DNA of 32,311 bases from assembly GCA_036397795.1 (NCBI GenBank), contig DASWIF010000065.1, forward strand, positions 1 through 32,311. Direction: 5' to 3'. The position numbers and the translations under genes are program-made. The DNA comes from Candidatus Saccharimonadales bacterium. Lineage in GTDB: Bacteria > Patescibacteriota > Saccharimonadia > Saccharimonadales > DASWIF01. The notes under the pieces are model-generated. The model saw only the letters and a list, made by a program, of their open reading frames with translations, ran no database searches and had not been told where the DNA came from. Every line of letters begins with the position of its first letter. The first letter of the stretch is position 1. This document shows positions 1-32,311 of the stretch, piece after piece.

Positions 1-1685
1 TCGATGTGTAAAATTGGCGATCCATCGGCCGGTTTGAGCAGATTTTTACTGGCAACCATGATATTGGCGGCCTCGTCTTGGGCTTCTTGACTAAGCGGCA
101 CGTGCACGGCCATTTGGTCGCCGTCGAAGTCGGCGTTAAAGCCCTTACAGACCAGCGGATGCAACTGAATGGCCTTACCCTCGATCAACTTGGGCTGGAA
201 GGCCTGGATACTCAGCCGGTGCAGGCTCGGCGCCCGGTTTAGCAACACGTACTTACCCTTTGTGACTTCATCTAGTGCGTCCCAGACGACGGTTTCGCCG
301 GCTTCGATCATGCGGGTCGCCGACTTAATGTTGTGGGCGAATTCGTTATCGATTAGATGGCCGATGACAAAGGGTTTGAACAGCTCCAAAGCCATCATCT
401 TGGGCAGGCCGCACTGATTGATATTAAGCTCTGGCCCGGAGACGATGACCGACCGACCGGAATAATCTACTCGTTTACCGAGTAGGTTCTGCCGGAACCG
501 GCCTTGTTTGCCCTTGAGCATATCGCTTAATGATTTCAGCCTTCGGCGGCCGCCGGTCGAGCTGACCGCCCGGCCACTGCGAGCGTTATTGTTATCAATT
601 AGGGCATCGACCGCCTCTTGCAGCATTCTCATCTCATTACGACGGATTACTTCCGGCGCTTTCAGATCAATCAATTTTTTGAGGCGGTTATTCCGGTTAA
701 TCACCCGGCGGTAGAGATCGTTAAGGTCCGATGTGGCAAACCGTCCACCGGTCAATTGAACCATCGGCCGCAGATCCGGCGGGATAACCGGCACGACCGT
801 CATGACCATTGAATTGGGTTTGATATCGGCCTGTTGCATGCTTTCTAACACCTTCAACCGTTTAACGATTTTCTTTTTGCGCTGCCCCCGGGTTTCTTCT
901 GATTCGGCGCCCAGTTCTTCGATCAATTTGTCCAGGTTGATGGCGTCTAACAGGGCTTTGAGAGCTTCACCGCCCATACCGACTTTTATTATCTGGCGAT
1001 ACTCGGCGGGCAAGTCGCGATAGTCCACTTCGCTCATCAGCCGTAACTCTTCCAAACTCTCTAGTTGGTCTTTTTTCTCGTTGTATTCTTGCATGGCTTC
1101 TTCCAGCTCCTTGGTTTGAGCTTCAGCCAGCGCTTTGATATCAGCCTCTTCGGCCTCGGCGGCTTTTTCGTAGCGGGTCTTAATCGCGGTCGAGTCAGCT
1201 TCGTTTTCGGCCGCCAAGTCTGCCAATAACTTGTCTCGTTTGTCAGTATCCGCAGACAACACGACATAACTGGCAAAATAAGCGATCCTCTCCAGGTTCT
1301 TGACCGTCATGCCGAGCAGGAGCCCCATAGCCGACGGCGTACCGCGCATAAACCAAATATGGGCCACCGGCGCGGCCAGGTTAATATGCCCCATACGTTC
1401 CCGACGGACGATCGATTTGGTGACGATTTCGCCTTTCTTATCAACCGCCATCTCCCGGTAGCGCACACCCTTTAGCTTGGCATCATGCGGGTTTAAGTCC
1501 TTGACTGGACCAAAGATTTTTTCACAAAAAAGACCATCCCGTTCCGGTTTCTGGGTACGGTAGTTGATCGTTTCCGGCTTGGTCACCTCGCCGTGCGACC
1601 AGGACAGAATGTCGTCGTCACTCGCGACCGATAACCGCACGGCGTTAAAATCAGATATGTCCCGGCTGTAGCTGTATCTAGTCAT
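1..1685 (-). CDS. rpoC: RNA polymerase beta' subunit (5' part, runs off window)
   Basis: Catalytic clamp subunit of RNA polymerase. About 561 N-terminal residues are present; the 3' end lies beyond base 1. The active-site motif NADFDGD is at residues 517-523 (Mg-binding Asp 519, 521, 523), and the bridge to it, with [18 protein letters not shown]-type sequence, is intact. The ATG at 1685 overlaps the rpoB stop by 8 nt, so the two are translationally coupled. Two oddities are visible. The N-terminal zinc domain (residues 62-89) aligns without gaps to the usual form, but the four zinc cysteines are P66, D68, V81 and K84. Residues about 145-215 form a charged, probably coiled-coil insertion that is absent from E. 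coli beta'. Identity is certain; whether the zinc domain still folds is unknown. Confidence 0.98.
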
Positions 1686-4600
1686 CTTTCTTACCCTTGG
1701 CTTTTTTGGCTTTAGCTTTGTCGTCGTCATCATCGCCGCCGCTGCCGTCTTCGGCTAGGGCAAACTCGTCCACCACGCTATCCGCCGTTACGTCTAGCGG
1801 TGTGGCCGTGTCCTCATCCGGTTTGACTTGAGGGCTGTGTTCGGCCACATTTTTAATCGATTCGGCCAACAAAGCCTCAGCATCAATTTGCTTAGCATCG
1901 CTTTCAATCAAATCAACCTTGAGACCCAAACCCTGTAACTCCTTGACCAGCACATTAAACGACTCTGGCACCTTCGGCCCGACGATTGGCTCTTTTTTGA
2001 TAATCGACTCGTAGGCTTTGGATCGGCCAAAGACGTCGTCGGATTTGATCGTTAGCATTTCCTGCAATGACGCGGCCGCGCCATAGGCTTCCAGACCCCA
2101 AACTTCCATTTCGCCAAAGCGTTGACCGCCGTTTTGGGCCTTTCCGCCCAAGGGCTGTTGGGTGACCATAGTGTAGGGACCGATCGACCGGGCATGGATC
2201 TTGTCAACCACCATGTGCTCCAGCTTCAGCATGTACATTGACCCCACTACCGAGTGCTGATTGAAGGCATCACCGCTGCGGCCGTCATATAGTTGGAATT
2301 TACCGTCTTCAGGCAAACCGGCCTGCTTCAGCAATTGTTTAATCTTATCGATGCTCACGCCGCTAAATGCCGGCGAGGCGACCTTCAGGCCCAACGTCCG
2401 CATAGCCATACCGAGGTGCGTCTCAAACACCTGGCCGATATTCATTCTTGATACCACACCGAGCGGGTTGAGCACGATATCAACCGGCGTGCCGTCGGCC
2501 ATAAATGGCATGTCTTCGGCTGGTAAGATCCGAGCAATTACGCCCTTGTTGCCGTGCCGGCCGGCTAGCTTATCGCCGACCTGGATTTTTCGCATTTGGG
2601 CCACAAACACTTGGATTTGCATGATCACACCGGCCTTAAGATCGTGGCCTTCGTCGCGGCTGAAAACTTTGACGCCGACGACCTTACCGTGCTTGCCGTT
2701 GCTCATTCGTTGGGAAGTATCTCTTACGTCTTTGGCTTTTTCGCCGAAGATGGCACGCAGCAAGCGTTCTTCGCTGGATAATTCCTGCTCGCCTTTTGGC
2801 GTAATCTTACCGACTAAGATATCACCTTGCCTGACTTCCGCCCCGACACGCACGATACCGTCTTCGTCGAGATGACGTAAACTTTCCTCCGACACGTTGG
2901 GGATATCGCGGGTGACGAGTTCGGGACCCAGCTTGGTCTCGCGAACTTCAGTCATATAATCAACGATATGGATGGAAGTGAAGGTGTCGTCCTTAACCAA
3001 CCGCTCGCTGATAACAATCGAGTCTTCAAAGTTAAATCCACCCCAGGGCATGAAAGCGACCAGGACATCCTTACCAATCGCCAGTTCGCCGCCTTCGATT
3101 GACATGCCTTCCGCCAGGATATCGCCTTCTTTGACCTTATCACCAGAATTGACTACCACCCGGTAATTGATATTCGTTCCTTCGTTACTCCGGACAAAAT
3201 GCGACGGCCGATAAGTCTTTCTGACCTTGGCGTACTTCACTACTACTTCGTCGGCCGTAGCTTTCTCAACCTTGCCGGCAGCTTCAGCTAAAATCAGTTG
3301 GCCAGTATTACGGGCGACCACGGCCTCCAGGCCGGTCCCAACAATTGGCGCCTCAGCCTGCAGCAGCGGTACTGCCTGTTTTTGCTGGTTGGCTCCGGTC
3401 AGGGAGCGAACGACATTATCTTTTTCGATAAACGGAATCAAACCGGCGTTGGCGCCGATAATCTGCGCTCGGGAAGCGTCCATGTGGGTCACATCGTCGG
3501 CGTCGGCTTCGCCGGTCACCAATCGGTTCCTGACGCTGACCCGTGATTCTATAAAATAGCCGTCATCGCTGGTTTCTGTACCCGCCCCGGTGATTACGGC
3601 GCTCTCTTCCTCGTAGGCGTCCATATAGACCACGTCATTGGTAACCCGCGACTTAACCGGAAAAGTGACACGCCCAGACTTGGCCAACTTGAGAGCGGCA
3701 GCCTTAGTTATTTGTTGGCCTTTTTTGACCACCACCTTGCCTTTGGCGTCCTTGAGGCCTTCTCGTGCAATGTGTCCGGCGGCGTCTTTGGCCGTCACGG
3801 CGTTAACTACCTTGCGATACGGCGTTTCCACGAAGCCGTACTCGTTTATCCGGGCGTGGGTGGCTAGGTTAAGTACCAATCCGATATTGCTGCCTTCCGG
3901 CGTTTCGACTGTACACATCCGGCCATAATGCGTGGCGTGAGCGTCGCGGACTTCAAACCCGGCTCGTTCTCGGCTCAAGCCACCGGGGCCCATTGAGCTT
4001 AAACGCCGCTTATGGGCCAATTCGCTGAGTGGATTGATCTGATCCATGAACTGGCTGAGTTGGGACGAAGCAAAAAATTCTCGTACGGCGGCCACAACCG
4101 GCCGGGCGTTGATCAGTTGGCTTGGAGTTACGGTTTCGATTTCCGACATTGACATCCGGTCTTTGGCGTTTCTCTCCATGCGTAACAGACCGATCCTAAA
4201 TTGCCGCTGGACCAGCTCGCCGACTAATTTCACGCGGCGATTGGCCAGGCTGTCGATGTCGTCTGGTAAATCCTGGGTGTTATTAAGCCGGATAATCTCA
4301 GCAATAATGGCGGTCAAATCTTCCAGCCGCATGGTGCGGTTCTTGATAGTATTGGGAACGTTCAAATCCAGCCGGTTGTTGATCTTGTAACGGCCGACAC
4401 GAGAAAAATCGAAACGCTTGAAACTAAAGAACATGTTTTCCAACAGACTTTTGGCATTTTCTACTGTCGCCAAATCACCAGGCCGCAGCCGGCGGTAAAC
4501 CTCGATTAAGGCGTCACCGGTTGAGCGGGACGGGTCCTTATCAAGCGTGGCGTCAATGAAGCTGGTCGCACCGCTGTCGACATGAGCAAACAAGTCCTTT

Positions 4601-5205
4601 ATTTGACTATTGTTACTATAGCCCAACGCTCTGAGCAGCGTCGTCACAGGAATCTTGCGGCGGCGGTCAATCTTGACATACATGGCGCCGTTATTGGCGG
4701 TTTCAAATTCTAACCAGGCACCACGGCCCGGAATAACTTTGGCACCATATAGACTGGTCGTACCGGACGTTTGAGCGGTAAAGAATACGCCCGCCGAACG
4801 GATGAGTTGGGATACGACCACCCGCTCTGAGCCGTTGATAACGAACGTCCCGCGGTCGGTCATCCAGGGATAGTCACCCAAATAAATTTCTTGTTCCTTG
4901 ACCTCACCAGTCACCTTGTTGATCAATTCAATCGTCGCCATCAGCGGCGCTTCATAGGTTATATTGTTGACTCTGGCCTCGATTTCCGAGATTTTTGGCG
5001 CCTCAAATCGGTGCGACTTAAAGTTCATCGACAACTTGATACCGGTATAATCTTCGATCGGATTGATTTCTTCGAAGATCTCGCTCAGGCCAAACTTGAC
5101 AAACCACTGCCAGGATGACAGTTGGTGTTCGATAAGGTTGTCTAATTTGACGGCTTCGTCGACTTTAGAATAATAAACACGCTCAGTCGTGGCGGATTTG
5201 GCCAT
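1678..5205 (-). CDS. rpoB: RNA polymerase beta subunit
   Basis: Beta subunit of RNA polymerase, 1175 aa, shorter than E. coli RpoB because the lineage-specific insertions are missing. The rifampicin pocket is conserved ([20 protein letters not shown], residues about 382-402): the positions equivalent to E. coli Q513, D516, H526, R529 and S531 are all wild type, while N518 is Ile. The [14 protein letters not shown] segment and the C-terminal clamp ([20 protein letters not shown]) are present. The C-terminus adds an acidic then lysine-rich tail ([20 protein letters not shown]) whose core recurs in L19 of this window. The start is fixed by an AGGGGG Shine-Dalgarno before the ATG. rpoC overlaps the stop. 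Confidence 0.99.
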
Positions 5206-5238
5206 AAACCCCCTAATTTAAGAACTAACTAAAAATTG

Positions 5239-5244
5239 ATTATA
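5239..5244 (-). promoter_or_regulatory. Possible proximal rpoB -10 box
   Basis: A perfect TATAAT on the minus strand, about 34 nt before the rpoB ATG, in AT-rich sequence. No good -35 box is seen at 17 bp. It would give a short leader that still contains the AGGGGG ribosome-binding site. Confidence 0.4.
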
Positions 5245-5301
5245 AAGCCAGTATTTTTTATTTTCCTCGATCGAAGCCCATCTAAGACCGGCATCTTACA
5301 A

Positions 5302-5323
5302 TGTGCACTATTTTTGGTGCACA
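5302..5323. repeat. Inverted repeat with twin GTGCAC palindromes in the rpoB leader
   Basis: TGTGCAC, 8 nt, GTGCACA: a 7-bp inverted repeat whose arms each contain the palindrome GTGCAC. It lies between the two candidate rpoB promoters. No T-run follows on the minus strand that would make it a clear terminator; a protein-binding site or leader hairpin is possible. Confidence 0.45.
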
Positions 5324-5338
5324 CTAAAAATGCCCCTT

Positions 5339-5366
5339 AATCTACTTCAGCTGATTAGTTTGTCAA
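5339..5366 (-). promoter_or_regulatory. Candidate distal rpoB promoter
   Basis: TTGACA at 5361-5366 and TAGATT at 5339-5344 with a 16-bp spacer on the minus strand. The -35 is perfect and the -10 matches 4 of 6. It would give a leader of roughly 125 nt that includes the GTGCAC inverted repeat. Confidence 0.5.
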
Positions 5367-5386
5367 AAAAGTTCAGCCGAGTCAAG

Positions 5387-6019
5387 CTATTTGTTCGACC
5401 TATTCTTCAATTTTTTTTCGCGCTCGACCTCGTTGGTAATCACCGAGTCAATTAAGCCGTACTTCTTGGCCTCCTCGGCCGTCATGTAGTAATCCCGATC
5501 CATGTCGTCGTGGACTTTTTTCAATTTTTGCCCGGTGTGGCTGGCCATAATCTGTTCAGTCGTATTTTTAAGCTTTAGAATCTCCTGGGCGCCGATCTCG
5601 ATATCGCTGGCCGTACCTCTAAATCCGGACGTCGGCTGATGAATCATGATCTTGCTGTGCGGCAAAGCAAACCGTTTGCCTTTAGCGCCAGCCGCTAGCA
5701 GAACGGCGGCCGCGCTGGCGGCTATGCCAGTATTGATTGTCTGCACGTTCGGCTTGATGTATTGCATTGTGTCATAGATCGCAAACAGGTCATAGACACT
5801 GCCGCCCGGACTATTGATGTACAGATAAATATCTTTTTTGGGATCTTCATGAGCCAAAAACAACATCTGGGCAACGATTAGATTGGAGGTATGTTCGTTT
5901 ATTTCCGTGCCGAGGAAAATGATCCGTTCTTTTAACAGGCGCGAATAAATGTCATAGGCTCGTTCGCCCAAATTGGTTTGCTCGATAACAGTCGGAACCA
6001 GGATCGACGCGTTTCTCAT
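5387..6019 (-). CDS. clpP: ATP-dependent Clp protease proteolytic subunit
   Basis: Serine peptidase that forms the ClpP chamber, 210 aa from the chosen start. The triad is S102 (GIAAS), H127 (MIHQP) and D176 (MDRDYYM). The oligomerisation and handle segment ([10 protein letters not shown]) is present, and the tail is basic. An upstream in-frame ATG at 6049 was rejected because it sits inside the CIRCE operator and upstream of the -10 box; the ATG at 6019 follows TACAAT by 7 nt and gives the usual [14 protein letters not shown]-type start. The partner ATPase ClpC is encoded at 21412-23874 and carries a matching operator. tig lies just upstream on the same strand, but clpP has its own promoter. 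Confidence 0.98.
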
Positions 6020-6026
6020 TAGACTA

Positions 6027-6056
6027 ATTGTAGCGCACCAGGCTGGCACTCGTCAA
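6027..6056 (-). promoter_or_regulatory. clpP promoter
   Basis: Minus strand: TTGACG (6051-6056), 18-bp spacer, TACAAT (6027-6032). Only 7 nt separate the -10 box from the clpP ATG, so the predicted transcript has almost no 5' leader. The -35 lies in the CIRCE spacer and first base of the right arm, so a bound HrcA would block it. Confidence 0.75.
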
Positions 6057-6069
6057 GCTAGAGTGCCAA
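6043..6069. promoter_or_regulatory. CIRCE operator (HrcA site) of clpP
   Basis: Minus strand reads TTGGCACTC, 9 nt, GAGTGCCAG; the CIRCE consensus is TTAGCACTC-N9-GAGTGCTAA. The element starts right after the tig stop codon and covers the clpP -35. HrcA, the repressor that binds CIRCE, is not encoded in the window. Confidence 0.85.
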
Positions 6070-6070
6070 T

Positions 6071-7354
6071 CTAGTTTGAAGCGTACTCTGCTAGTTTATT
6101 CAGCGTCTTTTCCGTCAGTATCCGGCTAGCTACGTCTCGCCGGCCGTCTTCAGTGTCATAGTGGACTTGGGCATCCGGGCGCTGCTGCTGGCCTTTATAG
6201 AGGCTGATTCGTTGATCAATTTCTTCATCATTGACCGACAGCTGCTCGGCGTCAGCCACAGCGCTCAACACCAAGCCGATTTTAACCCGGCGCTCGGCCT
6301 GGGGATTAAGTTCGTCTTTGGCCCAGTCAGCTTCGGTTTTTCCGGCTTGTTCGAGATACTCTTTTAACGTCAATCCGCGGTAAACCAAATTATTGATAAA
6401 ATCCTGACGGATATGTTTGGCCTGTTCCTCCACCAAGGCCGGCGGCACGATCACCTGGCTTTTTTCGACCAATTCCTTGGCTAGGTCGTCTTTTAGCTTG
6501 TTATCGGCTTGTTCTAGTTTTTGGCTCAGCAACTGCGATTTAATATCGTCCCGCAGTGATTTAAGATCAGCCACCGGGCCGACCTGTTTGGCCCAATTAT
6601 CGTCGGCCTTGGGCAGGATAACTTCCTTAACGGTTTTGACTTTGACGTTAAACGCCACGGTTTTACCGGCCATCGGTTTGTGGCTGTAGCTAACGGGAAA
6701 CTTAACATCAAAGCTTTTGGTTTGACCGACTTTTAAGCCAATTAAATTCTTCTCAAAACCCGGTATGAAAGTATCGGATCCCAGCCTAAGCGGATAGTCT
6801 TTGCCGCTCGCGCCAGCGACGGCCTTGCCCTTGGCATCCTTGCCGTCAAAATCGATCCATACTTCGTCGTCTTTCTTGGCCGATCGTTTAACTTCGTTCT
6901 TTTGCGCCGTTCTTAGTCTCAAGTTCTCAATAACCTGATCAATTTCCTTGGAGCTGACTTCAGCTTTTTGGGCTTGTTTTCGGAATTTCTTGTAGTCGCC
7001 TAGCCCAACCGGCGGAATTATCTCTATCTCGGCTGTAAATTCAAGAACACTAAAAGGTACAAATTTTTTCAGTTCTATTTTGGGGTTTCTCAGCGGTCTG
7101 AGCTGTTTATCAATAACAGTCTCGGAGTATAAATGGTTGACTGCCTCTTCCAGCACCTCGCGCTGCAGAGCCTCGGACGTCAGTTGTTTTTCGACCACAC
7201 TGATTGGGGCCTTGCCCGGTCGGAAGCCGGGCGCCTTTACTTTGGCCTTGAGATTATCAAGTGTATGGTTTTTTATTTTTTTAAGATCAGCCTCATCGCC
7301 GCTAATGTGCAGCAATCGTCCGGTCTCGCTCGTCTCTTTTATCTCTACCTTCAT
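6071..7354 (-). CDS. tig: Trigger factor, ribosome-associated chaperone/PPIase
   Basis: Chaperone that docks at the ribosomal exit tunnel and shields nascent chains; 427 aa, normal length. The ribosome-binding loop GFRPGKAP is at residues 43-50. The FKBP-like PPIase domain (residues about 155-245, DEVWIDFDGK, PGFEKNLIGLKVGQ) is followed by the long helical C-terminal arms. The ATG at 7354 lies 9 nt after a TATAAT box with no Shine-Dalgarno between. It sits between hisS and clpP on the same strand, the usual tig-clp neighbourhood. Confidence 0.98.
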   Translation of the reverse strand: MKVEIKETSETGRLLHISGDEADLKKIKNHTLDNLKAKVKAPGFRPGKAPISVVEKQLTSEALQREVLEEAVNHLYSETVIDKQLRPLRNPKIELKKFVPFSVLEFTAEIEIIPPVGLGDYKKFRKQAQKAEVSSKEIDQVIENLRLRTAQKNEVKRSAKKDDEVWIDFDGKDAKGKAVAGASGKDYPLRLGSDTFIPGFEKNLIGLKVGQTKSFDVKFPVSYSHKPMAGKTVAFNVKVKTVKEVILPKADDNWAKQVGPVADLKSLRDDIKSQLLSQKLEQADNKLKDDLAKELVEKSQVIVPPALVEEQAKHIRQDFINNLVYRGLTLKEYLEQAGKTEADWAKDELNPQAERRVKIGLVLSAVADAEQLSVNDEEIDQRISLYKGQQQRPDAQVHYDTEDGRRDVASRILTEKTLNKLAEYASN

Positions 7355-7363
7355 AGGAGTGCG

Positions 7364-7369
7364 ATTATA
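7364..7369 (-). promoter_or_regulatory. tig -10 box (near-leaderless start)
   Basis: Perfect TATAAT on the minus strand, 9 nt from the tig ATG; TSS predicted 2-3 nt before the start codon. A weak TTGGTT lies 18 bp upstream as a possible -35. Confidence 0.65.
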
Positions 7370-7375
7370 ACAAGT

Positions 7376-7390
7376 GTTCTTTTAAAGAAC
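7376..7390. repeat. Perfect inverted repeat in the tig promoter
   Basis: GTTCTTT-T-AAAGAAC (7-1-7 bp), placed between the -10 and -35 region of tig, the position expected of an operator. The regulator is unknown. Confidence 0.5.
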
Positions 7391-7394
7391 CAAC

Positions 7395-7406
7395 CCTAAA
7401 TTTAGG
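7395..7406. repeat. 12-bp palindrome between hisS and tig
   Basis: CCTAAATTTAGG, a perfect palindrome 4 bp from the GTTCTTT inverted repeat, between the hisS stop and the tig promoter. It is too short and AT-rich to be a convincing terminator. Confidence 0.35.
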
Positions 7407-7415
7407 ATTAAGTGT

Positions 7416-8711
7416 CTACTTTTCTCTTTCGTCTTTTAGGATGCTGACTATTCTTTCAATCGAATGTTTGTCCTCCGTGCCAGATTCTAAATCTTTCAGC
7501 GTAAACTGCTCTGCGGCCAGTTCTTGCTCGCCCACAAACAAAGCAAAATGAATCTGTTTTTTCACGGCTGCCTTAATCTGTTTGTCCACGTCCCGTCCGG
7601 TGACGTCCACTGCCACGTTGACACCTTCATTTCTTAACAGTCCAGCCACACCGTTGGCTTGGCGCAAAACATCGCCGATAACTACCAGATAAACATCTGT
7701 CTCGCTGTTTAGCTCCGGCAGCAGCCTATGGGTTTCTAAAAAGTCGTGCAGCGTAACGTCGCCTAAGCCGAAACCGGCCGTCGGTAGATTTTCCACGCCA
7801 AACAGTCCCACCATGCCGTCGTAACGGCCGCCGCCAAAAATCGAGCGGTTATTGGTCTCGTCGCTGTCATAAATTTCAAACACGATATCGGTATAATAAT
7901 CAAATCCGCGCATTAAACTGACGTCGAACCGGGCGTTTTTGATATTACTTTCTTTGAGCAGCGTAAACAGCAATTGGACCTGGCGCATGGCTTTAGATTG
8001 CACCACTGATTCGGGCAGATCAGCCAGGCTTTTGGCCTCAATCAACTTGCGCAGCTTCTGATTGGATTGCTCATTGTCAAAAATCCCGGCGGCCTCCCGA
8101 TAAAAAGCGTCCTCTGGCATTTTATCTTGGCGGTCAAACAGCTTGGCCATTAAATTGGCCTGAACGACGTCCAGCTCCAGATAATCGGTAAAAATTAGAT
8201 CCATCAGCTTGCGACTGTTAATTCTGATTTGATACATGTCGTCACTGGCTCCGAATGAGCGCATTATGTCGGCGGCAATCATAATCAGCTCGAGCTCGGC
8301 GTCGATCTTATCGACGCCAAAGATATCGACATTTAGCTGCCAATGCTCCCGCGAACGCCCGCGCTGTGGCCGTTCATAACGCCACAAATTAGGAATCGAA
8401 TACCACCTGAGTGGATAGGCCAGCTCTTGGCGTTGGCCAGCTACCATCCGGCTTACCGTTGGCGTCATTTCCGGCCGGATTGCCACCTCCCGGCCGCCTC
8501 GATCGGTAAAGTTATACGTTTGTTGTTCGGCGATCTCCTCGCCGCTTTTAGCTCGATAAAGCTCCATTAGCTCCAAAATCGGCGCGTTATACTCTTCGTA
8601 GCCGTATTTTTCGACTATTTCCCGCCATTTATTGAACATCCACTTTTGGATGCGCTCATCCGGCGGATAAAAATCCCTGGTGCCTTTATACGGTTGAACT
8701 GCTAATGCCAT
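7416..8711 (-). CDS. hisS: Histidyl-tRNA synthetase
   Basis: Class II aminoacyl-tRNA synthetase charging tRNA-His; 431 aa. Motif 2 lies around residues 101-131 (RWYSIPNLWRYERPQRGRSR), the HisRS-specific RGFDYYT at 268-274, and motif 3 begins with GGGRYDGM at 293-300. The C-terminal anticodon-binding domain runs from about 335 to the end. The ATG lies 9 nt after a TATAAT box. The dut gene ends 26 nt upstream. Confidence 0.98.
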   Translation of the reverse strand: MALAVQPYKGTRDFYPPDERIQKWMFNKWREIVEKYGYEEYNAPILELMELYRAKSGEEIAEQQTYNFTDRGGREVAIRPEMTPTVSRMVAGQRQELAYPLRWYSIPNLWRYERPQRGRSREHWQLNVDIFGVDKIDAELELIMIAADIMRSFGASDDMYQIRINSRKLMDLIFTDYLELDVVQANLMAKLFDRQDKMPEDAFYREAAGIFDNEQSNQKLRKLIEAKSLADLPESVVQSKAMRQVQLLFTLLKESNIKNARFDVSLMRGFDYYTDIVFEIYDSDETNNRSIFGGGRYDGMVGLFGVENLPTAGFGLGDVTLHDFLETHRLLPELNSETDVYLVVIGDVLRQANGVAGLLRNEGVNVAVDVTGRDVDKQIKAAVKKQIHFALFVGEQELAAEQFTLKDLESGTEDKHSIERIVSILKDEREK

Positions 8712-8720
8712 TTGGAGGTG

Positions 8721-8726
8721 ATTATA
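8721..8726 (-). promoter_or_regulatory. hisS -10 box (near-leaderless start)
   Basis: Perfect TATAAT on the minus strand in the 26-nt gap after dut, 9 nt from the hisS ATG. No convincing -35. Confidence 0.6.
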
Positions 8727-8737
8727 ACAGAGAAAGG

Positions 8738-9430
8738 CTAGTCATAAGTACCCGTCGAACCAAAGCCGCGTTCCTGGCGCTGAGTACTCCCCAATAACAC
8801 GTGACTATCCACTTCGGTGAGCCGCGGAATCCAGGCCGGCATAAAAATAGCTTGGGCTACCCTCATATGGCGTCCGACTTCAAAGTGTTCGGTTGAATTA
8901 TTTTGCAAGAGGACTCCAGCCTCGCCTCTGTAATCAGGGTCAACCGTGCCGGGGGCGTTGGCGATTGTGATGTTATTCATTGCTAGCCCGCTTCTTGGCG
9001 CCAACCAATAAAAAAGCGGATAGTTTGGCGCCGTCGCAAAGCCAACGCCTATCAGTACCTGCTGGCCTGGCGGTAGCAAGAGGACAGATTGATTTGGGTT
9101 GGACTCGTCAGGGTGCACCCATTTACGAAGTTGTTTATCATCTGGCGAAGCAAAAAAATCAAACCTAGTAAGGCGTTTATACGATAACTCCGGATCAAAT
9201 TGGTTATTGTGGACAATAGCTCTGGCGTACACATCGTAGCCGATCGCGCCGTCGGTTTTACGCTCTGGTCTTTTACCATCAGGAAAGACGAAAATTGGTA
9301 CCTCATTAAAATGTTCGTTCGTGGCCGCAAGCAGCGCCTCTTTGCCAACCAATCTCTCAAGGCGCTCGATTCTAGCTTCGTGCGTCAGTTCTGGAGTTGA
9401 ACCTTGGCCACCCTCTGGTCCCGATGTCAT
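8738..9430 (-). CDS. dut: dUTP diphosphatase (enlarged)
   Basis: Hydrolyses dUTP to dUMP, keeping uracil out of DNA and feeding dTMP synthesis. All five trimeric dUTPase motifs are present: DGAIGYDVYA (60-69), PRSGLA (145-150), NAPGTVDPDYRGE (158-170, catalytic Asp 164), QAIF (193-196) and RGFGSTG (221-227). At 230 aa it is longer than the common ~150 aa. There is an N-terminal helical extension of about 50 residues and about 45 extra residues between motifs 1 and 2. A dCTP deaminase is less likely because the glycine-rich motif 5 is intact. The ATG is 8 nt after a TATAAT. Confidence 0.92.
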   Translation of the reverse strand: MTSGPEGGQGSTPELTHEARIERLERLVGKEALLAATNEHFNEVPIFVFPDGKRPERKTDGAIGYDVYARAIVHNNQFDPELSYKRLTRFDFFASPDDKQLRKWVHPDESNPNQSVLLLPPGQQVLIGVGFATAPNYPLFYWLAPRSGLAMNNITIANAPGTVDPDYRGEAGVLLQNNSTEHFEVGRHMRVAQAIFMPAWIPRLTEVDSHVLLGSTQRQERGFGSTGTYD

Positions 9431-9438
9431 TAGACGTG

Positions 9439-9444
9439 ATTATA
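9439..9444 (-). promoter_or_regulatory. dut -10 box (leaderless start)
   Basis: TATAAT on the minus strand, 8 nt before the dut ATG; divergent from the promoter of the 9509 gene. Confidence 0.65.
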
Positions 9445-9478
9445 GCAGAGCCAACGGTGCAATCGTCCTATGAAATGT

Positions 9479-9484
9479 TATAAT
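9479..9484 (+). promoter_or_regulatory. -10 box of the 9509 gene, with downstream SD
   Basis: TATAAT on the plus strand, then AGGAG at 9496-9500, 8 nt before the ATG at 9509. Unlike most promoters here it leaves room for a leader with a Shine-Dalgarno. Confidence 0.65.
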
Positions 9485-9508
9485 AAAGCGTAAGTAGGAG
9501 AACTCTTT

Positions 9509-10038
9509 ATGGAACGTCAAAAGAGCTTGGAAACAAGCGGTAGATCATTGGTGCTCGAGGGAAACGAACATACTCTGGTCTTCATCGCGTCACATAATTA
9601 TTGGGATAGAGAAGTATCCTATGGATATGGCAATGCCTATATTAGAAACGCAAAGTACAAAGAGTTGTCAGGGGTTTGTTTAATCCTCAACTCCGACGGC
9701 ACACAAGTTGAAGTTGAAATGACAGGCGGAGAATACGAAACTGGGAGACGATCATCTGCGGTCACCTCGCTTAGGAAGTATTTACATATTCAACCATCGA
9801 AAAGCAAGACTATCCCGATTTCATAGCAAAAAAGATACTTGAAGAGTTAAAACTAGCGAGAAACACCGATACAGGCCGTGAAACTAGTTTCATCACCGTA
9901 TTACCCAACGGAGCTGTGACTCTCGATTTAAGAAAGTTCAAAGACATACACCAGATAGAACATACCCAAGAGCTTATCCAAATGGGAATGCTGGCCGAAC
10001 GCGGCGGACAAATCCGGTTTCCATCATTAGCTGAATAG
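9509..10038 (+). pseudogene. Orphan protein gene interrupted by a -1 frameshift
   Basis: No family recognised. Frame 1 runs from the ATG at 9509, with a good SD and -10, for 105 codons to a TAG ending at 9826. A second frame, open from 9775, continues to a TAG at 10036-10038 without a plausible start of its own. One missing base near 9776-9785 would join them into a soluble protein of about 176 aa (...TSLRK then VFTYSTIEKQDYPDFIAKKI...). Reading past the frame change gives ordinary-looking charged and hydrophobic protein sequence, while the frame-1 tail after it looks random. It may be a real disabling mutation, a sequencing error or, less likely, recoding; no A AAA AAG type slippery site was found. 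Confidence 0.65.
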
Positions 10039-10088
10039 TCGTTAGTTATGTGTATTTATTGTTTTCGCATAAATCCGGTGAATAAAGT

Positions 10089-10106
10089 TATATAATTAAT
10101 TATATA
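10089..10106. repeat. 18-bp perfect AT-only palindrome
   Basis: TATATAATTAATTATATA reads the same on both strands. It lies 50 bp after the stop of the frameshifted orphan gene. Confidence 0.55.
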
Positions 10107-10150
10107 GTTTCGTAATTTACCCTCTGTTAATTATAAATGCAAACCCATAC

Positions 10151-10162
10151 ACAATCGATTGT
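10151..10162. repeat. 12-bp perfect palindrome
   Basis: ACAATCGATTGT, perfect, isolated in the non-coding stretch. Confidence 0.4.
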
Positions 10163-10213
10163 TACTGATGGGGACTATAGGATATCGCTACTGCTCCCAC
10201 TTATTGCCCCGAC

Positions 10214-10269
10214 CAAATACTTTATACTACTTGGCCCCCGCTTTAGCGGGTGTGGTGATTAAGTATTTG
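10214..10269. ncRNA. Compound hairpin, candidate structured RNA
   Basis: A closing stem CAAATACTT (10214-10222) with AAGTATTTG (10261-10269), perfect 9 bp, encloses CCCGC-TTTA-GCGGG (10237-10250), with possible wobble pairing between them (ACTAC/GTGGT). No T-run follows on either strand, so it is not a plain terminator. Whether it is transcribed is unknown. Confidence 0.35.
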
Positions 10270-10287
10270 AAGAGGAAAAACAACAGA

Positions 10288-10336
10288 AACCTCACCTAAA
10301 AACAAACGACCTCCCTGTTTGTTTTCCAATGAGGTT
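10288..10336 (-). terminator. Nested hairpin downstream of tRNA-Leu
   Basis: Minus strand: outer stem AACCTCA/TGAGGTT (7 bp), a 4x4 internal loop, inner stem AAAACAAAC/GTTTGTTTT (9 bp), 9-nt loop, followed by TCTGTTGTTTTT. It begins about 16 nt after the tRNA 3' end. The T-rich tail suits termination of the tRNA transcript, but the internal loop makes it atypical. Confidence 0.5.
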
Positions 10337-10352
10337 GTAGTTTGCTTTGACG

Positions 10353-10438
10353 TGGTGGGGATGATAGGACTCGAACCTACACGCCTTAACGGCACTAGGT
10401 CCTAAACCTAGCGTGTCTACCAATTCCACCACATCCCC
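10353..10438 (-). tRNA. tRNA-Leu (anticodon UAG)
   Basis: A complete cloverleaf reads on the minus strand: acceptor GGGGATG/CATCCCC, D arm GTG...CAC with GGTAGA, anticodon arm CTAGG-TTTAGGA-CCTAG giving anticodon TAG, a long class II variable arm (GCCGTTAAGGC), and T arm GTAGG-TTCGAGT-CCTAT. Discriminator A, with the 3' CCA encoded. It decodes CUA and other CUN codons. The 3' end faces the repeat-rich non-coding stretch. Confidence 0.97.
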
Positions 10439-10447
10439 CTAATGCCT

Positions 10448-10453
10448 ATTTTA
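10448..10453 (-). promoter_or_regulatory. Possible tRNA-Leu -10 box
   Basis: TAAAAT on the minus strand, 9 nt from the mature tRNA 5' end. It may instead be read through from the 57-codon ORF promoter. Confidence 0.4.
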
Positions 10454-10470
10454 ACAGATATGGAATCGAC

Positions 10471-10644
10471 TCAGCCAGCTAGCAAGTAGCTAGATTGGTT
10501 GTCGACTTCGTCGGCTACTCCGATGGCCAATTCGGCCAAATCGAAAACCACCGCGCCCAAGCGTTCTGGCCCCGGTGAATGTGGAAAGCCCTCCGGCAAC
10601 GGTGGACTATCGCCAACACCAAACTCTGAATCTTCCGTGTCCAT
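10471..10644 (-). CDS. Small acidic hypothetical protein (57 aa)
   Basis: Not recognised. ATG at 10644, TGA at 10471-10473; AAGG lies 6 nt upstream of the ATG and a TATAAT box about 43 nt upstream. The product starts MDTEDSEFGVGDSPPLPEGF and is acidic and proline-rich at the N-terminus, with a short hydrophobic-helical second half (LGAVVFDLAELAIGVADEV). No signal peptide. It is just upstream of tRNA-Leu on the same strand. The ribosome-binding site and promoter favour a real gene. Confidence 0.5.
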   Translation of the reverse strand: MDTEDSEFGVGDSPPLPEGFPHSPGPERLGAVVFDLAELAIGVADEVDNQSSYLLAG

Positions 10645-10687
10645 GTTTACCTTCGTTTTTATTAAATTAGTTGAACCCTAGTTGCAA

Positions 10688-10693
10688 ATTATA
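10688..10693 (-). promoter_or_regulatory. -10 box upstream of the 57-codon ORF
   Basis: TATAAT on the minus strand, directly after the tandem terminator hairpins of the rsmD operon; it probably drives the small ORF and perhaps tRNA-Leu. Confidence 0.5.
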
Positions 10694-10713
10694 CTCTCCT
10701 ACGTCAATAAGAA

Positions 10714-10736
10714 GAACCGGCCTTGGCGGCCGGCTC
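10714..10736 (-). terminator. Second hairpin downstream of rsmD
   Basis: Stem of GAGCCGGCC with GGCCGGTTC, 8 of 9 paired, 5-nt loop, followed on the minus strand by TTCTTATT. Together with the hairpin at 10751-10769 it forms a tandem terminator. Confidence 0.4.
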
Positions 10737-10737
10737 T

Positions 10738-10769
10738 AAAAAAAGGTACTCGGCGTCCACCTGACGCCG
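10738..10769 (-). terminator. Terminator of the recG-rsmD operon
   Basis: Minus strand: CGGCGTC-AGGTG-GACGCCG, a perfect 7-bp stem with 5-nt loop starting 6 nt after the rsmD stop, then 6 nt and a run of seven T. Confidence 0.75.
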
Positions 10770-10775
10770 TGTGGC

Positions 10776-11312
10776 CTAACGCGAAGCTAGGCGGTAGAAA
10801 GCCAGCGCCGCGTTTCCGTAACTTCTATTGTCCACCACAACAACTCCATTAACGGTCGGCGCAGACTCCCTACCTGGATGTGATAATACCATAAGCCCAT
10901 TTGGTTTTAAATGAGCGCCCAGATGCTCGATTGTGGATAAATTAACCTCCGTATAAGGCGGGTCAGCCACGATTAAATCGAACTTATTATCCGCTTGTCG
11001 TTTGCCCCAGAACTCGACGTTGGCGAGCGTGGCTTTAGCCCGTTTTTTGAGGTCAAGTAATTCTAGGTTTTGCTCGATAATTTTATGCGCAGTTTTGTCA
11101 ATATCGACGAATTGGACGAATTTTGCGCCCCGGCTGAGCGCCTCGATACCGATTGCGCCGCTGCCAGCGTAGGCATCCAGCAGGCTCAGGCCGGTTATAT
11201 CACCCAATATGTTAAACAGCGCGCCTCGTAACTGTTCTGACATCGGGTGGGTACGCCATCCCTTGGGCGCGTAAAATGTCCGGCCGCCTAGCGCTCCGCT
11301 GATGACTCTCAC
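10776..11312 (-). CDS. rsmD: 16S rRNA (guanine966-N2)-methyltransferase
   Basis: SAM-dependent N2-methyltransferase acting on G966 of 16S rRNA in the assembled small subunit; 178 aa, full length. Motif I DAYAGSG is at 46-52 and the catalytic DPPY at 117-120. The N-terminal block ISGALGGRTFYAPKG followed by HPMSEQLRGALFNIL matches the RsmD pattern. It starts with GTG that overlaps the TGA of the preceding orphan gene by 4 nt, so it is coupled to that gene and recG. A terminator follows closely. Confidence 0.95.
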   Translation of the reverse strand: MRVISGALGGRTFYAPKGWRTHPMSEQLRGALFNILGDITGLSLLDAYAGSGAIGIEALSRGAKFVQFVDIDKTAHKIIEQNLELLDLKKRAKATLANVEFWGKRQADNKFDLIVADPPYTEVNLSTIEHLGAHLKPNGLMVLSHPGRESAPTVNGVVVVDNRSYGNAALAFYRLASR

Positions 11313-12115
11313 GCTTTATTGGCATCGTTAAGCGCCATTAGCCAGGCCAGTGTCACGACTTTGGTAATAACCGGCGCCAACTCATTTCTGACCCAGCGGG
11401 CAAGACTCGGCGTCCAGCCTTTACGGTAAAACTCATCGTAGGAGAACTCGGACGCAATCCGCCTAGCCGCGCTGATAAATAACTGATCTAGTCCTTGGGC
11501 TTTGGTATTATCAACTTCTATGCTCTTGATATTGGCCGGTTTTAACTTTATCGGGGCAAGGATTGTAGCCACGCCAAATTCAAACAGCCCATGAGTAGTA
11601 ATTAGCCCCTTTGCCCCCCAGATCATCCAATTTTTTTTGAGCGATTGCCGTCTGGTCTCGCCTCTAACCACAATTTTTTTCTTGATGGTGTCACGAGTTT
11701 CGTTGCCAGAACCGCGAATTTTAGTCAGCTCCTCTTCGTAGGGGTAATGGTGCGCTGGGGTTAGGCCATCAACCAACGCGTGGGCTAGCCAGGCAGCTTC
11801 AAAGGCCGCCTTTTCCTGGTCTTGCTTAGTCAGCTGGTTAACCAAGTTGTCATAGTGTTTGTGCACGTCCTCGAGTAGCGCCGTGTCATCTGGATTGTAC
11901 GGATCATAAAAGTGCCAGGGTTCGTCTTGGCCGGTCGACTTAGACTTAATGCCGTCGGGGCCGTTGCGCCCCTCAAAATGATTGATCTGTTTGATAGATG
12001 GGAAAAAGCTGTCCTTAGCTGACAGTTTTAGACTCTTGTGGGCCGCCCGGTTGATTTTTTGGTGCACGCCCATCAATTTACCGGATAGATTGGATATTGT
12101 TGTGCCGGAATACAT
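11309..12115 (-). CDS. Putative zinc-dependent phospholipase C / S1-P1 nuclease-like protein
   Basis: 268 aa, mostly helical. Histidines and acids are spaced as in the zinc-dependent phospholipase C/S1-P1 nuclease fold: H18, H26, H46, WHF at 67-69, DVHKHYDNL at 83-91, and the most telling block AWLAHALVDGLTPAHH (residues 108-123), with the H-x3-D and following histidine of that superfamily. No signal peptide is seen, whereas classic members are secreted. A hydrophobic patch around 160-195 could be a membrane-associated helix. The ATG starts 1 nt after the recG stop, and its TGA overlaps the rsmD start, so it is the middle gene of a coupled operon. Function inferred from motif only. Confidence 0.6.
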   Translation of the reverse strand: MYSGTTISNLSGKLMGVHQKINRAAHKSLKLSAKDSFFPSIKQINHFEGRNGPDGIKSKSTGQDEPWHFYDPYNPDDTALLEDVHKHYDNLVNQLTKQDQEKAAFEAAWLAHALVDGLTPAHHYPYEEELTKIRGSGNETRDTIKKKIVVRGETRRQSLKKNWMIWGAKGLITTHGLFEFGVATILAPIKLKPANIKSIEVDNTKAQGLDQLFISAARRIASEFSYDEFYRKGWTPSLARWVRNELAPVITKVVTLAWLMALNDANKA

Positions 12116-12116
12116 A

Positions 12117-14147
12117 TTAGTTTAAATTTGTTATCTTTCTCAAGTCGTTTACGCGTTTTTTCAGTCGGGGGTATTGTAGCAGGTCGGGCGAGCGCAGAAG
12201 CGTGTCGTCGGCCGCCTGTCTGACTCTCGCCAGCAATTTGGCATCGCTTAGCTTGGCCATCCTCAGATCGAGCACACCGTGTTGAGCCAGACCATAGACC
12301 TCGCCGGGGCCTCTTAATTTTAAATCCATTTCGGCCAGTTTAAAGCCGTCTCTCATCTGGGCAAAAGCTCGAAGCCGCCGGCTAAGTTGCTGGTTGGTTG
12401 AGGGAATCGCAAAGCAATACGACTGATACTCTCCGCGACCGACCCGTCCCCTAAGCTGGTGTAGCTGAGCCAGCCCAAAACGTTCAGCGCCCTCGATCAA
12501 CATCACTGCGGCGTTAGGGACATCCACGCCTACCTCAACTACGGTAGTCGAAACTAAAATGTCATATAGGCCGGTTGAGAAATCAGTCATTATGCGGTTT
12601 TTGTCATCGCTTTTTAGCCGACCATGCATTAGCCCGATTCGGCGGTGTTTAAATAAACCTGAGTTTAAGCGTCTGAACTCTTCATTCACGCTTTTAACTC
12701 CTAGTACATCCGAGTCATCAACCAGCGGACAAATAACATAGGCTTGACGTCCAGCGGCAATTTGCTGGTCAATTTTGCTATAAACGCTCGGGCGGCTCTC
12801 AGGGGGAATTACCTCAGTGATAATCGGCTGTCGGCCGGGCGGTAATTCGTCAATAATTGAGATATCAAGCTCACCGTAAATTGTCAGCGCCAGACTGCGT
12901 GGAATGGGCGTGGCCGTCATCGTCAACACGTGTGGCACTTTAGTGGCCTTGCCGAGCAGCTTTTCCCGCTGGTTAACGCCAAATCGATGTTGCTCATCAA
13001 TAATTACCAGACTCAAGTTTTTAAACTTTGGATGCTTTTGAATAAGCGCGTGCGTTCCTACGATTAAGTCTGGTTCACCCGACTCAATCGATTTAGCAGT
13101 TTTCATTTTTCGCTTTTCATTTAATGAACCTGTAAAAATATCCGTTTTAACACCGAACGGACTCAGCATGCTGCCAAGTGTTTCATGCTGCTGGTGAGCC
13201 AGGATTTCGGTTGGTGCCATGTACGCCACCTGATAGCCATTGTTTGCCGCCATCAGAATGGCCATGGCCGCAACGATGGTTTTGCCAGAGCCGACATCGC
13301 CTTCCAGCAGCCGGTTCATCGGCCGCTTATTATTCAAATCTTGCAGCAGTTGCCAGGCAGCTTTACGCTGGGCGTCGGTCAATTTATAGGCCAAGCTAGC
13401 GACGAATCTTTTAGCTAAAGCCTCGTCGAACTTAATAGTCTGGCCAGACTGAGCAGCTATAGCCAGTTTATTTAATTGGCCAGCCAATGTCAGCTCAAAT
13501 AGCTCCGCAAACCCCAACCGATCCCTGGCCGCCGTCAAATTGGTCGGGTCGTCCGGAAAGTGCAGCTGCTTAAGAGCCTGGTTCAAAGGAAGTAGCCCAA
13601 AGTCTTTAACGATAAATGCCGGTAAGTTATCTTGCAGTCTAGCTATTACCGGCAAGACTTCCTGCATTGCCCGGCGGATTTGGAAGGACTTAAGGCGCTT
13701 AGTCTCTGGATAAATCGGCACTATACGCGCGGTATTTTTAGGAAACGAGCTAACCAACTCGGCTGCCGGATTGATAATCGAATAGCGGTCCCTATTGAAC
13801 TGGTAATCACCGGATATAAAGTATTGTTTATCGGGCATAAGGGCCTTGGCCCGGTAAGGCTGGTTAAACCAAGTAATTTTGAGCGTTCCGCTCGGGTCTT
13901 TAACTACGGCTTCGGTGATATGCAACCCGCGGCGGACATACCGCTGCTGAACATCTTTAACTTCGACCTTGATAGTAACTGGGCCGGGTTTGATGTTATT
14001 AATTTTTACAACATGTGAATAATCGTCGTAACGACGGGGGAAGTGATAAATCAAATCCTCGACCGACTCAACACCCATGCGCTTAAAGAGCGCGGCTACT
14101 TTATCCCCCACTCCTTTGATAGTCTCTACCGAGTCCGTCAGTTTCAC
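12117..14147 (-). CDS. recG: ATP-dependent DNA helicase RecG
   Basis: Branch-migration helicase that reverses stalled forks and processes Holliday junctions; 676 aa, normal length. Domains: helix-hairpin-helix-like start (KGVGDKVAALFKRMG), OB wedge domain (about 50-150), helicase with Walker A GDVGSGKT (283-290), DEQH box (384-387), TATPIPRSL motif III and QLRGRVGRGE motif VI, then the TRG region. The start is GTG at 14147, which lies 7 nt after a TATGAT box; this gives MKLTDSVETIKGVG. First gene of the recG-orphan-rsmD operon. Confidence 0.97.
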   Translation of the reverse strand: MKLTDSVETIKGVGDKVAALFKRMGVESVEDLIYHFPRRYDDYSHVVKINNIKPGPVTIKVEVKDVQQRYVRRGLHITEAVVKDPSGTLKITWFNQPYRAKALMPDKQYFISGDYQFNRDRYSIINPAAELVSSFPKNTARIVPIYPETKRLKSFQIRRAMQEVLPVIARLQDNLPAFIVKDFGLLPLNQALKQLHFPDDPTNLTAARDRLGFAELFELTLAGQLNKLAIAAQSGQTIKFDEALAKRFVASLAYKLTDAQRKAAWQLLQDLNNKRPMNRLLEGDVGSGKTIVAAMAILMAANNGYQVAYMAPTEILAHQQHETLGSMLSPFGVKTDIFTGSLNEKRKMKTAKSIESGEPDLIVGTHALIQKHPKFKNLSLVIIDEQHRFGVNQREKLLGKATKVPHVLTMTATPIPRSLALTIYGELDISIIDELPPGRQPIITEVIPPESRPSVYSKIDQQIAAGRQAYVICPLVDDSDVLGVKSVNEEFRRLNSGLFKHRRIGLMHGRLKSDDKNRIMTDFSTGLYDILVSTTVVEVGVDVPNAAVMLIEGAERFGLAQLHQLRGRVGRGEYQSYCFAIPSTNQQLSRRLRAFAQMRDGFKLAEMDLKLRGPGEVYGLAQHGVLDLRMAKLSDAKLLARVRQAADDTLLRSPDLLQYPRLKKRVNDLRKITNLN

Positions 14148-14154
14148 TGCTCAT

Positions 14155-14160
14155 ATCATA
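14155..14160 (-). promoter_or_regulatory. recG -10 box (leaderless GTG start)
   Basis: TATGAT on the minus strand, 7 nt before the recG GTG; no -35 recognised. Confidence 0.55.
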
Positions 14161-14218
14161 GCAACGTACAGTGGTTATGGTTCGGGTTGAGAATAACTTG
14201 TGATTAAATATCTGCAAT

Positions 14219-14695
14219 ATGCCTGAACTTTTATCGCAAGGACGACCGGCAAATCCTGAGTTTGAGTGGACTGTTGAATTTGATGATTTCGAGGCGGCGT
14301 TAAGTGATATCGCTGAAAATGCTGAGTTTCTGGCCCTGATCAAAGGACATTTAGAAGAACAAACCAAAAAGCTGCTCGATGGCCAGCGGTCTTTCTCAGC
14401 GCCCGAAGGTCACCTATTTAAAATCAAGGGGCAGCTCAAGCTTGAAAAAGAAGTGAGATATTCCACTTATGGCGATAAGGGCTGGGCATGGAATCAAGCG
14501 TATGACCCTGAAACGCGAGCAGATATAATTGTAGACGATTTTTTCTGCTCCTCAGTTGTGTTGTCTACTGATGAAAATGGTGACTACTACCTTTACGCAG
14601 AGGATACCATCAAAGAAGGTAATTACCGCACCAAGCTCGGCAAAGATACGCGATTATCAATTGTAAAAATCAACCAAATACAAACCACTGAATAA
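14219..14695 (+). CDS. Hypothetical protein (158 aa)
   Basis: Not recognised. Soluble and acidic. The N-terminal half is helical and charged (DFEAALSDIAENAEFLALIK, EEQTKKLLDG); the C-terminal half alternates like beta strands (SSVVLSTDENGDYYLYAED). No signal peptide, membrane segment or metal motif. Divergent from recG, with the two starts 71 bp apart. It ends 6 bp before the tyrS stop on the opposite strand, with no room for a terminator. An upstream TTGAGA lies at promoter distance but the -10 is poor; no strong Shine-Dalgarno precedes the ATG. Confidence 0.7.
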   Translation: MPELLSQGRPANPEFEWTVEFDDFEAALSDIAENAEFLALIKGHLEEQTKKLLDGQRSFSAPEGHLFKIKGQLKLEKEVRYSTYGDKGWAWNQAYDPETRADIIVDDFFCSSVVLSTDENGDYYLYAEDTIKEGNYRTKLGKDTRLSIVKINQIQTTE

Positions 14696-14701
14696 CAATT
14701 A

Positions 14702-15862
14702 CTACTTGACCCTCACGAACCGGCGTTTGCCGGCCTGAAGGATATCGCCTGATTTGATATCAACAGAATCGGTGTCTAGCTTATTCTGATTTAGCCGTAC
14801 GCCGCCTTGTTCGATCAGCCGCTTGGCGTCTGATTTACTCGAGGCCAACTTAGTTTTTACCAACAATTCCGCCAACTCCCAGCTCCCAACCCCTAACTCC
14901 AGACTTGGTATATCCTCCGGCAGCTCACCGCCAGAAAACTGGGCCGTCCACTGTTCCTGAGCGGTCTGAGCCGCTGCATTGTCGTGCCAGATAGTTGTAA
15001 TTTCCCGAGCCATGCGCATCTTTGCCTCTTTAGGATTGGCGCCGGCCTCAATCTGTTGCTTCAAGTCCGCTACTTCTACTAAGGGTACGTCCGTGCACAG
15101 CTCCAGATACGGAATTATCTGTTCATCGCTAACCGACATCAACTTGCCATACATGTCCGGCGCTAAGTCGTCAAGCCAAACGCAATTGCCACTGGTTTTA
15201 CTCATTGGCTGGCCGTCGGTGCCGTTGATCATTGGCGTTGTCAGCACGAACTTCTCTCGATTTTTCATCTTTCGTTGCAACTCGCGGCCGATTAACATAT
15301 TGAACTCTTGGTCGGTGCCGCCGATTTCTAAATCGACATCGAGCACGACTGAATCATAACCCTGCAACAGTGGGTACATCGTTTCGTGGAACCAAACGGT
15401 GTCACCACGCTTTATCCGGCGCTTAAATGCGTCACGCTTAAATAGTTGAACCGAAGAAATGTTGGAAGCAATCTCAACTAAATCTTTTAAGCTGAGTTGG
15501 GTAATCCAATCGCCATTTTGTTTAATCGTGACTTTGTCAAAATCAACTATCGGCGCAACCTGATCTTTCCAGGTTTGGATATTAGTCTCGATTTCCTCTT
15601 GGCTTACGGTCTTTCTGGCGCTATCGCGCTGCGAGGGGTCGCCAACTAACACTGTACCGGTGCCAAACAATAGGATGGCTTCGTGGCCGGCCTCGGCAAA
15701 TTCCACTAACTTCTTAATGCCAATAGCGTGTCCAATGTGAAGCTGGCCGCCGGTTGGATCGATACCTAAATAGACTCGGATTTTTTTCCCTGACATTAAG
15801 TCTTTTAGTGGCTTGGCGTCGGGCAAGACTTTGGCCACCCGGCGCATAAAAATGTCTTCCAT
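14702..15862 (-). CDS. tyrS: Tyrosyl-tRNA synthetase
   Basis: Class I synthetase charging tRNA-Tyr, 386 aa. HIGH is exact at 42-45 (LHIGHAIG); the KMSKS loop is PMSKT at 219-223. The YPLLQGYDSV...EIGGTDQEFN block is typical of TyrRS, and an S4 RNA-binding domain closes the protein (about 330-386, ASSKSDAKRLIEQGGVRLN). The linker before the S4 domain (322-333, ELGVGSWELAEL) is encoded by a G-rich 7-nt mini-repeat. A second ATG at codon 6 is possible but the longer form matches the family. Divergent from the PBP gene. Confidence 0.97.
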   Translation of the reverse strand: MEDIFMRRVAKVLPDAKPLKDLMSGKKIRVYLGIDPTGGQLHIGHAIGIKKLVEFAEAGHEAILLFGTGTVLVGDPSQRDSARKTVSQEEIETNIQTWKDQVAPIVDFDKVTIKQNGDWITQLSLKDLVEIASNISSVQLFKRDAFKRRIKRGDTVWFHETMYPLLQGYDSVVLDVDLEIGGTDQEFNMLIGRELQRKMKNREKFVLTTPMINGTDGQPMSKTSGNCVWLDDLAPDMYGKLMSVSDEQIIPYLELCTDVPLVEVADLKQQIEAGANPKEAKMRMAREITTIWHDNAAAQTAQEQWTAQFSGGELPEDIPSLELGVGSWELAELLVKTKLASSKSDAKRLIEQGGVRLNQNKLDTDSVDIKSGDILQAGKRRFVRVK

Positions 15863-15876
15863 AACTATTTTGTAAC

Positions 15877-15882
15877 AGTATA
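15877..15882 (-). promoter_or_regulatory. tyrS -10 box
   Basis: TATACT on the minus strand, 14 nt before the ATG; predicted leader about 7 nt without a Shine-Dalgarno. Confidence 0.4.
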
Positions 15883-15914
15883 CCTGAGACGCCGTTATTC
15901 TGGTTGATGAATGC

Positions 15915-15920
15915 TATAAT
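15915..15920 (+). promoter_or_regulatory. PBP -10 box
   Basis: TATAAT on the plus strand, 33 nt before the PBP ATG; predicted leader about 27 nt with GGAG rather far (about 15 nt) upstream of the start. Confidence 0.5.
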
Positions 15921-15953
15921 GCCTAAGTTAATTTTGGAGCAGTTTAACCACCT

Positions 15954-18900
15954 ATGAGCGCCTATCGGGGGTTTGATTTGGAATCGGCCAAAAGATGGCT
16001 GAACGAACATTCCAAACGTGCCGTCAGCAAAGCTAAAGCCACTAAGGTTGGCTTAAGCCGGTTAGTCGGCAACGGCCGCAAAATCAAAGCCAAAGACACC
16101 ACTGCCAACCTTAAGCAATACGCTAATCTGACCAAACGCGGCCGGGCTAAACGACTCGGGTTGACCAAGTCAGAGTCGCGCCGGCGCAAGCGGGCCGAAT
16201 ACTTAGCTAGTCTGCCGAAGCATCCGCTCAAGCGTTGGGCCTACCGTTTACACCCCAAGCGTTTCTTTAAGTATTGGTTTAGCCGGACGGGCGGTATCAT
16301 GGCGCTTAAAGTCGCCGGTATTGGCTTTACCGTAGCGGCGGTGGGCGTTATTTCCCTTTTTGCCTACTTCCGAAAAGACTTGCCAGATCCGCGCAACATC
16401 ACCTTTGAACAGGCCGCCAGAGTGTACGATCGAACCGGCAAGACGCTGCTCTATACCTATGGTTCCGACAGCCAAGTCCGAGTACTAGTTGAGTTTGATC
16501 AGATTTCCAATTATGCCAAGTGGGCAACCATTGCGATTGAAGACAAGGACTTCTATCACCACGGCGGTTTTTCTGTTACCGGCGTGACCAGAGCCGCTCT
16601 TAACAATATCCTTAGCCCGTCAGATGAGACCCAGGGAGGTTCTACCATCACCCAACAATTTATCAAGAATGCGCTGGTCGGTAGCGATCGGACCCTGACC
16701 CGCAAAGTTAAGGAGTTGATTCTCGCGATCGAGCTCGAGCGGTTGTACAGCAAAGATGAAATCCTTAGCTTCTATCTCAATCAAATTCCTTACGGCGCGC
16801 TGGAATATGGCGTCGAGGCGGCCGCAAATGGCTTCTTTAATAAGTCCGCTAAAAATCTAACTATTGATGAGGCGGCCTTAATTGCCGCACTGCCTCAGGC
16901 GCCATCCTTTTACTCGCCGTACGGTCAAAACACCGATGACCTTATCGGCCGAGCCCACTATGTAATCGACCAAATGGTCAACCAGGGCTACATCACGTCG
17001 CAAGAGGGCGACGAGGCCAAAGGTGAAGACACTTTAAAGAAGGTCGTACCACTGAGCAAGCGGAGCGCCTACCGCAACATTAAAGCGCCGCACTTCGTAC
17101 TAAAAGTGATTGACGATCTGGTCAGGGAGTACGGCCAGGGAACGGTCACCAAGGGCGGTCTAAGAATAGTTACGACTATCGATTTAAAGGCCCAGAAACT
17201 GGCCGAAGACGCTATTAAGCACCGCTATAACCAGGGTGGCGCTATGGGTGACAACGCCGCGCTGGTAGCTGAGGATACTAAATCCGGCCAAGTCATAGCC
17301 TATGTCGGCAGTCGGGACTTTAATTATAAAAACTACGGTGTCTATGACGCCGCCACGCCAGAGATCGGCCGGCAGCCGGGCTCTAGCTTTAAGCCTTACG
17401 CCTACGCCGAGATGTTTAAAAACCCCCGTTGGAGTCCGGGCAGTATCATCTGGGACAGCGCGACCAACTTTAATGGTTACGCGCCGCACGATTTTGACTT
17501 TCGATTCCCTGGCCCGATGCGGGTAAGAGAAGCTATCGGCCGCTCACGCAACATTCCGGCCGTCAAAGCCCTCTATATCGCTGGCGTGGACAATGTTATT
17601 AAGGAAGCTCAGGCCATGGGGCTCAAATCGCTGTGCGATACCTGCGACTACGGCTTGTCGTTGGTGCTAGGCGCTGGCGAGGTCAAGGTTTCTGAGCACG
17701 TTCACGGCTTTGGCACATTTGGCCGGGGCGGCGTTTATAAACCACAGACTTACGTACTCAAGATCGAGAACGGCCAAGGCGAGATCCTCAAAGAATGGAA
17801 AGACGATGAAGGAGAGCAGGTCATCGATCCGCAAATCGCCTATCTTATAACCAGCATCTTAACCGACGACCAGGCCCGGGCTGGAACATTCGGTCTCGGT
17901 AGCAACCTAGTTGTTCCGGGTTACACCGTCGGCGCCAAGACCGGCACGACCGATTTATCAGTCGATGGCTGGATGATGGGTTACAGCCAACATGTCACGG
18001 CCGGCGTATGGGTCGGCAACCACGATTCCAAACCGATGTACACCTTCGTCGAGCCGATGGTCGGCCCGATTTGGAATGAATTCATGCGTAATTACCACAA
18101 GGGTAAAAAGGACGTTCCCTTTGAGCGGCCGGAAGGTATAAAAAATGTCAAAATCGACCGCGCCACCGGCCGCAATGCAGGGCCCAACAGTAAAAATGTG
18201 ATTAATGACATCGCCGCATCATGGTTTGAGGGTGTGCCGGCTTCGGACAACGAAAAAGTTACAATCGACACAGTTTCCAACAAGCTAGCCACCGATTGCA
18301 CGCCGGAACTGGCTAAGAAAGTTGTGTCCAATACCGGCGCCGCGCCGGAGTTGCCGGCCGATGACCCGATGTTCGCCGCTTGGGCCAAAGGCGCTGGTTA
18401 CAGCGCTAACACCACCAAGATCAAAGACAAAGACGACGTTCATGACTGTGACGACAGCCCGCCCAACATCACCAGTTTCAGCGTGGTATCGAGTGACTTT
18501 TCGGTCGACTATACGGCCGGAACCCACCCACTAAACGACGGCAAGGTCAATTTCTACGTCAACGGAGAGCTAGTTAAAACCTGCACCATCCCCGCAAGCG
18601 GCTGCTCGACCAACTCGGCCCAATACACCTATAATAAGAGCTTTTCTGGCACCGTTCGGGTAGAGGTAGTAGACAAGCTTTTATACTCCGACGAGGCTAC
18701 CGAAAACACCAGTTTCCAAGGCATAACAATTAACATCGACTCTATGAACAGCTGCGGTGGCGGTGATTGTGACGTCGATTTGAGCTGGAACGCGATTGGC
18801 GGTACGGTCAATTACCGGTTGTGTGGCTTCCCTGGGGGTTGCAAAAACCTCGGCCCGGTTGCTTCATTTAGCGATGAGGTCGACCACGGCGACTATACCG

Positions 18901-18974
18901 TCACGGTTGAGGCTAGGAGCGCTGGTAATCAGCTACTGGCTACCGGCTCACGCGATATTGAAGTCGACAACTAA
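15954..18974 (+). CDS. Class A penicillin-binding protein (transglycosylase/transpeptidase)
   Basis: Bifunctional peptidoglycan synthase, 1006 aa. Order: a very basic cytoplasmic region (1-110, many Lys/Arg), one membrane helix (about 114-138), GT51 transglycosylase with catalytic Glu196 in AIEDKDFYHHGG and the GGSTITQQ motif, then the transpeptidase with S477-S-F-K480, SRN (531-533) and KTGT (662-665). After about residue 720 comes a 280-residue extracellular tail, beta-rich with several cysteines (CDD, CTIPASGC, SCGGGDC, CGFPGGC) suggesting disulfides and one or two Ig/Fn3-like domains. The enzymatic part is complete; the tail is unusual. It ends 35 bp before the convergent radA stop. Confidence 0.96.
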   Translation: MSAYRGFDLESAKRWLNEHSKRAVSKAKATKVGLSRLVGNGRKIKAKDTTANLKQYANLTKRGRAKRLGLTKSESRRRKRAEYLASLPKHPLKRWAYRLHPKRFFKYWFSRTGGIMALKVAGIGFTVAAVGVISLFAYFRKDLPDPRNITFEQAARVYDRTGKTLLYTYGSDSQVRVLVEFDQISNYAKWATIAIEDKDFYHHGGFSVTGVTRAALNNILSPSDETQGGSTITQQFIKNALVGSDRTLTRKVKELILAIELERLYSKDEILSFYLNQIPYGALEYGVEAAANGFFNKSAKNLTIDEAALIAALPQAPSFYSPYGQNTDDLIGRAHYVIDQMVNQGYITSQEGDEAKGEDTLKKVVPLSKRSAYRNIKAPHFVLKVIDDLVREYGQGTVTKGGLRIVTTIDLKAQKLAEDAIKHRYNQGGAMGDNAALVAEDTKSGQVIAYVGSRDFNYKNYGVYDAATPEIGRQPGSSFKPYAYAEMFKNPRWSPGSIIWDSATNFNGYAPHDFDFRFPGPMRVREAIGRSRNIPAVKALYIAGVDNVIKEAQAMGLKSLCDTCDYGLSLVLGAGEVKVSEHVHGFGTFGRGGVYKPQTYVLKIENGQGEILKEWKDDEGEQVIDPQIAYLITSILTDDQARAGTFGLGSNLVVPGYTVGAKTGTTDLSVDGWMMGYSQHVTAGVWVGNHDSKPMYTFVEPMVGPIWNEFMRNYHKGKKDVPFERPEGIKNVKIDRATGRNAGPNSKNVINDIAASWFEGVPASDNEKVTIDTVSNKLATDCTPELAKKVVSNTGAAPELPADDPMFAAWAKGAGYSANTTKIKDKDDVHDCDDSPPNITSFSVVSSDFSVDYTAGTHPLNDGKVNFYVNGELVKTCTIPASGCSTNSAQYTYNKSFSGTVRVEVVDKLLYSDEATENTSFQGITINIDSMNSCGGGDCDVDLSWNAIGGTVNYRLCGFPGGCKNLGPVASFSDEVDHGDYTVTVEARSAGNQLLATGSRDIEVDN

Positions 18975-19009
18975 CGACCCGTTTTTATCGCTGCTAGTTG
19001 GGGGCTAAG

Positions 19010-20350
19010 TTACTTTGATAAAAACTGATTCAATGCGTCCCGGACGTTAGATACCGGTTTAATAAAACTATTAGTTTTATCGGCCTTAGGGCCAATGGCC
19101 GATTTGAAGCCGAGCTTGCTGGCTTCTTTAACCCTGGACTCAGTCCCCTGCACCCGGCGGACCTCGCCGGACAGGCCAACCTCGCCGAACACGACCGAAT
19201 CATCTTTTAGCGCCATCCCTTTGGCGGCGGTAGCAATCGCCATACAAACGGCCAAATCCGCCGCTGGCTCGGTAATCCTAACCCCGCCCACCACGTTGAT
19301 ATACACGTCCTTATCGCTCAAGCTCAACTTGGTTCGGCGCTCCAACATGGCGATCAGCACATTCAACCGGTTGAGGTCAAAACCAGAGGCCGTGCGCTTG
19401 GGGTAGCCGAACACGGTTTTGTTGACTAGCGCTTGAATCTCTACCAGCAGCGGCCGGCTGCCTTCCAGAGTAGCTACCACCACCGAGCCGTCGCTGGCTT
19501 GACGTTCAGCCAATAACGCCGCTGACGGGTTGGCAATGGCTTTGAGTCCGCTGTCTGTCATTTCAAACACGCCCGATTCGTTAGTCGAGCCATAACGGTT
19601 CTTGACCGAGCGCAGTATTTTGAAGCCGCCGTAGCGATCGCCCTCGAGATTAAGGACCGTATCAACTAAATGCTCCAGCAGTTTTGGCCCGGCGATAGTC
19701 CCTTCCTTGGTAACATGGCCGACTAAAATCATCGCCGTCTGGGTTAGTTTCGCGGCCCGGATTAAAAGCTGGCTACTGTTAGTTATCTGAGAACTGGAGC
19801 CCTGGGAGGAACCGACCTGCTCGGTTGCAATAGTTTGGATTGAGTCGACAATCACCAGCGAATAGCCGCCCTCATGCAGCGTCGCCACAATATCGTCTGT
19901 GCTAGCGCTGGAAGCCAGCGCTAGCTTGCCGGCCGCCAAGCCAAGCCGTTTGGCCCGGTCGGTAACTTGCTCGATTGATTCTTCTGCCGTGATATATAGC
20001 ACCGGTTTTTGCCTGGCCACGTTATTGGCAATTTCTAAGATTAGTGTGCTTTTGCCGATGCCGGGTTCGCCGGCGACTAGAATTACGCTAGCCGGCACGA
20101 TGCCGCCACCTAAAACCAGGTCGACTTCACTGATGCCGGTCGTTAGGCGAGGACTAACGCCTTTAGTCTTTTGATTAATCGCTTGGGGCGTAATCGCCCG
20201 GCCGGACTTTGCGGCCGAAGCTTCGGCTGACTTCGCGTCCAGCTGCTCGCCGAGCGTGTTCCATTGGCCGCAATTAGCGCAGCGGCCGCTCCACTTAGCG
20301 TAGACGGCACCACAGTTTTGACAGGCGTACCTCACCGTTGATTTTGCCAT
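19010..20350 (-). CDS. radA: DNA repair protein RadA (Sms)
   Basis: RecA-like helicase that extends D-loops during recombination; 446 aa, full length. The N-terminal C4 zinc finger is intact (C10, C13, C24, C27), Walker A is GEPGIGKS (94-101), the RadA-specific KNRFG motif appears as KNRYG (250-254), and a Lon-protease-like domain fills the C-terminus (GGVRITEPAADLAVCMAIA). The ATG is 6 nt after a TATACT box. Confidence 0.97.
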   Translation of the reverse strand: MAKSTVRYACQNCGAVYAKWSGRCANCGQWNTLGEQLDAKSAEASAAKSGRAITPQAINQKTKGVSPRLTTGISEVDLVLGGGIVPASVILVAGEPGIGKSTLILEIANNVARQKPVLYITAEESIEQVTDRAKRLGLAAGKLALASSASTDDIVATLHEGGYSLVIVDSIQTIATEQVGSSQGSSSQITNSSQLLIRAAKLTQTAMILVGHVTKEGTIAGPKLLEHLVDTVLNLEGDRYGGFKILRSVKNRYGSTNESGVFEMTDSGLKAIANPSAALLAERQASDGSVVVATLEGSRPLLVEIQALVNKTVFGYPKRTASGFDLNRLNVLIAMLERRTKLSLSDKDVYINVVGGVRITEPAADLAVCMAIATAAKGMALKDDSVVFGEVGLSGEVRRVQGTESRVKEASKLGFKSAIGPKADKTNSFIKPVSNVRDALNQFLSK

Positions 20351-20356
20351 GAACTG

Positions 20357-20362
20357 AGTATA
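20357..20362 (-). promoter_or_regulatory. radA -10 box (leaderless start)
   Basis: TATACT on the minus strand, 6 nt before the radA ATG. Confidence 0.5.
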
Positions 20363-20378
20363 GCAACTCCTTTGAGCC

Positions 20379-20400
20379 GGCTAAAGCTTAAGCTTCAGCC
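20379..20400. repeat. 22-bp imperfect palindrome upstream of radA
   Basis: Stem GGCTGAAGC / GCTTTAGCC (9 bp with one G-T) around TTAA, between the stop of the metallopeptidase-like gene and the radA promoter, where a -35 would sit. No T-run follows, so an operator or processing hairpin is as likely as a terminator. Confidence 0.45.
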
Positions 20401-20401
20401 G

Positions 20402-21361
20402 CTAATTGATCGGTTGGAACTTGCTATTTAGGCTCTGCACCAATTGATTTTGTTCTAACGCCACCGAATTATATTGCTCGACCAACTTGTTGTGGTCAGC
20501 GACCAGTCCCTTGTAGCTATCGATTAGCTCGTTATAGCCGTTGACTTGGGCATTAAACCCCCCGACAGCGGCGTTATAGGCAGCGATCTGCCCGGACTGG
20601 CGCAAGGCGCTCAGGCGCTGTTCTTCGGCATCGAGCTCGGCTTTTCGTGATTCCAGTGATTGTTCGGTCGTCGAAATCCGCTGACGCAGTTGGGTTAGTT
20701 GTGACTCCAATCCAGCCAGTCGGTCATTGATCATAGTAAATACTTCCTCGTAGCTTTCGGCTAGGGCAACCAGCTGCAAACGATCGGTAAAATACTTAGC
20801 ATAATGCTCTTCCAACTCGACTGGCAAACTTCTGATCTCTGAGCCCAACAGCGAATGAAGTTCATTTGGCAGTGCGCCGGGGTCATCTTCCCTGTAGCCC
20901 TCCACGGCCTTTAAGAACCGTTCATTGTCCACGGTTTTGAGCGCCTCGTCCGTTAAGCGGTTCAGTCGTTCGCGCTCGCCGCTGCTCAGCCGGGCATAGA
21001 CGGCGTGTAACAACTCGTGTGCCGCCGTAACTTCCTCGATCCCGGCTAATCTGTCGTCTTCCACTTTGAAAACATAGATTCTATCATGCGAATAACAGCC
21101 GAGTACCAGACTGCGATCTATAAACGGACAGTTGAGATTAAAATCATCGCGACTGTTAATTTCTGGTTGGCTGGCATAAAACAACCGCCGTCCGTCGTTA
21201 CTTAAATAACTTCTGTCAGCCAGGTTGGCGATCTCGGCGGGTGGATCGTAAAACCTTAATGTCCACCAATCCCTGATTTCACGCGTATTATTAAATGCCC
21301 ACAGCCCGAGCAACAGAGTCACGAGCAAGACCGCCAGATGAATAAAGCCGCGTTGTTTCAC
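20402..21361 (-). CDS. Membrane-anchored putative zinc metallopeptidase with coiled coil
   Basis: Family not identified. 319 aa. One N-terminal membrane helix or uncleaved signal (about 7-23, IHLAVLLVTLLLGLWAF) puts the rest outside the membrane. An HExxH motif (AAHELLHAVYARL, H115-H119) is in a helical context typical of zincin peptidases; a possible third ligand is a Glu in NELHSLLGSEIR or ELEEHYAKYF (167-186). Two cysteines (78 and 89) could form a disulfide. From about 205 the protein is a long coiled coil. The start is GTG, 6 nt after TACAAT. It lies between clpC and radA. Confidence 0.7.
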   Translation of the reverse strand: MKQRGFIHLAVLLVTLLLGLWAFNNTREIRDWWTLRFYDPPAEIANLADRSYLSNDGRRLFYASQPEINSRDDFNLNCPFIDRSLVLGCYSHDRIYVFKVEDDRLAGIEEVTAAHELLHAVYARLSSGERERLNRLTDEALKTVDNERFLKAVEGYREDDPGALPNELHSLLGSEIRSLPVELEEHYAKYFTDRLQLVALAESYEEVFTMINDRLAGLESQLTQLRQRISTTEQSLESRKAELDAEEQRLSALRQSGQIAAYNAAVGGFNAQVNGYNELIDSYKGLVADHNKLVEQYNSVALEQNQLVQSLNSKFQPIN

Positions 21362-21367
21362 CGAGTA

Positions 21368-21373
21368 ATTGTA
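21368..21373 (-). promoter_or_regulatory. -10 box of the HExxH protein gene (leaderless GTG start)
   Basis: TACAAT on the minus strand, 6 nt before the GTG start. Confidence 0.55.
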
Positions 21374-21411
21374 CCAAGTCCTGACCCGAAACGAAGCTTT
21401 TGCTTTAGTCC

Positions 21412-23874
21412 TTAACCCACCACTGGTGCGAATGACAGTTTGTCTTTCTTAACCGTTATCTTAATGACGTCGCCTTTGCCGATTTTCTCGCTTAGCAGCG
21501 CCCCAGCCAAATAGTCTTCGATTTCGTCTTGGATTACCCGCCGCAGCGGCCGAACACCATTTTTTGGATCGTAGCCCAACTCGGCCAGTAATTTTTTAGC
21601 CGAGGGCGTCACCTTGACTAGCAAGTGCCGGCCCGATAACCGACCGTTAAGCTGATCGATTTGCAGATCGAGGATACGACGAACGGTCTGTCGGCCCAAT
21701 GTTTTAAAGACAATAACTTTATCAATCCGGTTTAGCAGTTCCGGCCGCATCATTCGCTTCAATTCCGACTGGACGCGCTCGACATTTTCTTCGTGGAGAG
21801 TCTGTAAATTTTGACCGTCATGATTTGCCCGAAAGCCGAGTGCCGCTTCCCGCTGCAGGGCTTCGGCGCCGATATTGCTGGTCATAATTATGACAGTGTT
21901 GCTAAAGTCCACACGCCGGCCTTTGGCGTCGGTTAAATAGCCGTCTTCCAGAATCTGTAACAGAACATTGAATATTTCCGGGTGGGCTTTTTCAACTTCG
22001 TCAAATAAAACCAGCGAATAGGGCTGTCGCCTGACTCGGTCGGTCAGCTGATTGCTGTCCTCATAACCGACATACCCGGCCGGCGAACCGATCAACCGCG
22101 CTACGGTGTGGCGTTCGCCGTACTCGCTCATGTCGATTTTGATCATGGCTTCTTCGCTTAAAAATAGTTCTCGCGCCAGCACCCTAGCCAGTTCGGTCTT
22201 ACCGACACCGGTTGGGCCTAAAAATACAAACGAGCCGATCGGCCGTTGGCTATCGCTGACACCGGAACGGTTGCGCCGAATCGCTTGAGACACGGCCTTG
22301 ATTGCGTCGTCCTGGCCGATAACGAACTTAGATAAATGGGCTTCGAGCCGGGTAAGAAACTTAGCTTCGCTCTTTTTAATACTGGTCACCGGCACACCCG
22401 TCATGGTCGCCACGACTTGGGCCACGTCTTCAGATGTTACTTTCAACTTTGATCGTTGGTTACTTTTAGCCTGTTGTTCTTCCAGCCGTTTTTCCAGCTG
22501 CTTGATTTTTTGCTTATACTTGGCTGCCCGCTCATAATCTTCGCGCTCACCGGCCGCTTCCATCCGCTCGCCCATCAGCTTGAGCTCGCGCTTTAAGCGC
22601 CGCTGTTCTTTGCTGGTCTTGCCGCGCTCAACCCGGACCAGGGCCGCGGCCTCGTCCATCAAATCGATTGCCTTGTCTGGCATGAATCGGTCGTTTATAT
22701 AACGGTGGGCGTAAGCGATAGTCTCCAGTACAACGGCGTCGTCAATCGTTACGCCGTGGTGCTTTTCATAATGCTTTTTGAGTTCGCGCAATATCGCCGT
22801 AGTTTCAATCAAATTGTTTTCCGGCACTTTGACCGGCTGGAAGCGTCGCTCCAGCGCCGCATCTTTTTCAATGTATCTGGTGTATTCGTCCATCGTGGTT
22901 GCACCAATAACCTGAATCTGACCGCGGGCTAAGCTGGGCTTTAAGATATTTGCCGCGTCGATCGCGCCCTCGGCCGCACCAGCGCCGACTAACAAGTGCA
23001 TTTCATCGATAAACAGAATGATATTTTTGTCGCTCACCAGTTCTTTGGTCACTCGTTTCAGCCGTTCTTCAAATTCGCCGCGGTATTTGGTTCCGGCCAA
23101 CATTCCGGCTAAATCCAGCACTACCACCCGTTTATCCAACAAAGTATCAGGAACTTCTTCACTCACAATCCGTTGGGCCAAACCCTCTACTATCGCGGTT
23201 TTGCCCACACCCGGCTCGCCGATTAAGACCGGATTGTTTTTTGTGCGGCGGTTAAGAATCGTAACGACCCGGCGGATCTGATCGTCCCGGCCGACAACCG
23301 GATCGAGTTCTGCTTTGTGAGCTTTGTCGGTAATATCGAGTCCAAAAAAATCCAACGCGCTGGCCCGGCGGCGTTTACTCTTAGTCGAACTGCCGGTACC
23401 GTCAAATTCAAACTGTTGCCGGTTGAGATAGCCTTCCAACTCGGTGTTGAGGCTGTCAATATCCACACTCATATCCTGCAGCAACTTGGTTGCCCGAGCG
23501 TTTTTTTGCGAGATGATGCTAAATAAAATATGTTCGGTACCACAAAATTCCTGATTGAACTCCTGGGCGATTTCCCAACTCATTCTAAGTGTCAGCTTGG
23601 CGGTTTCGCTCAAACCTTTGCTGCCGGTATTAACGATCAAGCTCTTAGGCGTGAGATTCAACGCTACCTTGGCGCGGTTCAGCGTCACGCCGGATTCTTC
23701 CAGGATTTTGGCGGCGAATGAGGTTTCCTGGGCTAACACTCCCAGCAAAATGTGTTCCGTACCGATAAACGGCGAGCCCAGCCCTCGAGCAATCGAGTCA
23801 GCGTGCTTCAACGAAGAGCGGGCATTATCCGTTAATCGACCAAGAAAATCTGCGAATTCACTAGCCGGATGCAT
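21412..23874 (-). CDS. clpC: ATP-dependent Clp protease ATPase subunit ClpC
   Basis: Hsp100 unfoldase feeding ClpP; 820 aa. A double Clp-N domain (1-150) is followed by AAA1 with Walker A GEPGVGKT (219-226) and Walker B LFIDE (287-291), a middle region with a UVR segment ([20 protein letters not shown], about 444-463), AAA2 with GPTGVGKT (553-560) and LFDEVEKAH, and a D2 small domain. The ClpP-docking tripeptide is LGF at 679-681, so it should pair with the ClpP encoded at 5387-6019. The UVR segment and double N domain identify ClpC rather than ClpB. Preceded by CIRCE. Confidence 0.97.
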
Positions 23875-23882
23875 GTGCTTTT

Positions 23883-23888
23883 ATTATA
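23883..23888 (-). promoter_or_regulatory. clpC proximal -10 box (leaderless start)
   Basis: TATAAT on the minus strand, 8 nt before the clpC ATG. No good -35; it may be a second, CIRCE-independent promoter. Confidence 0.5.
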
Positions 23889-23917
23889 CCCTCGTTCATT
23901 TAATTAGTGACCTAATC

Positions 23918-23946
23918 ATTGTATGCATTTAGCACTCCCTCGTCAA
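23918..23946 (-). promoter_or_regulatory. clpC CIRCE-controlled promoter
   Basis: Minus strand: TTGACG (23941-23946, inside the CIRCE spacer), 17 bp, TACAAT (23918-23923). Same hexamers and layout as the clpP promoter. Predicted leader about 37 nt, without a Shine-Dalgarno. Confidence 0.75.
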
Positions 23947-23955
23947 GAGTGCTAG
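23929..23955. promoter_or_regulatory. CIRCE operator (HrcA site) of clpC
   Basis: Plus strand reads TTAGCACTC, 9 nt, GAGTGCTAG, one base from the CIRCE consensus TTAGCACTC-N9-GAGTGCTAA. It covers the -35 of the clpC promoter. Confidence 0.93.
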
Positions 23956-23980
23956 TTGTCGGGGTTGGACGACTTTTTTT
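23954..23980 (+). terminator. Plus-strand terminator facing into nusA
   Basis: AGTTGTC-GGGGTTG-GACGACT (7-bp stem, one G-T) followed by seven T on the plus strand. No gene on the plus strand ends here; it would stop transcription running antisense into nusA. The hairpin begins in the last bases of CIRCE and the T-run reaches the nusA stop codon. Confidence 0.5.
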
Positions 23981-25241
23981 ACTGGGCTTTGGGGCCAGTC
24001 GCCTTGGTGGATTTGACCCGTTTGGCAGGTGAGGCCTTTGATTCCTGGGTCTTTGTGACCGCTACTTTTGCCCTAGACTGCTCAGTTGGGGGTTCGGTCA
24101 AGTTTGCTGCAACGGCTTCATCACCGGCTTGGCTGGCGATGGCCGCTAACAGTGAGTCTTCAATATTCTTCTTCGGCCGTTTGGCTTTTACAGCTTTTTC
24201 GCTACCAACAGCCTCAATGTCGATTTCATAGCCGACAAGCTTCGACGCCAACCGCACATTTTGGCCGCCCCGGCCAATCGCCACTGAGAGTTGGTCCTCG
24301 GCTACCTTGACCACCGCCTTTTTGGTCTTTTTGTCCAGAACAATCTCTGCCACTTCGGTCGGCGATAGGGCATTTTTAAGGTATTTAATGGTGTCCTCAT
24401 CATAAGTAATGATGTCGATTTTTTCTTGGTCGCCAATCTCGCTCATGACAGCTTGGACCCGGGTTCCGTGGCCGCCGACAAAGGTACCGACCGGATCAAC
24501 TCCCGGCACGGTAGAAGCCACGGCAATCTTCGTTCTGACACCGGCTTCACGGGCGATCGCCTTGATTTCAACCGCTCCGTTTTCCATTTCGGGGACCTCA
24601 TTTTTAAACAGATGCTCGATAAAGTGTTCGTTTGCTCGGCTTAAAATAAGTTGCGGTCCGCGATTTTCTCGCTCGACGTCCTTTAAGAAGACCTTCACCC
24701 GGCCGCCGACAGTATAATATTCGCCCGGGATTTGCTCGCTCTTAGGCATGATGCCGCTGGCGCGACCCAGATCGACACGGACGATACGTTGCTCTACCCG
24801 GCTAATTACACCCGTTACGACCGAGCCGATTTTATCGGAATATTCTTCGAGCACAACCTCTCGTTCGGCCTCACGCAGTTTTTGCAAAATAACTTGCTTG
24901 GCCGTTTGGGCGGCCACCCGTCCGAATGACGTTGGCTTTTGCTTAAATTCAATCGTCTCGCCCAACTTTGCGCTTTTACGCTTTTTCTGGGCATCGGCCA
25001 CTGATATTTCAATGTCCGGATCCTCAACTTTGTCGACAATGGTCTTGTGAGCAGTAATGGTTACGTCGCCGGTGTTGGTATTTATCATGGCCGTAACTTC
25101 TTGTTCTTTATCGCCAAAGTCCTTGCGCCAAGCGGCGGCTAATGCCTGGCCGATAATGTCGTGAACGACTTCTTCCGGCAAGTTCTTTTCCTCGGCGATT
25201 TGCTTGACCGCCATCACTAGTTGTTTAGTTTGAATCTCCAT
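23979..25241 (-). CDS. nusA: Transcription termination/antitermination factor NusA
   Basis: RNA polymerase elongation factor that promotes hairpin pausing and intrinsic termination; 420 aa. N-terminal RNAP-binding domain (1-125), S1 domain (about 137-200), KH1 with GGHGTR (about 256-261) and KH2 with GRGGQNVRLA (323-332). A lysine-rich, disordered-looking tail follows from about 350; the E. coli acidic repeats are absent, as in Gram-positive NusA. It has AAGGAG 6 nt before the ATG, one of the few strong Shine-Dalgarno sites here. The usual rimP and infB neighbours are missing. Confidence 0.97.
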   Translation of the reverse strand: MEIQTKQLVMAVKQIAEEKNLPEEVVHDIIGQALAAAWRKDFGDKEQEVTAMINTNTGDVTITAHKTIVDKVEDPDIEISVADAQKKRKSAKLGETIEFKQKPTSFGRVAAQTAKQVILQKLREAEREVVLEEYSDKIGSVVTGVISRVEQRIVRVDLGRASGIMPKSEQIPGEYYTVGGRVKVFLKDVERENRGPQLILSRANEHFIEHLFKNEVPEMENGAVEIKAIAREAGVRTKIAVASTVPGVDPVGTFVGGHGTRVQAVMSEIGDQEKIDIITYDEDTIKYLKNALSPTEVAEIVLDKKTKKAVVKVAEDQLSVAIGRGGQNVRLASKLVGYEIDIEAVGSEKAVKAKRPKKNIEDSLLAAIASQAGDEAVAANLTEPPTEQSRAKVAVTKTQESKASPAKRVKSTKATGPKAQ

Positions 25242-25247
25242 AATTGA

Positions 25248-25253
25248 CTCCTT
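25248..25253 (-). promoter_or_regulatory. nusA ribosome-binding site
   Basis: AAGGAG on the minus strand, 6 nt before the ATG; notable because most genes in the window lack one. Confidence 0.8.
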
Positions 25254-25273
25254 AAAAAATCGCTTTTTAAACT

Positions 25274-25296
25274 AAAAAACCCGACCTGCCGGCCGG
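25274..25296 (-). terminator. Intrinsic terminator inside the nusA 5' leader
   Basis: Minus strand: CCGGCC-GGCA-GGTCGG (6-bp stem with one G-U), one G, then six T. It lies between the nusA promoter and its Shine-Dalgarno, and no other minus-strand gene ends nearby, so it acts, if at all, on the nusA transcript itself: a possible attenuator. Confidence 0.65.
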
Positions 25297-25311
25297 ATCT
25301 GTACAAGGTTG

Positions 25312-25341
25312 ATTGTAACATTTAGACGCCGCCCTAGTCAA
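25312..25341 (-). promoter_or_regulatory. nusA promoter
   Basis: Minus strand: TTGACT (25336-25341), 18 bp, TACAAT (25312-25317). Predicted leader about 65 nt. Divergent from the tldD promoter, whose -10 is 50 bp away. Confidence 0.7.
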
Positions 25342-25365
25342 GCCGATAACAAACAGTCGGCGTGC

Positions 25366-25371
25366 TACAAT
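25366..25371 (+). promoter_or_regulatory. tldD -10 box (leaderless start)
   Basis: TACAAT on the plus strand, 8 nt before the tldD ATG at 25380. Its position excludes the in-frame GTG at 25362 as start. Confidence 0.6.
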
Positions 25372-25379
25372 TGCCCCTA

Positions 25380-26888
25380 ATGTCAAACCACCATTTAACT
25401 GATGATTTTTTGCGGTTACCGTATGAAAAATTGGCTGAACTAGCTTTGACAGAAGCTCGCCGACTTGGTGCCAGCTACGCCGACTTTCGATTTGAGCGGC
25501 TTAGGCGCCAAAGTATTCGTTTACGTGACGCCCACGCTGAAACCAATATTGAAGATGTTGAGATAGGTTACTGTGTGCGGCTGTTGATTGACGGCGCCTG
25601 GGGTTTTGCCGGCAGCTCAGATCTCGACCCAGCCGCGGTTAAAGCCACTATTAAACGGGCCGAACGGGTGGCAAACGCCTCCCGGCCGCTATTAAAGGAA
25701 CGAGTAGAGCTGGCGCCCGAACCAACCTACGTCGACACTTTCATTTCCGACTATGACATCAATCCGTTCAGTATTAGTCTAAAAGACAAGATTGAGCACC
25801 TCTCGACCTTGGCCGACATCGCCCAGCAGGCCGATAATATTGATCACACGTCATTCGACGTCGATCAGGTGCTGGAAAACAAATTTTATGCCAATCTTGA
25901 GGGCAGCGCCATTACCCAGCAACGCATCCGGGTCCAAGGCAATTTGCAAGCTACCAGCATTGACCGCCAAACCGGCCGATTTGAATCGATCAGAACTAAT
26001 GCCGCCCCGGCCGGCCGCGGTTGGGAACGGTTTGTCTCCCAATATGATTACGCCGGTGAAATCAGCCAATTACCCAGTCTATTGGCGGCTAAGCACAAAG
26101 CCCAAAGCATTACGCCAGGCCGCTATGATCTGGTGATCGACCCGACCAATTTATTTTTGACTATCCATGAATCGGTCGGGCACGCCACCGAGCTGGACCG
26201 CGCGCTCGGTTATGAAGCCAACTACGCCGGCACCTCGTTTGCCACAATCGATAATTTGGACAAATTACAGTATGGCTCGGCCGCCATGACCGTTACTGGC
26301 GACCGCACGACACCAAATGGCCTGGCTACTATCGGTTATGACGACGAAGGTGTTAAGGCCCAAAAATGGGACATCATAAAAATTGGCCGTCTAGTCGGTT
26401 ATCAGCTTAACCGCCAAATGGCGCCTAAGCTGGGGCTGAAACAATCCAATGGTTGCGCTTTTTCTGACTCTTTCGTCCACGCTCCTCTGCAACGGATGCC
26501 CAATGTCAGCCTGGCGGCAAACACTAAGGATGTTACCACCGACGATTTGATCGCCGGCGTTGACAACGGCATCTACATCATTGGCGACAATAGTTGGAGT
26601 ATCGACATGCAGCGATACAATTTCCAGTTTACCGGCCAACAATTTTACCGTATCAAGAATGGTCGGTTAGACGGCCAACTAAAAGACGTGGCTTACCAAG
26701 CCAATACGCTGGAGTTCTGGAATTCATTGGTCGAGGTCGGCGGAATGTCGACTTACGTCCTCGGCGGCGCTTTTAACTGTGGCAAAGGCCAACCGGGTCA
26801 AGTGGCGCCAGTCAGCCATGGCTCGCCTGCAGCCTTATTTAAGCAGATCAATGTGCTCAATACGGTCGCGGAGGCCAACGCCGCATGA
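25380..26888 (+). CDS. tldD: Metalloprotease TldD
   Basis: Catalytic subunit of the TldD/TldE heterodimeric zinc protease, which trims unfolded peptides and, in some bacteria, RiPP leader peptides. 502 aa from the chosen ATG. The HExxxH zinc motif is present as HESVGH (H263, E264, H268), followed by the family segment ATELDRALGYEANYAG. The TGA overlaps the tldE ATG by 4 nt, so the two subunits are coupled. No RiPP precursor or modifying enzyme is visible near it, suggesting a general proteolytic role. Confidence 0.95.
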   Translation: MSNHHLTDDFLRLPYEKLAELALTEARRLGASYADFRFERLRRQSIRLRDAHAETNIEDVEIGYCVRLLIDGAWGFAGSSDLDPAAVKATIKRAERVANASRPLLKERVELAPEPTYVDTFISDYDINPFSISLKDKIEHLSTLADIAQQADNIDHTSFDVDQVLENKFYANLEGSAITQQRIRVQGNLQATSIDRQTGRFESIRTNAAPAGRGWERFVSQYDYAGEISQLPSLLAAKHKAQSITPGRYDLVIDPTNLFLTIHESVGHATELDRALGYEANYAGTSFATIDNLDKLQYGSAAMTVTGDRTTPNGLATIGYDDEGVKAQKWDIIKIGRLVGYQLNRQMAPKLGLKQSNGCAFSDSFVHAPLQRMPNVSLAANTKDVTTDDLIAGVDNGIYIIGDNSWSIDMQRYNFQFTGQQFYRIKNGRLDGQLKDVAYQANTLEFWNSLVEVGGMSTYVLGGAFNCGKGQPGQVAPVSHGSPAALFKQINVLNTVAEANAA

Positions 26889-28243
26889 CTCCCCAAAAGA
26901 TAATCTCCGCTGTGCTGGATAAGTCCAAGGCCGATGAGTGTATGGTAATCGTGGCAGATTACAACAAGACCAACCTGCGTTGGGCCCACACCGGTCTGAC
27001 TACTAATGGCTCCTCCCAACACACCTACGCCGCCGTCATCTCAATTATCAACCAGCGATTCGGATCTTACGTTGTCAGTCTGGACAAGTTGACTAATCCG
27101 GCCGAGTTAGCGGCTAAATCCGAACTGGCCGCTCGTCAGAGTCCAATCGCCAAAGACTATCAGCCGCTGCTGGCAAAAACTCCCGACTCAAGGCCGACAG
27201 ACCGTTTAAGCGCAGAGCCCAGCCTGGCTGGCTTCACCTCAAAACTCGGCCGGACATTTGAGCGAGCTGGCCGTGACAAGCTTGAGTTATTCGGCTACTG
27301 CGAGTTCCAAAATACCCGTTACAATTTGGGCCTTTCTACCGGGTTGAGGCGCCATCATGAGCACCAACATGGTCAACTCGAACTCAATGCCAAGTCGGCC
27401 GACTTTAGGCGTTCGGTCTGGGCTGGCAGCTCGTTTAAGGATATAAATCGAGCTGACCCGGCCACTCTTTATAAGACCCTGAAACTAAAAGCCGGTTGGT
27501 CGCGCCAACAGATAAAACTTAAACCCGGACGTTATGAAACCATACTAGAGTCTTCGGCCGTGGCTGATTTGCTGCTGTTTGCTTATTGGATGAGCTCGGC
27601 TCGCTTAGCAGAAGAAGGTCATTCGGCTTATAGCGCCAAAGCCGGCGGCTCTCTGATCGGCCAAAAACTCTACAGTTCGGATATTTCTATCTATTCCGAT
27701 CCGTTTAAACCCGGTCTGGAGACAACCCCCTTTAACGTCGTCTTCTCTTCCGGTTTGGAGGAATCGGTGTTTGACAATGGGCTGGAACTAAAGCGCACCG
27801 ACTGGGTCAAAAACGGCGTCCAACGACACCTGTTGGCCCCGCGTTACCTGGTCAAAAAATACGGCTATCAACGGGCTACGCCATTTATCCCTAACCTAAT
27901 TTTTGAACACGCGGGGGCTAATACCGATGACATGATTAAAGCAACCAAGTACGGTTTGTTAGTCACATGCTTGTGGTACATCAGAGAAGTCGATCCACAA
28001 TCGCTGTTGTTGACCGGTTTGACGCGCGACGGAACTTTTTTGATCGAAAATGGCCAAGTCAAGGGCGCGGTCAATAACTTTAGATTCAACATGAGTCCGA
28101 TTACCATGCTCAAACAAGTTGCCGAAATCGGTCATTCGCAACCGACCTTAGCTCGGGAATTCGGTGACTATTTCCCGCTGACTATCATGCCGGCGCTGCG
28201 GGTGGCCGACTTTAATATGAGCTCAGTCAGTCAAGCTCTGTAA
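26885..28243 (+). CDS. tldE: TldE/PmbA family protein, partner subunit
   Basis: Non-catalytic partner of TldD, 452 aa. It has the PmbA/TldD fold signature sequence (RYETILESSAVADLLLFAYW; GGSLIGQKLYSSDISIYSDP) and no HExxxH, as expected of TldE. The ATG overlaps the tldD stop. The stop codon is only 2 bp from the stop of yraN on the opposite strand, with no terminator between. Confidence 0.9.
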   Translation: MTPQKIISAVLDKSKADECMVIVADYNKTNLRWAHTGLTTNGSSQHTYAAVISIINQRFGSYVVSLDKLTNPAELAAKSELAARQSPIAKDYQPLLAKTPDSRPTDRLSAEPSLAGFTSKLGRTFERAGRDKLELFGYCEFQNTRYNLGLSTGLRRHHEHQHGQLELNAKSADFRRSVWAGSSFKDINRADPATLYKTLKLKAGWSRQQIKLKPGRYETILESSAVADLLLFAYWMSSARLAEEGHSAYSAKAGGSLIGQKLYSSDISIYSDPFKPGLETTPFNVVFSSGLEESVFDNGLELKRTDWVKNGVQRHLLAPRYLVKKYGYQRATPFIPNLIFEHAGANTDDMIKATKYGLLVTCLWYIREVDPQSLLLTGLTRDGTFLIENGQVKGAVNNFRFNMSPITMLKQVAEIGHSQPTLAREFGDYFPLTIMPALRVADFNMSSVSQAL

Positions 28244-28245
28244 GT

Positions 28246-28587
28246 TTAGGTTAAGCCGGGTAAAAAATTGATCACTCGGGGTGGCTCGCCCGTCAACTCA
28301 ACAGCGCTTAATTCGTACTCCCCAGACCAACTCTGATCCTGGATCCAGAGTTCGGCCGCGAATTTCAGCTGCCTAAGCTTGGCGGCGGTAATATAATCGA
28401 GTCCGCTGCCAGCTTGGGCTGAACCGCGGTACTTGACCTCAATAAAATAAGCCCTATGGTCCTTCACGGCGATTAAGTCGATCTCACACCACTTTGTCCG
28501 CCAGTTGCGGGCCACCACTTGAAAACCGCGGCCGGACAGATAGTCAGCGGCAGCCGCTTCGGCCCGTTGGCCGATGACCGTGCTCAT
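28246..28587 (-). CDS. YraN/UPF0102 family nuclease-like protein
   Basis: 113 aa, full length for UPF0102. The restriction-endonuclease-like core is visible: N-terminal GQRAEAAAADYLSGRGF, then CEIDLIAV (E35, D37) and FIEVKYR (E50, K52), the D...E-x-K pattern of PD-(D/E)xK enzymes. The family is thought to be Holliday-junction-resolvase-like; biological role unclear. The ATG overlaps the rnhB TGA by 4 nt, part of the common rplS-rnhB-yraN order. Confidence 0.9.
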   Translation of the reverse strand: MSTVIGQRAEAAAADYLSGRGFQVVARNWRTKWCEIDLIAVKDHRAYFIEVKYRGSAQAGSGLDYITAAKLRQLKFAAELWIQDQSWSGEYELSAVELTGEPPRVINFLPGLT

Positions 28588-29129
28588 AGCTGCCTCATTG
28601 GCCGAAAACTACGGCGATGGAGCGACGTGAGACCGTGGCGATCGATCGCTTGACGGTGCCGCTTGGTACCGTAGCCAACGTGACTATCGAAACCGAAATT
28701 CGGCCACCGCCGAGTCTGATCGAACATAATCTTATCCCGTGTAACCTTGGCAATAACCGAGGCCGCCATGACAGCCGGTATTTGTCCGTCAGCCCGGATA
28801 ATCGCCCGGGAATGCGGCAGGCCGAGATAGTCAATCGGACCGTCGATAACCACCGCCCGGGACTTGTCGTCCAGCCGCTGCCAAGCCAGCCTAAAAGCCC
28901 GTTTGAGTGCGGCCGCCAGACCAAGTCTATCGATCGTCATCGGACCGATTATACCCAGGCCGATACCCCTCGCCCGTCGCTGAATGATATCAGCCAGCTG
29001 TTCTCGGGCCGCCCGGGCGAGTGTCTTGGAGTCAGCCAATCCTCTTATTGGACCGTCTAAACTGACCGCCGCGCAAACCAGCGGCCCTGCCCAGGCACCG
29101 CGGCCAGCTTCGTCGATGCCAATTTCCAT
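28584..29129 (-). CDS. rnhB: Ribonuclease HII
   Basis: Removes RNA from RNA-DNA hybrids and misincorporated ribonucleotides; 181 aa. DEAGRG motif at residues 6-11 (D6, E7), the DSKTL block, VIDGP, and ADGQIPAVMAASVIAKVTRDK carry the remaining acidic ligands and family signature. It has a GGGGG ribosome-binding site 8 nt before the ATG and its own TATAAT box. Coupled to yraN downstream. Confidence 0.97.
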   Translation of the reverse strand: MEIGIDEAGRGAWAGPLVCAAVSLDGPIRGLADSKTLARAAREQLADIIQRRARGIGLGIIGPMTIDRLGLAAALKRAFRLAWQRLDDKSRAVVIDGPIDYLGLPHSRAIIRADGQIPAVMAASVIAKVTRDKIMFDQTRRWPNFGFDSHVGYGTKRHRQAIDRHGLTSLHRRSFRPMRQL

Positions 29130-29137
29130 TTATAATA

Positions 29138-29142
29138 CCCCC
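29138..29142 (-). promoter_or_regulatory. rnhB ribosome-binding site
   Basis: GGGGG 8 nt before the rnhB ATG on the minus strand; the same G-run style of site precedes rpoB. Confidence 0.55.
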
Positions 29143-29161
29143 AGACTATTCTACGTCCGTT

Positions 29162-29167
29162 ATTATA
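29162..29167 (-). promoter_or_regulatory. rnhB -10 box
   Basis: TATAAT on the minus strand in the 59-bp gap after rplS, giving a leader of about 25 nt that holds the GGGGG site. Confidence 0.5.
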
Positions 29168-29188
29168 ATCAGCGCCTGGCTTTGGTGT

Positions 29189-29794
29189 CTATTCGTGTTT
29201 GCGGCGAAAGGCTTCAGCCTTTGCTTTTTTGGCTTTGGCTTTGTCGTCGCCAGCTACTGTTTTCGATACGTCGGACACGTTCTTAACGGGTTCCACCTCT
29301 ATCTCTGATTTGGTCGGTTCGACCGCCGGCTTTGCGGCGGGTTTAGCTACGGCCGTCTCATCTGGCTCTGGCTCCTCGCTCGACTCTGACCTGACTTCTT
29401 CCGCCTCGGCCTGCTGTTCTTCGATAGTGTTGACGGCTTCCTTGTCGAATTCCGTTCCGGTCATGCGCGCGGACTTACCGGCCCGGCCCCGCATATAACT
29501 TAAGTAGTTGCGCCGGACTTTGCTGCGCTTGGTGACTTCAATTTTCTCGACCAGCGGGGAATGTAACAGAAAACTCTTTTCGACGCCGACGCCGCTGGCA
29601 ATGCGGCGGACTAAAATCCGGCTGGTCAGACTGTTTTTGCGATCTGTTCGAATAACTACTCCTTCAAACACCTGAACTCGGGTCTTTTCGCCCTCTTTGA
29701 TTTTTTGATGCACTCGCACCGTGTCGCCCGATTTGACGTCGACAACTTGGTGTTTTTGGTGCTTAGCCTCCACGGCCTTGATTAAATCTTGCAT
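29189..29794 (-). CDS. rplS: Large subunit ribosomal protein L19 with charged C-terminal tail
   Basis: L19, at the 30S-50S interface; 201 aa from the chosen ATG, against about 115 for the usual protein. The core is standard (DLIKAVEAKHQK, SGDTVRVHQKIKEGEKTRVQ, FEGVVIRTDR, GVGVEKSFLLHSPLVEKIEV, VRRNYLSYMRGRAGKSARM). An extra tail of about 85 residues is acidic (AEEVRSESSEEPEPDE), then Ala/Pro/Lys-rich, ending [19 protein letters not shown]; it shares [10 protein letters not shown] with the RpoB tail. An upstream GTG at 29815 was rejected because it precedes the -10 box. Confidence 0.95.
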   Translation of the reverse strand: MQDLIKAVEAKHQKHQVVDVKSGDTVRVHQKIKEGEKTRVQVFEGVVIRTDRKNSLTSRILVRRIASGVGVEKSFLLHSPLVEKIEVTKRSKVRRNYLSYMRGRAGKSARMTGTEFDKEAVNTIEEQQAEAEEVRSESSEEPEPDETAVAKPAAKPAVEPTKSEIEVEPVKNVSDVSKTVAGDDKAKAKKAKAEAFRRKHE

Positions 29795-29805
29795 AGACTC
29801 GCGGT

Positions 29806-29834
29806 ACTTTAGCACAGAGGTGGCGGATATTCAA
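29806..29834 (-). promoter_or_regulatory. rplS promoter
   Basis: Minus strand: TTGAAT (29829-29834), 17 bp, TAAAGT (29806-29811), 11 nt before the ATG; predicted leader about 4 nt. Confidence 0.5.
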
Positions 29835-29868
29835 TAGAGCACGCCTGGTCGAGTCAAAACGGCCCACT

Positions 29869-29900
29869 GTTGACGTCTAAACTTAGGTTTAGACGTCAAC
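29869..29900. terminator. Perfect 14-bp hairpin over the pilB stop codon
   Basis: GTTGACGTCTAAAC (29869-29882), loop TTAG, GTTTAGACGTCAAC (29887-29900): a perfect 14-bp stem. The upstream arm on the minus strand encodes the last codons and TAA of the pilus ATPase. Only GTTTT, about 10 nt on, follows as a T-run, so it may be a 3'-end stabiliser or barrier rather than a canonical terminator. Confidence 0.65.
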
Positions 29901-31511
29901 TTGCCGGAAGATCTCTTCTACGCTGGTCACTCCAGAGATAGCTTTTAAGATACCGTCCTGGGGCATTGTCAACATGCCTTCGGCGACCGCCACCCGCCGG
30001 ATCTCGGCCGTCTCAACCCGGGATGGATCGCGATTTAGCGCGGCTAGCACCGCCGGGGTCAAAGCCAGTTGTTCGGCAATCATTATCCGACCGCTGTAAC
30101 CGAACGGGGTGTCGGCGGTCTCGACCGGTCTGAACAATTCGATCTCATCGAGGTTTGGTCGGTCATAACCCTCCGGCAGCGATTCGATAATCGGCCTTAG
30201 CTGGTTTTTTATGGCATCGTCGGGCCGATAAGCTTGCTTGGTATTGTCATCCAGCCGCCGAGCCAAGCGCTGGGCTACGATCAACCTGATGGCGTTTATA
30301 AACAATGGGTTTTGGCCGATGACTTCCAATAGGCGTGTCAGAGCTGTTGCCGCGTCGGCCGCATGGAAGGTCGACAACACCAAATGGCCGGTCAAGGCAG
30401 CTTGCATAGCAGTTTTGGCGGTGTCGATGTCGCGGATTTCGCCGATCATGATTACGTCCGGGTCGAGTCTTAACACCGCCCGCAGTTTGTCGGCAAATGC
30501 CTGGCGGTCTTTGTCGCCTTTGATCGGAATCTGGGTGATACCTTCAAAGGCATACTCGACCGGGTCTTCTAAAGTAACGATTTTTCGGGTCGATTGGTTG
30601 AGCCGGTCTATGATCGAGTAAAGCGTGGTGGTTTTGCCCGAACCGGTTGGACCAACCACCATCACCAGACCGTGCGGGTGCTCAACGATATCTTCCAGTT
30701 GCTGGCGATGCCGCTCGGACAGACCAAGATTATCCAATTGCATCAAATGCCGATCCAGATTAAATAGCCGGATAACAGCGTCTTGGCCGTTGGCCGTCGG
30801 TACCGTTTCGATTCTCATATTTAGAGCCTTGGTTCCATCGCCGGTCTCGATCTGTGATGACATATGACCGGTCTGCGGTTCAGGAGCGTTGACGCTGACG
30901 TTAGACCTGATCGCGATTGAAGAACTTAATTGGCGGAATTTGTCCTTACTTAAACGAGCGACCGGGTGAAGCGTACCATCGACTCTAAACCTTAAACCGA
31001 CATAGTCCTTTTCGTTTTCCAAATGGATGTCCGAGGCACTTAATCGGTCAGCTTGTTTAATCAAATAGTCCAGTACGTCGTCCGGTCGGACCGTTTCCAG
31101 GGTTTTTGAGACATCTTCCAGCGTCTGGCTCTGGCCGGGAGAAGTAATAGCAATATCTTCGTATCTGATAGTTTGGGGCGGATCATGCCGCCGCATTAAC
31201 TCTTTATAGCCGGACTCGGCAACCAGCAAAAAGCTGATGTTAAAGTCCGAGAACCGACTTCTAAGCTGCTTTAAAACCGTCTGTGGGGTGTTAATCGTGA
31301 CGGCAAACACCAGCTGTCCACTATCGACGGCCGTCGGCACGGCGTGAAAGTTGTACATTTCCGGCACTGTCAAGAAGTCCTTGATAAGTCCCACCGTCTC
31401 CGTCCAACCGCGGCTGTCTTGGTATTTTAAGCCAAGCCGGCCGGCCCGGTCGGCCGTCGCCCGCTCTTCGGAGCTTCTGAGTTCCTGGTTAGCGTCGTTG
31501 TTTTGATCCAC
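29889..31511 (-). CDS. Type IV pilus assembly / type II secretion ATPase (PilB/GspE family)
   Basis: Hexameric ATPase that drives pilin assembly at the inner membrane; 540 aa. An N-terminal MshEN/T2SSE-N-like region (about 30-110) is followed by the ASDIHLE and FRVDGTLHP blocks, Walker A GPTGSGKT (287-294), Asp box LEDPVEY, Walker B DVIMIGEIRD (352-361) and His box STFHAADA. The tetracysteine zinc site usually found after QRLARRL is missing: residues 420-475 contain no cysteine. The start is GTG, 10 nt after TACAAT. Divergent from the methyltransferase gene. No pilin or other pilus gene is in the window. Confidence 0.93.
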   Translation of the reverse strand: MDQNNDANQELRSSEERATADRAGRLGLKYQDSRGWTETVGLIKDFLTVPEMYNFHAVPTAVDSGQLVFAVTINTPQTVLKQLRSRFSDFNISFLLVAESGYKELMRRHDPPQTIRYEDIAITSPGQSQTLEDVSKTLETVRPDDVLDYLIKQADRLSASDIHLENEKDYVGLRFRVDGTLHPVARLSKDKFRQLSSSIAIRSNVSVNAPEPQTGHMSSQIETGDGTKALNMRIETVPTANGQDAVIRLFNLDRHLMQLDNLGLSERHRQQLEDIVEHPHGLVMVVGPTGSGKTTTLYSIIDRLNQSTRKIVTLEDPVEYAFEGITQIPIKGDKDRQAFADKLRAVLRLDPDVIMIGEIRDIDTAKTAMQAALTGHLVLSTFHAADAATALTRLLEVIGQNPLFINAIRLIVAQRLARRLDDNTKQAYRPDDAIKNQLRPIIESLPEGYDRPNLDEIELFRPVETADTPFGYSGRIMIAEQLALTPAVLAALNRDPSRVETAEIRRVAVAEGMLTMPQDGILKAISGVTSVEEIFRQVDV

Positions 31512-31521
31512 TTAAGGCTAT

Positions 31522-31527
31522 ATTGTA
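31522..31527 (-). promoter_or_regulatory. -10 box of the pilus ATPase gene
   Basis: TACAAT on the minus strand, 10 nt before the GTG start. Confidence 0.45.
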
Positions 31528-31550
31528 AAGCATAAGTGCTATCAAAGCTG

Positions 31551-31556
31551 TATGCT
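31551..31556 (+). promoter_or_regulatory. Possible -10 box of the SPOUT methyltransferase gene
   Basis: TATGCT on the plus strand, 9 nt before the GTG at 31566; a weak match (4 of 6), but spaced as in neighbouring genes. Confidence 0.35.
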
Positions 31557-31565
31557 AGACCGATA

Positions 31566-32060
31566 GTGGGACAGTTAGTTTTGATCCTGGATAATATCCG
31601 CAGCGCCCATAACGTCGGCGCTATTTTCCGCACGGCCGCCGGATTGGGCGTTAACCACATCTACTGTGTCGGCCTAACACCTTACCCGGCGATCGCAAAT
31701 GACCGGCGTCTGCCCCATATAGCCAATAAAGCCTCGGCTAAAATCGCCAAAACTGCTTTGGGCAGCCAATCGGCGGTTGACTTCAGTCCGGTTGATCTGC
31801 CGGCCCGCTTGGTCGATGATTTGACTCGGTCGGGATTCACTATCGCCTGCCTAGAAATAACACCCGGCGCCGTCAAACTCGACGATTACCAGCCGCCGGC
31901 TAAGCTGGCCCTGGTTCTAGGTAATGAAGTTGGCGGTGTTGATCGCTTTTGGCTAGATCGATCGAGCCAAACTCTGGCCATACCGATGCGCGGGCAAAAG
32001 CAATCGCTGAACGTTGCGGCGGCCGCGGCTATCGCCGTCTACAGTTTATTAAATCGATAA
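31566..32060 (+). CDS. SpoU/TrmH family RNA 2'-O-methyltransferase
   Basis: SPOUT-fold methyltransferase using SAM to methylate a ribose 2'-OH of tRNA or rRNA; 164 aa, a minimal SpoU domain without the N-terminal L30e-like part of RlmB. Motif 1 is NIRSAHNVGAIFRTAAG, motif 2 LVLGNEVGGV, motif 3 IPMRGQKQSLNVAAAAAIAVY. The GTG at 31566 places the DNIRS motif 9 residues in, as is usual. A GTG at 31536 would add 10 residues and is the alternative. The RNA target cannot be told from sequence. Confidence 0.93.
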   Translation: MGQLVLILDNIRSAHNVGAIFRTAAGLGVNHIYCVGLTPYPAIANDRRLPHIANKASAKIAKTALGSQSAVDFSPVDLPARLVDDLTRSGFTIACLEITPGAVKLDDYQPPAKLALVLGNEVGGVDRFWLDRSSQTLAIPMRGQKQSLNVAAAAAIAVYSLLNR

Positions 32061-32095
32061 GCCCTAAGTAGTTGCTTGGCACAAAACGCTCATGG

Positions 32096-32101
32096 TATGA
32101 T
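32096..32101 (+). promoter_or_regulatory. -10 box of the last gene (leaderless start)
   Basis: TATGAT on the plus strand, 7 nt before the ATG at 32109; TTGCTT lies 18 bp upstream as a possible -35. Confidence 0.5.
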
Positions 32102-32108
32102 ATCAAAA

Positions 32109-32311
32109 ATGCATTTTGTAAAACAAGTACTAATCCCTCATAGACATAACAGTTACCGGCCTCATCTCATCCGTCGACACGGCTTGGCTTTCGCCTTGTT
32201 GCTGATCATTGCTTCCCAGATCGGCCAGGCCTTACAGACCGATGCTCAACCCCATGTTCTAGGTTACGCTTCAAACATTACGATTTCCGGTTTGCTCAGC
32301 TCGACTAATTC
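32109..32311 (+). CDS. Membrane-anchored or secreted protein, probably CAP (SCP-like) domain (5' part)
   Basis: Only the first 67 codons are in the window. A short basic cytoplasmic N-terminus (HFVKQVLIPHRHNSYRPHLIRRH) is split here by a hydrophobic helix starting LAFALLLIIA, then VLGYASNITISGLLSSTN. The IPH..N.YRPH start plus a single helix and an LLxxTN segment resembles CPR envelope proteins that carry a CAP/SCP domain, in which LL..TN opens the domain. That assignment is from memory of the family and cannot be confirmed without the remainder. Confidence 0.6.
   Translation, partial: MHFVKQVLIPHRHNSYRPHLIRRHGLAFALLLIIASQIGQALQTDAQPHVLGYASNITISGLLSSTN

Follow-up and report, generated by a model that had tools for sequence, protein, structure and literature searches.

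The nusA gene of a Candidatus Saccharimonadales bacterium raises the question of whether it limits its own expression through a transcription terminator in its leader. The gene lies at 23979..25241 on the minus strand, with its ATG at 25241, of a 32,311-nt stretch of DNA (contig DASWIF010000065.1; hereafter, the window). The ORF list and Pfam identified its 420-aa product by NusA_N, S1, and KH domains, and the gene is single copy in the 779-kb genome (95% complete). A TldD/PmbA-type gene was found on the plus strand at 25380..26888 (ORF list and Pfam; the ORF may start at GTG 25362), and together with a second such gene it forms a pair (25380-26888 and 26885-28243) that diverges from nusA. Because this upstream neighbor is divergent, a terminator in the leader serves nusA and no other gene, as the original prediction had argued. 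That the hairpin is instead the 3' terminator of the upstream gene was considered and rejected as having next to no chance of being right: such terminators are common in compact genomes and the gene nearest upstream of nusA is co-directional in 11 of 56 relatives, but it is divergent here and in 44 of the 56, and the hairpin sits downstream of the nusA promoter.

A promoter scan and inspection of the sequence placed the –35 hexamer TTGACT at 25336..25341 and an extended –10 element at 25312..25320 (TG, one base, then TACAAT at 25317-25312), both on the minus strand and with an 18-nt spacer between TTGACT and TACAAT. The predicted promoter TTGACT-18-TACAAT was thus found, with a TG one base before its –10. 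Eleven nucleotides after TACAAT comes the 5' arm of the hairpin, AGATCCGGCC (25291..25300), with the core CCGGCC (25296-25291), followed by the loop GGCA (25287..25290) and the 3' arm, GGTCGGGTTT (25277..25286), with the core GGTCGG (25286-25281). Both cores are kept in relatives, in which the loop varies in length and sequence. The U-tract (25271..25279) consists of TTTTTT (25279-25274) and then AGT, with one G between GGTCGG and the T run, and a Shine-Dalgarno-like AAGGAG lies at 25248..25253. The hairpin and the six T expected between the promoter and AAGGAG were therefore all in place, and the 6-bp core with its G-U was confirmed, the G-U being the fourth pair (T at 25284 with G at 25293); A-U and G-U pairs at the base can extend the stem to 10 bp. 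A second hairpin, built of A and T only (TTTAAAAA...TTTTTTAA), was predicted at 25271-25251 (minus strand) between the terminator and the start codon.

The 40-nt leader folded at –14.6 kcal/mol (z = –3.4), and none of 200 shuffles was equally good. Promoter and terminator were each the top-scoring element of their kind in the 3 kb scanned, and relatives likewise keep a –35/–10 pair with this spacing to the hairpin. By its sequence, a G + C-rich hairpin with a directly adjoining U-tract, the element is a predicted intrinsic (Rho-independent) terminator, and its place between nusA's own promoter, recognized by consensus, and the start codon is the layout of a putative leader attenuator. Transcription probably starts near 25304, as judged from the position of the –10; the stem would then begin at about +5 (approximately 4 nt after the start), and the terminated RNA would be about 30–34 nt long. 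We consider it very probable that the element is a real leader terminator. No known RNA family accounted for it: an Rfam search of the whole window at gathering score returned tRNA only, and a search of the nusA leader gave no match up to E = 5.

To follow the leader through the order, we identified NusA homologues in 60 further Saccharimonadales genomes and read their leaders. Nearly all shared a hairpin of the form U/G-C/U-CGRCC, loop, GGUCG-G/A-A/C, U5-6, with loops of 3 to 10 nt and a gap of 0–2 nt between the 3' arm and the U5-6 tract in essentially every motif-bearing leader; the stem is missing from a few members of families f20 and f34. After U5-6 came mostly CAU or AAU, and also CGU or AGU, so that the tract is interrupted distally. 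In an alignment of 53 leaders, 98.4% of stem cells were paired, compared with at most 53% when the partner was slid, and two outer pairs covaried, with U-A/G-C and C-G/U-A changes on both sides. The hairpin profile was built from leaders chosen with a sequence pattern, so only its unforced positions (the outer pairs, the loop, and the triplet after the U-tract) are informative. The conservation check that had been proposed thus came out in favor of the element: terminator, weak wobble pair, and interrupted distal U-tract are kept across the order.

The fourth pair had been left free in the pattern while its neighbors were fixed, so that it alone could vary in a count of 128 distinct leaders, which gave G-U 113, A-U 6, A-C 5, G-G 2, G-A 1, A-G 1, and G-C 0; the leaders are related by descent and these counts are not independent events. 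No variation was seen in the flanking pairs, G-C at alignment columns 7-22 and C-G at columns 9-20. An interior G-U occurred in 89% of nusA-leader stems as against 32% of gene-end terminators, and the nusA stems were slightly the weaker (–11.6 vs –12.8 kcal/mol, P about 0.02). Five leaders (L210, L214, L220, L060, and L063) have A-C in place of the conserved G-U; both bases are changed and a wobble-like shape is possible.

To examine how far the motif is specific for nusA, its matches elsewhere were counted. The simple pattern matched 47 of 61 genomes, mostly once and ahead of nusA, and the remaining matches were about as frequent as those of a backward control pattern; in the window's own genome, one match elsewhere sits inside a coding frame. 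A covariance model, R1, built from the leaders of 53 relatives matched 133 of 158 genomes of the order, mostly once each. Among 99 held-out genomes with a listed nusA, 83 had an R1 match 13–224 nt upstream of the gene on the same strand; genomes were held out singly and not by lineage, many of the 99 belong to families used in R1, and one of them, G173, gave a leader to the model. The other 16 had no adjacent match, and of the 15 leaders among these that were read by eye, 14 showed a variant hairpin with a T-run, while the hairpin of L216 is degenerate. Twelve R1 matches lay elsewhere; for one of these, the nusA of the genome was outside the matches listed. The four of these that were inspected were at the 3' ends of two tRNA genes, at the 3' end of rplU, and at a nusA start joined to an rpoB-like frame. 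We rejected the motif as a general terminator or repeat of these genomes, as non-nusA matches were about as rare as control-pattern matches.

Two minor observations arose from these searches. The nusA start joined to an rpoB-like frame (L221 / L286, at the contig end of G244:C71) consists of a leader hairpin and the first ~22 nusA codons running in frame into a divergent rpoB-like sequence that matches the window's RpoB at 41%. Normal copies of both nusA and rpoB are present elsewhere in this genome, and the junction, at which the contig stops, is either a genuine fusion or a product of assembly. The leader L044 (G020:C4) has two terminator-like hairpins upstream of nusA, approximately 120 nt apart, the outer of which also matches R1 on the other strand.

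Background rates of terminators were estimated from 20 stretches of 20 kb from relatives with our own simple scanner and gene caller, and are to be taken as ratios rather than absolute frequencies. Terminators of equal quality were found upstream of 6 of 88 divergent gene starts (7%) and of 16% of 64 co-directional starts with a gap, whereas a terminator preceded nusA in 81% of leaders in the class-level set. An equally good terminator stood at 25 of 370 gene ends (7%; L186-L205), which suggests that genes in Saccharimonadales may seldom end in an intrinsic terminator.

The position of the element is tied to the promoter. In 49 of 56 leaders, 12–19 nt separated the end of the best –10 from the CG core, and the distance from –10 to core was 11–18 nt in 53 of 58 held-out leaders compared with 11% in shuffled upstream sequence, whereas the distance from stem to start codon varied widely (13 to over 200 nt). 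Fixed –10 spacing combined with a variable distance to the start codon indicates that the element belongs to transcription from this promoter and not to the ribosome-binding site, and sequestration of that site was rejected on the variable distance. With a start some 7–8 nt after the –10, as is likely from its position, the stem would begin at about +3 to +8, which leaves no room upstream for a sensor or an anti-terminator. Accepting this start site, the leaders of the order have only about 4–9 nt between start and stem and no sensing or anti-terminator region of a riboswitch, T-box, or anti-terminator type upstream of the stem. Such a lack of room for an aptamer or anti-terminator favors a factor acting directly on the terminator.

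Two further explanations bear on the same geometry. A stem a few nucleotides from the inferred start, at a fixed distance from it, is in the usual place of stabilizing hairpins, and the element could be a 5'-end stem-loop that shields nusA mRNA from decay, with the U run incidental. We regard this as improbable, since stabilizers need no U-tract, yet U5-6 follows within 0–2 nt of the 3' arm in essentially every motif leader, and the conserved wobble would weaken a stabilizer. An inverted repeat acting as a DNA operator for a repressor of nusA would likewise fit the conserved half sites and their place directly after the promoter. It was considered and rejected as very improbable: the loop of 3 to 10 nt does not hold the half sites at a fixed spacing, a G-U is kept in place of a perfect palindrome, and the T run is always found after the nusA-proximal arm.

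Our preferred reading is promoter-locked transcription attenuation of nusA with feedback by NusA, to which we assign a probability of about 0.68; termination in vivo and NusA as the signal are the inferred parts of it. With transcription beginning approximately 4 nt ahead of the stem, the 6–10 bp hairpin, followed by U6, would be the first structure that RNA polymerase makes. Part of the transcripts would stop at about +30 to +34, and nusA mRNA would arise only from read-through. With the stem kept imperfect and the U-tract cut short by CAU, AAU, or AGU, one would expect incomplete termination that a factor assists. The most likely helper would be NusA, whose binding site on RNA polymerase is close to the RNA exit channel and which aids suboptimal hairpins; much free NusA would then give more termination and less nusA mRNA. 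In B. subtilis, NusA helps suboptimal hairpins to form, and distally interrupted U-tracts are among its sites of action (PMC8060035). The leaders resemble the NusA-/NusG-dependent terminators described there in their suboptimal hairpin, weak pairs, and distal U-tract interruption. Both sequence marks of a NusA-dependent terminator are conserved: the fourth pair is never G-C, and the U5-6 tract is followed by CAU, AAU, CGU, or AGU (AGU in the window). The B. subtilis class is genome-wide and was defined by depletion experiments, whereas dependence is here read from sequence.

Some points weigh against NusA as the signal. So near the start, polymerase may terminate inefficiently and NusA may still be blocked by sigma; moreover, with the first six U uninterrupted and a hairpin that is only moderately weak, the terminator could need no factor. 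A different sensor, or a fixed brake on expression, would fit equally well with conservation and position taken by themselves. It is accordingly possible, though unlikely, that this is a real leader terminator whose read-through depends on NusG, nucleotide supply, or the speed of polymerase, or on no signal whatever. Everything in the sequence that speaks for a terminator holds for this reading as well, and in B. subtilis NusG, too, promotes intrinsic termination, with weak base pairs and interrupted U-tracts as its sites of action (PMC8060035). Against it, nusA is singled out among the genes sampled, NusA autoregulation through a leader has precedent, and a fixed brake would not need conservation of the stem sequence across the order. 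Returning to feedback by NusA, we tentatively suggest, as a doubtful extension, that a terminator at the very start of the RNA might read the speed at which NusA replaces sigma on a new polymerase. The fourth pair, held as a wobble (G-U, sometimes A-C, never G-C), might serve as the tuning or recognition point of such a minimal aptamer-free gauge of NusA, kept across Patescibacteria.

In most bacteria, nusA is set in rimP-nusA-infB. A search with RimP_N was negative in all 61 relatives and all 97 genomes of the phylum; of 14 control genomes, the same search was positive in 10. Of the 61 relatives, 55 gave a match for infB, which lies on another contig or far away and never adjoins nusA. With rimP missing and infB elsewhere, nusA is the controlled gene. 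Among 79 leaders examined from other Patescibacteria, promoter-proximal hairpins with other stems preceded nusA (AGUGGG...CCCACU, GGAGC...GCUCC, and AAGUAGG...CCUGCUU are examples), the stem ending mostly 25–55 nt after the –10. A terminator lay upstream of nusA in 61% of these other Patescibacteria vs 7% of divergent control starts. R1 hardly recognizes their leaders, which indicates that the arrangement is shared but the sequence is not.

Attenuation control of this kind is already known from the B. subtilis nusA leader and from the rimP-leader. In B. subtilis, NusA controls its own expression by stimulating termination in the leader of its gene (Mondal 2016, as reported in PMC12288461). According to that report, the likeness extends to an intrinsic terminator in the leader of the nusA transcript (the ylxS/rimP operon) at which NusA regulates. 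There, rimP is first in the operon and the leader is about 180 nt long (PMC2965389), whereas the present locus lacks rimP and begins with nusA, the stem lies almost at the inferred start, and the response to NusA is a candidate only. Repression by NusA of its own operon was also described for E. coli rimP-nusA-infB (Plumbridge 1985 and Nakamura 1985, as cited in PMC2965389), which by the same citing account is, unlike the present locus, a multigene operon with rimP and infB.

The rimP-leader is a conserved terminator before rimP-nusA-infB, for which NusA, or possibly RimP, was proposed as the regulator (Naville and Gautheret 2010, PMC2965389). The element studied here resembles it in being a short terminator with an unusually conserved stem, the aptamer or anti-terminator being missing in most species (PMC2965389), and rimP-leader terminators lie 4–130 nt from the gene (PMC2965389). 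It falls outside that family by its stem signature (GGGc...gCCC in rimP-leader, CCGRCC...GGUCGG here) and by its gene context, in which nusA stands without rimP and with infB not adjacent. The Rfam rimP-leader model had no matches in 20 leader loci of other Patescibacteria. Genomes without rimP and with infB elsewhere bear on a question that the rimP-leader had left open: here the conserved terminator goes with nusA, and not with rimP or infB. What is new is the clade, the stem, the conserved weak pair, the promoter-locked geometry, and the rimP-free setting; in the literature, we found no description of NusA self-limitation by a leader terminator for this bacterial branch. The locus provides a conserved, nusA-specific candidate attenuator in a phylum whose members have tiny genomes, are mostly uncultured, and show little known gene regulation. 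With ~30 nt and a single conserved weak pair, the leader would also be a very simple system in which to study intrinsic termination assisted by a factor.

Two side observations were made on the sequences collected. An Rfam FtrB match at L105:989-1091 (plus strand) scored far below the gathering score (43.6 vs 66 bits). In the window, rpoB (1678-5205) and nusA (23979-25241) lie approximately 20 kb apart on the same minus strand, and the two genes are likewise placed in G029, G204, and G216.
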